Origin: Candidatus Gastranaerophilales bacterium
Lineage (GTDB): Bacteria > Cyanobacteriota > Vampirovibrionia > Gastranaerophilales > Gastranaerophilaceae
Assembly (NCBI GenBank): GCA_944323425.1
Contig: CALUSL010000014.1
Location: 1 to 53,426 of the forward strand
Direction: 5' to 3'
DNA: 53,426 nucleotides
The notes beneath the pieces were generated by a model. It worked only from the letters and a program-made list of their open reading frames with translations. It searched no databases and had not been told where the DNA came from. This document shows positions 1-53,426 of the stretch, piece by piece. Numbering within the stretch: the stretch's first letter is position 1; the number at the start of each line of letters is the position of its first letter. A program made the position numbers and the translations under genes.

Positions 1-78
1 TTTATTTTGGCTATATCAATGGTATCTGCAGTATTAGTCTGTAAAAATGGGAAAATATAGCTTATCATGTTTTTTAAC

Positions 79-170
79 GTTTTGAATGGAGGGGAGAACC
101 ACCACGGTGGAGAGAAGACACCCCCAAAAAAAAGACTCCTTTCGGAGTCTTTATTAGTATGGGCAGGGGT
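79..170. repeat. Upstream copy of a 92-bp tandem duplication next to tRNA-Tyr
   Basis: This segment is repeated almost exactly at 204-296. Both copies run through a CCACC-AC-GGTGG mini-hairpin, a run of C and A, a GACTCC-TTTC-GGAGTC terminator hairpin and the last bases of tRNA-Tyr. In this copy only about 11 bases of the tRNA 3' end are present, so it is a dead remnant. The hairpin at about 127-152 can still terminate minus-strand transcription. Confidence 0.85.
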
Positions 171-203
171 AAGGACTCTGTTCAAAAGCTGACTAAATGT
201 CAG

Positions 204-296
204 GTTTTGAATGGAGGGGAGAACCACCACGGTGGTAAGAAGACACCCCCAAAAAAAAAGACTCCTTTCGGAGTCTTTATTAGTATGGGCAGGGGT
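204..296. repeat. Second copy of the tandem duplication, overlapping the 3' end of tRNA-Tyr
   Basis: This is the partner of 79-170, offset by about 125 bp. Differences are limited to two bases near 236 and one extra A in the A-run. Its right end is the true 3' end of the tRNA-Tyr gene, so the duplication boundary falls inside the tRNA. Confidence 0.85.
250..280 (-). terminator. Intrinsic terminator of the tRNA operon
   Basis: On the minus strand the hairpin AAAGACTCC-GAAA-GGAGTCTTT is followed by an uninterrupted T-run. It lies five bases past the tRNA-Tyr 3' end and ends the Thr-Thr-Tyr transcript. A copy of the same hairpin follows at about 127-152. Confidence 0.85.
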
Positions 297-368
297 GGAT
301 TCGAACCACCGTAGTCTCGCGACGGCAGATTTACAGTCTGCTCCCTTTAGCCACTCGGGCACCTACCC
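286..368 (-). tRNA. tRNA-Tyr (GTA)
   Basis: The minus strand folds as a class II tRNA of 83 nt. The acceptor GGGTAGG pairs with CCTGCCC followed by discriminator A, the anticodon GTA is at 332-334 (read on the minus strand), there is a long variable arm, and the T-arm GGTTCGAATCC is intact. CCA is not encoded. It is the last tRNA of a minus-strand operon with the two tRNA-Thr genes. Confidence 0.95.
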
Positions 369-376
369 ATTTAAAT

Positions 377-448
377 TGCCTTTGACGGGACTTGAACCCG
401 TGACCTCTCCCTTACCAAGGGAGTGCGCTACCACTGCGCCACAAAGGC
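377..448 (-). tRNA. tRNA-Thr (GGT)
   Basis: This is a 72-nt minus-strand tRNA with acceptor GCCTTTG/CAAAGGC, discriminator A, anticodon loop with GGT and a normal T-arm. CCA is not encoded. It lies eight bases upstream of tRNA-Tyr. Partial, decayed copies of its 5' half occur just upstream (466-553 and 555-630). Confidence 0.95.
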
Positions 449-465
449 ACTTATCATAGCATATA

Positions 466-553
466 AACCAAGGGAGTGCTGCTACCGTACCCACTACGCC
501 GATACTCAATCGGCTGCGCGGGTCCCTGCCACAAAGGCACTTATCATAGCATA
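466..553 (-). repeat. Decayed partial copy of tRNA-Thr(GGT)
   Basis: The bases 438-463 (D-arm/acceptor side of tRNA-Thr plus its 5' flank) recur exactly at 528-553, 90 bp away. The anticodon-side bases of the tRNA (414-426) recur at 467-479. Between them the D-arm region is replaced by unrelated sequence holding a GCCGAT-ACTCA-ATCGGC hairpin. There is no T-arm or 3' acceptor strand, so it cannot be a functional tRNA. Confidence 0.75.
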
Positions 554-554
554 A

Positions 555-630
555 ACCAGGTCAGTGCTGCTACCCTCCTCCATTTCGACCTGACATTTAG
601 TCTGCTCTCAACGGAGTCCTTGCCACAAGT
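555..630. repeat. Second decayed element with the same frame as 466-553
   Basis: It shares the 12-nt frame AGTGCTGCTACC (563-574; also 475-486) and a closing GTCC-TGCCACAA with the preceding element, but the core is different. Within the core, 588-602 is an exact 15-nt inverted repeat of 191-205, and similarity extends over about 34 nt (171-205 against 588-621). The element therefore also occurs, inverted, beside tRNA-Tyr. No gene is visible. Confidence 0.6.
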
Positions 631-672
631 GTTTGTTTTGCCCGTCAAATTCTATTTAATTGTCAAGAAAAA

Positions 673-744
673 TGCCGAAGATAGGAATCGAACCTACAAC
701 CTACGGTTTACAAAACCGTTGCTCTACCATTGAGCCACTTCGGC
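673..744 (-). tRNA. tRNA-Thr (TGT)
   Basis: This is a 72-nt minus-strand tRNA with acceptor GCCGAAG/CTTCGGC, discriminator A, anticodon TGT in a TTTTGTAAA loop and a normal T-arm. It is the first tRNA of the operon. The promoter lies immediately upstream. Confidence 0.95.
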
Positions 745-760
745 GTAATGAAGTATTATA

Positions 761-789
761 ATAATATTAAGGATATATCCCTGTGTCAA
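761..789 (-). promoter_or_regulatory. Sigma70-type promoter of the tRNA operon
   Basis: On the minus strand there is TTGACA (784-789), a 17-nt spacer and TATTAT (761-766), followed at once by another TATAAT-like hexamer. The predicted start is about 10 nt upstream of tRNA-Thr(TGT). The spacer is ideal and the -35 is perfect. Confidence 0.75.
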
Positions 790-797
790 GTGCCGGA

Positions 798-2363
798 TTA
801 AAAATTCTTTGAAACTTTATCTATAACGTCTTCCCATTGACCGTTTACGGTCTGTCTGTATATATTTATACTGTTATACCAGAGTGTTGTGTCAGAATCC
901 GAAAACCATCTCCATTCAGCAATTCCGGGAAGCATTAGAAATGTTTTGACACCCAGCGCACCTGCAAGATGAGCACTGGCGCTGTCTATCGTAATCATTA
1001 AATCAAGATTTTTCATTGCACATGCCGTGTCGTAAAAATTAGAGATAAATGGAGCAAGATTTTTGAGATTTCTGTGCTCTCTTTTTTGTTCTTCGTCTTT
1101 TTGAAATGAATAAAACATTACGTCTTTATCTAAAATTTTTTGAATTATATCGAACGGAATGGAACGATTTTTGTGTACTCTTTGATTTCCATGCCAGAAA
1201 AGCCCGATTTTTGTTTTATCCGTTTGAAATAAATCAAATTTATTTTCAAAATCGGCGCTCAAATATCCTCCGGCAGCCGGAGTTTTTGAAAAATCTAGAC
1301 CGAGAAGATAAGGTAAATCCATAACACTGGCTGAAAAATCGTAGTCAAGGTCCTCTTTCGATACCTTTATGTCAGCATAAGAGAAATTTTTCTTAAATAA
1401 CAACTCCAACTCAGGCGGAGTAAGAATAATAATGCCCGAAAAAAATTCCTGTAGTTTTGTTATATATCTGGAAAACATTATGTAATCCCCGAATCCGCCG
1501 TCACAAAATATAAGAATTTTTGCATCCTTATGAATTTTTCCATCCCAGCTGTTTTTGTATTGTTTTTTGATTTCAGGGTTTTTTAAAATGTAATGTTTAT
1601 ACCCTTCATAGAATTTTTTCTGCACAAGATATGTCATTCCAAGACTTAGATGTGTCTGTGTATCACCCGGTTTGAATATCAGTGCTTTGTTTAAATGCTC
1701 TTCTGATTTTCTATAATCTTTTTCTTTTCTGTACAAAACTCCCAGATTTTTATGAGCTTCAAAATTATTTTTTATTTTCAATGAAAGCAAATAACAATTT
1801 TTTGCCTGCTGTAAATTCGATTGCTTTTCATAAATCAGACCGAGATTATTTTCTGCAATATAATCACCGCTATCAAGTTTTAGACTGTTTTTATAAAATG
1901 CTTCAGCTGTTTTATAGTCTCCTGACGTATCAGCAAGTTGAGCAATTTCTCTTATAAGAGTCAGATTATTTTTGTCGTTATCGTATAAAATTTTGAGGTA
2001 TTTTATAGCACCGGTATAATTTCCCAGTTTTTTGTAACAGTCAACAATTTTTTCAATACTGTCTTTGTATGGCTCTTTTGCGACAGCCAGTTCATAGTAC
2101 TTAAGTGCATTTGTGTAATCTTGCTTTAAATAATACACCAGCCCGAGATTGTCAGCATACACAGGAGAAGGGTTGAGCTCCATAGCTTTAAGTAAAAAAT
2201 CAACAGCTTCATCGAATTTAGCCTGCTGCATTTTTAAAACACCGAAAAGGTTCAAAACATTAGAATCATCCGGACTGTTCTTTAAAAGTTCGGAATAAAT
2301 TTTTTGCGCTTCTTGCAGCTGACCATTACGATGAAAACTCAATGCTTTTTCAATATCTGTCAT
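798..2363 (-). CDS. TPR protein with C-terminal glycosyltransferase-9-like domain
   Basis: The 521-aa product has about seven tetratricopeptide repeats over residues 1-260. A C-terminal domain follows that resembles the ADP-heptose:LPS heptosyltransferase fold: a GGFGDYIMFSRY nucleotide-loop-like stretch near residue 289, GLFWHGN near 385, and a DSASAHLAGALGV stretch near 461 that matches the donor-site region of GT9. Such TPR-GT9 fusions are common in bacteria as presumed glycan or glycoprotein transferases; the substrate here is unknown. There is no signal peptide, so I expect a cytoplasmic protein. It is the second gene of an operon with the 2368-3000 gene, four bases apart. Confidence 0.8.
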   Translation of the reverse strand: MTDIEKALSFHRNGQLQEAQKIYSELLKNSPDDSNVLNLFGVLKMQQAKFDEAVDFLLKAMELNPSPVYADNLGLVYYLKQDYTNALKYYELAVAKEPYKDSIEKIVDCYKKLGNYTGAIKYLKILYDNDKNNLTLIREIAQLADTSGDYKTAEAFYKNSLKLDSGDYIAENNLGLIYEKQSNLQQAKNCYLLSLKIKNNFEAHKNLGVLYRKEKDYRKSEEHLNKALIFKPGDTQTHLSLGMTYLVQKKFYEGYKHYILKNPEIKKQYKNSWDGKIHKDAKILIFCDGGFGDYIMFSRYITKLQEFFSGIIILTPPELELLFKKNFSYADIKVSKEDLDYDFSASVMDLPYLLGLDFSKTPAAGGYLSADFENKFDLFQTDKTKIGLFWHGNQRVHKNRSIPFDIIQKILDKDVMFYSFQKDEEQKREHRNLKNLAPFISNFYDTACAMKNLDLMITIDSASAHLAGALGVKTFLMLPGIAEWRWFSDSDTTLWYNSINIYRQTVNGQWEDVIDKVSKNF

Positions 2364-2367
2364 TTTT

Positions 2368-3000
2368 CTACTTTAGTTTTTGCGGCAATTCTTCGTGGTA
2401 GATTCCGCCGCCGCATATTGTTTCTATAACTTTTAGCATAAATTCTCTCGGTGCATCCATTTGATTTATGTAAAACTCTTTGTTTCCGAGATGATTTATT
2501 TTTATGATACCTGTTTTGCTTTTTTCAGCAGGAACAAATAGCGATGCAACCTCCTGTTCTAGGACGGCTTGAAGCTCGTTTTTCGGATTCCTTTTAACAA
2601 TCTCGTTAAAATCACCCTTCATTGCAATAATTCTTCCCGATATCATGGGAGGCTCAACGCCGCGGAAAAGAGCTTGCGGCTGATTGTTCCATCTCGTCGT
2701 AAAACTAATGGTATGCCATAAAATATGCAAAACTAGAACAGTCTGTGCTTCATCAACAGAATAATAAATATTATCCGTAGCAACACCTCTGGAGCCGAAT
2801 GACTGTTTTAGATAATCGACAGTTGCCTGCATATTGTCAATTATTTTCAAAAAAGTTTCCTGACAGTTAATGGTTGAGTGCTGGTATTCCAGAAACTGTT
2901 TATACATATGAGTGGAAACGAGATTAATCCTCTCTTGAATTACAGAGGATTTTCTAATGGATGTTTCCATATTATCAAAACTGTTAAAGCTATTTTCCAA
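2368..3000 (-). CDS. Conserved-looking hypothetical protein, 210 aa
   Basis: I do not recognise this protein. It is soluble, mixed alpha/beta, without signal peptide or membrane helix, and has a CGGGIYHEELP stretch near the C-terminus. It is the promoter-proximal gene of a two-gene minus-strand operon with the TPR/glycosyltransferase-like gene (4-bp gap), which suggests an accessory role for that enzyme. The upstream region to 3174 is A/T-rich and shared with the divergent zinc-ribbon gene. Confidence 0.7.
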   Translation of the reverse strand: MENSFNSFDNMETSIRKSSVIQERINLVSTHMYKQFLEYQHSTINCQETFLKIIDNMQATVDYLKQSFGSRGVATDNIYYSVDEAQTVLVLHILWHTISFTTRWNNQPQALFRGVEPPMISGRIIAMKGDFNEIVKRNPKNELQAVLEQEVASLFVPAEKSKTGIIKINHLGNKEFYINQMDAPREFMLKVIETICGGGIYHEELPQKLK

Positions 3001-3174
3001 TTTTATATTCTCTCTATGCTAATATTGTATACAAAATTTTACATTTATTGTATATATTTATTATTTTTTTTTACAATACAAAACACTTTGTTAAATTTTT
3101 CGTTACAAAATATCTTGACTTTTTAGAAACAAGTCAGATAATATTTTACTGTATAGTATGGAAAGAAACAGTAT

Positions 3175-3516
3175 ATGCCAAATGTAGCTAATTGCAGAAA
3201 GTGCGGAACATTATTTATTCAAAACGGCAAAAAAGAACTCTGTGACAAATGTATTGATGCACAGAATAAAATGATTGCCGATATGAACTCTTTTGTTATT
3301 AATTCACCTGCCGAAACGATGACTGTTGATGAACTTCTTGCTAAATTTCAAATGAGCAGAAAAGAGTTTGAAAATTTATATTTTGCAGGTAAATTTGTTA
3401 GAATTGCAAAAAAATTGACAACGAAATGTGCAAAATGCGGGAAAGAAATTCTTATCGAAGGAAGTTCCAACTTTTTGTGTAACGAATGTGCAAAAAAATT
3501 GCAAAATCAAATATAA
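3175..3516 (+). CDS. Double zinc-ribbon protein resembling flagellar-operon protein YvyF
   Basis: The 113-aa product has two Cys4 ribbons (C7, C10, C23, C26 and C85, C88, C102, C105) around a helical centre with a winged-helix-like VDELLAKFQMSRKEF stretch. This order resembles the TIGR03826/YvyF family found next to flgM in Firmicutes flagellar operons, whose job is unclear. The resemblance is from motif layout only. The gene starts a plus-strand run with the formyltransferase-like gene 7 bp downstream. Confidence 0.7.
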   Translation: MPNVANCRKCGTLFIQNGKKELCDKCIDAQNKMIADMNSFVINSPAETMTVDELLAKFQMSRKEFENLYFAGKFVRIAKKLTTKCAKCGKEILIEGSSNFLCNECAKKLQNQI

Positions 3517-3523
3517 TTAAATA

Positions 3524-4483
3524 ATGAAAATAGTTGTGGTCGGATACGGAAAAATGTTTTCAAATCTGATACTGGGAACACTGGAATCAGGTCATAAAAT
3601 TGCCGGTGTTTTTCGTGCAGAACGATTAAAGTATCCTTCCTGGGTTTTATTTTTGAAAGATATTTTTGCCCCGTCTGCGGATTATTCTTTTTTTAAGAGT
3701 CTGAAATTAAGTGAGATAAAAGCAACAAGTGTAAATTCAAAAAAATTCAGAAAAGAAATATTACGGCTGAATCCAGATATAATACTTGTCGGCTCTTGGG
3801 GTGAAAAATTTAAAAAAGAAACTATTGATTTACCCAAAATTGCCTGCATAAACACACACCCGTCGCTGCTTCCGAAGTATCGCGGACCGAATCCTTACAC
3901 TCGAACGATAATGAACGGTGAAATTGAGTCCGGTGTTACTTTTCATATAATGGACGAGCGTTATGACGGCGGACCTATCCTTATGCAAAAAAAAGTTGAC
4001 ATAATACAGGGTTTTCACGGAGATACCGGCGAAAGCTTGAAAAACAAGACTTGTAATCTTGCAAAATCTGCAATTTGTGAATTATTACGGTCCCTGGATT
4101 CTGAAATAATTATTCCAATACCGCAGAAGGAATCAGAATCCAGTTATTACCCTCAAATAAACGAGAATGATATATTGATTGATTTTTCGTGGAGTTCTGA
4201 AAAAATAAACAGGTTCATCAGAGCATTATCTCCGTGGCAATCTGCTTATTTTGCCTACGAAAACGATTTTTTTAAAGTTAGTGCTCATGAGTTTAGTGAA
4301 AATCATACAGTTTATAAAAAAGCAGGAACAATAACGGCAAAAGATAAAAACTCTATTTCTGTATTAACCGGTGATAATATGATTATAAAATTCCATAAAC
4401 CGCGGCTTTTTGGAAAATTTAAACAACATATTACGGGATTGTATATTAATTTTGTTGTAAAAACGGGTTCAATTGCAGGATAG
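3524..4483 (+). CDS. Formyltransferase-family protein (methionyl-tRNA formyltransferase-like)
   Basis: The 319-aa product has the formyltransferase catalytic set: N110, H112 and D148 in INTHPSLLPKYRG and DERYDGG, followed by a C-terminal region (about residues 215-310) that looks like the Fmt C-terminal barrel. The loop is SLLPKYRGPNP rather than the SLLPRWRGAAP of typical Fmt, and the enzyme is divergent overall. It could be the genome's Fmt or a sugar-nucleotide N-formyltransferase using N10-formyl-THF. No partner def gene is nearby. Confidence 0.75.
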   Translation: MKIVVVGYGKMFSNLILGTLESGHKIAGVFRAERLKYPSWVLFLKDIFAPSADYSFFKSLKLSEIKATSVNSKKFRKEILRLNPDIILVGSWGEKFKKETIDLPKIACINTHPSLLPKYRGPNPYTRTIMNGEIESGVTFHIMDERYDGGPILMQKKVDIIQGFHGDTGESLKNKTCNLAKSAICELLRSLDSEIIIPIPQKESESSYYPQINENDILIDFSWSSEKINRFIRALSPWQSAYFAYENDFFKVSAHEFSENHTVYKKAGTITAKDKNSISVLTGDNMIIKFHKPRLFGKFKQHITGLYINFVVKTGSIAG

Positions 4484-4518
4484 CAATTTTTTTCATTCAT
4501 TTGTTTTGTGTAGTTACC

Positions 4519-5160
4519 ATGAATGAAAATGTATCTTTTAAATCAAGAATAAATTTTGTTGACCGTGCTACGTTTAATAAGTTAAAAAATGGCATAAAAA
4601 TTCTATACAAACATGATGTTCCTAACATTATAAAAGACAAAACCTTCTATTCAGAGGAAATAAGAACATGTACCGGAGGAGGATTGGTAAAACCTTTTGT
4701 GGAAGCTGATGGCTTTCATTTGATGGATGATGTTGTGAATTTTAATAATTTACATGACATACTGGTATATCTCTTCAGATATGTAAAAGATGCGGAAAGA
4801 GGGCTGCTTCTCGGTTCTAAAGAACTCGGTTCCCGTCCGTATTCTGTAAGAATTTTTGAGAAAATAAAAAAAGCTTTTATGACAAGATTGCCTAATGTTT
4901 CTATTTTTGAGGGGCATACATACAGTCAGGCGCAGACACATTTTAGTTATTCGCTAAAAGACGATATGTGGACGATTTGCTCTGAATACAGACCTTTGAA
5001 TACTCAAGAATTATTGCCGGTAAAATCCTTACCTGAACTTAAAAAAGTATACAGAGAGGTCTCAATTGCTGATGGTGATTCGTTATTTATAAACGGTAAT
5101 GAAATAACACCGGACATGGCACCGGAAATTTTTCAGAAAAAATCCCTAAAATCAAAATAA
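4519..5160 (+). CDS. Hypothetical protein with an N-terminal VSFK motif
   Basis: I chose the ATG at 4519; an in-frame TTG lies 18 bp upstream. The 213-aa product begins MNENVSFKSRINFVD, with the [V/I]SFK motif at residues 5-8, as in the carbohydrate and AAA proteins further right. The rest is soluble, without recognisable domain. It follows the formyltransferase-like gene in the same direction and precedes comM-like with a 21-bp gap. Function unknown. Confidence 0.7.
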   Translation: MNENVSFKSRINFVDRATFNKLKNGIKILYKHDVPNIIKDKTFYSEEIRTCTGGGLVKPFVEADGFHLMDDVVNFNNLHDILVYLFRYVKDAERGLLLGSKELGSRPYSVRIFEKIKKAFMTRLPNVSIFEGHTYSQAQTHFSYSLKDDMWTICSEYRPLNTQELLPVKSLPELKKVYREVSIADGDSLFINGNEITPDMAPEIFQKKSLKSK

Positions 5161-5181
5161 TTGTGATAAACTAAATTTATT

Positions 5182-6735
5182 ATGGTATCACATGTAACAA
5201 CAGCTACAGTTCTGGGGCTCGACGCATATAAAATATCTGTTGAGGTAGATTTAGTCCAATCTATTCCTGGAGTAACAATAGTTGGACTGCCGGATACTGC
5301 AATTTCTGAGGCAAGAGAACGTGTGCGTTCTGCTATCAAGAATTCCGGTTATTTGTTCCCGAATAAAAAAGTTGTAATCAACCTTGCGCCTGCGGACATA
5401 AGAAAGGAAGGTACAAACTACGATCTTCCTATTGCCATCGGTATATTAGCTGAAGATGAAGTTTTGACTAATGAATCTATTAAGGATACCGCTTTTCTGG
5501 GAGAATTGTCTTTAGACGGCTCTTTAAGAGCGGTGAACGGGATTTTGCCGATTGTTACGGGGTTGAAAGAAATGGGAATAAAACAGGTCGTTGTTCCAGC
5601 GGAGAATGCAAAAGAAGCTGCTTTGATTCCTGATATAAGAGTTTTGAAAGCTGAATGTCTATGTGATGTAGTAGACCATTTTTCAAATAATCCTGAATCT
5701 AAAAAAAGGCTGGAGGTCTGCGAAGTTGACATAGAGGATTATTTAAATAAATATACAACAACTGCATATTCTTTTGATTTTAAAGATATAAAAGGACAGC
5801 ATAAGGCAAAAAAGGCATTGGAAATAGCTGCGGCAGGCGGACATAATATTCTGATGTCAGGTCCTCCTGGTTCAGGAAAGACTCTTTTATCGAAAACTTT
5901 CGCATCAATACTGCCGCCTCTGGAACTGGAAGAAGCAATAGAGCTTACAAAAATCTATAGTGTAAGCGGTTTGCTTGACAAAGAAAATCCGCTTGTCTGT
6001 AAACGTCCGTTCAGAATTGTTCATCATTCGGCATCTGCAATAGGGATAATCGGTGGCGGATCTAATCCGAAACCCGGTGAAATTACACTTGCACACAGAG
6101 GTGTTTTGTTTCTCGATGAATTTGTTGAATTTCCAAGAAATGTTCTGGAGGTTTTAAGACAGCCGTTAGAAGATGGCGAAGTCAGAATATCAAGAGCCCA
6201 AATGAGTGTAAAATATCCTGCTGATTTTATTTTGCTTGCAGCTATGAATCCTTGTCCGTGCGGTTATCTTGGTGATTCGCAGAAACACTGTACTTGCTCT
6301 GAATTTCAGATACAACGATATCGCTCAAGACTTTCAGGTCCCATGCTTGATCGAATTGATATTCAAATAGAAGTGCCGAGACTTTCGCCCGAAGAACTGC
6401 TTAACAAAAACTTTAAATCAGAATCTTCCGAGGAAATTAGAAAGCGTGTTATCAAGGCGAGAAAGATACAATCTGAAAGGTATAAAAAATATCCGATACT
6501 CACAAATTCACAGCTTACACCGGAGTTGATCAAAATATTCTGTAAACTTGATGAAAACAGTGAAAAACTTTTGAAAACCGCTGCGATAAAATTTAATCTT
6601 TCGGGGCGTTCTTACGACAGAATCCTGAAGCTTGCAAGAACAATTGCTGATATCGAAAATTCTGCTGACATAGAAAGCGGGCATATAGCGCAGGCGCTGC
6701 AATACAGAAATTTTATTAATATTGAGAGTACTTAA
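5182..6735 (+). CDS. comM: YifB/ComM-family Mg-chelatase-like AAA ATPase
   Basis: The 517-aa product has the ComM order: an N-terminal Lon-protease-like fold without the catalytic Ser-Lys role (residues 1-170), Walker A GPPGSGKT at 227-234, Walker B GVLFLDEF near 310, a CPCGYLG...CTC zinc-like cluster near 355-375, and a C-terminal Mg-chelatase helical domain. In naturally competent bacteria ComM is a helicase that drives branch migration during transformation; it is widespread also elsewhere. The length is normal. Confidence 0.93.
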   Translation: MVSHVTTATVLGLDAYKISVEVDLVQSIPGVTIVGLPDTAISEARERVRSAIKNSGYLFPNKKVVINLAPADIRKEGTNYDLPIAIGILAEDEVLTNESIKDTAFLGELSLDGSLRAVNGILPIVTGLKEMGIKQVVVPAENAKEAALIPDIRVLKAECLCDVVDHFSNNPESKKRLEVCEVDIEDYLNKYTTTAYSFDFKDIKGQHKAKKALEIAAAGGHNILMSGPPGSGKTLLSKTFASILPPLELEEAIELTKIYSVSGLLDKENPLVCKRPFRIVHHSASAIGIIGGGSNPKPGEITLAHRGVLFLDEFVEFPRNVLEVLRQPLEDGEVRISRAQMSVKYPADFILLAAMNPCPCGYLGDSQKHCTCSEFQIQRYRSRLSGPMLDRIDIQIEVPRLSPEELLNKNFKSESSEEIRKRVIKARKIQSERYKKYPILTNSQLTPELIKIFCKLDENSEKLLKTAAIKFNLSGRSYDRILKLARTIADIENSADIESGHIAQALQYRNFINIEST

Positions 6736-6844
6736 CAAAAAATCTTTATAAAACTTTAATTTTTTCCACTTTAAAAAACAAATATTTTAAAGTAGAATAC
6801 ACATTATACAAAAAATGTTTTAGACAATTGAGGGAAAAGGGCGA

Positions 6845-8683
6845 ATGTGCGGAATAGTAGGATATGTCGGAGCTAAACCTGTTGTAAAAATCTTGCTCGA
6901 CGGATTGAGCAAACTTGAGTACAGAGGTTATGACTCAGCCGGTCTTGCTGTAAACAGTGACGGCAAAATCAAGATTTTTAAGGCAGAAGGAAAGCTTCAA
7001 AATCTGAAAGATATTATGGAAAAGAATCCTGTTTCAAATACGACTATGGGTATAGGTCATATCAGATGGGCTACGCATGGCGCTCCGACTACAGTTAATG
7101 CTCATCCTCATTCTTGTAATTGCGGAAAACTTGTTGTTGTCCACAATGGAATTATTGAAAATTTTAAAGAACTTAGAGAAGAACTTGAGGGCTATGGATG
7201 TGTGTTTAAGACGGAAACCGACACGGAAACTGTTGCACACCTTATTGCCCATGAGTATGGCAAGCTGAACTCATTGCCCAAAGCTGTAAGAGCAGCTGTA
7301 AAACAACTAAAAGGCGCTTATGCTTTGTGTGTCATGCATCAGGATGAGCCTAATGTGCTGGTCGGAACAAGGAAAAATGCTCCGCTCATTGTTGCACTTG
7401 GCGAAGGGGAAAATTATCTGGCAAGTGACTGTCCGGCTATTATTGAATACACAAAAAGAGTAATTTATCTTGATGATGATGAAGTTGCTGTTTTGACCCC
7501 TGATACAGTATTGATTACGGATATTGACGGAAAACAGGTCGTTAAAAAAGAAGAAATTCTTCCTTGGGAACCGGTTGCTATCAGCAAAATGGGCTATAAG
7601 CATTTTATGCTGAAAGAGATTCATGAACAGCCTGATGTCATTAGAAATGCGCTGGCAGGAAAATTGCATGACGTAAATTCTCCTGTAAAACTCGATGAGG
7701 TAAAACTTACTGCCGAACAAATTAAAAATTTAAAACGCATAGAGATAATAGCTTGCGGAACATCTCTTCATGCCGCAATGATTGCAAAGTACATTATAGA
7801 AGCATTTTGTAATATACCGGTTGATGTTGAAGCTTCGAGCGAATATATCTACAGAAAAACCGTAACTGACAAAAACACGCTTGTTATTGGTATTTCTCAA
7901 TCCGGTGAAACCTCTGATACAATTACCGCAATAAGACAGGCAAAAGCTGTCGGGTCACATGTCTTAATTATTACAAACAGACCTGATTCTATTATGGCAC
8001 GTGAGGCGGATAGTCTTATTCCTGTAAATGCAGGTATTGAAGTTAGTGTTGCTGCGACAAAATCTTTCAACGCGCAGCTCATAGCACTTTATCTTTTTGC
8101 TATATATATTGCGGAAATAAAAGATTCTTTTGACAAAATTCATATTAAAAATTTGAAACAGGAAATGCTTGAGCTGCCTGCAAAAGTAGAAATAATCCTT
8201 TCGCATAAAGAAAATATAATGAAATGTGCAAAAACCTTTTCTTCTTTCAGAAATTTTATTTATATAGCGAGGGGCATAAACTACGCTGCTGCGCTTGAGG
8301 GCGCATTGAAGCTTAAAGAAATCAGCTATATTAATGCAACCGGTTATCCGGCCGGAGAATTGAAACACGGACCTATTGCAATGCTTGATGAAACAATGCC
8401 GGTGCTTGCTATTCTGATGCCCGGAGTCGTATATGACAAAGTGCTTTCAAATGCTGAAGAATCAAAAGCAAGAAATGCAAGGCTAATTGCGTTGACATCA
8501 TCAGAGGACAAAGAACTCGAGAATCTTTTTGAATATATCTTAAAAGTTCCTACTGTCGATGAATATCTATCTCCTGTGTTAACGTCTGTGCCCTTACAGC
8601 TTCTGGCTTATTATATTGCCGAATTTTTGGGTAAAGACGTTGATCAGCCGAGAAACCTTGCAAAATCAGTTACGGTAGAATAA
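6845..8683 (+). CDS. glmS: Glutamine:fructose-6-phosphate aminotransferase
   Basis: The 612-aa product starts with the N-terminal nucleophile Cys2 (MCGIVGYVG), has GHIRWATHG and HNGIIENF of the glutaminase domain, then two SIS isomerase domains (ACGTSLHAA, GISQSGETSDT, ISYINATGYPAGELKHGP) and ends in AKSVTVE, the classic GlmS C-terminus. It makes glucosamine-6-phosphate for peptidoglycan and LPS. The start follows GAGGGAAAAGGG. No glmS ribozyme-like core is visible in the short leader. A small coupled ORF overlaps its stop. Confidence 0.97.
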   Translation: MCGIVGYVGAKPVVKILLDGLSKLEYRGYDSAGLAVNSDGKIKIFKAEGKLQNLKDIMEKNPVSNTTMGIGHIRWATHGAPTTVNAHPHSCNCGKLVVVHNGIIENFKELREELEGYGCVFKTETDTETVAHLIAHEYGKLNSLPKAVRAAVKQLKGAYALCVMHQDEPNVLVGTRKNAPLIVALGEGENYLASDCPAIIEYTKRVIYLDDDEVAVLTPDTVLITDIDGKQVVKKEEILPWEPVAISKMGYKHFMLKEIHEQPDVIRNALAGKLHDVNSPVKLDEVKLTAEQIKNLKRIEIIACGTSLHAAMIAKYIIEAFCNIPVDVEASSEYIYRKTVTDKNTLVIGISQSGETSDTITAIRQAKAVGSHVLIITNRPDSIMAREADSLIPVNAGIEVSVAATKSFNAQLIALYLFAIYIAEIKDSFDKIHIKNLKQEMLELPAKVEIILSHKENIMKCAKTFSSFRNFIYIARGINYAAALEGALKLKEISYINATGYPAGELKHGPIAMLDETMPVLAILMPGVVYDKVLSNAEESKARNARLIALTSSEDKELENLFEYILKVPTVDEYLSPVLTSVPLQLLAYYIAEFLGKDVDQPRNLAKSVTVE

Positions 8684-8847
8684 TGAAGATTACAAATAAA
8701 CAGATATATATAAATGCTGTTGCTAATGTCTCATCCGAATATATAGAGACTGAACTTGCAAAACAAAACATTCGTGCATTGAGATGGGCTATAGTAGATG
8801 TACATAACGGTGTTTATACAGTAAATGTTTCATGCTATGAGACTTAA
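8683..8847 (+). CDS. 54-aa small protein translationally coupled to glmS
   Basis: This short ORF starts at an ATG that overlaps the glmS stop (TAATG) and ends exactly one base before the stop codon of the convergent 8848-9315 gene. The product begins MKITNKQIYINAV and ends in VNVSCYET; it is soluble and has no known motif. The stop-start overlap, balanced composition and exact filling of the gap support a real gene, although there is no separate Shine-Dalgarno. Function unknown; it may only be co-expressed with GlmS. Confidence 0.55.
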   Translation: MKITNKQIYINAVANVSSEYIETELAKQNIRALRWAIVDVHNGVYTVNVSCYET

Positions 8848-9315
8848 TCAGACTGTTTTGTGAACATTTAGTATTTTATATGTATCTTTTGTCTTGCCGT
8901 TAATTTTTGTTGTAGTTTTTTCAGCCTCGATTGCTATATGTCCCTGATAGGCGTGTTTTATCATGTGTGCAATAGCTTGACCTGCTCTTTGAGCTTTTTC
9001 TTTAGGGCTTAAAGAGGAATTTCTGTAAATATTTCTTCTTGCAAAAGCTTCTGCCCCGGTAAGCAGATTTACCTTTTTGTCTATTTGGTTAAGACGCATT
9101 ACTGAAACTGGCTGCCATCCTTCTTTTATAAAATAATCAGGCATTATCTGCGACATTTTTCTTTTTATTTCAAGCTCTCCATGGGGTTTTTGCATCAGAT
9201 GCGATAATGCTTGGGTAACTTTATACATAATAACCGGATCTTTTGTTGTGACCCCGTTTACTGTTACGCCGCGTACGGAAACCATTTTTCCGAAAGATAC
9301 AGATGATGACTTCAT
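8848..9315 (-). CDS. Hypothetical protein with N-terminal VSFGK motif
   Basis: The 155-aa protein begins MKSSSVSFGKMVSV. The VSFG stretch at residues 6-9 resembles the [V/I]SFK/G leader motif of the 35-52 kb proteins. The rest is basic and helical, with no recognised domain. The start has an AAAGGAT Shine-Dalgarno. Its stop abuts that of the small ORF behind glmS without any terminator between. Confidence 0.7.
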   Translation of the reverse strand: MKSSSVSFGKMVSVRGVTVNGVTTKDPVIMYKVTQALSHLMQKPHGELEIKRKMSQIMPDYFIKEGWQPVSVMRLNQIDKKVNLLTGAEAFARRNIYRNSSLSPKEKAQRAGQAIAHMIKHAYQGHIAIEAEKTTTKINGKTKDTYKILNVHKTV

Positions 9316-9394
9316 TTTTTTATCCTTTTATGTGAAGGTAAGTATTGCGAATAAAATGTTAAAAAAAATTTTTTTGTTTATTTACAGAAATGAT

Positions 9395-9424
9395 TTTACA
9401 AAACTTTAATTTTTATTCTATAAT
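9395..9424 (+). promoter_or_regulatory. Sigma70-type promoter of the MFS transporter gene
   Basis: TTTACA (9395-9400), an 18-nt A/T-rich spacer and a perfect TATAAT (9419-9424) lie about 45 bp before the MFS start. The spacer motif AAACTTTAATTTTT also occurs upstream of glmS (6751-6764). Confidence 0.7.
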
Positions 9425-9469
9425 TAATAAGTAACGACAAATTTAGTGTAATAGTATATGTGAGGTATT

Positions 9470-10843
9470 ATGGGAGATAGTGTTAAAGGGTTGAGACGAT
9501 TGACATCTGCACAACTATTGAATTTTTGTCTCGGATTTTTCGGGCTTCAATTCGCATGGCAGATGAGAATAATTCTTTCCGGTCCTGTGACGGAGGAACT
9601 TGGAGCATCTCCCTTTATATTCGGTTTAATATGGCTGGCGGGTCCTGTGACAGGTATGGTTGTTCAGCCTATTATCGGAGCATTAAGCGACCATACATAT
9701 ACTAAATTCGGTAGAAGACGTCCATATCTGATTCTTGGTGCTGTTCTTGCGGCAATTGCTTTGTGGGCATTCCCGAACTCTGAACCTATTGCACAGTTTA
9801 TTGCTGATAAATTACATTTACCAATGCCTGCAATAGCCGGACTTCTGGTTGCTGCTGTTATGATATGGATTATAGATGCTTGTGTTAATGCTGCTCAGGG
9901 ACCTTACAGAGCACTAATTCCCGATAATATCGTTCCTGAACAACATGCGATTGCTAATTCTTATTTAAGTTTTGCAATCGGCTTAGGTTCTGTAATTGCT
10001 GCCGGTACGGCGCCGTTCTTGAACTGGGCGTTTGATTATCAGATGTCAGTGAGCGCACAGTTTATTATGGCAGCACTCGCTTTTCTTCTCGGCATGATTT
10101 GGACCTGTGTAACATTTACCGAGGCTCCTGTTGAAAAAACAGAAAAGGAAAAGGGCGAAGAAAAATCCTTCATGGAAAATTTCAAGAAATTTTTCAGTTC
10201 ATCTCCTGAAGTATTCAAAATCTGTCTGGTACAGTTTTTTACTTGGATTGGTGTAATGAGTATGTTCATATTCTTTACTCAATTTTCTGTACACACAGTT
10301 TATGCTGTGCCTGATTTAACAAATGTTCCTGATGAAATACAAACTTACTATGATTCAACTATCGCAATTGCAACTAATTTTTCATCAATATGTTTTGCGA
10401 TATTCAATCTGGTTTGTTTTCTTGTATCTTTGCCCATAGGCATATTGTCTACAAAATTTGGTAACAAAAAAGTACATATGACCGCACTTGCTATAATGGC
10501 TGTTTCTTACCTTTTGATGGTGTTTACTACTAATCCAAAACTTATTATGATATTTATGGCTCTTGCCGGTATAGGTTGGGCAAGCATACTGGCTTTGCCG
10601 TTTGCAATGCTTACCGATTACATTAAAAAAGGCTCTGAAGGCTCAGTGATGGGTATTTTCAATATCTTTATTGCCGGACCTCAGGTTCTTGTTTGTACAT
10701 TGCTGGCATGGTTTATTTCTAAATGCGTTATAGATTTACCCGAGGGTCTGAATTATCACTGGGAATATGCATTTCTCGTGGGAGCAATTGTGTTAATTCT
10801 CTCTGTAATCGTGACTAATTCTATAAAGGAAAAGAAAAATTAA
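9470..10843 (+). CDS. MFS transporter, SLC45/GPH-like sugar permease
   Basis: The 457-aa protein has 12 predicted membrane helices. It shows the signature of SLC45/sucrose-type MFS carriers: LLNFCLGFFGLQFAWQM at the start, the GALSDHTYTKFGRRRPY loop between helices 2 and 3, and a charged central loop (about 218-235). Family members are mostly proton-coupled sucrose, maltose or glucoside importers; the substrate here is not known. It has its own promoter and no neighbouring glycosidase. Its stop overlaps that of the convergent small gene. Confidence 0.85.
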   Translation: MGDSVKGLRRLTSAQLLNFCLGFFGLQFAWQMRIILSGPVTEELGASPFIFGLIWLAGPVTGMVVQPIIGALSDHTYTKFGRRRPYLILGAVLAAIALWAFPNSEPIAQFIADKLHLPMPAIAGLLVAAVMIWIIDACVNAAQGPYRALIPDNIVPEQHAIANSYLSFAIGLGSVIAAGTAPFLNWAFDYQMSVSAQFIMAALAFLLGMIWTCVTFTEAPVEKTEKEKGEEKSFMENFKKFFSSSPEVFKICLVQFFTWIGVMSMFIFFTQFSVHTVYAVPDLTNVPDEIQTYYDSTIAIATNFSSICFAIFNLVCFLVSLPIGILSTKFGNKKVHMTALAIMAVSYLLMVFTTNPKLIMIFMALAGIGWASILALPFAMLTDYIKKGSEGSVMGIFNIFIAGPQVLVCTLLAWFISKCVIDLPEGLNYHWEYAFLVGAIVLILSVIVTNSIKEKKN

Positions 10844-11070
10844 TTTTTGAAAGAACAGTTTTCTTTTTTAGATTTTGTAGTTTCAGCCACTACAACACTG
10901 TAATGCATTTGTATGTAATTCTTTAATATATCGGTTGAAATTTTGTGGTAATTTGTGACAATTTTTTGGTCAATCGGCTTGTTAACAAAATTCTCTATCT
11001 TATTAATTTTTTGTATACAATTTTTTATTAATAGCAGAAAAGTTTTACACGCCGCCTTTTCTGTTTTCAT
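10840..11070 (-). CDS. Small hypothetical protein, 76 aa
   Basis: I take the ATG at 11070, which has GGAG seven bases upstream, rather than the in-frame TTG 12 bases earlier. The product begins MKTEKAACKTFLLL and is lysine-rich and helical, with no recognised motif. It sits behind the 11103-11462 gene in the same direction (32-bp gap). The two may form an operon. Confidence 0.55.
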   Translation of the reverse strand: MKTEKAACKTFLLLIKNCIQKINKIENFVNKPIDQKIVTNYHKISTDILKNYIQMHYSVVVAETTKSKKENCSFKN

Positions 11071-11102
11071 TTTTTGCTCCAATTTTATAAATAAAATTTA
11101 TA

Positions 11103-11462
11103 TTATCGGATAGTGTAATTAGTATTTGCTACATAGTTTTGTATATTGTCGAAATCTATTTTTTCTTTTTTTAGATTTTCACCGGTTGCGCTTTTTAGGC
11201 TTAGAGAGTTGATGAAATTTTGGATTTTCCTGATTTCTTCTGATGAATATTCCTGTTCTAGTGAACGAAAAATAAAATTTGACGGATTGTTGAGATAATA
11301 GTCAGAAATATTTGCATAAATTTTATGCGAATATAAAGGGGATGGATAGGGTAAAGGCTGAGGGTTTTCTTTTTGTTTGCCTTTTAACAATTTTCTTGCA
11401 AATTTTTTATAATGCAAGTTAGCTATTCTAAATAGCTTGAGCGGTGAATTTTTTGTTTTCAT
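11103..11462 (-). CDS. Small hypothetical protein, 119 aa
   Basis: The ATG at 11462 follows a strong AAGGAGAG and is preferred to the in-frame start 51 bases upstream. The product begins MKTKNSPLKLFRIA; it is basic, without membrane helices or signal peptide, with a proline-rich LPYPSPLY segment. Not recognised. Confidence 0.6.
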   Translation of the reverse strand: MKTKNSPLKLFRIANLHYKKFARKLLKGKQKENPQPLPYPSPLYSHKIYANISDYYLNNPSNFIFRSLEQEYSSEEIRKIQNFINSLSLKSATGENLKKEKIDFDNIQNYVANTNYTIR

Positions 11463-11706
11463 AATTCTCTCCTTCTCTTTAGGATGCGTTAAAGTTTTTT
11501 GTATTAATAACACACTTGTAATACTTTATTAAGAAATTGTACATTGCCGGAGTGGATATTTGTTAAATTATGTTACACATATGTTTATTCACTTGTATTA
11601 TTAAACGCTGAAAATGTATATTCCCCGGTTGGGGGATTTTATTGTTTATTAGAATTAAAATAATTATGAAAAAAGAGGCTAAAATGTTGTAAATAATGTG
11701 TTTTGG

Positions 11707-12219
11707 CTATTTTAAAAATATTAGCCTTCTGGTTGTGCTTTTTTCTTTGTTTGAATAAATTGGAATCACTATGTTTTCAATTTCCTTCAATATTTCTTCA
11801 GAATTTTCTGACATTAGAATAATAAAGTCACATTTTTGAGAAATTGCTGATTTTAAATCATTTAAAGAAGAAACAGAAAATCCGACTATTGATTGGGGAC
11901 CGAGAAGATGCCTTGCGGAGTCAATGTCTATATCATCCTGCTCTAGTCTAATGCCGTCTGTCTGGAGAATATGACCTATATCCGCGCGGCTTTCTATAAT
12001 GAAGATGGTATTGTATATAGAACAAAGTTCTCTTAGTTTTTTACCATATTTAAGCACTTTAGACGGAGAGGAGCTTTTCGTCGTTAATTCAAGAATATTT
12101 GCGCCTTTTTGCAGTTCCTTTGCCACGGCATCCAGAAAATCATCCTCTGTATCAAAATTTTTTGGATTGGCCACTAAATATAAATTTGCGTCTTTTAATC
12201 TGTAATCATTTATATTCAT
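11707..12219 (-). CDS. Thiamine-phosphate-synthase-like protein (ThiE/TenI fold), truncated
   Basis: The 170-aa product matches the first two thirds of ThiE/TenI: YLVANP, then IFIIESRADIGHILQTDGIRLEQDD, then ARHLLGPQSIVGFSV. It lacks the C-terminal part where ThiE has its G-x-GPIFxTxTK phosphate loop and glycine-rich strand, and ends in a short charged tail. No continuation is visible in other frames downstream. Members usually have about 210 aa. It may be a non-catalytic relative or a decayed gene. A GGCTA...TAGCC hairpin overlaps its stop. Confidence 0.65.
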   Translation of the reverse strand: MNINDYRLKDANLYLVANPKNFDTEDDFLDAVAKELQKGANILELTTKSSSPSKVLKYGKKLRELCSIYNTIFIIESRADIGHILQTDGIRLEQDDIDIDSARHLLGPQSIVGFSVSSLNDLKSAISQKCDFIILMSENSEEILKEIENIVIPIYSNKEKSTTRRLIFLK

Positions 12220-12301
12220 ATTTTAATTGTATTTTTATGTTTGTAATTTAGATATAAAAATAATAAACCAAAATAAAATGCTTGCAAAAAAACGATTTTA
12301 A

Positions 12302-12332
12302 AGCGTCCTGATATTAAACAGGACGCTTTTTT
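12302..12332. terminator. Hairpin terminator
   Basis: GCGTCCTG-ATATTAAA-CAGGACGC is a perfect 8-bp stem followed on the plus strand by six T, and on the minus strand by TTTAAAATCG and then six T. It closes the DUF2769/ferritin-like operon coming from the right. Confidence 0.85.
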
Positions 12333-12340
12333 CTATTAAA

Positions 12341-12622
12341 TTAATATGTACCGCCCTCATAAAGACAGTAACTCTGATTCTCTAAATCATATTTTTCATG
12401 AACCTCGCATTCTGCGCAGAGACACCCTTTGTCATCATCAATACACCTGCTGGTACTGTAAGCGCAGAACATACCCTCAAGATCATCGATATTTTCAATT
12501 CCTTTCATCATATCAATAATATTATGCGGCATTTCTTTTATTTTACAGTTTGTCGTATAAGACGGACAGCTGAGACATTTGCAATGTTCGAGATTTTCTT
12601 TTGTTCTGTCAACAATACTCAT
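12341..12622 (-). CDS. Cysteine-rich DUF2769-like protein
   Basis: The 93-aa product has eleven cysteines, including CKCLSCPSYTTNC near the N-terminus and CLCAECEVHEKYDL near the C-terminus, the pattern I associate with DUF2769, common in anaerobic archaea and bacteria. It probably binds metal or an Fe-S cluster; no function is established. It lies 10 bp behind the ferritin-like gene in one operon. Confidence 0.75.
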   Translation of the reverse strand: MSIVDRTKENLEHCKCLSCPSYTTNCKIKEMPHNIIDMMKGIENIDDLEGMFCAYSTSRCIDDDKGCLCAECEVHEKYDLENQSYCLYEGGTY

Positions 12623-12632
12623 TTTTTTCTCC

Positions 12633-12935
12633 TTACTTCATTTTTTTCATCATTTCTTCTACTTCTTTTGCTCCGTCTTCGTAGTGCTTTTCTTCATCAG
12701 GTTCCAGCGTCATAAGAAGTTTCATCAGTTCACCTGCATGAACACGTTCTTCATCGGCTATATCCTTCAAAACTGTTTTTACAAGTTCATTATCAGTACA
12801 TTCAATAACTTCATGGTAGAGCTGTATTGCTTCATATTCTGCTGCAATATTGAATCTGATTGAGCGGATAATTTCTTCATGAGTCAGAGTTCTATCTGCC
12901 TTTAGAATATTGTACGGCGTTCCGAATTTTGGCAT
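12633..12935 (-). CDS. Small ferritin-like (EncFtn/rubrerythrin-type) protein
   Basis: The 100-aa protein is a single helical hairpin with half a di-iron site: E33/E35, Y40 and E63-x-x-H66 in ADEERVHAG. Such half-ferritins, including the encapsulin-associated EncFtn group, build the ferroxidase site across a dimer. No encapsulin gene is in the window and the C-terminus (EEMMKKMK) does not look like a known cargo-loading peptide. It is the first gene of an operon with the DUF2769-like gene, which suggests iron or oxidative-stress handling. Confidence 0.8.
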   Translation of the reverse strand: MPKFGTPYNILKADRTLTHEEIIRSIRFNIAAEYEAIQLYHEVIECTDNELVKTVLKDIADEERVHAGELMKLLMTLEPDEEKHYEDGAKEVEEMMKKMK

Positions 12936-13085
12936 ATTTTTTCCTCTCTTTTCGGCGGCAACGTTTTAATTTTAACAGTGCACAGTTATTTTTTTATCCG
13001 CAAAAATGGCTAGCCGGAACGTATTTATTTTGCAAGATTGAAATTGTTTGCGTTATAATTACAAGAAGATTAACGGGTTTTTTTA

Positions 13086-13757
13086 ATGGATAATATTCAA
13101 ATATTTTGTGATTTTGACGGAACAATTACCAAAAAAGATACTTTAAATAACTTTTTACGCCTATATGCGGATGAAAAATGGTTAGAAATAGAGGCTCAAT
13201 GGGAAAATGGTGAGATTGGTTCCAGAGAGTGTCTTACCGAACAAATGAAATTTGTTCCGGATATGACAGAAGAAAAGCTTGAAAAATTTCTGTCTTCAAT
13301 TGAAATTGATGAATATTTTCGTGAATTTTTAGATTTAATCAAAGAGTATAATATTGATTTTTATATTGTAAGTGATGGCTTTGATTATTTTATAAACAAA
13401 GTTCTTGAAAAGAACGGCATAAGCGGTTTAAAAATTTTTTCTAACAGATTGATATTTTCAGATGGAAAATTTATAACAGAATTCCCTTATAACGAAACTG
13501 ATTGCTCTATTTCTGCCGGGGTTTGCAAATGTAATATTATAAAAAAATATTCAAATGTTACAAAACCTATTTTTTACATTGGAGACGGAGTTTCCGACTT
13601 TTGTGCGTCGAAAACGGCTGATTTTTTGTTTGCAAAGGGAAGATTGTTAGAGTATTGTAAAAAGAATAAGGATACCGATAAATATCATAACCTTATCGGT
13701 TTTTGTGATTTTAGCGATATTATTTGTTATTTGAAAGAATATCTGAGAAAAAAGTAG
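13086..13757 (+). CDS. HAD-superfamily phosphatase, MtnX-like
   Basis: The 223-aa product has the HAD-IB motifs: D9 and D11 in CDFDGTIT, VSDGFD near residue 97, and IGDGVSDFCA near 160. The closest named family is MtnX (2-hydroxy-3-keto-5-methylthiopentenyl-1-phosphate phosphatase) or phosphoserine-phosphatase-like enzymes. No other methionine-salvage gene lies nearby, so the substrate is open. It starts a four-gene operon with the class III aminotransferase, a hydrolase and a membrane protein. Confidence 0.8.
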   Translation: MDNIQIFCDFDGTITKKDTLNNFLRLYADEKWLEIEAQWENGEIGSRECLTEQMKFVPDMTEEKLEKFLSSIEIDEYFREFLDLIKEYNIDFYIVSDGFDYFINKVLEKNGISGLKIFSNRLIFSDGKFITEFPYNETDCSISAGVCKCNIIKKYSNVTKPIFYIGDGVSDFCASKTADFLFAKGRLLEYCKKNKDTDKYHNLIGFCDFSDIICYLKEYLRKK

Positions 13758-13772
13758 TATAAGGAGAGAAAA

Positions 13773-15164
13773 ATGTCTGATACGAAATTATTGTTATCTG
13801 ATAGTGAGATAAAGGCACTAGATGCTGAATATTGTTCCTGGGGAGATACAGTTCATTATCATGATGAGCAGACTATATTCAGAAATTGTGAAGGCTCCTA
13901 TATGTATGATAGCAAGGATACTCCATATCTCGATTTGCAAATGTGGTATTCCAGCTGTAATCTCGGATATAAAAATAAAAGAATTTTAAATGCTGTTCTT
14001 GATCAGTATCAGACAATGCCTCAGATTTCATCAAGATTTGTTTATGACTATAAGGCATTACTTGCAGAAAAAATAGCCAAAGCTAATATAAAAAGATACG
14101 GAATAAAGGGACGTGTTCAATTTAATGTGGGCGGTGCTCAGGTTAATGAAGATATGCTGAAATTAATCCGTAATTACACTAAAAAGCCCAGAATGTTTGC
14201 TTTTATGGGCGGCTATCACGGCAGAACAATTGGAACGACTGCAGTTACTTCCAGCTACAGATACAGAGAACATTTCGGACATATCTCTGATACGGCTCAT
14301 TTTGTACCGTTTCCGTATTGTTTTAGATGTCCGTACGGTAAAAAATGTGAAAACTGTGATATGTATTGCGTAAAACAGTTTGCCAGACTTTTTGAGAGCG
14401 AATATCACGGTGTTTACGACCCGAACACAGGCGATTGTGAGTTTGGCGGTTTTATTGCAGAACCTATTCTTGGAACCGGCGGCTATATAATTCCTCCGAA
14501 AAATTATTTTAAAGAACTGAAAAAAGTTCTTGATGAGTACAATATATTGTTTATGGTGGATGAGGTACAAATGGGATGTTTCAGAACAGGAAAACTGTGG
14601 GCTATGGAACATTTTTGTGCAAAACCAGATGCAATGACTTTTGCGAAATCAATAACTAATGGTATGAACCCGCTTGCCGGTATGTGGGCAAAAGAAGAAC
14701 TAATAAATCCAAAAGTATTCCCTGCCGGCAGAACTCATTCCACCTACGCCGCAAATCCGATAGGAACCCGTGCCGGATATGAGGTTATGTCTATTTTCGA
14801 AGAACAACAAGAAGAGCTTGAAACAGAAATAGCAAGAAAGGGTAAAAAATTTCTGGACGGTTTAAAAATGCTCGAGAAAAAATATAAAAATATTGGTACT
14901 GTCAACGGACTCGGTTTTGCCTTGAGCATAGAAGTTACAGAAACTGACGGTTTTACTCCTGCTAAAAAACTTTGTGATGATATTATTGAGGCAGGTCTTA
15001 GGGGCAACTTAACTTACAAAGGTAAAAAATGCGGGCTCATTTTGAACAACGGCGGATATTATAAAAATATCATTACGATTGTTCCACAGTTATATATTAC
15101 TGATGAAGAAATAGATATGGCAATTGAGCTGATAGACCAGTTGTTTTCGAGGTTTGCGGTTTGA
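13773..15164 (+). CDS. Class III PLP-dependent aminotransferase
   Basis: The 463-aa product has the class III landmarks: GGYHGRTIG near 146, IAEPI near 228, DEVQMGCFRTG at 263-273 and the Schiff-base lysine K292 in TFAKSITNG. A Cys-rich insert (C183, C186, C192, C195, C199) may bind a metal, which is unusual but known in some members. The start has GGAGAGAAAAA. Its stop overlaps the TTG start of the hydrolase. The amino acceptor is unknown; the MtnX-like phosphatase upstream suggests a phosphorylated substrate or product. Confidence 0.88.
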   Translation: MSDTKLLLSDSEIKALDAEYCSWGDTVHYHDEQTIFRNCEGSYMYDSKDTPYLDLQMWYSSCNLGYKNKRILNAVLDQYQTMPQISSRFVYDYKALLAEKIAKANIKRYGIKGRVQFNVGGAQVNEDMLKLIRNYTKKPRMFAFMGGYHGRTIGTTAVTSSYRYREHFGHISDTAHFVPFPYCFRCPYGKKCENCDMYCVKQFARLFESEYHGVYDPNTGDCEFGGFIAEPILGTGGYIIPPKNYFKELKKVLDEYNILFMVDEVQMGCFRTGKLWAMEHFCAKPDAMTFAKSITNGMNPLAGMWAKEELINPKVFPAGRTHSTYAANPIGTRAGYEVMSIFEEQQEELETEIARKGKKFLDGLKMLEKKYKNIGTVNGLGFALSIEVTETDGFTPAKKLCDDIIEAGLRGNLTYKGKKCGLILNNGGYYKNIITIVPQLYITDEEIDMAIELIDQLFSRFAV

Positions 15165-15991
15165 GTCAGGAATTAGATTTTCAGTTTAAACATGAAAACT
15201 GTAAAAGAGCTGTGCTATTATTCCATGGAATGACAGGCAGCCCTTTTGAAATGAAAAAAATCGGCAAAGCACTTTTTGATGCCGATTTTGATGTGTATTG
15301 CTACTGTCTGCCGGGTCATGGCACTAGTCCGATAAGCATAAAAGCGGTCAGGTGGCAGGACTGGTATCTTGAATCATCAGCACATTATCGCGAATTATCG
15401 AAAAACTATGATGAAGTTTTTCTCGGTGGTCTTTGTATGGGGGCGGTGCTGGCATTATGTATTGCAATGGAATATAAGGATGTTAAAGGGATTTTGGGAC
15501 TTTCAACTACTTTGTATCTGGATGGATGGACTATTCCCTGGTATAATTTCCTGATGCCTATCGGATTGCATACCATATTGCGATATTATTATTCATTTCC
15601 GGAGAGAGAACCATACGGTTTAAAAAATGAGGCTCTCAGAAGAAAAATTGCTGCCTTGCAAAAGAAAAATACGGTAGCTCTGGACAACTATCCTATGAGT
15701 TGTATTTATGAACTTTTAAAAATGTCACGATTTGCAAGACATAATATGTCTAAGGTCCTTTCGCCGGTCCTGCTGATTCATTCGAAAGAGGATGATTTAA
15801 CAAGTCCGAAAAGTGCTGAATTTGTTTACAAACATGTTTCTTCAGAAAATAAAGAATATATTCAGCTGGAAAATAGTTATCATCTGGTTGTTATGGATAA
15901 CGAACGGGATTTCGTTTTTGAAAAATGTATCAGCTTTTTAAATACGCTGTCGAATAGCAAAAACTCAAAAGAAAGGGAGTTTGCGGTATGA
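15161..15991 (+). CDS. Alpha/beta hydrolase with a cysteine nucleophile
   Basis: The 276-aa protein resembles carboxylesterase/monoacylglycerol-lipase hydrolases: oxyanion HGMTGSP near 22, nucleophile elbow G-L-C92-M-G, acid D211 or D212 in HSKEDD, and H241. The usual serine is cysteine (TGT), so a Cys-His-Asp triad as in dienelactone hydrolase is implied. It starts at TTG, overlapping the TGA of the aminotransferase, and its own stop overlaps the next ATG, so the operon is translationally coupled. Substrate unknown. Confidence 0.82.
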   Translation: MSQELDFQFKHENCKRAVLLFHGMTGSPFEMKKIGKALFDADFDVYCYCLPGHGTSPISIKAVRWQDWYLESSAHYRELSKNYDEVFLGGLCMGAVLALCIAMEYKDVKGILGLSTTLYLDGWTIPWYNFLMPIGLHTILRYYYSFPEREPYGLKNEALRRKIAALQKKNTVALDNYPMSCIYELLKMSRFARHNMSKVLSPVLLIHSKEDDLTSPKSAEFVYKHVSSENKEYIQLENSYHLVVMDNERDFVFEKCISFLNTLSNSKNSKEREFAV

Positions 15992-16362
15992 TTGGATTTT
16001 TTAAAAATATAGGTTCATATCCGGCATCTCTTTTGCTGATTATTTTTTCTAATATTCTATTGATAATAGGATTCGGAATAGGAAAACTGGCAATGTGGAA
16101 ATGGGAAAATGCTGTAAAGTTTTTCGCTGTGTTTTCTGTTGTTATGTCTTTTTTAATTTCTGCCTATTTTATAGGAATTTTGTGGTTTTCGATAGGCGGC
16201 TTAATATCCGGCAATATTATACATAGCGCGATTTTTACTGTGTTTTTATTCTTGCCGTTTATAATCGGTCATTTTGCTACTTACAAAAAAATTCAATTCT
16301 ATTCTGATATACAGATACTTACATTGATAATAAGTCTTGTTGTAGCATTATCTTTTGTGTAA
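15988..16362 (+). CDS. Small integral membrane protein, four helices
   Basis: The 124-aa product has four hydrophobic segments (about 13-33, 43-63, 65-95 in two parts, and 105-124), no signal peptide and no recognised motif. The start overlaps the hydrolase stop (ATGA). It is the last gene of the operon 13086-16362 and may place that pathway at the membrane. Confidence 0.65.
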   Translation: MIGFFKNIGSYPASLLLIIFSNILLIIGFGIGKLAMWKWENAVKFFAVFSVVMSFLISAYFIGILWFSIGGLISGNIIHSAIFTVFLFLPFIIGHFATYKKIQFYSDIQILTLIISLVVALSFV

Positions 16363-16395
16363 AAACGAAAAATATAAAAAAGAAAGGTTAGTGTT

Positions 16396-16971
16396 ATGAA
16401 GAAAGTTATTCTCTTAAACGGAAGCCCGCGAGTAAATGGTAATACTAATTATTTGCTTACAGAATGTAAAAAGGCTATTGAAGAAAACGGAGTAGATGCT
16501 GAAATAATACAGCTTGCCGGAAAGAATGTACATTCTTGTATAGAATGTAAAAAATGCGCTGAGCTAAAACGATGCGTTTTTAATGATGATGGGATTAATG
16601 AAATTATTGAAAAATTAAAAACAGCGGACGGTTTAATCGTCGGAGCTCCGGTCTATTATGGTACGGCAAGAGGCGATATAATGTCCGCTATTCAAAGAAT
16701 CGGTTATGTCTCTGCAAGAAGCGGATTGAACTACCTTCAGTACAAGGTGGGCGGACCGATAGCAGTGGGCAGACGCGGAGGACATACCGCCACTATTCAG
16801 GAGATGCTCATGTTTTATTTTATAAACGAAATGATTGTTCCCGGCTCTAACTATTGGAATATTGCTTTCGGCAGAGAAATCGGAGCGGTTGAAGAAGACA
16901 AAGAGGGTATAGAAACTATAAAACGTTTCGGGAAAAACGTGGCTGTCCTGATTAACAAACTAAAAGATTAG
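16396..16971 (+). CDS. NADPH-dependent FMN reductase-like flavodoxin-family protein
   Basis: The 191-aa product has the flavodoxin-like LLNGSPRVNGNTNYLL phosphate loop, a CIECKKC cluster near 50-56 typical of the iron-sulfur-flavoprotein/NADPH-FMN-reductase group, and GAPVYYGTARGDI near 92. Such proteins reduce quinones, flavins or metals using FMN. It has its own AAAGG Shine-Dalgarno. The stop abuts the queE stop on the other strand with no intergenic base. Confidence 0.85.
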   Translation: MKKVILLNGSPRVNGNTNYLLTECKKAIEENGVDAEIIQLAGKNVHSCIECKKCAELKRCVFNDDGINEIIEKLKTADGLIVGAPVYYGTARGDIMSAIQRIGYVSARSGLNYLQYKVGGPIAVGRRGGHTATIQEMLMFYFINEMIVPGSNYWNIAFGREIGAVEEDKEGIETIKRFGKNVAVLINKLKD

Positions 16972-17643
16972 TCACCTGATATTAAAAAATTTGTGCACCT
17001 GCCCGATTAGTCTTGTATCAAGATATCGGGCAGTGAACTTTTTCATTGTTTTTTCTATAAACTCTGTCGAAACAGCAATGTTGTTTCCTTCCATTCTCGG
17101 CTGCAGTATCAAAGGAACTTTGTATTTTTCAGCAAGTCTAATACTTTCATTTATTTCAAAATCTTGTATTTTTTCATCAAAGACTATTTTTGCAAAAATT
17201 TCTTTTTCATATTTACGTGCAGTTTTGATAAAATCTTCGTGTCTCATAAATATGTCGCCGATTTTTGAAGAGGAATCTATTTTGAAATCCATTGATATAA
17301 TGTCTATGTTCTCTATAATTTCTTCAAGCGCATGTTCCATTGTTCCGTTAGTTTCAAGGTAAATTTTTTTATTGATCCGAGGCAAAAATTCTTTGAGAAA
17401 TTCAAAATGAACAAGAGGCTCACCTCCGGTGAGACTAATACTATGTATGGATTCTAAATCAAATGTTTTAATTTTTTTTAGCAGTTCTTCTGTTGTGTAA
17501 TTTGAACCGGTTTTAAACTCAGTGTCGCAATATGCACAGTTTATGTTGCAGCCGCAGAATCTGATAAAAAGCTGTCTGTAGCCAATATAAGGTCCTTCTC
17601 CCTGTATTGAGTCGAATATTTCATTTATTTGGGCTGTTTTCAT
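16972..17643 (-). CDS. queE: 7-carboxy-7-deazaguanine synthase (radical SAM)
   Basis: The 223-aa product begins with INEIFDSIQGEGPYIG, the QueE signature, then the CX3CX2C cluster C32, C36, C39 (CNINCAYC) and the SAM-binding LTGGEPL. QueE makes CDG from carboxytetrahydropterin for queuosine and related 7-deazaguanines. The start overlaps the dnaJ-like stop by 4 bp. Other que genes are not in the window. Confidence 0.9.
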   Translation of the reverse strand: MKTAQINEIFDSIQGEGPYIGYRQLFIRFCGCNINCAYCDTEFKTGSNYTTEELLKKIKTFDLESIHSISLTGGEPLVHFEFLKEFLPRINKKIYLETNGTMEHALEEIIENIDIISMDFKIDSSSKIGDIFMRHEDFIKTARKYEKEIFAKIVFDEKIQDFEINESIRLAEKYKVPLILQPRMEGNNIAVSTEFIEKTMKKFTARYLDTRLIGQVHKFFNIR

Positions 17644-18686
17644 TTTAAGTTCTCCCTAATTTTTTGCGTGGAATGTTTTTTTAACTCCTCGTACAATTCT
17701 TTTTCCTTTTGTGACAGGTCTTTGGGCATTTCTATTTTTACGGTGACAATTTCGTCTCCGATTCTGTCTTTTTTTTCGTCTTTTAATCCTTGTCCGGAGA
17801 TTCTGAATTTTTGACCGGATGTGGTAAGCGGCGGGATTTTCATGGAAATATTGCCGGAAACAGATGGAATTTCTATGGTAGCACCGAGAGCAGCTTCATA
17901 TGGGGTGATGGGAATGTCGCAAAGGACATTCAGACCTTCGATTTTGAATAATTTATTTTCTTCAATTTCAATGGTCAGGAATAAATCACCGTTTTTGCCT
18001 CCGTTATATCCTTTGTCCCCCTCGTTAGCAACCCTTATTCTTGCACCTTTTTTTACTCCGGCGGGTATCTTGACGTTAATACGTTTGTGTATCGATATTT
18101 CTCCGGTACCTTTGCACATAGGACATTTTGAACCGTTTATAAAACGTCTGCCTTCGCATTTTGGGCATTTTTCTGTATGCAAAACATTTACTGTTCTGGT
18201 TGTTCCGTTTATTGCTTCATCTATTTTTATAGATACTGTAAAATTAATATTTCTTCCGTTTTCAGGTTTTTGTTTTTTCTTTTGTTCTTTATGCTGTTGC
18301 TCGTTCTGGAAGAGTCCATCCATAATATTATTAAAAATTTTTGAAAAAGAATCTTTTGTCCCTTCAGTTTTTTTCTGTTTCGGTTTATCTTTTGAAACGG
18401 ATGAATACGCTTTATGTGCTTGAGTTCTGTTTGTTTCGGTATTTTCTGTTTTTCTTCGCGTATAACCTCTTAAAAGGTCATATTCCTTTCTTCTGTTCAC
18501 ATCCAGCAAAATTTCATAGGCTTCTGTTATTTCCTTAAATTTTTCAATACTCTCCTGAGTATTGTTATTCACGTCAGGATGGTATTTTCTTGCCATTTTT
18601 CTATAAGCAACTTTTATCTGCACCTCGTCTACTTCAGGGGTGATGCCAAGAATTTCATATAAGTCTTTGTTCAAATATTCTTTCAA
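17640..18686 (-). CDS. DnaJ-like co-chaperone with a single reduced zinc site
   Basis: The 348-aa product has a J domain (residues 7-72, HPD at 36-38), a charged linker to about 145 in place of the G/F region, and the two DnaJ C-terminal beta domains. The zinc region holds only two CxxC pairs (174-177 and 188-191) instead of four, so one zinc site rather than two. It is therefore neither a canonical DnaJ nor a CbpA (which has none). It would stimulate a DnaK partner. It sits between the bioF-like gene and queE in one minus-strand run. Confidence 0.85.
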   Translation of the reverse strand: MKEYLNKDLYEILGITPEVDEVQIKVAYRKMARKYHPDVNNNTQESIEKFKEITEAYEILLDVNRRKEYDLLRGYTRRKTENTETNRTQAHKAYSSVSKDKPKQKKTEGTKDSFSKIFNNIMDGLFQNEQQHKEQKKKQKPENGRNINFTVSIKIDEAINGTTRTVNVLHTEKCPKCEGRRFINGSKCPMCKGTGEISIHKRINVKIPAGVKKGARIRVANEGDKGYNGGKNGDLFLTIEIEENKLFKIEGLNVLCDIPITPYEAALGATIEIPSVSGNISMKIPPLTTSGQKFRISGQGLKDEKKDRIGDEIVTVKIEMPKDLSQKEKELYEELKKHSTQKIRENLK

Positions 18687-18698
18687 TGTTAATAATCC

Positions 18699-19901
18699 TT
18701 ACATGGCAAGTTTAATGTCATTTTTTGAAATTTCAACATATTCTTTAATGAGTTTTGGAATATTTTCTATTTCTTCAAAATTTATATCAGCCCTTAATGA
18801 AATTCTAAGTCTTGATGAGTTTAAGGCAACCGTCGGATGGCGTATAGGCAGAAGGTAGTATCCGTTATCGATTAGTTTACTTGCGCAGTTTTGTGTATTT
18901 TCGTTGCTTCCAAGAATTACCGGTACTATGTGGCTTGCACCTATAACTGGGAGATTGTAATCCTTTAGCATGTTTCTGAATTTCTCCGATGTTTTTAGCA
19001 AATTTGTCCTTTCTTCAGCAAGATTCGGAAGAATTTCAGTTATTACATAATATGTAAAGGCTATGTTTATTTCCGGTAATGCGGTAGAAAAAATTAGTGA
19101 ACGTGATTTGTTAATCAAATAATCAATGAGTATGCCATTGCCTGCACAAAATGCTCCCATAGATGCAATAGACTTTCCGAATGTTCCTATGATTAAATCT
19201 ATATCAGATATTGCATTAGCTTCTTCTGCGGCTCCGAGTGCATTTTTTCCGTAAATACCAAACGCATGTGCTTCATCAATGATAAGAATTGCATTATATT
19301 TTTTCTTCAATTCAATCAATTTCCCAAAATCACAAAAGTCACCGTCCATGCTAAAAAGTGATTCAGATACTATTATTGCGTTTTGGTACTCATTTCTATG
19401 TTCTTTAAGCAGTTTTTCAAGATGTATATAATCAAGATGTTTGTATCTGAACATTTTTGCTTCAGAAAGTTTAATACCGTCGATAATACTTGCATGATTC
19501 AGTTTGTCAGAGAATACAACATCTTTTTTATTCAAAAGAGAAGACATAATTCCGACATTGGCATGATATCCGCTATTGAAAAGCAATGCTTTTTCTTTTT
19601 TATAAATACTTGCAAGCAAAGATTCCAACTCGTGATAAATATACGAGTTTCCGGTAAGGAGTCTGGAAGACGCTGAGCCCAGAGAAAAATCACAATTCTT
19701 TAAAAAAGAATCAATGACCGCTCTGTTTTCTGCCAGCCCCAGATAATCATTAGATGAAAGGTTAAGATAAGACTTGCTGTCTATATCCAGATATTTTCCG
19801 TGTTTTTTTATCGGATTGATATTCCTGTGAAGAGAATTTGCTTTAAGTTCTTCCAGAATTTTTTTGTAGTTTTCGTACATGCTTTTATGAATATTCCTCA
19901 T
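18699..19901 (-). CDS. bioF: 8-amino-7-oxononanoate synthase / glycine C-acetyltransferase family
   Basis: The 400-aa product is an alpha-oxoamine synthase: SSNDYLGLAENRAV near the start, SASSRLLTGN, the cofactor-face DEAHAFGIYG, and the Schiff-base lysine in GTFGKSIASMGA. The family condenses glycine, alanine or serine with acyl-CoA; BioF, Kbl and serine palmitoyltransferase share these motifs. BioF is the likeliest reading, but no other biotin gene is here. An alternative start lies seven codons downstream (19880). It is first in a run with the dnaJ-like gene and queE. Confidence 0.8.
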   Translation of the reverse strand: MRNIHKSMYENYKKILEELKANSLHRNINPIKKHGKYLDIDSKSYLNLSSNDYLGLAENRAVIDSFLKNCDFSLGSASSRLLTGNSYIYHELESLLASIYKKEKALLFNSGYHANVGIMSSLLNKKDVVFSDKLNHASIIDGIKLSEAKMFRYKHLDYIHLEKLLKEHRNEYQNAIIVSESLFSMDGDFCDFGKLIELKKKYNAILIIDEAHAFGIYGKNALGAAEEANAISDIDLIIGTFGKSIASMGAFCAGNGILIDYLINKSRSLIFSTALPEINIAFTYYVITEILPNLAEERTNLLKTSEKFRNMLKDYNLPVIGASHIVPVILGSNENTQNCASKLIDNGYYLLPIRHPTVALNSSRLRISLRADINFEEIENIPKLIKEYVEISKNDIKLAM

Positions 19902-19938
19902 GGTGATGTGGACTAATATCTATGATACTACCAATATA

Positions 19939-20002
19939 TCTTTATATCACTAAAAGGTGAAAACCCTTGATAAATTTGAATCTTTACATTGATATAAAGA
20001 TT
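19939..20002. promoter_or_regulatory. Nested inverted repeats between divergent bioF-like and HEAT genes
   Basis: TCTTTATATCA (19939-19949) is an exact inverted repeat of TGATATAAAGA (19990-20000). A second dyad, AATCTTTA-N8-TAAAGATT, spans 19979-20002. Together they give three copies of a TCTTTA half-site in a divergent promoter region, which looks like an operator. No regulator can be named. Confidence 0.45.
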
Positions 20003-20077
20003 TTATAAGGAAATCGGGTTTTGAAAATTATTCAGATTATAATGAATACATCGATAATAAAGAATGGAGAAAGAAAA

Positions 20078-20371
20078 ATGCACGCAGACGCTATTAAACA
20101 TTTTTTAACACAACTTGAAAACGCTGACAACAAAAGTAAAAATGAAATCGAAAATATTCTTGTAAATATCGGTTCAGCAGCTGTTCCTGTTCTTGTTGAA
20201 GAACTTCAATGTGTGAAAGGTGTTGTAAGAGGCGTTGTTGCAATGAGTTTGATAAGAATCGGCGAACCTTCTGTTGAATGCTTGAAAAAAGTCGCTGAAC
20301 AAAATAAAGATTTTGAATGGGTTGCTAAATATCTCATTTCTGAAATTAAAGCAGAACGCAAAGCTGCTTAG
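20078..20371 (+). CDS. HEAT-repeat protein, 97 aa
   Basis: I place the start at the ATG at 20078, preceded by GGAGAAAGAAAA. The product MHADAIKHFLTQLEN... consists of about two HEAT/PBS-lyase-like helical pairs (AAVPVLVEELQCVKGVVRG and EPSVECLKKVAEQN). These act as protein-protein scaffolds. A monocistronic unit with its own terminator at 20431. Partner unknown. Confidence 0.7.
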   Translation: MHADAIKHFLTQLENADNKSKNEIENILVNIGSAAVPVLVEELQCVKGVVRGVVAMSLIRIGEPSVECLKKVAEQNKDFEWVAKYLISEIKAERKAA

Positions 20372-20430
20372 TAAATTTTTGCACAAGTTAGAGAGAATAA
20401 AGCGGCTCATTAAGTTTAGCCGAAATTAAT

Positions 20431-20459
20431 AAAAAGACCGTTTGTTTAACGGTCTTTTT
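20431..20459. terminator. Bidirectional terminator
   Basis: AAAAAGACCGTT-TGTTT-AACGGTCTTTTT is a perfect 12-bp stem with an A-run on the left and a T-run on the right. It separates the HEAT gene from the convergent CaCA-type exchanger gene. Confidence 0.88.
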
Positions 20460-20488
20460 GTTTTTCTGTAAATTATTTTTCCGGTCTT

Positions 20489-21553
20489 TTACATACCCGT
20501 GCCGAGAGGAACTGCCGAATTTGCTATCATATCCGAGACAATATATACGATGTAGACTAGATAAAATGCACCGCAATATAAAAGCATTCTCGGACAGAAT
20601 TTTTTGTCTTTATACAAATCAATGAAAATTATAATTGTTGATATGTATACCAGACCTATATTCACCAGTGATTCCATTCCGAATACCCACGGCGTAAGAA
20701 GAATACCTATGGCTGTGGGAATACAGCTTTGAAACACCATAGCACCGGTGATATTGCCCAGAGCAAGCGTATCTTTTGATTGTTTTATCCATAAAACGCT
20801 GTTGAACTTTTCAGGAAGTTCTGTTGCAATAGGCGCTAATATAAGGCTGAGTATAAGCGGGTTTATTGAAAATGCGTGTGCAAAGAACTTTATTTGCTCC
20901 ACAAAGAAGTGTGAAAATACGATTAATGCTGCAACTGATACTATTGCTTGCATCCAGATTAGAAAGATGTTGTAACATCCGCCGAACAATCTTGAACAAA
21001 GCAAATCATCTAAATCAGCATGTTCGCAATTTGCGGCATGCGAGCAGTTTAATGTTCTGTAAACATAGAATATATAGTAGCCGAGCAGCGCGATTGCTAT
21101 GATATATCTGATAGGTTGAACAGGTATGAATGCTGCAGCAATTGCCAGAGTGTAACTAACAAAAAAGAATTTTAAATCTCTGAACATTACCGTGTAATTT
21201 GCGTTCATTTCACGATCTCTTAATTTCATCTTTGAAAAGATAATAACAGCCAGACCGGTAACGAACATTGCAAGGGTACAAAGCAGAAACGGAGCCCCAA
21301 GGATTGCACCGATTCCGATTTCTTTTCCAGCCTCAATATTTGTTCCTGCTATGTATGCACCCAATATTGCAACAAGCGGCACAATTGTTTCCGGTAGTGC
21401 TGTTCCTACAGCAGCAAGTATGCTGCCTACGGCACCTTCATTAAGCTTGTACGCTTTGCCCATGTGTTCCACTGCATTTGTGAATACAACGCAGCATCCG
21501 ACAATAAGCAACAGATTTAGTAACGTCAGAAGTAAATGTAAAATTTGTTCCAT
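20489..21553 (-). CDS. Sodium/calcium exchanger (CaCA) family membrane protein
   Basis: The 354-aa product has about ten membrane helices and the two alpha repeats of the CaCA family: AAVGTALPETIVPL near residue 48 and LILAPIATELPEKFNSV near 238, each with the acidic ion-binding residue. A Cys/His-rich loop (CSHAANCEHADLDDLLC, about 170-186) between the halves is not typical and could bind metal. The transported ion is presumably calcium or sodium. Confidence 0.8.
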   Translation of the reverse strand: MEQILHLLLTLLNLLLIVGCCVVFTNAVEHMGKAYKLNEGAVGSILAAVGTALPETIVPLVAILGAYIAGTNIEAGKEIGIGAILGAPFLLCTLAMFVTGLAVIIFSKMKLRDREMNANYTVMFRDLKFFFVSYTLAIAAAFIPVQPIRYIIAIALLGYYIFYVYRTLNCSHAANCEHADLDDLLCSRLFGGCYNIFLIWMQAIVSVAALIVFSHFFVEQIKFFAHAFSINPLILSLILAPIATELPEKFNSVLWIKQSKDTLALGNITGAMVFQSCIPTAIGILLTPWVFGMESLVNIGLVYISTIIIFIDLYKDKKFCPRMLLYCGAFYLVYIVYIVSDMIANSAVPLGTGM

Positions 21554-21636
21554 GTTTTTTGTCTTTCTATTTATTCTACTATTTTCTGATTTTTGATTTA
21601 TAATATTTCAATAAGTTAAATTAAAGACTAAAATAT

Positions 21637-22599
21637 ATGAACTATCAAGACTTTACAAAAAATATCATCGAGGCGGATGATATAGTTATATTTTCGCATG
21701 TGAATCCGGATGGTGACACACTGGGCAGTATGATAGCTCTGTACCATGTGATAAAAAATAATTACGGAAAAGAAGCAGTTATGGTCGTCACAGGTGAAAT
21801 TCCGGATATATATGAATTTTTGCCGGAAATCGACAAGGCTGTAACCTTCGATAAAATTTCGAAAGATAAAGTGTTTTCTCTTGCAATAGCTATTGATATC
21901 GCAGCAAAGGACAGAATGGGAATGGGGGTATCCATTTTTGACCGAGCAAAGGTGAAAATGAATATTGACCATCATAAAACAAACAATGGTTTCGGTGACT
22001 ATTCTCTGATAATTCCGGATGCGTGCTCAGCCGGAGAAATTCTCTTTGATATGTTTGAAAATCTCGGTCTAAAGATAGACAAAGCCGTGTCTGATTCTTT
22101 GTATACATCGATATTGACAGATACGGGCGGATTCCGCTTTGAAAATACATCTGCAAAGACTTTCCAAATTGCATCAAAACTTGTGGAATATGGGACACAT
22201 GCCGGTGAAATAGCCAGATATTGCTTTGAATCGAAGCCCAAACCAATGGTTCTGCTACAGGCAAATGCCCTAATGAATGCAGAATTTCTTGAAAATCAAA
22301 AAATTGCATATACATGTATTACAATGTCGGATATGGAACATTTTCAAGCGAAAGAGGATTATACAGAGGGTATAGTCGGAGCTTTAAGGCAGATAAAAAC
22401 TACGGAAGTTGCTGCTGTATTAAAAGAGGTAAATGAACAAACGACCAAGGTCAGCCTTAGAAGTAAACATGTTGACGTAAGTAAAATTGCTGCTGCTTTT
22501 GATGGAGGCGGGCATGCTTTTGCTGCGGGTTGTACAATACAAAAACCTGTTAAAATTGCAAAAGATAAACTGGTAGAAGAAATAAAAAGATATCTATGA
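21637..22599 (+). CDS. nrnA: Bifunctional oligoribonuclease / pAp phosphatase (DHH-DHHA1)
   Basis: The 320-aa product has the DHH-family metal motifs: HVNPDGD at 21-27, a DIAAKDRMG region near 88, NIDHHKT near 109, a TDTGGFRF stretch near 163, and the DHHA1 GGGHAFAAGC near 287. NrnA degrades nanoRNAs and dephosphorylates pAp. It overlaps the next start by 4 bp. Confidence 0.9.
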   Translation: MNYQDFTKNIIEADDIVIFSHVNPDGDTLGSMIALYHVIKNNYGKEAVMVVTGEIPDIYEFLPEIDKAVTFDKISKDKVFSLAIAIDIAAKDRMGMGVSIFDRAKVKMNIDHHKTNNGFGDYSLIIPDACSAGEILFDMFENLGLKIDKAVSDSLYTSILTDTGGFRFENTSAKTFQIASKLVEYGTHAGEIARYCFESKPKPMVLLQANALMNAEFLENQKIAYTCITMSDMEHFQAKEDYTEGIVGALRQIKTTEVAAVLKEVNEQTTKVSLRSKHVDVSKIAAAFDGGGHAFAAGCTIQKPVKIAKDKLVEEIKRYL

Positions 22600-23462
22600 A
22601 GTTTATGAATATTTTCGAACCGATAAAAAAATATATGACAAACCTGATTAATCGTATTATTATTGACGATTTTCTGGGGATGGCAGCCGAGATGGGATTC
22701 TGGTTTGCTATCGGAATATTTCCGTTTATGCTGTTTTTGATGGCAATGTTTGGATGGCTGGGTAAAAAGTCTTTGATTCTGCCCATCTTGCATTTTCTTG
22801 ATACTGTTGCACCTACGGATTCCGTTAACCTTATAAAAGAGGTGCTAGAGGAAGTGATGATTTTTCAAAATGGCGGAATTATCGCTGTGATAGGCTTTTT
22901 TGTTACAGTCGCTCTTGCCTCAAATGCAATATTTGTCATCATAAAAGGCTTAAACAGAGCTCTTGGTATAGAAGAGCATCGCAATCTTCTTACGACCAGA
23001 GCACTTTCTGTATCTATGGTTTTTGTTAATGCTTTTATTATGTTTTTGAGCGTAAACCTTATCATTTTCGGAAAAGTTATTTTTGCGTTTCTGCTTAATT
23101 TCATAAACTTTTCTGCAAATTTTGTGAATATAGTATTGATAACAAGATGGCCTGTTACGTTTTTGGCGTTATATGTGATGGCATTTTTGAACTATTATAT
23201 TTTGCCGGCATGGGAAGGAAATGACAGGTTCAAGGGCAAAAGCGCACTTCCGGGAACTTTATTTTTCTGTATATGCTGGCTGCTTGGATCCTGGTTCTTC
23301 TCGATTTATATTAACAATTTGCATACTTACAATAGGGTTTATGGCTCAATCGGAGCTTTTGCAATGCTTATGGTCTGGCTGTATTATACATCTTTGATTA
23401 TGCTTATAGGCGGCGAGATAAATTCTCAGGCATATAACAGAAGCATAGGTAAAAATAATTAA
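22596..23462 (+). CDS. YihY/BrkB-family inner membrane protein
   Basis: The 288-aa product has about six membrane helices and the family pattern: AAEMGFWFAIGIFPFML early, NRALGIEEHRN near 125, and a final VYGSIGAFAMLMVWLYYTSLIMLIGGEIN block. The family was once misnamed RNase BN; the true role is unknown. It is coupled to nrnA by an ATGA overlap. Confidence 0.88.
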   Translation: MKFMNIFEPIKKYMTNLINRIIIDDFLGMAAEMGFWFAIGIFPFMLFLMAMFGWLGKKSLILPILHFLDTVAPTDSVNLIKEVLEEVMIFQNGGIIAVIGFFVTVALASNAIFVIIKGLNRALGIEEHRNLLTTRALSVSMVFVNAFIMFLSVNLIIFGKVIFAFLLNFINFSANFVNIVLITRWPVTFLALYVMAFLNYYILPAWEGNDRFKGKSALPGTLFFCICWLLGSWFFSIYINNLHTYNRVYGSIGAFAMLMVWLYYTSLIMLIGGEINSQAYNRSIGKNN

Positions 23463-23583
23463 TATAATTTCTTGTAAAACGCATTGAATACATCGACTTT
23501 TTAAAATAAAAATTCCTTTTTACTTGTTAATATTCGAAATGATAAAAAAAGAATATGAAAAAGTTTTGAATTAAGAGGCTTTT

Positions 23584-23607
23584 CGTCATAAAATCCTCCA
23601 TATGACG
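23584..23607. promoter_or_regulatory. Inverted repeat in the leader of the motility operon
   Basis: CGTCATA (23584-23590) and TATGACG (23601-23607) form a perfect 7-bp dyad with a 10-nt spacer, about 70 bp before motA in an otherwise A/T-rich 214-bp gap. It may be an operator or an mRNA hairpin. I saw no convincing FliA-type promoter. Confidence 0.4.
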
Positions 23608-23676
23608 GATACTCGAACACTCGTTCCTATGAAATGATATTGTTAAGTAATAGTATGGGGATGAAGAGGTTCCAAA

Positions 23677-24462
23677 TTGAATTTTCCGGCAATAATAGCA
23701 ATAGTACTTGCTGTCTTGATAATTATGTTCGGGCATCGTTCCGATTCTACTGCGATGATTTCGCTTATACAGCCTTCTGCTATACTTATAGTCCTTGGCG
23801 GTACGTTTTGCGCCTCACTGCTCAACTTTAACATGTCTACTTTGAAAAATGCGTTTAAAGCTTCACTTGAGGTTTTTTCGAACAGACAGCCGTCCCATAT
23901 AAAAGTAATAGATGAAATTATATTTTTGTCTCATCAGTCAAGAAAACAGGGACTTTTATCCCTGAGTCAGTACATAGACAGTATACATGACCCTTTTCTG
24001 AAAAGAGGTGTTCAGCTGGCTGTGGATTATAACAATCCGCAAATGATATATGACATATTAAAAGCGGAAATTTCTTTCACAGAGGAAGAAGAACTGATAA
24101 ATTCCCGGGTTTTTGAGGCGCTTGGCGGATATGCTCCGACATTCGGTATTGTGGGAGCTGTCATGGGACTTATTCAGATTATGAGTTATATTCAGCAGCC
24201 TGAAATTCTTGCTCAGGGAATTGCGACGGCTTTTGTTTCTACACTTTACGGAGTTGGGTTTGCGAATCTTTTATTTCTTCCTGTTGCAGGAAAATTGAAG
24301 TTAAATTTGAGAGAGAAAGTTTTGCTTCAGGAAATTATTCTACAGGGTATTGTGTCTATACAGATGCAGGAAGCTCCAATGGTTATTGAGGAAAAGCTGC
24401 TCGCTTATTTGAAATATCATGACAGGGAACACAATTTGAAACAAATATACGGACATAAATAA
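23677..24462 (+). CDS. motA: Flagellar motor stator protein MotA
   Basis: The 261-aa product starts at TTG with GAAGAGG about 6 bases upstream; this start gives the usual first membrane helix. It has four hydrophobic segments and the MotA landmarks GGYAPTFGIVGAVMGLI near 150 and ATAFVSTLYGVGFANLLFLP near 180. It forms the MotA5MotB2 ion channel around the flagellar rotor. It is the first gene of motA-motB-fliL-fliM-fliN. Confidence 0.93.
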   Translation: MNFPAIIAIVLAVLIIMFGHRSDSTAMISLIQPSAILIVLGGTFCASLLNFNMSTLKNAFKASLEVFSNRQPSHIKVIDEIIFLSHQSRKQGLLSLSQYIDSIHDPFLKRGVQLAVDYNNPQMIYDILKAEISFTEEEELINSRVFEALGGYAPTFGIVGAVMGLIQIMSYIQQPEILAQGIATAFVSTLYGVGFANLLFLPVAGKLKLNLREKVLLQEIILQGIVSIQMQEAPMVIEEKLLAYLKYHDREHNLKQIYGHK

Positions 24463-25203
24463 ATGAGAAACGACTATTACTCAAATTCTAATGATTATAT
24501 AAACCGCTGGGTTATATCTTATGCGGATTTTGTAACAATGCTTCTTGCCCTTTTTATGGTTATGTTTGCTGTAAACGGAATGGATGCAAAACATCTAAAA
24601 GATGTTAACAAGTCTATCGAAAAAGTTTTTGCTCAACAGCCTGCGCCGGAGACCACAAAACAGGAAAATGTTAAGAATTCTGAAATTTTAGAATCCGGAG
24701 AATCAATTCTTGAAGATGACGGAAAAACAGTACTGGAAGGCAAAGACGGGATATTGGAATCAGATCAGATTCTCGAAAAATTAAAGGACAATATCGATAT
24801 AAATAATAGCACAACATTGCTTAAAGAGTCTCGTGGCGTGGTTATAAGGCTTAATGATACCATGCTTTTTGATCAGGGTTCTGCTATAATAAAACCAGAG
24901 GCTTTATCAACTCTGGAAAGTATATCAGGAAAGCTCAGAGAATTTAATAATCCTATACTTATAGAGGGGCATACGGATTCAACTCCTATAAAAAATGAAA
25001 AATACCCTTCGAATTGGGAATTATCTACGGCAAGAGCAACTAATATAATTTCTTACTTGATAGAAAAACAAAAGTTTCCGCCTAACAGGCTATCAGCCGT
25101 AGGATACGGAGAGTATATGCCGGTAGCTGACAACAGTACTCCGGAAAATAAAGCAAAAAACAGAAGAGTAGATATTATCATTCTGAGTTCGGATAAGAAA
25201 TAA
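24463..25203 (+). CDS. motB: Flagellar motor stator protein MotB
   Basis: The 246-aa product has one N-terminal membrane helix with the ion-binding D22 in YADFVTMLLALFMVMFA, a linker, and a peptidoglycan-binding OmpA domain (about 125-243) with IEGHTDSTP and NRRVDIII. The ATG follows the motA stop directly. Confidence 0.95.
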   Translation: MRNDYYSNSNDYINRWVISYADFVTMLLALFMVMFAVNGMDAKHLKDVNKSIEKVFAQQPAPETTKQENVKNSEILESGESILEDDGKTVLEGKDGILESDQILEKLKDNIDINNSTTLLKESRGVVIRLNDTMLFDQGSAIIKPEALSTLESISGKLREFNNPILIEGHTDSTPIKNEKYPSNWELSTARATNIISYLIEKQKFPPNRLSAVGYGEYMPVADNSTPENKAKNRRVDIIILSSDKK

Positions 25204-25217
25204 TTGGAGATTGGGAT

Positions 25218-25838
25218 ATGGCAAAACCACAAAAAAAAGAAGATGCAAAACCTGAAAAGGAAAAACAACAACAGGACGGAGGAGGCTCAAACTCCATTAT
25301 TATCAATATTGTCACGACAGCGATTATTTGTGTGATTTTTATTGGTGTAAATTACTTTTTACAGTCAAATCTGCTAACGAACCATCTCAAATCAGTAACA
25401 GCAGAACAGACCGAAGAGAATACCGAAGAAAATCTTGACAAACCTCAAAAAGGTATTGTTGTGGAGCTGGGTGATTTCACTATGAACCTCAGTGATATTG
25501 AACCCAGAAGATATTTAAAAGCTGAAGTCGCAATAGAAGTAACAAATCCGGAACCGCTCCCGACAGAAGAGCCGGAAAAAGCTTCTGGAGGACATGGTGG
25601 ACACGGTGCACCGGCTGCACCTAATCCAAAAGATGCTATTATTGAAGAGATGGAACAGTACAAACCTGCAATTAGAGACGCAATTATTACTGTTTTATCT
25701 AGCAAAACATCTGATGAATTGTCTACAACTGCCGGTAAAGAACTCGCAAAACAACAGATTTCAGAATCTGTCAATGGCATATTTGACGGGGAAAGAGAAG
25801 TTATCCGTGTCAGCTTCGGACAATTTATTATGCAGTAG
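25218..25838 (+). CDS. fliL: Flagellar basal-body protein FliL
   Basis: The 206-aa product has a charged cytoplasmic N-terminus, one membrane helix (26-47), and a periplasmic domain ending in VSFGQFIMQ, typical of FliL. A Gly/His-rich insert at about 121-135 is unusual. FliL surrounds the stator. GGAG precedes the ATG. Its position between motB and fliM supports the name. Confidence 0.85.
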   Translation: MAKPQKKEDAKPEKEKQQQDGGGSNSIIINIVTTAIICVIFIGVNYFLQSNLLTNHLKSVTAEQTEENTEENLDKPQKGIVVELGDFTMNLSDIEPRRYLKAEVAIEVTNPEPLPTEEPEKASGGHGGHGAPAAPNPKDAIIEEMEQYKPAIRDAIITVLSSKTSDELSTTAGKELAKQQISESVNGIFDGEREVIRVSFGQFIMQ

Positions 25839-25853
25839 AGGGAGACTTATCTA

Positions 25854-26900
25854 ATGTCTGATTCAGAAAATTCTCAATCAGAAAATTTTAAACAGAGTGC
25901 GATTCTTGGCGATAGTATGTCAGGAATGCCTTTTGATGCTGCAGACAGAGATATGTTTCTGAATATATATGACGCTGCGGAAGAATACAAAAAAGGTTAT
26001 AAATTATACAATTTCAGACGTCCTGATAAATTCTCAAAAGATCATTTGAGAGGTTTGCAGGATATTCACAGAGAGTTTTCAAGGCAGCTTGCACTGGTTT
26101 TAACAGCATATCTCCGTATGCATCTTGAGGTTGATGTTGTTTCTGTTGACCAGCTTACATATGATGAGTTTATGCGCTCTATTCCGAACCCTCTGCAAAT
26201 TGCTATTTTTGAACTTAATCCTTTGCCGGGACAGATTTTGCTGGGTATAAGTTTTGAGGTATTATCCAGTATGGTCGACCGTATGCTCGGCGGGGTTGGC
26301 GCAGTAGAGGCTAAGGCAAGAGAATTGACTGATGTTGAAGAATCTCTGGTCAAAAAGATGATAGAAAGAACTATTCAGACTCTTGAAGAGGCGTGGTCTC
26401 ATATTATTCCTGTAGAAAGCCATCTTATCGGTATGGACAACAATTATTCCGGCATTCAGGTTGCAACTCCTGGGGAAATAGTTGCGCTTATCACACTGGA
26501 AGTTCATATTGCAGGCAGACATTACGGATTGATAAACCTTTGCTTCCCGTATCCTGTTCTTGAAAATGTATTGTCCCAGCTGACAACGCAGCATATTTTC
26601 CAGACGAAGGGGATTATTGCCACATCAGAAGAACGCCAGAAGATGATAGAAAAATTGAATACATCGCTTGTCGATATAAACGTTCTTTTCGGGCAAACTG
26701 ATATAACTATGAGGGATTTTCTGGATTTAAAAGTTAATGATGTTATTAAATTAGACAATTTTTCCAATGAAGATTTGATTGTAAAAGTTAATAATGAGCG
26801 CAAATTTTATGCCCGTCCGGGAAGAATAAAAGACAAAATTTGTGTTAAAATAACCGATAGATATGATTACTATGTAAATGCTCTGAAACGCTATTTTTAG
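25854..26900 (+). CDS. fliM: Flagellar motor switch protein FliM
   Basis: The 348-aa product has a FliM middle domain (LARQL/FSRQLALVLTAYLR, NPLPGQILLGISFEV, MVDRMLGGVG) and a C-terminal SpoA domain (DLKVNDVIKLDN). The extreme N-terminus lacks an obvious LSQxEIDALL CheY-binding peptide, replaced by a Ser/Asn-rich start. It binds FliG and CheY-P in the C-ring. Confidence 0.93.
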   Translation: MSDSENSQSENFKQSAILGDSMSGMPFDAADRDMFLNIYDAAEEYKKGYKLYNFRRPDKFSKDHLRGLQDIHREFSRQLALVLTAYLRMHLEVDVVSVDQLTYDEFMRSIPNPLQIAIFELNPLPGQILLGISFEVLSSMVDRMLGGVGAVEAKARELTDVEESLVKKMIERTIQTLEEAWSHIIPVESHLIGMDNNYSGIQVATPGEIVALITLEVHIAGRHYGLINLCFPYPVLENVLSQLTTQHIFQTKGIIATSEERQKMIEKLNTSLVDINVLFGQTDITMRDFLDLKVNDVIKLDNFSNEDLIVKVNNERKFYARPGRIKDKICVKITDRYDYYVNALKRYF

Positions 26901-26912
26901 AAAGGATATCCA

Positions 26913-27467
26913 ATGTCAGAAGATAAAATGCCAAATGATGATTTGAATAATGAAAATACACAGGGTTTTTCTAATGATTTCAATCCCGGACTTCCTGAAG
27001 AAAATAGCCCGTTGAATAATTCTACGGATATTCCTCCAACGGGGCATACCTCTTCTGAACCTCAGAAATTTGACTTTGAAGATGTATCAGGGAATCCTGA
27101 ATCAGGAGAAGTTCGAATTGAACAGGAGGCGAATATTGATGAGCCGGTTACGGTAAGACCTGTTGAATTTGCTCCTTTTGACAGCTATACTCCGACAAAT
27201 ACTGATACAAACCGAAACCTTGAACTTTTAATGGACATAAAACTTGAACTTACGGTAGAGTTGGGACGTTGCCATCTGCCGGTTAAAAAGGTTCTTGAAT
27301 TAACCAGAGGTTCAATAATTGAGCTGGATAAAGTTGCCGGTGAATCGGTTGAGCTTTATGCAAACGGTAAACACGTAGCAAACGGTGAAGTCGTTGTTAT
27401 TGAGGACAATTTCGGTTTGCGTATTACCAGTATCACTGATCCGGAAGAAAGAATCAAAAGTCTCTAA
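26913..27467 (+). CDS. fliN: Flagellar motor switch protein FliN
   Basis: The 184-aa product has about 95 residues of acidic, low-complexity N-terminus and a C-terminal SpoA domain (about 105-180) with LELTVELGRCHLPVKKVLEL and GLRITSITDPEERI. It completes the C-ring with FliM. Its stop overlaps the convergent murQ stop. Confidence 0.92.
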   Translation: MSEDKMPNDDLNNENTQGFSNDFNPGLPEENSPLNNSTDIPPTGHTSSEPQKFDFEDVSGNPESGEVRIEQEANIDEPVTVRPVEFAPFDSYTPTNTDTNRNLELLMDIKLELTVELGRCHLPVKKVLELTRGSIIELDKVAGESVELYANGKHVANGEVVVIEDNFGLRITSITDPEERIKSL

Positions 27468-28351
27468 TTAAGTGCTTCGAATACTTTTCTCAGCACCCCT
27501 CTATGTTCTTTTAATAAGTCGGCTGCTTTTTTGTCGTCGATTTTGTATTTTATCTGTAAAATGGAAACTTTTACATTATATCCGTTTGTGCAAAGAACAT
27601 TTTCGGCAATTTCTTCACTGCAATTCACTATAGAAGAAACTATTCTTATTGCCCGTTTTTTCAGTTTGTCATTAGTTGCTTTTACATCAATCATATAATT
27701 TTTATAAGTTTTTCCGATTTTTATCATTGATGCAGTAGTAAGCATGTTTAGTACCATTTTTTGGGCAGTGCCTGCTTTCATTCGTGTGGAGCCTGATATT
27801 GCTTCTGCACCGGTATCAACAAAAATAAAACAATCAGCAAAGTCTTTCATTTTTGCATTTTTGTTCGATGAAACGGCTATTGTTCTGCAGCCGCGGTTCC
27901 TTGCAAGCTCAAGGATTTTTACCACATAATTGGCATTTCCGGATGCGGAAATACATACGATAGAATCATTGCTTTTTATCTCTTTTCTCTTAAAATCAAA
28001 TTCTGCCAGTTCCGTAGAATCTTCTGCACCTTCAACGGCGGTTTTTATAGCAACATCACCGCCTGCTATGATTCCCTGAACCATAGACGGGTTTGTGTTA
28101 AAGGTCGGCGGGCATTCGGAGGCGTCCAGAATCCCAAGTCTCCCGCTTGTTCCTGCACCAAAATATAATAGCCTTCCTCCGTTTTGAAAATTAGTGCTTA
28201 TTATATCAACAGCTGCGGCAATTTCAGGCAGCGCTTTTTGAACAGCTATTGCAACTGTTAAATCTTCATTATTTATGAGTGTGACAATACCCAGAGAGTC
28301 TGTTAAATCTATATTTTCTGTATTTTTGTTCAGAGTTTCAGTTGATATCAT
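27464..28351 (-). CDS. murQ: N-acetylmuramic acid 6-phosphate etherase
   Basis: The 295-aa product has the SIS-type MurQ signature: LLYFGAGTSGRLGILDASECPPT near 70-93, GGDVAI near 106, VCISASGNANYV near 138 and a GSTRMKAGTAQKMVLNMLT stretch near 195. It splits MurNAc-6-P to GlcNAc-6-P and lactate. It lies behind anmK, so the pair recycles anhydro-MurNAc from the cell wall. Confidence 0.96.
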   Translation of the reverse strand: MISTETLNKNTENIDLTDSLGIVTLINNEDLTVAIAVQKALPEIAAAVDIISTNFQNGGRLLYFGAGTSGRLGILDASECPPTFNTNPSMVQGIIAGGDVAIKTAVEGAEDSTELAEFDFKRKEIKSNDSIVCISASGNANYVVKILELARNRGCRTIAVSSNKNAKMKDFADCFIFVDTGAEAISGSTRMKAGTAQKMVLNMLTTASMIKIGKTYKNYMIDVKATNDKLKKRAIRIVSSIVNCSEEIAENVLCTNGYNVKVSILQIKYKIDDKKAADLLKEHRGVLRKVFEALN

Positions 28352-28368
28352 ATTATTTATTCCGTATT

Positions 28369-29508
28369 TTAATAAGAAATTTCACCCATAACTACTTTTT
28401 TTTCTGCTCCTGTGCAGGATGGTAGATTGTTCGGGATTTTGTTTATTGTACAGTAACCCAACAGGGCAAAAGCCATCGCTTCTTTAAATTTGTCGTTTAT
28501 ATTGAAATTCGCATGTGTTTTTACAGGAATATTTTCAAAATATTTTTTCAAAAGACCTGTTAAAAATTTATTGTATGCTCCTCCGCCTCCGAGTACTATT
28601 TCTTCTACTATGGTTTTGGGAAATACAAAATTTTTATATGCATCAAAAATTGTTTTTGCTGTTAATGTACTAATGGTGGCTATAATGTCACATTTGTTAA
28701 ATGGCGCATTTTGAAGCAGTTTTTCAGCATATTCATTGTTAAACAATTCTCTTCCGGTTGTCTTTGGCGGTTTGATGCTGAAATAAGGCTCTTTTAACAG
28801 TATATCAAGCCAATTTTCATCAACAATTCCGCTGCAGGCAATTCGTCCGTCTTTATCAAAAGGAAGATCAAAATATTTTTTCATGCAGTAATCAATGAGC
28901 ATATTGCCGGGACCTGTATCAAACGCAAATGTTTCACAATTCGGAGACAACACCGTTACATTTGCAATTCCTCCGATATTCTGTATGCACCTTGAAATTT
29001 TCCGACCGAAAATAATTTCGTCTGCAAAAGGAACCAGTGGAGCGCCCTGTCCACCGGCTGCAATATCTTTTGTTCTAAAATTTCCGACTGTTAAAACACC
29101 GGTATTATCTGAGATTACGGAGATATTCCCTATTTGAAGAGTTGAGCCTGTTGATATACCTGCAATATTCTTTTGGTCCGGCATATGGAAAACTGTCTGA
29201 CCATGTGAAGCAATGAAATCTACATCTTTGCATTTTAATCCTGCTTTTTTAATTAATTCATTCGCGCATTTTGCAAAAAGTTTGCCGACTACAAAATCCA
29301 TATAACAAATATCTCGAGTTGTACCCCGGTTGTTTGCAATGTTCAAAAGTTTTTCTTGTATCTCTTCGGGATAAATAACCGTATGCGTGGTGATAAATTC
29401 AAATTTGAAATCCTCAAAGATTTTAATCAAACAAGCGTCAATACCGTCCATTGACGTACCTGACATCATACCTATTGCTATTTTGTAGTTTTTCTCCATA
29501 GGCTTCAT
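28369..29508 (-). CDS. anmK: Anhydro-N-acetylmuramic acid kinase
   Basis: I place the start at the ATG at 29508, with AAAGAG six bases upstream, rather than an in-frame TTG 18 bp earlier. The product (379 aa) has GMMSGTSMDGIDA at the N-terminus, ASHGQTVFH, DTGPGNMLID and LGGGGAYNKFL, all AnmK landmarks. It phosphorylates and opens anhydroMurNAc to MurNAc-6-P for MurQ, the next gene. Confidence 0.95.
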   Translation of the reverse strand: MKPMEKNYKIAIGMMSGTSMDGIDACLIKIFEDFKFEFITTHTVIYPEEIQEKLLNIANNRGTTRDICYMDFVVGKLFAKCANELIKKAGLKCKDVDFIASHGQTVFHMPDQKNIAGISTGSTLQIGNISVISDNTGVLTVGNFRTKDIAAGGQGAPLVPFADEIIFGRKISRCIQNIGGIANVTVLSPNCETFAFDTGPGNMLIDYCMKKYFDLPFDKDGRIACSGIVDENWLDILLKEPYFSIKPPKTTGRELFNNEYAEKLLQNAPFNKCDIIATISTLTAKTIFDAYKNFVFPKTIVEEIVLGGGGAYNKFLTGLLKKYFENIPVKTHANFNINDKFKEAMAFALLGYCTINKIPNNLPSCTGAEKKVVMGEISY

Positions 29509-29579
29509 TATACTCTTTAATAACAATTTTTAACAAGCTGCTTCTCAAAAAAGTTTGCTTGCGTTAGAATAAATACACT

Positions 29580-30662
29580 ATGAAAGATATGTTAGATAAA
29601 ATACTCGAAATTGAGAAAAAATATATTGAATTGGGTACGACACTCTCTGACCCTGCAGTAATACATGATTATGAAAAATTCAGAGATCTCTCAAAACAGC
29701 GTAAGGCAATGGAAGAAACTGTCGAGGTCTACAGAGAATGGAAAAAGAATGAAGAAGCTATTTCCGATGCAAAAGAACTCATAAAATCTGAGTCTGACGA
29801 AGAAATGAAAGAGTTCTTGAAAACAGAAATGGCAGAAAACGAAAAGAGAAATCAGGAATTAGAAGAAAGAATGAAAGTTCTGCTTCTTCCCAGAGACCCG
29901 ATGGATGACAAGGATATTATGCTGGAAATTCGCGGCGGAGCCGGTGGTGACGAAGCGAATATCTTTGCCGGAGACCTTATGCGTATGTATTTAAGATATG
30001 CGGATAAGCAGGGCTGGCAAACAAAAATTCTAAGTATGACAGAATGTGAAGCTGGCGGCGTATCAGAGGTTATTATCTCAATGAAGGGTGACAGTCTGTA
30101 TTCGAAGTTGAAATACGAATCAGGAGTCCACAGAGTACAACGAGTTCCGCAGACAGAATCACAGGGTCGTGTTCATACATCTACAGCTACGGTTGCTGTT
30201 ATGCCTGAAGTTGATGATGTAGAAATCGAACTAAATCCTGCAGATTTGGAAATTTCTACAGCTCGTTCAGGAGGTGCCGGCGGACAGAATGTTAACAAGG
30301 TTGAAACTGCTGTTCGTGTATTTCACAAACCCAGCGGTATCATGATTTTTTGTACGGAAGAACGCTCACAGCTGCAGAACAAAGAACGAGCTCTGCAGAT
30401 TTTAAAAGCGAAATTGTATGATATAGAAACTCAGAAACAGATGCAGGAAATTACTGACCTGAGACGATCTCAGGTGGGAACCGGCGACCGTTCGGAACGT
30501 ATAAGAACATACAATTTCCCTCAGGGCAGACTGACTGACCATCGTATAGGGCAGAATCTCAATGTTTGGACTGTAATTGATGGTGATTTAGACGAATTGA
30601 TAAATCTTCTGATTGAACATGACCAGAAGTTAAAATTAGAGAAATTGGCGCAAATAGGATGA
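29580..30662 (+). CDS. prfA: Peptide chain release factor 1
   Basis: The 360-aa product has the GGQ motif in [17 protein letters not shown] near residue 235 and the RF1-type tripeptide region [13 protein letters not shown]. It terminates at UAA and UAG. The start ATG has almost no leader behind a TAGAAT-like -10. It overlaps zupT by ATGA. Confidence 0.96.
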
Positions 30663-31456
30663 TTATAGAACATCAACATATTATAGCGTTTTTATTAACG
30701 CTTATTGCCGGTCTGGCTACAGTGCTCGGCGGAACTGTCTCATTTTTCGTAAAAAGAAGCAATCTTAGAATGTTAGCTACCGGATTGGGCTTTTCTGCCG
30801 GTGTAATGATTTATATGGCATTGACGGAAATATTAAAAGACTCACGTTCTTTTACAGAAATATATTTTGGAGATAAAGCCGCACTTATTACCTTTATAGG
30901 CTTTTTCTGCGGAATTATTCTTGCCGGACTGATTGATTATTTTTTGCCCGCTCATTTTGGCGATGAATTGATAGACAAAAATCCTGAACATATAACAGAA
31001 GAAGATGCAAAAATAAAAAAAGCCGGTTTGCTTACGGCTATAGCTATTTCGCTTCACCGTTTTCCTGAAGGTCTGACAATGTTTCTGGTTGCCAGTACAA
31101 ATGTAAAACTTGGTATTCCTCTTGCTATTGCTATCGCTATACACAACTTGCCGGAGGGTATTGCAATAGGACTTCCTATGTATCATGCAACAGGTAAAAA
31201 AAGAATGGCTATGCTGTTTTCTCTTATTGCAGGTATTTCCGGTCCAATAGGTGCAATAATAGGATTCGGACTAATAAAAATCTTTATGCCGCAGATGGCT
31301 ATTGGAATTTTGTTCTCAATAGTTGCCGGTATTATGGTTTATATTTCTCTGGATACTTTGTTACCGACTGCCAGAGAATACGGAGAAAACCATGATGTAA
31401 TGGCTGGAATTTTTTCCGGAATGTTTTTTATTGGAGCCGGATTATTGCTTGTTTAA
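30659..31456 (+). CDS. zupT: ZIP-family metal transporter ZupT
   Basis: The 265-aa product has eight membrane helices and the ZIP motifs [16 protein letters not shown] near 136 (helix 4) and [17 protein letters not shown] near 165 (helix 5). It imports zinc and other divalent ions. Translationally coupled to prfA. The last 15 bp overlap the 3' end of the convergent galE. Confidence 0.92.
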
Positions 31457-32437
31457 AAATCCTTCGGGATGAGTTTTATGCCACATCCAGGCTGTTTCTA
31501 TTATATGTTCTATATTTGTATATTCGGGTTTCCAGCCCAGTATTGATTTTGCTTTTTCGCTGGACGCAACCAAAACTGCCGGATCGCCGGCTCTTCTCGG
31601 TGCTGTTTTTGCCGGAATCGGATGACCTGTTACTCTACGGCTTGCTTCAATAATTTCATTTACGCTGAAACCTACGCCGTTACCCAGATTGAAAATATTG
31701 CTTTCTCCTCCATTTCTCAAATATTCCAGAGCCAGAATATGCGCCTGAGCAAGATCTGTGACGTGTATGTAATCTCTAATACAGGTACCGTCTTTTGTTC
31801 TATAATCAGTTCCAAAAATGGAGACTTCTTTTCTTTTGCCGTTAGCAACCTGCAAAATAATAGGAATTATATGTGTTTCGGGAGAATGATCTTCTCCGAT
31901 TTTTCCGCTTTTATGTGCTCCGCAGGCATTAAAATATCTGAGAGATACGAATTTTAGATTATGCGCAGCCGAAACCCACTTGAACATTTTTTCCATAGCC
32001 AGCTTTGTTTCTCCATATGGATTTGTCGGGATTTTTTTGTCAGTTTCTAGAATCGGTATGTTTTCAGGTTCTCCATATGTTGCAGCAGTTGAAGAAAATA
32101 CAATATTTTTTATACTGTTTTCCACCATGGATTTTAACAATGTCATTGTTCCGTAGACATTATTGTCATAATATTTTAAAGGTTCAGTCATACTTTCGCC
32201 AACGAGTGAATTTGCAGCAAAATGTATAACTGCGTCTATGTTCTCATTCTTAAAAAGATTGTCTAAAAAAGCTTTGTCTCTAATATCTCCATTGTAAAAT
32301 TTTGCATCAGTATGCACAGCTTCAATATGTCCGCTTTGGAGATTGTCTGCAACTACCACATCGTATCCGCGTTCAATAAGTTCATAAACCGTGTGTGAAC
32401 CTATGTAGCCGGCACCGCCCAATACTAAAACTTTCAT
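31442..32437 (-). CDS. galE: UDP-glucose 4-epimerase
   Basis: The 331-aa product has the Rossmann GGAGYIGSH at 7-15, IHFAANSLVGES, the catalytic SSTAATYG and the NPYGETK tyrosine-lysine pair, and a full GalE C-terminus (GLGNG-type FNLGNGVGFSV, LGWKPEY). It interconverts UDP-Glc and UDP-Gal for surface glycans. It follows the methyltransferase gene by 4 bp. Confidence 0.94.
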   Translation of the reverse strand: MKVLVLGGAGYIGSHTVYELIERGYDVVVADNLQSGHIEAVHTDAKFYNGDIRDKAFLDNLFKNENIDAVIHFAANSLVGESMTEPLKYYDNNVYGTMTLLKSMVENSIKNIVFSSTAATYGEPENIPILETDKKIPTNPYGETKLAMEKMFKWVSAAHNLKFVSLRYFNACGAHKSGKIGEDHSPETHIIPIILQVANGKRKEVSIFGTDYRTKDGTCIRDYIHVTDLAQAHILALEYLRNGGESNIFNLGNGVGFSVNEIIEASRRVTGHPIPAKTAPRRAGDPAVLVASSEKAKSILGWKPEYTNIEHIIETAWMWHKTHPEGFLNKQ

Positions 32438-32441
32438 CTTT

Positions 32442-33302
32442 TTAATCCTTTATGTTTGATAAACTAATCATTAATGTATCACTTTTTCCTAATATTTTTA
32501 ATAAGTTTTTATATACACAATCCAATTTATTGAAAAAAGTCCATTTTAGATGTCCGCCTTTTTCTCCTTTAAATATCCAGTAAAGATGATTCGCCAGTCC
32601 AAATCGCTGAATCGGTTTTATGTAGTTTATTTTTGCATTACATTTATTAACCAGATTTTTTAATGTTTTTTTGTTAAAACAAAATAAATGGCATCTCCAG
32701 TGGGTAAAATTAGCAAATGCACGGCATTTATAAAGAGAGAGAAGTGCATCATCTTCATTCGGAACTTCAATAATCAACTCTCCGTTATCGTTTAGAAAGT
32801 TGAGTAGTTGTTCTATCATTGTTTCAGGGTCTCTAAGGTGCTCAAGAACATGAAACATTGTAATTACATCAAATTTTTTGTCTATAGACTCTAATGTCGG
32901 ATAAACGTTAAGCTTATTTTTTATGAAAAATTCTGATAGTGCCTCTTGTTGTTCAACTCCGTAAACATCTGCAATTTCTTTAGCCTTTATTAAAAATCCG
33001 CCGGCACCGCAGCCAAAATCCAGAACGGATTTTCCCTTTATTCTGCTTTTTAGCGATTCAAATCTTCTTGTGTCATCTGTATTTGATGCAACAAGCCATC
33101 TTTCTGGTTGAAAGTTTGGTGAATGCATTTTTCCGTTTTTATAAAAATCCTTATATATATGTTCAAAAGATGATAAAAATACAAGTGAACAATTATTGCA
33201 TCTTAATACTTTTAACTCTTTGCTGTCTCTAAGTTTATATCCTGTATCAGCAACATCAGTGCTGCCGCATAAACAGCATTTATTATGTTCCTTCTGTTTC
33301 AT
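32442..33302 (-). CDS. SAM-dependent methyltransferase with N-terminal zinc ribbon
   Basis: The 286-aa product has a Cys4 ribbon (CCLCGS and CNNC within the first 40 residues) followed by a class I methyltransferase fold with VLDFGCGAGGFL near 93 and FHVLEHLRDPE near 150. This layout matches methyltransferases that act on nucleotide-linked sugars or surface glycans. It is the first gene of an operon with galE, in line with that. Confidence 0.85.
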   Translation of the reverse strand: MKQKEHNKCCLCGSTDVADTGYKLRDSKELKVLRCNNCSLVFLSSFEHIYKDFYKNGKMHSPNFQPERWLVASNTDDTRRFESLKSRIKGKSVLDFGCGAGGFLIKAKEIADVYGVEQQEALSEFFIKNKLNVYPTLESIDKKFDVITMFHVLEHLRDPETMIEQLLNFLNDNGELIIEVPNEDDALLSLYKCRAFANFTHWRCHLFCFNKKTLKNLVNKCNAKINYIKPIQRFGLANHLYWIFKGEKGGHLKWTFFNKLDCVYKNLLKILGKSDTLMISLSNIKD

Positions 33303-33374
33303 AATATGGTTATTTTAGGTGATATATGAAAGAAAATCAATTTTCTGATAAAATAGAATTAAAAAGGAGTATGT

Positions 33375-33611
33375 ATGAAAGTATCCGGAATCAAAAATTT
33401 TTATGAAAACAATTTGAAAAAACCTTATAAACAGATTGAATATACGGGTTATGCCGCATTGGCAACAACTGCCGGATGTCTCGTGAGAACAAAATCCAGA
33501 AAGCTGCATAAAACATTCGGTATACTTACCGGTGTTTTTGCTCTTGCTCATCTGGGACTGATTAAATATTATCAATCATTTAGAGCTGTTGCTCAAAAAG
33601 ATAAAAATTAG
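33375..33611 (+). CDS. Small membrane protein, 78 aa
   Basis: The product begins MKVSGIKNFYENN and has two hydrophobic stretches (about 24-40 and 50-68). The start has a good AAGGAG. The MKVS start resembles the MKIS starts of the 42-52 kb proteins, but no FK motif follows. Not recognised. Confidence 0.65.
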   Translation: MKVSGIKNFYENNLKKPYKQIEYTGYAALATTAGCLVRTKSRKLHKTFGILTGVFALAHLGLIKYYQSFRAVAQKDKN

Positions 33612-33694
33612 CATAGCAAAAATATAGAACTTTTGTTTTTGTATAATATAGTATTATTGCTTTACAATTAGATTTACAGCCGGATTTAATATAA

Positions 33695-34147
33695 ATGCAG
33701 ATAAAAGAAATAACAGAAAATAAAAAACAATATTTAGATTTACTGCTCATTGGTGATGAGCAGGAGAGTATGATTGATAAATATTTGCCGGATGGAACAA
33801 TGTTCGTGCTATTTGATGAAGAGCCAAGAGCTGTATGTGTGGTTATTCAAAAATATCCTACAGTTTTGGAAATCAAAAATCTGTCAGTATATCCTGAGTA
33901 TCAAAATAGGGGTTATGGCAGTTTTATGCTTAATCATATTTTTAAAACGTATAGGGATTCAATGAATACGTTTCTTGTTGGGACCGGAGAAAATGAAAAA
34001 ACTATTTCATTTTATATAAAAAACGGGTTTGTGTATTCACACAAAATTGAAAACTTTTTTACAGAAAATTATGACCATCCGATATTTGAAAACGGAATAC
34101 AATTAAAAGATATGATATATTTAAAATTATCGTTTCATCAGTTTTAG
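33695..34147 (+). CDS. GNAT-family N-acetyltransferase
   Basis: The 150-aa product has the GNAT acetyl-CoA loop NRGYGSFMLNHIF near residue 70 preceded by the beta-4 IKNLSVYPEYQ, and a C-terminal FYIKNGFVYS. The substrate is unknown. Its 3' end overlaps the convergent AlkD-like gene by 21 bp. Confidence 0.88.
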   Translation: MQIKEITENKKQYLDLLLIGDEQESMIDKYLPDGTMFVLFDEEPRAVCVVIQKYPTVLEIKNLSVYPEYQNRGYGSFMLNHIFKTYRDSMNTFLVGTGENEKTISFYIKNGFVYSHKIENFFTENYDHPIFENGIQLKDMIYLKLSFHQF

Positions 34148-34813
34148 CTTTTGTTTTGTTTCTTTGTCTACTCTGAATGATTCGCAAATTTTTTGGATGG
34201 ACTTATTGTATGTGAAGTTATCAATTTTTGTACTTTCGAGAAATTTTGTAGTTTGTTGTGGAAATTTTATAAAACAAATAGAAATAAGCCACGCTGCACC
34301 CATTCTTGCGTAATACTTTTCTGATGTAAACGTATTTATCAGTTCAAATATTTCCTCAAGATACTTTTCTTCTATAAAATAGTTTAGCATCATGACATGT
34401 GAAAACCTTATTTCATATTCTTTTTCTGAATATGAAAATTCTCTTATAAAGTTCCAGATTGTATCTTTATGCTCTTTTGTGTATTTTAGTCCGCAGCAAA
34501 AAGTATCACAAATTGACCAGCTATCGATTTCAGGAATAAAATCAGCTATTTTCTCTAAAATATTTGTACAATCCTTTTCTTTTAACAAACCTATTACCAT
34601 ACCCTGAAGCATTTTTTCTTCCATGTATACAGGTGTTATCTTCAAAAAATTTTCCCAGTCCTCTTTATATATTTCTCTGGCAATTTTTCTTAAAACCGGC
34701 AGCCTTACTCCGAGAACATTTTTTACACCAGGCAGTAATGATGATGAAAACTTCTGATATTTTTTATCAGCTTCTGATTGGAGTTTTTTTCGTATCTTTT
34801 TGCTTATGCACAT
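34127..34813 (-). CDS. AlkD-like DNA alkylation repair protein
   Basis: I place the start at the ATG at 34813 with GGAAG upstream; an in-frame TTG is 15 bp earlier. The 228-aa product is a HEAT-like all-helical protein with VRLPVLRKIAREI near 40 and a WSICD near 100, as in AlkD glycosylases, which remove alkylated purines. Catalysis is unproven for this divergent member. Confidence 0.8.
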   Translation of the reverse strand: MCISKKIRKKLQSEADKKYQKFSSSLLPGVKNVLGVRLPVLRKIAREIYKEDWENFLKITPVYMEEKMLQGMVIGLLKEKDCTNILEKIADFIPEIDSWSICDTFCCGLKYTKEHKDTIWNFIREFSYSEKEYEIRFSHVMMLNYFIEEKYLEEIFELINTFTSEKYYARMGAAWLISICFIKFPQQTTKFLESTKIDNFTYNKSIQKICESFRVDKETKQKLKLMKR

Positions 34814-34848
34814 ATTTAATTCTTCCAACAGTCTTATTGAATTTAAAA

Positions 34849-35145
34849 TTAGCTCTGCATTTTGTCCAGAAGTTTTTTTATTTCGAGAATTTTTTCTTTT
34901 GCTTCTTCTTTATTTTCGAAAGATGATGCAACACAATTTTCAAGATGAGTTTTTAATATATTGCTTTCGACATGTTTGATAGCTGAGCGTACAGCTTTAA
35001 GTTGAATGATGATATCCGGACAGTATCTCTGTTCTTCTATCATCTTTTTAATTCCCTCAAGCTGACCTATAGCCCTGTTAATACGAGGGATTTCTTGTTT
35101 GTGGCTGGGATTTTCAGTAGAATTTTTCATATCACAATTATACAT
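34849..35145 (-). CDS. csoR: CsoR-type copper-sensing transcriptional repressor
   Basis: The 98-aa all-helical protein has the CsoR ligand set C42, H67 and C71 (RYCPDI and THLENC), which in the family reads Cu(I), and the RINRAIGQLEGIKKMI helix 1. A second possible start is M6. It lies behind the metallothionein-like gene, separated by a terminator-like hairpin, and two CsoR-type operators sit upstream of both genes. It presumably represses its own operon until copper is bound. Confidence 0.88.
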   Translation of the reverse strand: MYNCDMKNSTENPSHKQEIPRINRAIGQLEGIKKMIEEQRYCPDIIIQLKAVRSAIKHVESNILKTHLENCVASSFENKEEAKEKILEIKKLLDKMQS

Positions 35146-35174
35146 AAAAAACGGGGACGGTAAAAACTTCCCCG
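35146..35174 (-). terminator. Terminator/attenuator between the metallothionein-like gene and csoR
   Basis: On the minus strand CGGGGA-N11-TCCCCG is followed by six T (35146-35151) that run straight into the csoR ATG. It should end most transcripts after the small gene and allow low read-through into csoR. Confidence 0.65.
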
Positions 35175-35189
35175 CTGTTTTAATAAAAT

Positions 35190-35309
35190 TTATTTTTTAG
35201 GTGTTTCTTTGCATTCCGGCGGACAATTGCATTTGTCTTCTGTGCAGGTGCAGTTGTCTCCGCAGGTGCAATTAATGCATTTGCAATGTGGGTTTGAACA
35301 ATTTGCCAT
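35190..35309 (-). CDS. Metallothionein-like protein, 39 aa
   Basis: A short minus-strand ORF starts at ATG 35309 with a strong AGGAGG five bases upstream and ends at TAA. The product begins MANCSNPHCKCIN and has ten cysteines (4, 9, 11, 14, 16, 20, 22, 27, 29, 33), mostly as CxC and CxxC, plus one His, and no aromatic residue. This is a metallothionein composition; it should bind Cu(I) or Zn(II). It is the promoter-proximal gene of the CsoR-controlled unit. It is not clearly of the cyanobacterial SmtA family. Confidence 0.85.
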   Translation of the reverse strand: MANCSNPHCKCINCTCGDNCTCTEDKCNCPPECKETPKK

Positions 35310-35328
35310 AACAGCCTCCTTATCTTTG

Positions 35329-35384
35329 TACCCTGTGGGGGTATTTTATAACTACATTATACCCTTATGGGGTATAGTTGTCAA
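35329..35384 (-). promoter_or_regulatory. Promoter with two CsoR-type operators
   Basis: On the minus strand TTGACA (35379-35384), an exact 17-nt spacer and TATAAT (35356-35361) form a consensus sigma70 promoter. The dyad TACCC-N4-GGGTA type operator ATACCC-TTAT-GGGGTAT (35359-35375) fills the spacer. A second TACCC-TGTG-GGGGTA (35329-35343) lies just after the predicted start. Both match CsoR/RcnR-family sites. Confidence 0.85.
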
Positions 35385-35533
35385 TTGGCTGTACAAATTT
35401 GTTGTTGCAAAATTAAAAAATAGCAATACTAGCCGATCAATATGAATTATCAGGCTTAAAGTAAACAAATCTTTACAAAATAACAAAAAATTTTTTTAGT
35501 ATTTTTAATATCTTTAACAAGAGGATAAGCGTC

Positions 35534-38500
35534 GTGAAAATACAAACTATTTTTAATTATAATCTACAAAATAAAAAAACACCGAATACAAGTAATTTAA
35601 AAAATATTCAAACATATCAAAATACTCCCGGGGTATTTTCTACAAAAATTTCATTTAAAGGAGCTGATGTAAATCAAAATCAAATACTTCTTTTATCAGC
35701 AGAATGCGCTCCTTATTCTGTTTCAGGTGGGCTGGGGTCTGTAATTTGTGATATGAGCAAAGCCTACAAAAAAGAATATCCTAATAAAGATATTAGAATT
35801 ATGATTCCTTTTTACAACGCAAGCTGTAAATCAGAAAATCCTTTACCAATTTATACCGTCAATGGTGTGAAAAATAATACAGGTGATGATAATTTAAAAT
35901 TTCAGCTGGAAAATACAGGTGTAGAAACCGAGTTTCGTTATGGAGTGAGAAAAAGCCAAGCCAAACTATACAAATGCCAAAAACCTCAAAATGGAGTAAC
36001 TACATATTTTCTGTACTTGCCGGAACTAAAAGGAATGAAAAAAGAATACGATTTAGATGACTATTCTATGTTTGAGGCATATTGTGCTTTTAGCAATGCA
36101 GCTGTGGCTATACTTGAGAAAATGAAAAATTCTAAAGAAAATTTCAATCCTGCTATTTTGCATACAAATGATTGGCATACTACATTTGCTGCTATTGCTT
36201 GCAAAAACACTCACAAAGAAACGAAATCAATACACGGATTGCTTAATGCTCATGCTCATTTTCAGTGCCGTTTACAACCTTTTGCTGCAGCACTCAATTG
36301 TTTTAATGAAAAACAAATAGAAAAATTAATCTCAAACAATGAATTTAAAAAAGAATTAATGAATCTTATCTTTGATAACAAGGATATTCTAATTAATAAA
36401 AAAATATTAGAAGAAACTAATACTCAAGATTATGGAAAAGAACTCAACAACAAAAAGTTTATAATGAATGTTCTTGTTAATGTTGCAGAAAATTATCAAA
36501 AACTCTTTTCTGACAGTAAAAATGATCTTACTTATTCTTGTATCAACAATGTTATTAGAAAAGAGTTCAAAGATATATGTTGGGATGAAAATAATAATTT
36601 CAATGCAACAGTGAATGCATTAAAAAATGCAGATAGTTGGTTTACTATTTCCAAAACACATTTAAACGAACTTTTAACGCAACCTGAATTTTCATCATTA
36701 TCTTTATACAACATGATGAGAGTTAAACTGGATAAGGGGACATCAATTCTAAATAAAATTGATGAAGCTCGATATGATTCACAAAATCCAGAACAGGTAT
36801 ACAAACCGTATAATGTTGAAAACGTTGAAGATGGTAAAGCTCGAAACAAGGTATTTTTATTTCAACAAATGACAAAATCTAATATTTCACGAAAAACTTT
36901 TGATAAAAAAATTATAAACAACCCCGAAAACGCTATTGTTTTAGGTTATCTTGATTCTAAATACTTTTCGTACCCTTTAGCTATCAATATAAGCCGTTTC
37001 GATACAAACCAAAAGGGTTCTGATATAGCAATGAAATCAATTGAACTTTTGCTAAATCAAAATCAGAAAATTAACTTTGTACTTGCACTACCAGGAATAA
37101 AAACATTAAACCCTCAATTATTAGAAAGTTTTGAAAAAAATGTAATAAATAAATATCCAGGTAGAATTGTTTTAATTGATGCTTATGTACCAATAAATGA
37201 ATATGCAGCAGCTGCGGACTTTTCCATAATTCCCAGTCGTTCGGAAACTTGCGGGCTTGTTGGTTATCAATCTATGCGAATGGGGGCTATACCTATTAGT
37301 GCACCTATCGGCAGTATGAATGACTGTCTAATTACTCCATATCACGATATAAAAAAAGCTATGGGCTTTAAAGCGCCGCTTCATTTTCTTAATTGTTCAA
37401 ATCCTGCAAAAGTACTTGCAAATACAATCAGTACAGCTATTGATTTTTATTATGATGAACCACAACAGCTTAGCAGAATGAAAAAAAATTGCATGCTTTA
37501 TGACAGCAGTTGGAAACCTGCGGTAAAAGAACAAAATGAGCTATATGAAAATGTTCTTAACAACAAAACAATAGGAAAACTAAAAATAAACGATCTTAAA
37601 GAAACATCAGAGAAGCATAATCTTAAAATATTGAGAATGACGGATTTGCCTGATTTGCCCAAAGCTGACGTTTTAGTTTTGCTTGCGCACCCTGATGACG
37701 AAATATTCTTTCTTCCCATTATGAAAAAATTAGAAGAAGGCAAAAGTGTTCAATTTGTCTATTCCGCGCTTGGCGAAAAGGGACATTACAAAGCAGGCGC
37801 TCCCAGCACAAAAGAAGAATTAATAAAACATAGAGAAATTGAACTACTTGATGCTCTTAATGAATTGGGAATTAAAAGATCACCAATAGTTCTTGATATT
37901 CCTGATTTAGAATTTTACAAAGACGAATATGCTCAAAAAATATCGAAAGCTTATGAAAAAATATTAGAAACTATATCACCTCAAGAAGTCTGGTCGTTTG
38001 GTCCGGATGGAATTACCGGTAATGGCGACCATAAAATAACAGGGAAAATTGCTTTTGATAATGTAAGAAACTATAACGAAAACTACAATAAAAATATCAA
38101 ACTATTTCAACCGGCTCTGACCAAAAGTGATGCTCAAAGATTAAAAGACTATTCATCATACACAACAGATGCATTTGATTTTGTTGCACCTTCTGATGTT
38201 CATGTACCATACCAACAAAACGTTTCTAAATATAAAGAAAAATTAGAAAATGCGCTAAATAAACATAAATCTCAATGGACGCAAAATGAAGTTAAGGCAA
38301 TTAGAGATTTCTACAATAATACACCTGTTAAATATGTATCCAGAAGTCAATTTCCTGAAGTTGATGCAATGTCAAATCCCTGGAAAATAAGAAAAGAAGA
38401 TTTTAGCAAAAAATACGGTCAAGATTTTGAAGAATTTAATGGAGGTGTATCATTTAAGCCATATGGGCTAAATTACAAAGTGAATCTATACCTTGCTGAT

Positions 38501-38821
38501 TTCAACACGAATAAGAACAGGCTTTGGATTGAAACATCTGCCTTTAAAGACCAAATAGCAGCTCCTGAATTATTAAGCAGCATATTGAAAAATACAGGTA
38601 GAATCATTTCTATACCTCAATTTGGTGATGTAAAAACTTTCGATGTTGTACTATATAAAAAAGAAAATCCAAACAAGAAAGTAAAAATTTCTATACCCGT
38701 AAATGAAGTTTCTAATATTCTTGCTTTCGTGCCAACTTTGACAGAAAATCCTGAAAAAGCTGTAATGGCAATAAAAAGAGAGAATCCTTTTTCAAGAATA
38801 AAATTAGCTGATTTATATTAA
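35534..38821 (+). CDS. Glycogen-synthase-like / PIG-L deacetylase fusion with N-terminal ISFK leader
   Basis: The 1095-aa protein starts at GTG behind AAGAGGATAAGCGTC. Residues 1-45 are a disordered Asn/Thr/Lys-rich leader with ISFKG at 39-43. Residues 50-680 resemble GT5 glycogen/starch synthase (AECAPYSVSGGLGSV, HTNDWHT, NISRFDTNQKGSD, PSRSETCGL), although the usual K-x-GGL lysine is absent. A PIG-L/LmbE domain follows (AHPDDE near 718, GDHKITG near 831), and a C-terminal region with a second SFK at 973-975. The fusion of a glucan-type glycosyltransferase and an N-deacetylase is unusual. Substrates unknown; ADP-glucose use is doubtful without the lysine. Confidence 0.8.
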   Translation: MKIQTIFNYNLQNKKTPNTSNLKNIQTYQNTPGVFSTKISFKGADVNQNQILLLSAECAPYSVSGGLGSVICDMSKAYKKEYPNKDIRIMIPFYNASCKSENPLPIYTVNGVKNNTGDDNLKFQLENTGVETEFRYGVRKSQAKLYKCQKPQNGVTTYFLYLPELKGMKKEYDLDDYSMFEAYCAFSNAAVAILEKMKNSKENFNPAILHTNDWHTTFAAIACKNTHKETKSIHGLLNAHAHFQCRLQPFAAALNCFNEKQIEKLISNNEFKKELMNLIFDNKDILINKKILEETNTQDYGKELNNKKFIMNVLVNVAENYQKLFSDSKNDLTYSCINNVIRKEFKDICWDENNNFNATVNALKNADSWFTISKTHLNELLTQPEFSSLSLYNMMRVKLDKGTSILNKIDEARYDSQNPEQVYKPYNVENVEDGKARNKVFLFQQMTKSNISRKTFDKKIINNPENAIVLGYLDSKYFSYPLAINISRFDTNQKGSDIAMKSIELLLNQNQKINFVLALPGIKTLNPQLLESFEKNVINKYPGRIVLIDAYVPINEYAAAADFSIIPSRSETCGLVGYQSMRMGAIPISAPIGSMNDCLITPYHDIKKAMGFKAPLHFLNCSNPAKVLANTISTAIDFYYDEPQQLSRMKKNCMLYDSSWKPAVKEQNELYENVLNNKTIGKLKINDLKETSEKHNLKILRMTDLPDLPKADVLVLLAHPDDEIFFLPIMKKLEEGKSVQFVYSALGEKGHYKAGAPSTKEELIKHREIELLDALNELGIKRSPIVLDIPDLEFYKDEYAQKISKAYEKILETISPQEVWSFGPDGITGNGDHKITGKIAFDNVRNYNENYNKNIKLFQPALTKSDAQRLKDYSSYTTDAFDFVAPSDVHVPYQQNVSKYKEKLENALNKHKSQWTQNEVKAIRDFYNNTPVKYVSRSQFPEVDAMSNPWKIRKEDFSKKYGQDFEEFNGGVSFKPYGLNYKVNLYLADFNTNKNRLWIETSAFKDQIAAPELLSSILKNTGRIISIPQFGDVKTFDVVLYKKENPNKKVKISIPVNEVSNILAFVPTLTENPEKAVMAIKRENPFSRIKLADLY

Positions 38822-38837
38822 TCTATTAATAAAAGAA

Positions 38838-40022
38838 TTATACATTACTAATTAATTCTTTTAATTCTTTTTCTGTCATTTTGAAATCAATATTGCTGCT
38901 TGAATAATTATAGTCTTTTTTTAGCTCTTTCCCCTCTCTCCATAACGTAGAGCGGTTTTCAAAAGCGTCTTTTGTGAGAATTGCATATCTGTCATTTAAA
39001 TCAAGAGTATTTTTCTCCTCAACTTTTGAAATAAATTCTTCATCCAACTTCTCACCCGGTCTGGCTCCTATATATTGAATTTTGGCATCTTTTGCTATCT
39101 GTTTTGCCAAATCTAGAATGCTTGTGTTTTTAAGCTTGGGAACAAAAATCTCCGCTCCGTTCATTATTTCAATGCTTGATAAAATCAGATTAGAAGCTTG
39201 TTGAGGAGTCATAAAAAATCTGGTCATATCTTTATCTGTAATTTTTATTGTTCCTGATTTTGCTTGTTCTCTAAACAGAGGTATTATGCTTCCCCTGCTT
39301 CCAACTACATTGCCAAGTCTTACGCAGCTAAAAATAGTTTTTTCATTTTGAGAATACTTATTTGCATTAGTGAACAATTTCTCTGATACAAATTTTGTTG
39401 CCCCATAAAGATTTGACGGAGATGCTGCTTTGTCTGAACTTATTGCTAATACTCTTTGCACATTATTTTTTAATGCAGCATTAATGATATTTCTTGCACC
39501 ATCAATGTTCGTTTTTACAGCTTCTTCAGGATTTTCTTCACAAATTGGAACATGTTTCATTGCCGCTGTATGAATAACAACATCAACATTCTTAAATGCA
39601 CGACTGAGTGCTTCTTCATCTCTGACATCACCAATAATAAAACACAACTTGCTTTTATTTTTATTCTGCATTTTCATAACGTGTTGCTTCATTTCGTCTC
39701 TAGAATAAACAATTATTTTTTCAGGTGAATAATTTTCCAATAAAGTGTTGATTAAATAATTTCCGATAGTTCCTGTGCCGCCTGTGATTAATATAGTTTT
39801 TCCATTTAGATTGAATTTCTTGATATGTCCATTTTTCAATTGCCCAAAAGCAGGGGTAAAGTATAATATGTTATTTGAATTCAAATATGGTAAATTTCTT
39901 GATTGTAATTGTTTTGGTTTGTAAGGCGCACAATTATTTTGCGAATTATTATGACTAACATTATTCTGATGATATTGGGTATATGATATCGGGTGAGTTA
40001 ATTTATGAATTTGAAATGTCAT
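38838..40022 (-). CDS. pseB: PseB-like UDP-GlcNAc 4,6-dehydratase with N-terminal extension
   Basis: The 394-aa product has a Gln/Asn-rich extension of about 70 residues, ending near PAFG (57-60), before an extended-SDR domain: GGTGTIGNYL near 81, HTAAMKHVPICE near 150, SSDKAASPSNLYGATK with Tyr-Lys, and RLGNVVGSRGSIIPLF. The latter match PseB, the first enzyme of pseudaminic acid synthesis for flagellin glycans. Typical PseB begins at the Rossmann strand, so the extension is extra. It is downstream of the GH77-like gene (12 bp). Confidence 0.85.
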   Translation of the reverse strand: MTFQIHKLTHPISYTQYHQNNVSHNNSQNNCAPYKPKQLQSRNLPYLNSNNILYFTPAFGQLKNGHIKKFNLNGKTILITGGTGTIGNYLINTLLENYSPEKIIVYSRDEMKQHVMKMQNKNKSKLCFIIGDVRDEEALSRAFKNVDVVIHTAAMKHVPICEENPEEAVKTNIDGARNIINAALKNNVQRVLAISSDKAASPSNLYGATKFVSEKLFTNANKYSQNEKTIFSCVRLGNVVGSRGSIIPLFREQAKSGTIKITDKDMTRFFMTPQQASNLILSSIEIMNGAEIFVPKLKNTSILDLAKQIAKDAKIQYIGARPGEKLDEEFISKVEEKNTLDLNDRYAILTKDAFENRSTLWREGKELKKDYNYSSSNIDFKMTEKELKELISNV

Positions 40023-40034
40023 TTTATATCTCTC

Positions 40035-41936
40035 TTATATTTTAAAGTTTATATATACTGGTGGTAACTGTATATTTTGAATATGTTTCTGTGTATTTAC
40101 AGGATTAGAATCTTTATTTTTATTTTTATTTTTAAGATAATATAAAATACCGGCACATAAGGCGATAAAAGAAGAAAGACCTATCAAAAGTTTTTTGTTT
40201 AAGACTTTTGATTTTTGTTTTAAACTATTAACAACTTTGTCTTCTTCAACAAGAATATCTCTATATTTAATTATTTGATTATACAAATCAGGTTCTGTTT
40301 TATCTAGACCTTTACTTAAAAATATTTTAGCTAAAGAATCCATTGGATTAAATCCGAATCCCTCTTTTAAAGAATTGATATAAGCCTTTTCAAAATCAAT
40401 AGGGATTTTATGAGAATATGCCATAGGATTGTTAAAATCTTGCATATCAAATCGTTCTTTTCTTCCAAAAACATCCATATAAAAAACCATATTATTCTTG
40501 GCTGTAAAAGCTTCAGCAAACTTTGCTTTTGCAAACTCTACAGGATTTGACAAAAGTTCTTTAGGGATTTTTAAAATTCTTGATAGGGGTTCTATCTGTT
40601 GTTTTTTGTAAAATTTTTCTTTCTTGACACCATTTTCAATAACAATATCAGGAACATCACTTGCCAAAAGCCTCAACGGCTGCGGATCATGGTTTCCAAC
40701 CCCAAGAACAAATTCGTCAGCAGACCATTTTCTATAATTCAAAAAAGCATCGTTAGTTCCCCAATTATCAGAAAGGTATGTTGAACTATATACTTTTGTG
40801 CGTCCTTTTAATGGTTCAATAAGTTCTGTATCACTTACCATTGCCCTAAAATCTTCAGGTCCGGCCTCAAATTCATGCAACAAATCTTTTAAATCAAAAT
40901 TATCGCCTTTAACCTCTTTTACCCAGCTTTCAATAATCTTGAGTAAAGAGTCACCCATTTCTTTTTTTTCAGAAAAACCATTAGCATGTGTTAATTTTGG
41001 AGTTACATATGCCCACGAAACATCAAAACGAATTGTGTCACCTCGTTTTGCACTAAGCTGAACTTTTCTTTTTAACAATTTATATGCATCGCTATTAGGG
41101 TCTAAAATAGAATCGTAATCTAAAGCAGGAAGTCCCCAAGACGCTAAACCAACAAAAGTATCTTTTTTAAAAGCCCGGGGAAATGCTTCTACCTCTTGGG
41201 GAGAAAAACCTATTTCACAATCAACACACAATTTTAATCCCAATTTATTCAGTTTTTCTTTTGCAATTTTTAAATGTTCATCAGCAAGAAATTGTTTAAA
41301 AGTAAAAAAATCAGCATTTACACTTTTGTTGGTTTTGGATAGCGGCTCCAGCCAATCTTTATTATTCCTAAAATATTGATTAAACCTCTGTTTAAGTTGA
41401 TTATTCTCCGGCAAACGCTTAAAACGTTCAAACCCTTTTGCAAGCATCTTATCAAATGCAGAGTTATCATCCATGACATTTGAGTAATTTACTCTTGATT
41501 GCTTATCAACAATGTTGTTATTCTTCACAACCTCAGAAAGCTCTTTTGGGGTAATTAGTTTTTCAAAAGAACTATCTAACAACAGTTCTGGATTTATAAC
41601 ATGATTGCCTAAAGGAAGTGCAGAAGAACTATATGCGCAATAAAAACCCTTTTTCGGCTTTATCGGACCTTGGGGAAGAACCTCAACCATGTTTATACCA
41701 AGATAATTTTTCATAGTTTCAAAAAACTTCAAAGAATCTTTGGATGCCAAATTTCCCATTCCTGTATTCTTATCTATGCTTTGGGGTAAACAAGCATCAT
41801 GAACGATAAGAATAGATTTTCCTGTTTGACCAACCAGCTGCTTACCTTTTTTAAGGACCTGCGAATAATCAGCTATTTCTTCTTTTTCTAAAGCTCTTTT
41901 AAAACTTATTCTCGGTGCTTTTGTTGATATTTGCAT
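40035..41936 (-). CDS. Divergent GH77 (4-alpha-glucanotransferase-like) membrane-anchored protein
   Basis: The 633-aa product begins MQISTKAPRISFKR (ISFK at 10-13). Its core resembles MalQ/amylomaltase, with candidate catalytic residues in IRFDVSWAY (Asp, near 305), LLHEFEAGPEDF (Glu, near 352) and GNHDPQP (Asp, near 412). The family transfers alpha-1,4-glucan chains. A predicted helix at about 582-600 and a short Asn-rich tail ending in YINFKI make it tail-anchored, which I do not know for GH77. It is upstream of the pseB-like gene. Confidence 0.7.
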   Translation of the reverse strand: MQISTKAPRISFKRALEKEEIADYSQVLKKGKQLVGQTGKSILIVHDACLPQSIDKNTGMGNLASKDSLKFFETMKNYLGINMVEVLPQGPIKPKKGFYCAYSSSALPLGNHVINPELLLDSSFEKLITPKELSEVVKNNNIVDKQSRVNYSNVMDDNSAFDKMLAKGFERFKRLPENNQLKQRFNQYFRNNKDWLEPLSKTNKSVNADFFTFKQFLADEHLKIAKEKLNKLGLKLCVDCEIGFSPQEVEAFPRAFKKDTFVGLASWGLPALDYDSILDPNSDAYKLLKRKVQLSAKRGDTIRFDVSWAYVTPKLTHANGFSEKKEMGDSLLKIIESWVKEVKGDNFDLKDLLHEFEAGPEDFRAMVSDTELIEPLKGRTKVYSSTYLSDNWGTNDAFLNYRKWSADEFVLGVGNHDPQPLRLLASDVPDIVIENGVKKEKFYKKQQIEPLSRILKIPKELLSNPVEFAKAKFAEAFTAKNNMVFYMDVFGRKERFDMQDFNNPMAYSHKIPIDFEKAYINSLKEGFGFNPMDSLAKIFLSKGLDKTEPDLYNQIIKYRDILVEEDKVVNSLKQKSKVLNKKLLIGLSSFIALCAGILYYLKNKNKNKDSNPVNTQKHIQNIQLPPVYINFKI

Positions 41937-42121
41937 TTACTCAACCTCTGTATATTTAAACCTTGAAAACAAATAATTTGTTAGTTAAGACCAATAACTG
42001 TTACACATTTTAACCATTATAATATAAATTTTTTATTACCTTGTTTTATTAAGAAATCAAAAAAATTAATGTAGATATTCTCAAGGGTGTAACTGTTATA
42101 AATAGCAAGTTTATTTCAATA

Positions 42122-42155
42122 CCACCTATCTTGTGGGGGTGGACTTAAAATCGGA
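42122..42155. repeat. Left copy of the 34-nt tRNA-Ser terminator repeat
   Basis: This 34-nt stretch matches 52229-52262 at about 30 positions (CCACCT-TCTTGTG-GGGTGGACTTAAA core). The right copy includes the last bases of tRNA-Ser. Here the A-run needed for a T-tail is missing, so it is decayed. The two copies bracket the 42.9-52.0 kb locus. Confidence 0.75.
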
Positions 42156-42275
42156 TACCGAAGCTCAGACAGCTAAAGTCTCTTTAATTATTTCACTATT
42201 TTTTGGATTTTGCGGGCAATTTTTATAAATTTACAGCGATTTTGCAAGAAAATGATTACTTTTTTAAAACATTAT

Positions 42276-42638
42276 TTAGTAATAAGGATTTCTTCCGCAT
42301 GTACAGCAGGATTTTTCGTTTTTCTTGTATTCTCTTATTAGCTGAGATTTGGCTTTTTGTTCATCAGCCAGATACGATTCAAAAATCTCATTGTGTTTTG
42401 CTTTTATGTCTGCTTTTTGCTGTTTTAAATCAGATATTTTTTTCAGATTTTTTTCTGTTTTCTTTTTATTTTTCAGTTTTTTAATTTTTTTTATTAACAG
42501 CTTTTATTTCTTTTTTTCTGGAACTATTCTCTATTTTTGATATTTGCTCTAGTTCCCAGGCTTGCGCCAAAACTTCTAATTTTTCGGAATGCCAGTATTG
42601 AGTACTAAAATTGTTTATTACAGAATGTAAAAAATATA
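42276..42638 (-). pseudogene. Remnant of a coiled-coil protein gene
   Basis: Two minus-strand reading frames join into one Lys/Glu-rich coiled-coil: the first has QYWHSEKLEVLAQAWELE and stops at 42481, the second ends with EKSCCTCGRNPYY at 42276. Removing one base from the eight-T run at 42485-42492 restores a continuous frame. The 5' part has no in-frame start before an upstream stop, so it is most likely a decayed gene. Confidence 0.5.
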
Positions 42639-42797
42639 TTTATTGGACGTTCAAAGACTATATTTTCGTGATTTTATTACCAATAGAATATTGTTCAAGA
42701 GTTCCAGCTAAATAAAAAGCACAAAGGCAATTCTCTTAGATAAAAACAGATACAAAAAATAAAGTAGTTGTTAGAAATATGAACTCCTTGCATTTGC

Positions 42798-42838
42798 ATT
42801 ACAATAATGTAATTAAGAATTGTAAAAAATCATTTACA
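42798..42838. promoter_or_regulatory. Pair of TGTAA-arm dyads upstream of the 42.9 kb operon
   Basis: ATTACA-ATAA-TGTAAT (42798-42813) and TGTAAA-N6-TTTACA (42821-42838) lie 60-100 bp before the first gene. Both are perfect 6-bp dyads, and the arms share TGTAA. They could be operator sites; I cannot place a clear promoter. Confidence 0.4.
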
Positions 42839-42900
42839 AGAATAACAAGTAATTAAATTTAGGCGTTTTTAAAATCGAAAAACAGAATAGGAGAGTATAA

Positions 42901-44154
42901 ATGAAAATTAGTCCGTTAAATTTTGTATCAAATTCCGTAATTAACGTAAAAAAAGATAATGTCTCTTTTAAAAACAATTTAGCTGTAACTCAAGGTTTTA
43001 AAAATGATGTTTTTGTTAAATCAAATGAGGTTTCTTTTAAATCGTCAGAAGTTAAAAAGGATGTAGGTGTTGCCTTAACAGTAGGGACTGCTTTTTTGGC
43101 ACCGTTGCTTATAGGTCTGTCTCTAGCCAAACACCAACAACCGGAAGATATTTTCACATATGATGGACAATATTTAGGCAGCGTAGATAAAGTATATGTG
43201 AACAAACAGGAAGCTGAAAAATTAGGAATTGATTTAAATCCTGAGAGATTTAAAGGACCTAACTGTTTTGCAGATCCTATAAATGGAATCTATAAAAACG
43301 AGGAAAAAGGAATTGATATAGACCTAAAGGCCGGCAAGTATATAGATATAGAGAAAGGTATTTTTGTTCAGCCGGAAAGTCAAACATCTGTAATATTTAC
43401 AGGTGGTGACGCTGTTCCTGTACTTCTTCCATCGCCTAACCCATCTTTTTCAGGTGCCTCTGTTATCAATGGACCGGGTGTCAGCAGTGGTCCTATGCGT
43501 GTTAAATCAAGTCGAGAAGAATATGTAAAGACTCATGATGGGAAAGGTCCGGAAGAATCAGATAATGCGCCTTGGACTTATGATAAGATTGAAGATATAA
43601 AGACATATGCAGATGTAAATTTGATAGAAGAAGCACTATTTGAGCATATGGGTATGTCTATTCACAATGGATATTATCCCAGCGATAGAAGGAGCATTGG
43701 TGAAAAGTTCTTTGACGCTTTATCATTTAAATGTCCACATGATGATTATATTCATGATTATTGGGGAAGAGATATCGTAAGAGTCAATGATGCCTTGGGT
43801 AACCCGCATTACGTGGCATTGAACGAGGATTTATCTCAAAGGGTGCATGATGAGCATATCTCATATGAAACAGTGCAAGCATTTGTTTCCCATTGTGCAG
43901 AGCACCCAATAAAAACATATATTAGTGAGAACTATTTAAACGACTTAAATAATATGCATTCTTTGAACCCAAGTATGGAAAATTTTCTTGAGCATTTACG
44001 TGATATGCATGATGATTCCAATATACAACATCACCAAACATCCCATGATGCAGATTCTGATCATAATGAAATAATATCTCATGATGTATCAAATTATTCA
44101 GATAATATAGATGATACAGATAATGATTATTTCTCTAATTTAGGAGATTTTTAA
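42901..44154 (+). CDS. Leader-tagged single-helix membrane protein with large extracytoplasmic or cytoplasmic domain
   Basis: The 417-aa product has no recognised domain. It begins MKISPLNF, has VSFK at residues 21-24 and again at 44-47, then a membrane helix (54-76), then a long domain with YDGQYLGSVDKVYVNKQEA and repeated Gly-Ile-Asp-rich strands, and an Asp/His-rich tail (about 365-417) that could bind divalent metal. AGGAGAG precedes the start. It is the first gene of a tight six-gene operon. Confidence 0.72.
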   Translation: MKISPLNFVSNSVINVKKDNVSFKNNLAVTQGFKNDVFVKSNEVSFKSSEVKKDVGVALTVGTAFLAPLLIGLSLAKHQQPEDIFTYDGQYLGSVDKVYVNKQEAEKLGIDLNPERFKGPNCFADPINGIYKNEEKGIDIDLKAGKYIDIEKGIFVQPESQTSVIFTGGDAVPVLLPSPNPSFSGASVINGPGVSSGPMRVKSSREEYVKTHDGKGPEESDNAPWTYDKIEDIKTYADVNLIEEALFEHMGMSIHNGYYPSDRRSIGEKFFDALSFKCPHDDYIHDYWGRDIVRVNDALGNPHYVALNEDLSQRVHDEHISYETVQAFVSHCAEHPIKTYISENYLNDLNNMHSLNPSMENFLEHLRDMHDDSNIQHHQTSHDADSDHNEIISHDVSNYSDNIDDTDNDYFSNLGDF

Positions 44155-46107
44155 ATGTTAAAATTGCATTTGGAAACAATAAGTCCGTATTCGAAAATTG
44201 TAACTGTAAAAACCAATACAAAACAAAATTCGAATATGACTGGTTGCATAAATTTTAAGGGAGATGTCACTTTTTCTCAACCGGCATTTAATGACATAAT
44301 CAATAAAAAACAAATTTTGAATGATGAAATTTCTGCCATATACAAAAAAGATAGAGAAATAATATCAGAAAACTTCATGGGAAAAATAAAAAATGAACAA
44401 AAGTTTTCCGGATATGGTTATTATTTATACTTAAAAAAGAATAACAATGAGCAGACAGAACTATATAATTATTTGAAATCATTAAACAGCAGGAAATTGG
44501 AGAAGGACTACAAAAACTTTTACCAAAACAACCTAATGTCTGCACATAAAGTTAAAGATAATAAAGTTCGTTATTTAGACAACAATACAAATAAAAAGAT
44601 TAGTGCTATACCTGTTGATGAATACATTGAAAAAGAGCTGGACAATTATTTTATTAACAAAATGCAAGTAAAAACTTCAGAAGATAATGCTCCGACCGGG
44701 GAATACCTGGATACGGAGTTTGCACAAAAGAGATTAAAGAGTTTTCTTTCATTATTTAAGGAAAACCCTTTATTTATGACAAATTCAGCTATACAACAGG
44801 TATTTGGTATTTTAAATCTTGAACTGGATAACGTTAATAAAAACGAATATGATTTTATATATAAAAACTTAGATGACTTATCAGAAGCTCTATATACAAA
44901 CGATACAGAGTTATTGCTTAATTCGTGGTCAAATATTAGAAAATCAACGATTGATTTTTATAAAAATAGTTATCTAAAAGAAATTTGCAAAGAAAAAGAT
45001 GAAAAAATAGAAAGACTTAATAACTTTTTAAATAGTTCTAATTATAAAATATTAAATTCAAACAACAAACTGGCAATTCTGTTTGAATACCGCGGCAGCG
45101 GTGAATTAACATTGTCAGAAAAGGTTTTCTTGATAGACAAATATCAACAAGCAGAACAAGACAGAAAATCTTACGGTATTGATATGTTAGACTTTCTTGC
45201 AAATTCTCCTGCTAACAACAAAATCAGGAAACAGATTGTGAAAAATCTGATTGAATCACAAGAATTTGCTAATGAAAATTTTACCGAAATAAAAAAGCTT
45301 TTTGTCAAAGATATTAAATATAAGGAGTATAATTCAAATTTATTTGACACAAAAATTAATAACGAAAATATTGTTGATGCAATATTAAAAAATATTGATG
45401 AATCTCTTATAGATCTGCCGCAGCAAAATAAGATTGATTATTTATCAGAAATTGCAGAAGAGGACATTGCAAAAATACTTGAAAAATTGAGAACACAATG
45501 GCTTAAAGATAAATTTGTAGAATCACTAAATTTTGAGTCTGATAAGTATGATATGTCCAAACAAACGGATTTACTAATTTCTGCATTGACGGTAAATCAT
45601 AATGGTAAAAATATTCCAATAAATGAATTTTTAGATGATGCAATTAAAACTATCTATGGCTCAAATTCTGATTTAAAAAAGATTAGTGAAGATATATTGG
45701 AATACGAAAAAGCCAACAATAAAAATTTGAAGGGGCTTTTTATCAAAAATAAAGAGCAGTATGATGCTATAATGTCGCAGCTGCAGTCAGTTATAACTAC
45801 TTTATCCAAAAATAATGCAAGCTCTGAAGCATATTTCTTAAAAATATCTAAAGAATTGGACAAATTAGAAATGAATTGCCCTTGGCTCAAACCTCAGGTG
45901 AAAGATACAAGGAGTATGTTGGAGAAGATTAGAGATGGAGTATTTAATATGAATAATATATTTCCATCTACATTTTTATATAAGACAATATCAGCATTTT
46001 CTATTAGTGGCGAACCCGTTTCTATGATTATAGGACAACTTCTGCTCATTTTTCTATATGGTTCTAGTATTTACAAAAATATAAACAATGAATTTAAAAG
46101 GAGCTAA
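44155..46107 (+). CDS. Leader-tagged helical protein with C-terminal membrane segment
   Basis: The 650-aa product has INFKG at residues 32-36 after a Thr/Asn/Lys-rich leader, a long mainly helical body without known motif, and a hydrophobic segment near 620-638 before a basic end. It follows the previous gene without a gap. Not recognised; a helical scaffold anchored at its C-terminus is the best description. Confidence 0.7.
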   Translation: MLKLHLETISPYSKIVTVKTNTKQNSNMTGCINFKGDVTFSQPAFNDIINKKQILNDEISAIYKKDREIISENFMGKIKNEQKFSGYGYYLYLKKNNNEQTELYNYLKSLNSRKLEKDYKNFYQNNLMSAHKVKDNKVRYLDNNTNKKISAIPVDEYIEKELDNYFINKMQVKTSEDNAPTGEYLDTEFAQKRLKSFLSLFKENPLFMTNSAIQQVFGILNLELDNVNKNEYDFIYKNLDDLSEALYTNDTELLLNSWSNIRKSTIDFYKNSYLKEICKEKDEKIERLNNFLNSSNYKILNSNNKLAILFEYRGSGELTLSEKVFLIDKYQQAEQDRKSYGIDMLDFLANSPANNKIRKQIVKNLIESQEFANENFTEIKKLFVKDIKYKEYNSNLFDTKINNENIVDAILKNIDESLIDLPQQNKIDYLSEIAEEDIAKILEKLRTQWLKDKFVESLNFESDKYDMSKQTDLLISALTVNHNGKNIPINEFLDDAIKTIYGSNSDLKKISEDILEYEKANNKNLKGLFIKNKEQYDAIMSQLQSVITTLSKNNASSEAYFLKISKELDKLEMNCPWLKPQVKDTRSMLEKIRDGVFNMNNIFPSTFLYKTISAFSISGEPVSMIIGQLLLIFLYGSSIYKNINNEFKRS

Positions 46108-46109
46108 TA

Positions 46110-46463
46110 ATGACTATACAAAATATAACTAATCAAAGTACGCAGTTACAAGTTTCAACACTGCAAAATCAGATAAATAAACTAAAAGAAGAAAAAAGAG
46201 ATGCAATTATAAAAAAATACGAAATGAAGAAAAAAGACTTCAAAAATCAAATTAAATTTAACAATATAACATTTATATTGTTTTTGTTATGCGGTATATT
46301 TGGTGGAACATCTAAATTAGCGGGTAAGAATAATGGAAAAAATGCATTTGATATATTTTGCATTGGTCTTGCTTCATTTGGTTTATTATTAAATCTTTTT
46401 TATAAAAAAGATTTAAATAAAATTGATAATGATCTGCAAAAAGAACTCAACGAGGTGGTATAA
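46110..46463 (+). CDS. Coiled-coil/membrane-hairpin protein, 117 aa
   Basis: Residues 12-48 predict a basic coiled coil, followed by two membrane helices (52-68 and 80-97) and a short charged end, a DUF-like layout seen in membrane adaptors. The SD is AAGGAG. There is no FK motif in the usual place. It is third in the operon. Confidence 0.65.
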   Translation: MTIQNITNQSTQLQVSTLQNQINKLKEEKRDAIIKKYEMKKKDFKNQIKFNNITFILFLLCGIFGGTSKLAGKNNGKNAFDIFCIGLASFGLLLNLFYKKDLNKIDNDLQKELNEVV

Positions 46464-46757
46464 ATGAAAATTTCTTTTAAATCTCAACCCGACAATCTTG
46501 AAAAACATGTAAATCAGCTTATGCGGGAAAACTACGCAAAAATAGAAAAGGATATTGTAAATGATTGTATAAACAAAATAGACAGTCGCTACAGTGATGA
46601 ATTTGATTACAATTTAAAACGAGTTGAGTTTTCTCCCAACGACAAAGATCTTGTGTCGATTTTATCATCATTAAAAGAAGCATATCAACAATCAGGACTT
46701 AACAAAGACGTTGAATGTATTGATAATCAAATCAAAAAATTGGATGTACGGGCATGA
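46464..46757 (+). CDS. Small leader-tagged protein, 97 aa
   Basis: It begins MKISFKSQ, so the FK motif lies at the very N-terminus, followed directly by a soluble, charged helical domain. GAGGTGG precedes the ATG, and its stop overlaps the next start. Not recognised. Confidence 0.65.
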   Translation: MKISFKSQPDNLEKHVNQLMRENYAKIEKDIVNDCINKIDSRYSDEFDYNLKRVEFSPNDKDLVSILSSLKEAYQQSGLNKDVECIDNQIKKLDVRA

Positions 46758-47887
46758 AAATATCATTATTAAATCACAACTTTATAAATAATAATTTTAA
46801 ACAAACTAACACATCGACTATTGATATGGGGCAACTGACAGGTGTCAATAGCAGTGTTGATACTTTTGTAAAAACAAAATTCGAAGAGAGAAAACAAGAC
46901 AGAATAAACAGTCTTTCATCTGTCATCTATGATAAATTCACAAAAACATATAATCAAAAAATCCAAGACATAGAAAAGTTTAAACATCCTTATAACAAGG
47001 CTTTGATGTTACAAAAACTGGCACAATCATACAGAACTGAAGGTGATGTTGAGCGTGCGGGTATTATTTTGGCAAAATCATTTAATATATTAAATAATAA
47101 TTTAGGATACTGGGAAGATGACAAGAAAAAGCTTATTGAAAATCCAGACAATTTTAAAATACTAAAAGACTTTTTCTATTGTTCTAATAATACAAACGCC
47201 AAATATTTTGTTATGAAAAGTATAAATGATTTGAATAATCCTAAATTTTTGCCTATTGCAGAAGATATTTGTGAACAAGATACAGATGTGACAACATCTA
47301 ATAGCACAAGAACTATCATTGAGGCAAAAAAATTTATAAACAAACATTATAATTTAAATATTTTACGAAAATATACAGATAAAAATGATTTTTATAAAAT
47401 TGCTGTTATCAATCTTGTTAATAAATGGGGATTAGAAAATAATACAAATATAATTTCTCAATTATGCAACGATGAAAATTTGCAGATTTCAGCACTTGCA
47501 AAAAATGCAATTGATAACATAAAACGAAATCCAAATCCAATACCGCAAAGTGAAGAAGATATAAAACCGAAAAGTGAATATGAACTTCCGATAAAATATG
47601 GATTTAATCTGAGAGATGCAATTATATCAAAAGAAGATTTAAAAGCTTTAAAATTTTATAAAAACGAATTTCGTTTAAAAGATATAATTACAGAAATTAA
47701 TGAGTCTAATGATATGTCAAGAACGATGCAATTTATAAAAATTTTGGGTCAAAGAGGCTATTTATCATCTCATGCAAAAGTTGTGGAGCCAAATGAAACA
47801 GATATTAACCCAATTACAAAAAGAAAAACAGAAGCTTATTTAAAAATACAAGTTAGAAATAATTATATTCTTAATAAACCATACTAA
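46754..47887 (+). CDS. Helical-repeat (HEAT/TPR-like) protein, 377 aa
   Basis: It begins MKISLLNHNF with NNNFKQ near residues 13-18. Residues 75-110 resemble a TPR (LMLQKLAQSYRTEGDVERAG), and 180-260 resemble HEAT-type helix pairs. These folds mediate protein contacts. It overlaps the previous gene by 4 bp. Confidence 0.65.
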   Translation: MKISLLNHNFINNNFKQTNTSTIDMGQLTGVNSSVDTFVKTKFEERKQDRINSLSSVIYDKFTKTYNQKIQDIEKFKHPYNKALMLQKLAQSYRTEGDVERAGIILAKSFNILNNNLGYWEDDKKKLIENPDNFKILKDFFYCSNNTNAKYFVMKSINDLNNPKFLPIAEDICEQDTDVTTSNSTRTIIEAKKFINKHYNLNILRKYTDKNDFYKIAVINLVNKWGLENNTNIISQLCNDENLQISALAKNAIDNIKRNPNPIPQSEEDIKPKSEYELPIKYGFNLRDAIISKEDLKALKFYKNEFRLKDIITEINESNDMSRTMQFIKILGQRGYLSSHAKVVEPNETDINPITKRKTEAYLKIQVRNNYILNKPY

Positions 47888-47900
47888 GAAAGGAAATGAA

Positions 47901-48938
47901 ATGAAAATATCACCCATTAGCAATTCTAATTATTCACAAAAATTAAATAAAAATAATAATATAACCAATTCTATTAAAAATAATCAACACAAAGTAAATT
48001 TTAAATCATCTGATTATTATAATGTTTATTATGTTGATGTTCCTCTAAAAAGCTTTGATCCATTAAATGCGGATGAACAAGAACTAAAAAAGCTGGGTGA
48101 AGTTTTTCATAAATATAGTGATGTAGAAACATTGTGTAAAAATAGATATGGATATGGTTTAATTAACGCAATTTTTCAACAATTTGAAAATTCAAAATCT
48201 TATGAAGCTTATCAAAAATTGTCTAAGTCAATTAATGAAATAAGAGAACATAAAAAAGAACTTGTTGCTGAAATGAATAATCTTTTAAACAAAGAAATTA
48301 CCGGTGAAGGCAACATGATGGAAAAGAAAATGGAGGTGAGGAATCAGTTTTTAGATTTTATACAAATAGAGCAAAATACAGGAAGAAAAGTTCCTATAGA
48401 AAATGGAATACTAATATACGGAAATTCCCGAAAAAAAGATGATTTTATAAATTGGCTAAAAAACACATCAGAAACTGCTTTTAAAGAAATAGAATATGAT
48501 GAAAACAAACCTTTTGACTCAATTAAGGCAATAAAACAGGCTTTAAAAAACGCACAAACCGGCTATGAATATACTGATAGACGCTCCATTTTATATATAA
48601 AGAATCTGGATAAATTGCTGACTAATAAGTCTAAAGAAAATATAATAATGATAGCTCATTTTAAAAGTTTTGCTGAACTTGCTTCTGAAAAATTTCATAC
48701 AACACTCCTGTTTAAGACTGATATGCCTTTAGAAAATTTTGAATCTGCTTCAATTGGGCCGAACAGATTTCGTCTTAAAGTTAAACTAACAAATGAATTG
48801 TCAGAAAGCGATGAACAAAAGGTTAAAGACATAAGACAAGAAATTACAAGACTAGACAAGATGACGGACAAAACTAATGAATATATAAAAACAGAAGAAG
48901 TTTCAACATATTGGAATTCAGAAAATCATCTTCCTTAA
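47901..48938 (+). CDS. Pseudo-AAA protein with leader and lost P-loop
   Basis: The 345-aa product begins MKISPISNSNYSQKLNKN and has VNFK at 32-35. Residues 165-290 align by eye with the AAA core of the 48969 protein: GILIYGNSRKKDD (174-181 in place of GxxxxGKT), SILYIKNLDKLL for Walker B. The P-loop lysine-threonine is missing, so ATP turnover is unlikely. Residues 252-290 are almost identical to the C-terminal end of the 50113-52020 protein. It is the last gene of the plus-strand operon. Confidence 0.72.
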   Translation: MKISPISNSNYSQKLNKNNNITNSIKNNQHKVNFKSSDYYNVYYVDVPLKSFDPLNADEQELKKLGEVFHKYSDVETLCKNRYGYGLINAIFQQFENSKSYEAYQKLSKSINEIREHKKELVAEMNNLLNKEITGEGNMMEKKMEVRNQFLDFIQIEQNTGRKVPIENGILIYGNSRKKDDFINWLKNTSETAFKEIEYDENKPFDSIKAIKQALKNAQTGYEYTDRRSILYIKNLDKLLTNKSKENIIMIAHFKSFAELASEKFHTTLLFKTDMPLENFESASIGPNRFRLKVKLTNELSESDEQKVKDIRQEITRLDKMTDKTNEYIKTEEVSTYWNSENHLP

Positions 48939-48948
48939 CAATAATCAT

Positions 48949-48987
48949 AAAAGCACTGGCAGGGTATTCTACTCTGCCAGTGCTTTT
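48949..48987. terminator. Bidirectional terminator between the two facing operons
   Basis: AAAAGCACTGGCAG-GGTATTCTACT-CTGCCAGTGCTTTT is a 14-bp perfect stem with A- and T-runs. The minus-strand AAA gene ends inside its loop, so its last residues (ALAE) are encoded in the stem. Confidence 0.9.
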
Positions 48988-50111
48988 TTATCTTCTTCGA
49001 AATTATTGATATCCTCTGCACTAATACTTGTTTTGTCATATTTCTTTATTGTTCTAATAAAATCTACTATTTGAGGATTGGTTTTTCTAAGTAATGTTGT
49101 CTTTAATATATGGACAATGTCTCCATTTGAATAAATTTTTTCAGGATCCACAAAAAATGCATTTACCAGATTATCAATATTACCCTCCGGTTTGATATTT
49201 GCTGTATTAAAATTATCAACAATTATTTCCTTACAGGTTTTTCTGTCAGCAGGTTCAACAGGAACTTTAAAACTGATTTGAGCGAGTATTTCCTTGTCTA
49301 TCAATAATGGGGTATTTGATGTTAAAAATAGTGTACATTTGTATTTGTCAGAACAGTTTTTGATAAAATCTTTAAATTCATCTAAATCTGTTGAATATTT
49401 ATTTGTTAGTAATTCTGCTTCATTTAATACAATAATTGTCCGCTTTTTATCAGGACTTTCATTATAATTTTTCAGAGCTTTTTGTGCCGCATTTTTAATC
49501 ATTTCCATTGCGTCATCTTCGCCACCTATAATAGTTACAATGTTTGATAAACTTTGTTCCGCCAAAGCTTGAGCAAATGCAGTTTTACCATTATTTGAAG
49601 GCCCATAAAATAAAACAGCATTCGGCACATCCGCACCCTGTGAGGTTCTGTCTTTCATAATTGATGAAAGAATAAATTCTTCTTTTAATTTTTCTTTTAT
49701 TTCTTCATAGCCGGAGATTCTGTTAAAACCTTTGTTTTTTTCTATATTGTCTATTGCTTTTAAAAATTTTAACATTATCTCAACATCTCGTGAATAATTA
49801 TGTTTATTAGATTTGTCTAAAATTTCATTGATTTTTTTATATTCCCGCAATGTCCTTTCATTCTCTCGCATTAATTCTTCTTGCGATTCTAAAGAAGAAT
49901 CATATACCTTTTTCATTCGTTCTTGGTTTATCTGCTCGTACCTTTTTCTTAATTTAGCAGTTTCGTCAAAGGTATTATCATTCTTTTTAAAACTATCATT
50001 TCCAAATGAGAGCGGATTTGTATAAAAAGTATTGGAAAAATGTGTATGCCCTGTTATATTTTTGTTTAATTTTTGTGAGTAATTAAAATTGCTGATTGAA
50101 TTAATTTTCAT
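48969..50111 (-). CDS. AAA ATPase with leader and intact P-loop
   Basis: The 380-aa product begins MKINSISNFNYSQKLNKN, nearly identical to the start of the 47901 protein, and has LSFG at 34-37. A coiled coil (50-100) precedes an AAA core: RISGYEEIKEKL at 131, Walker A GPSNNGKT at 170-177, Walker B TIIVLNEAELL at 225-235 with Asn in place of the usual Asp but the catalytic Glu kept, and sensor 1 TSN at 264-266. It is the only protein of the locus able to bind ATP in the usual way. It is downstream of the pseudo-AAA gene by 1 bp. Confidence 0.82.
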   Translation of the reverse strand: MKINSISNFNYSQKLNKNITGHTHFSNTFYTNPLSFGNDSFKKNDNTFDETAKLRKRYEQINQERMKKVYDSSLESQEELMRENERTLREYKKINEILDKSNKHNYSRDVEIMLKFLKAIDNIEKNKGFNRISGYEEIKEKLKEEFILSSIMKDRTSQGADVPNAVLFYGPSNNGKTAFAQALAEQSLSNIVTIIGGEDDAMEMIKNAAQKALKNYNESPDKKRTIIVLNEAELLTNKYSTDLDEFKDFIKNCSDKYKCTLFLTSNTPLLIDKEILAQISFKVPVEPADRKTCKEIIVDNFNTANIKPEGNIDNLVNAFFVDPEKIYSNGDIVHILKTTLLRKTNPQIVDFIRTIKKYDKTSISAEDINNFEEDKKALAE

Positions 50112-50112
50112 T

Positions 50113-52020
50113 TTATTGCTCCTTTATTTTTAATTTTACTAAAAATCTATTTGGTCCAATTGATGCACTTTCAAAATTTTCAAGGGGTTTATCTGTACGC
50201 ATCAAAATTGTTGTATGGAATTTTTCAGAAGCCAGTTCTGCAAAACTTTTAAAATGAGCTATTGTTCTTACATTTTCTTTAGTTTTATGTGTTAAAAGTT
50301 CATCCAAATTGTGAACCTCAACAATTGTTCTTTTCCCTGTTTTTTGATATTCAAGCTCTGAAGCTTTGAGAATCTTTTTCAAGTCAAACACAGCTTTTAA
50401 CATATCCGTATTTCCATTTTCAAGGAAATCATATTCTTTATAATTTACATCGAGAGATTTTCTTATGGAATCAGCTATAATTCTTGTTTTTTCTGCAGGT
50501 CCATATAACAATATACCGTTGCCATCCCGACCAAATGCATGTAAACCTGCTTTTTCAGTCACAAATGAATTTACATATTCTTGAATAAATTGATTTTTAT
50601 CTATATAACTAAAATCACATTGGTCTATTTTTTCAATAGTTTCTTTATACAATTTACCAAATTCAAACCCTTTAATAAATTTAATACTTATAGTATCGTT
50701 GTTCTTCAGGCTGTTCAACACCTCATTTTGTTTTTCATTTTTTATTATCAACCTTAGATTAGAACCTTCTATACTGTTATTTATAATTTCTTTAAATTTA
50801 ATAAAATCTTCAAAATCTTTTTCTGTTTTTAAAACTAAATCTTCTAAACTATCTAAATAAAAATAAGTATATTTGTTTTCTCTGTTATATAAGTCTTTTG
50901 CCTTAGGCAGCTCAGCAAGAATTTCTTCATTTAATTTTGCAAAGCCTTCTTTGTTTGCATCTATATTAACAAACTTGTCATCAACAATTGTTTGTAATTT
51001 CTCCAAAAATTGATTTGCAGTTTTTGATGTGACATTGTCAAAGAATAATATATCAGATTTATCTATTTTCCAGGCAAAATGGCTCAATGTTGAAACTATG
51101 CCATTATCTAAATAGTCAGATAAAGATTCCATTATTTTATCGTGCTTAATACTTTCAATATCCGATTGAAGTCTGCTAAAATCTGCCAAATCACCGGCTA
51201 AATCAATTGTTTTAATTTCATCTGTAAAAGCCAGTTTCATATGTTGTAAAGATTCAAGTTCTTTATTTTTGCCATTAGTAACATAAATCAAGCGATTGTT
51301 GGCATTAGACGCAATAAGTTCTCTGAATTTGTTCAAATATTCTTCATTATTGGGTTTGCCCAAATCGTTTAATAGAGTGTCAACATTTTCAATATTTAAG
51401 AAGGTATATTGTTTATTATTTTTGTAATTTTCTTTTGCATTTTGGGAAATTTTTGTTAATGTTCCAAAAAATTCTTCCATAAATCCATTAGTATATTTTG
51501 TAGAGGAATATGCTGTTTTATATTTACCGGACAATATTTGTGTAATATTTTTAGCTTTTTCTGACGGTATGTTTTCTAAATTTATCAGCGGCGGCAAATC
51601 AGGTACATTTTGCAATCTTAATTCTTTTAACTTAAAAAGATATTCCAAAGGTAGAATATCCTGTTTTTTGTTAACCAGAGCTTTTACAAATTCTGATTTA
51701 TCAAGAGGAAGTTTTTTTATTCTGTTTTGCCAGCTTATTTTTAATTCTTCAGGCAGTCTTTTTATAAATTTATCTATTCTTTCAAGTGAATAGTTGTTTG
51801 TCGAAGCAATCTTTCCCCTTTTTAGAGAATTATAAACAAGCAATGCTCCTGAACCCAGCACAGCCAAACCGCCTAATGCTAACAATAATTTATGTGAATC
51901 ACGATTCTCCTTAGCTTTTGGCGTTTTCACTGATTGGTTATTGTTTGTTTGCACGGGATTTTTATTAGTAAGAGTCATTATAGGAAATTGTTGCTTTAGA
52001 TCCTGAAAACTTATAGTCAT
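50113..52020 (-). CDS. Membrane protein with three degenerate AAA-like modules
   Basis: I choose ATG 52020, with GGAG upstream, over an in-frame TTG at 52032. The 635-aa product begins MTISFQD (ISF at 3-5), has a membrane helix (45-63) and then three AAA-like modules. Each has a strand with a Walker-B-like patch (FLNIENVDTLL near 210, YFYLDSLEDLV near 385, VEVHNLDELL near 570), and modules two and three have broken P-loops (ILFFDNVTSKT near 325, GILLYGPAEKT near 503). None keeps GKT/S in the right place. Residues 588-626 almost equal 252-290 of the 47901 protein. Confidence 0.72.
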   Translation of the reverse strand: MTISFQDLKQQFPIMTLTNKNPVQTNNNQSVKTPKAKENRDSHKLLLALGGLAVLGSGALLVYNSLKRGKIASTNNYSLERIDKFIKRLPEELKISWQNRIKKLPLDKSEFVKALVNKKQDILPLEYLFKLKELRLQNVPDLPPLINLENIPSEKAKNITQILSGKYKTAYSSTKYTNGFMEEFFGTLTKISQNAKENYKNNKQYTFLNIENVDTLLNDLGKPNNEEYLNKFRELIASNANNRLIYVTNGKNKELESLQHMKLAFTDEIKTIDLAGDLADFSRLQSDIESIKHDKIMESLSDYLDNGIVSTLSHFAWKIDKSDILFFDNVTSKTANQFLEKLQTIVDDKFVNIDANKEGFAKLNEEILAELPKAKDLYNRENKYTYFYLDSLEDLVLKTEKDFEDFIKFKEIINNSIEGSNLRLIIKNEKQNEVLNSLKNNDTISIKFIKGFEFGKLYKETIEKIDQCDFSYIDKNQFIQEYVNSFVTEKAGLHAFGRDGNGILLYGPAEKTRIIADSIRKSLDVNYKEYDFLENGNTDMLKAVFDLKKILKASELEYQKTGKRTIVEVHNLDELLTHKTKENVRTIAHFKSFAELASEKFHTTILMRTDKPLENFESASIGPNRFLVKLKIKEQ

Positions 52021-52228
52021 ATGCAGCTCCAATATATTGCTATATAAATTTTAAGTCTAAACATACATTTTTTTGTTAATAAAGATTTATTTGTTTTACA
52101 AAAATACAAATAGTTTTGGCGATAATATAAAATATATTTTTAGTCTCAAAAGTCTCTAAATTTGGTCTCTAAAACGAATCAAATAACCGCAAATGCCAAA
52201 CTGTCGGGATAATTTCATATTAAAAAAT
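52021..52228. other. A/T-rich leader of the 50-52 kb operon
   Basis: About 200 bp between the membrane pseudo-AAA gene and the tRNA-Ser terminator. It has no ORF. I can see only A/T-rich promoter-like sequence for the minus-strand operon, without a confident -35/-10 pair. Confidence 0.4.
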
Positions 52229-52250
52229 CCACCTCTCTTGTGAGGGTGGA
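52222..52250 (-). terminator. Terminator of tRNA-Ser
   Basis: On the minus strand the hairpin TCCACCCTC-ACAAGA-GAGGTGGA is followed by six T (52222-52227). It lies eight bases past the tRNA-Ser end. Its hairpin is the right copy of the 34-nt repeat found at 42122. Confidence 0.8.
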
Positions 52251-52258
52251 CTTAAATC

Positions 52259-52345
52259 CGGAGAGGGGGGGATTCGAACCCCCGGTGGAGTTGCCCCCAC
52301 ACAAACGTTCCAGGTTTGCACCTTAAACCACTCGGACACCTCTCC
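52259..52345 (-). tRNA. tRNA-Ser (GGA)
   Basis: This is an 87-nt class II minus-strand tRNA: acceptor GGAGAGG/CCTCTCC, discriminator G, anticodon loop CTGGAACG (GGA), long variable arm GTGGGGGCAACTCCAC and T-arm GGTTCGAATCC. CCA is not encoded. Confidence 0.95.
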
Positions 52346-52380
52346 TTGGTGGTGTAGAATTATTTTAACACAAAAAAATT

Positions 52381-52929
52381 TTAATCAGAAATAATTTCTA
52401 TTTCTCCTATTTTTTTACCTTTTCTATTGAAGCCTTCTTTTCCTATCCAGTGGCTGAGTAGCTTCCTGTTTTTGTCAAACAAAAATCGTTCTTCTTCTGA
52501 TACGTAAAAGCCTACGGCAAGCAGTTCACCATTATAGCTATATCTTAAAATCTTATATGGAAAATCCTCCATCTCTGAACCTATATCAACAAACAAAAGG
52601 TTATTAATCAAGGTTGAATAGTAATAGGTAAACTCTGGTTTTTCTAAATAAGTAACAGCGTAGGCCTTTATAGCACCAATTTTAAAATATTGTACAATCC
52701 TGTCTGAAAAAGTCTTTTCTGATTTAAAAGAATCTTTATTTTCTCTGTAATTTTTATCCTGAATTTTATCTTTAAATTGTTCCATTGAAATTTTTTGTTC
52801 AACGCCGCTAAATGCTTCTTCTCGTGCTGTTTCTTCAGTATATGAAACATTTCCTTCAAGAACCATGCCTGCACTTGCAGGGAGCATAACAAAGATAAGT
52901 ACTAATAGAGAACATAAGAATTTTTTCAT
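52381..52929 (-). CDS. Secreted hypothetical protein, 182 aa
   Basis: The N-terminus MKKFLCSLLVLIFVMLPASA is a clear signal peptide with predicted cleavage after residue 20. The mature part is soluble, with a YSYNGELLAVGFYVSEEERFLF stretch (GELLAVGFYV near 135). It is not recognised. A TATAAT (52936-52941) ends six bases before the ATG, so the mRNA may be leaderless. tRNA-Ser follows in the same direction. Confidence 0.75.
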   Translation of the reverse strand: MKKFLCSLLVLIFVMLPASAGMVLEGNVSYTEETAREEAFSGVEQKISMEQFKDKIQDKNYRENKDSFKSEKTFSDRIVQYFKIGAIKAYAVTYLEKPEFTYYYSTLINNLLFVDIGSEMEDFPYKILRYSYNGELLAVGFYVSEEERFLFDKNRKLLSHWIGKEGFNRKGKKIGEIEIISD

Positions 52930-52990
52930 AAAAATATTATATCAAAATTTTTTGATAAAAAATATTTGAAATTTTTTATTGTTTATTTAA

Positions 52991-53004
52991 TAATGATATC
53001 ATTA
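52991..53004. promoter_or_regulatory. 14-bp perfect palindrome
   Basis: TAATGATATCATTA lies between the divergent secreted-protein gene and tRNA-Met, about 62 bp and 29 bp from their starts. It could be an operator. With A/T-rich sequence this may also be chance. Confidence 0.3.
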
Positions 53005-53033
53005 AGTAGAAAATTAAATATTAATAAAAAGAT

Positions 53034-53107
53034 GGCATAGTAGCTCAGTTGGTCAGAGCGCTCGGCTCATACCCGGGAGGTCACTGGTTCGAACCCAGTC
53101 TATGCTA
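53034..53107 (+). tRNA. tRNA-Met (CAT), elongator type
   Basis: This is a 74-nt plus-strand tRNA: acceptor GGCATAG/CTATGCT (first pair G-T), discriminator A, anticodon loop GCTCATACC, T-arm TGGTTCGAACCCA. The anticodon CAT could also serve an Ile lysidine tRNA; the sequence looks like elongator Met. A terminator follows. Confidence 0.9.
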
Positions 53108-53125
53108 TTTTTACTTTTTAAAAAT

Positions 53126-53158
53126 AAAAAAACGGAAACGATGAGTTTTCGTTTTTTT
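53126..53158 (+). terminator. Terminator of tRNA-Met
   Basis: AAAAAAACG-g-AAAC-GATGA-GTTT-t-CGTTTTTTT forms a stem with one internal mismatch and a T-run. Confidence 0.75.
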
Positions 53159-53169
53159 ATTAGATATGA

Positions 53170-53228
53170 CCGCCGTTACTGAGCAAGCGCAGCTTGCGCA
53201 GTGGAGCAATCTTTGATTGCACAGGCGG
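53170..53228. repeat. Y-shaped inverted-repeat element behind tRNA-Met
   Basis: Outer arms CCGCC (53170-53174) and GGCGG (53224-53228) enclose two perfect hairpins: GCAAGC-GCA-GCTTGC (53183-53197) and GCAATC-TTT-GATTGC (53206-53220). It has no coding content and resembles a repetitive intergenic unit. Confidence 0.6.
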
Positions 53229-53239
53229 AATTAAAGAAA

Positions 53240-53310
53240 ACCAGTGACCTCCCTGCCGCTAAAAATCAGAATACGCAGGCTTTGCCCGTTTAGTCGAACC
53301 CAGTCTATGC
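53240..53310. repeat. Scrambled partial copies of tRNA-Met
   Basis: 53240-53253 is an exact inverted copy of tRNA-Met 53075-53088 (14 nt), and 53294-53310 is an exact direct copy of its 3' end 53089-53105 (17 nt, 205 bp apart). The two pieces are contiguous in the tRNA but here are 40 bp apart and in opposite orientation. Confidence 0.85.
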
Positions 53311-53426
53311 AGTTTTTGGTCATTGAGTTGCTGTGAAGCGTGCTAAATAGTGTAACTAAATAATCAAATATTAGTGTATTATAATTTTAGTGCTGAAGAC
53401 TATGAGATAAAAAACGTAAACTCATA
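53311..53426. other. Right end of the window, no gene seen
   Basis: A/T-rich sequence after the tRNA-Met fragment. No ORF or RNA gene can be supported. Confidence 0.5.

Follow-up and report, generated by a model that had tools for sequence, protein, structure and literature searches.

A two-gene locus of a Candidatus Gastranaerophilales genome (Melainabacteria, a lineage sister to the cyanobacteria) couples a short, cysteine-rich, metallothionein-like protein to a CsoR-family repressor, under a promoter that carries a conserved CsoR-type operator within its spacer. We consider it rather probable, at roughly three chances in four, that this pair, mt-csoR, constitutes a pump-free copper buffering module, in which Cu(I) would relieve the repression of a metal-sequestering peptide. 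Both genes lie on the minus strand of the window, that is, the whole 53,426-nucleotide stretch of DNA that was analysed.

The regulator gene, csoR (34849..35130, minus strand), encodes a 93-aa protein that matches the CsoR/RcnR repressor family PF02583 (E 1.1e-25; 90.3 bits against a curated cut-off of 22.8) and whose ligand sites align with those of the solved Cu(I)-CsoR of Geobacillus thermodenitrificans (4m1p). The Cu(I) ligands Cys37, His62 and Cys66 (numbering of the 93-aa protein), as well as Tyr36 preceding the first ligand cysteine, are invariant in all 56 distinct CsoRs linked to mt. An AlphaFold model obtained with 14 sequences (pLDDT 88) shows the family's three-helix fold: the 18 best PDB matches were all CsoR, InrS, CstR or FrmR, with a probability of 1.00, at E-values of only 3e-3 and TM-scores of 0.57-0.70. 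In a short and poorly resolved tree, the linked proteins stand apart from most other CsoRs. The Cys-His-Cys set, Tyr36, the fold and the type-2 operator described below indicate that the linked CsoRs likely belong to the Cu(I)-sensing branch.

The same 56 proteins share a further invariant residue, His10, embedded in a motif near P-x-H-x4-P-R-x-N-R; at this position, the 21 other CsoRs compared from the lineage have no histidine but most commonly K, T, D or N. The linked CsoRs may therefore sense a different metal. The best surviving alternative accordingly keeps the circuit and changes its inducer: His10 would act as a fourth ligand, as in RcnR and InrS, and the repressor would respond to Zn, Cd or Ni instead of, or in addition to, Cu(I). 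In the model, helix 1 starts at residue 11, directly after His10, which places the histidine at the same terminus that supplies the additional ligand in RcnR and InrS, and InrS is among the nearest folds. The register, however, is different: the N-terminal ligands of RcnR and InrS, counted from the known sequences, lie 17 residues before the conserved glycine, whereas His10 aligns 12 residues before the equivalent Gly22. Moreover, Tyr36-Cys37 is a copper-type pair, where InrS has Pro-Cys, and the genome already encodes a Zn/Cd pump with an ArsR of its own. An inducer other than, or in addition to, copper is, in our view, unlikely.

That pump is the single P1B ATPase found in the genome (G000:C30), encoded divergently from the ArsR gene. 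It was dismissed as a candidate copper pump and assigned to the Zn/Cd type on its scores, which exceed the cut-off of TIGR01512 (496 bits against 313.5) and fall below that of TIGR01511 (367 against 397). The exporter search, which covered P1B ATPases, recovered none of the CopA type, and HMA domains were likewise not found, in this genome, as represented by one assembly that is 99.85% complete in 47 contigs. Consequently, mt is the only recognisable target of CsoR in the genome, and mt-csoR seems to take the place of the customary copper pump. Among ten mt-positive relatives, only one (G065) encodes an ATPase scoring over the copper cut-off; in other relatives (G011 and G048), a different csoR adjoins a copper-type ATPase.

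The sequence-only reading had pointed to a 39-aa, ten-cysteine ORF ahead of csoR, and this ORF is indeed present (35190..35309, minus strand; ORF list, alignment and homologue searches), with csoR immediately downstream on the same strand. The protein is short and Cys-rich, contains CxC motifs and has no aromatic residues other than one His; all 10 Cys are invariant across seven aligned relatives, and conservation extends beyond them to the CSNP and CGDN motifs. By its cysteine content and the invariance of its cysteines, it looks like a metallothionein, although the metal of a metallothionein can rarely be read from its sequence. Profile searches returned no Pfam or NCBIfam family for the peptide. 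Membership in the SmtA/BmtA family (PF02069) was rejected, as there was no Pfam match and a PDB search to E 10 retrieved no SmtA chain; composition and low-complexity filters penalise Cys-rich queries, and may hide metallothionein matches in the databases. The small size of the peptide, its conservation beyond the cysteines and the lack of a family claiming it would also suit a chaperone or signalling peptide that supplies CsoR or an exporter with Cu(I) rather than storing the metal. We regard this function as quite improbable: the peptide lacks the HMA fold, no Cu exporter was seen for it to serve, and its alphaproteobacterial relatives are longer, with up to ~20 Cys and repeats, as would befit a storage capacity.

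The mt promoter consists of a -35 hexamer TTGACA (35379..35384, minus strand; sequence match) and a -10 hexamer TATAAT (35356..35361, minus strand) separated by a 17-bp spacer, with both hexamers kept in relatives; in the promoter scan it matched the consensus at 12 of 12 positions, in agreement with the earlier claim. The spacer is filled by the first operator, O1, TACCCCATAAGGGTA (35360..35374, minus strand), the final TA of which provides the first two bases of the -10 element. A second operator, O2, TACCCCCACAGGGTA (35329..35343, minus strand), occupies approximately +7 to +21, which bears out the prediction of a second dyad near the start of the transcript; the two sites, both recognised by motif search and conservation, are 31 bp, or about three helical turns, apart. 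Further downstream, a Shine-Dalgarno sequence, AAGGAGG, can be read off (35315..35321, minus strand) 5 nt 5' of the mt ATG. The spacer dyad itself had thus been predicted correctly, but the formula given for it, TACCC-N4-GGGGTA, fits only one strand of each site, whereas TACCC-N5-GGGTA describes both strands of O1 and O2. Both sites conform to the published type-2 CsoR consensus, ATATACCCCTNAGGGGTATAT, in which TAC-N9-GTA is essential, including the G/C tracts (PMC3902906).

With at most one mismatch allowed, the window contains two occurrences of the operator motif, where 0.26 would be expected from shuffled sequences, and a whole-genome motif search identified O1 and O2 as the sole exact copies in 2.03 Mb. 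This excess in the window and uniqueness in the genome, together with the conservation across species, rule out that the dyads arose by chance. Distant CsoR-controlled genes were likewise ruled out: there is no further exact operator, and matches with one mismatch are no commoner genome-wide than those of a reversed control pattern. By pattern, O1 is found in the spacer of 39 of the 41 distinct Gastranaerophilales promoters, and the other two (L052 and L073) carry it with one base changed; it is also present in 9/15 distinct alphaproteobacterial promoters and in the Elusimicrobiaceae promoter. A second site accompanies it in 26/41 of the Gastranaerophilales promoters, mostly 34 bp away. O1 is therefore the fixed part of the arrangement, and O2 is optional.

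In this lineage, csoR apparently has a conserved promoter of its own, located after a terminator, and is predicted to be transcribed as a leaderless mRNA. The terminator-like hairpin between mt and csoR (CGGGGA/TCCCCG followed by T6; 35146..35174, minus strand), recognised by its conservation, eluded a consensus terminator scan owing to its long loop; most Gastranaerophilales loci keep, between the two genes, a hairpin followed by a T-run, though of differing sequence. The -10 element of csoR, TATAAT (35137..35142, minus strand; locus alignment), lies 6 nt 5' of the csoR ATG, and TATAAT-N6-ATG (once N7) recurs at csoR throughout the Gastranaerophilales loci, with the exception of L082 and L083, in which csoR directly abuts mt without the terminator-TATAAT arrangement. 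The first in-frame ATG, at 35145, was rejected as the start since this codon falls between the T-run of the terminator and the -10 element; because it precedes the latter, and the conserved start follows TATAAT by 6 nt, translation most likely begins at ATG 35130. In 226 ORFs of the lineage, taken from the window and many Gastranaerophilales loci, TATAAT-like hexamers were counted 13 and 8 times at 6 and 7 nt before the ATG, compared with ~3 elsewhere. Such a peak is expected of leaderless genes and suggests that leaderless mRNAs are common in the lineage. In most Alphaproteobacteria, mt and csoR are separated by only a few bases, as if forming a single operon. No operator was seen at the promoter of csoR in this locus, which makes tight self-regulation improbable, read-through aside; csoR probably escapes such control here.

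Taken together, these elements suggest the following circuit. Apo-CsoR would be maintained at a low steady level from its leaderless promoter, supplemented by any read-through from mt, and would occupy both the spacer site O1 and, at the transcript start, O2, thereby blocking RNA polymerase. When cytosolic Cu(I) rises, the Cys37/His62/Cys66 site would be filled and CsoR would leave the DNA; the freed, strong consensus promoter and the good ribosome-binding site would then allow synthesis of the ten-Cys peptide, which may wrap Cu(I) in thiolate clusters. Once the copper is trapped, apo-CsoR would re-form and close the loop. What is observed is the anatomy of the locus, its conservation, the ligand residues and the lack of a recognisable CopA or HMA protein in this genome; we infer the DNA binding by CsoR, the role of Cu(I) as the inducer, the metal binding by the peptide and the protection of the cell.

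The pair is kept well beyond this genome. The gene mt was found in 10 of 99 relatives, and all nine loci retrieved around close orthologues of csoR, that of the present genome among them, have both genes intact; one of the nine mt genes has a TTG start. A search with mt alone across 84,980 species genomes yielded 80 loci that were kept. The expectation that the small ORF would recur beside csoR in relatives was borne out, with csoR located downstream of mt in 65/80 loci: 45 of the Gastranaerophilales type, including a few under other record titles, 19 from Alphaproteobacteria and one from Elusimicrobiaceae. The arrangement of mt, csoR and operator is thus retained across dozens of gut species. 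It is at the same time patchy: of 292 genomes from the phylum, 19 have it. Bins may contain misassigned contigs, as exemplified by L054, which is titled Alphaproteobacteria yet carries a Gastranaerophilales-type block. Literature searches on the mt-csoR pair in Melainabacteria found nothing on it. The other 15 loci have no visible csoR; two of these run into a contig edge, and the remainder belong mainly to Fimbriimonadaceae, Bacteroidota, two Firmicutes and some Alphaproteobacteria. That the dyads serve another regulator, with csoR residing beside mt by chance or through shared transfer, might be argued from these 15 loci and from the separate promoter of csoR, but can hardly be entertained given that the dyads are textbook CsoR type-2 sites, unique in the genome, and were not seen in the csoR-less loci, a contig end excepted.

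Other small peptides accompany csoR genes in the group. At L134 of G026 (772-882, minus strand, and 1005-1343, plus strand), a different peptide with 9 Cys is encoded opposite a divergent csoR (34% identity), with one CsoR-type site before each of the two genes; this is apparently a separate CsoR-metallothionein pairing in the same family. Small peptides near other csoR genes of the class (L022:1912-2052, L032:1181-1306 and L021:287-439) combine one likely membrane helix with a Cys-rich tail, e.g. CLCSPCHCNPCHCK, and are possibly membrane-bound metal binders.

In ~20 Gastranaerophilales species, mt-csoR lies within a block that is 97-99% identical among many of them, while the right flanks of the block are unrelated between species. 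The pair thus appears to be cargo of a small transposon-like element of ~2.3-2.8 kb (L049:2889-5632, with equivalents in L042, L045, L046, L048, L050, L051, L053 and L054). The element has fixed ends, TGTAGTTTTTTGTCC... on the left and ...TCTTTTACA on the right, with short subterminal repeats at both. It is flanked by 5-bp direct repeats in L049, L051 and L054, and, with a second right end chosen, also in L048; the 5-mers flanking the remaining copies are unmatched. Besides mt-csoR, the cargo comprises a metallo-hydrolase-like gene and a gene for an HxlR-type regulator, both named by eye from their sequences, and no transposase was identified in the element. Nor were plasmid copies of the module found. 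The window locus was rejected as a member, as a search around it did not detect the element ends. Elsewhere in the same genome, the right-end sequence is present in two exact copies, at G000:C1:69340-69362 and G000:C17:14261-14283 (L137 and L138), the former (L137) adjoining unrelated genes.

Colinearity between the window and a congener (35385 versus L060:4926) ends exactly at the -35 element of the mt promoter. The upstream DNA of the congener matches window positions 52254-53310, which implies an insertion, loss or rearrangement of ~17 kb at 35385. An AlkD-like DNA-alkylation-repair gene (34127-34828) adjoins mt-csoR both here and in the congener, and is also found near mt-csoR in two Alphaproteobacteria (L093 and L098). 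On the other side, a 1095-aa ORF (35534-38821) is a fusion of a starch-synthase-like and a GlcNAc-PI de-N-acetylase (PIG-L/BshB-like) domain.

Export is generally considered the first line of copper defence in most bacteria. The module described here is widespread among gut bacteria. In the present genome, where no copper pump is visible, its putative copper sensor has no recognisable target but a trapping peptide. The spread of the module from species to species has taken place partly within a small mobile element, and it adds a metallothionein family that the Pfam and NCBIfam models do not recognise. A bolder proposal, which we advance tentatively and deem somewhat doubtful, is that the His10-marked CsoR subfamily and the mt family form a self-contained, transferable, pump-free gut module in which His10 retunes sensing. 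In this subfamily, the effect of a single added residue on metal choice could be tested directly, and the mt promoter, being clean and compact, would be usable for a biosensor.

Of the initial proposal, three points are supported: the metallothionein-like nature of the protein, the identity of the regulator as a CsoR bearing the Cu(I) ligands, and the conservation of the spacer operator. The notion that the locus represents an inherited alternative to SmtB in the phylum did not hold, considering its patchy presence there and its occurrence in gut Alphaproteobacteria as well. Nor is a CsoR-run metallothionein new in kind: in M. tuberculosis, the CsoR paralogue RicR controls the Cu metallothionein gene mymT (PMC4801387), and dual sites are common, being present in 44% of CsoR targets in gut Firmicutes, where the regulon consists of csoR and copA (PMC4938975). 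What is new is the one-target, pump-free arrangement, the mt family, the His10 CsoR subfamily and their spread.

Among known systems, RicR-MymT is similar in placing a CsoR-family repressor over a metallothionein (PMC4801387), but the RicR regulon comprises several scattered genes, mmcO among them, and the mycobacterial CsoR has its own copper pump operon, whereas here csoR adjoins mt, its only recognisable target, and no copper pump was found. The CsoR-copA/copZA systems of Firmicutes and Streptomyces share the repressor family, the ligands, the operator type and the common occurrence of dual sites (PMC4938975); here, by contrast, the target is a metallothionein rather than an ATPase, csoR has no operator of its own, and the operators are spaced by 31-34 bp, as opposed to 26, 36-38 and 51/56 in those systems. 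The nickel sensors InrS and RcnR resemble the linked CsoR in fold and in having an extra N-terminal histidine, but His10 lies at another distance from the core, and the copper-type Tyr-Cys is retained. Finally, the cyanobacterial SmtB-SmtA/BmtA pairs likewise have a repressor gene next to a metallothionein gene and a metal-relieved repression, which for mt we infer; their repressor, however, is of the ArsR type, and their metallothionein belongs to a different family, unmatched by the ten-Cys peptide.
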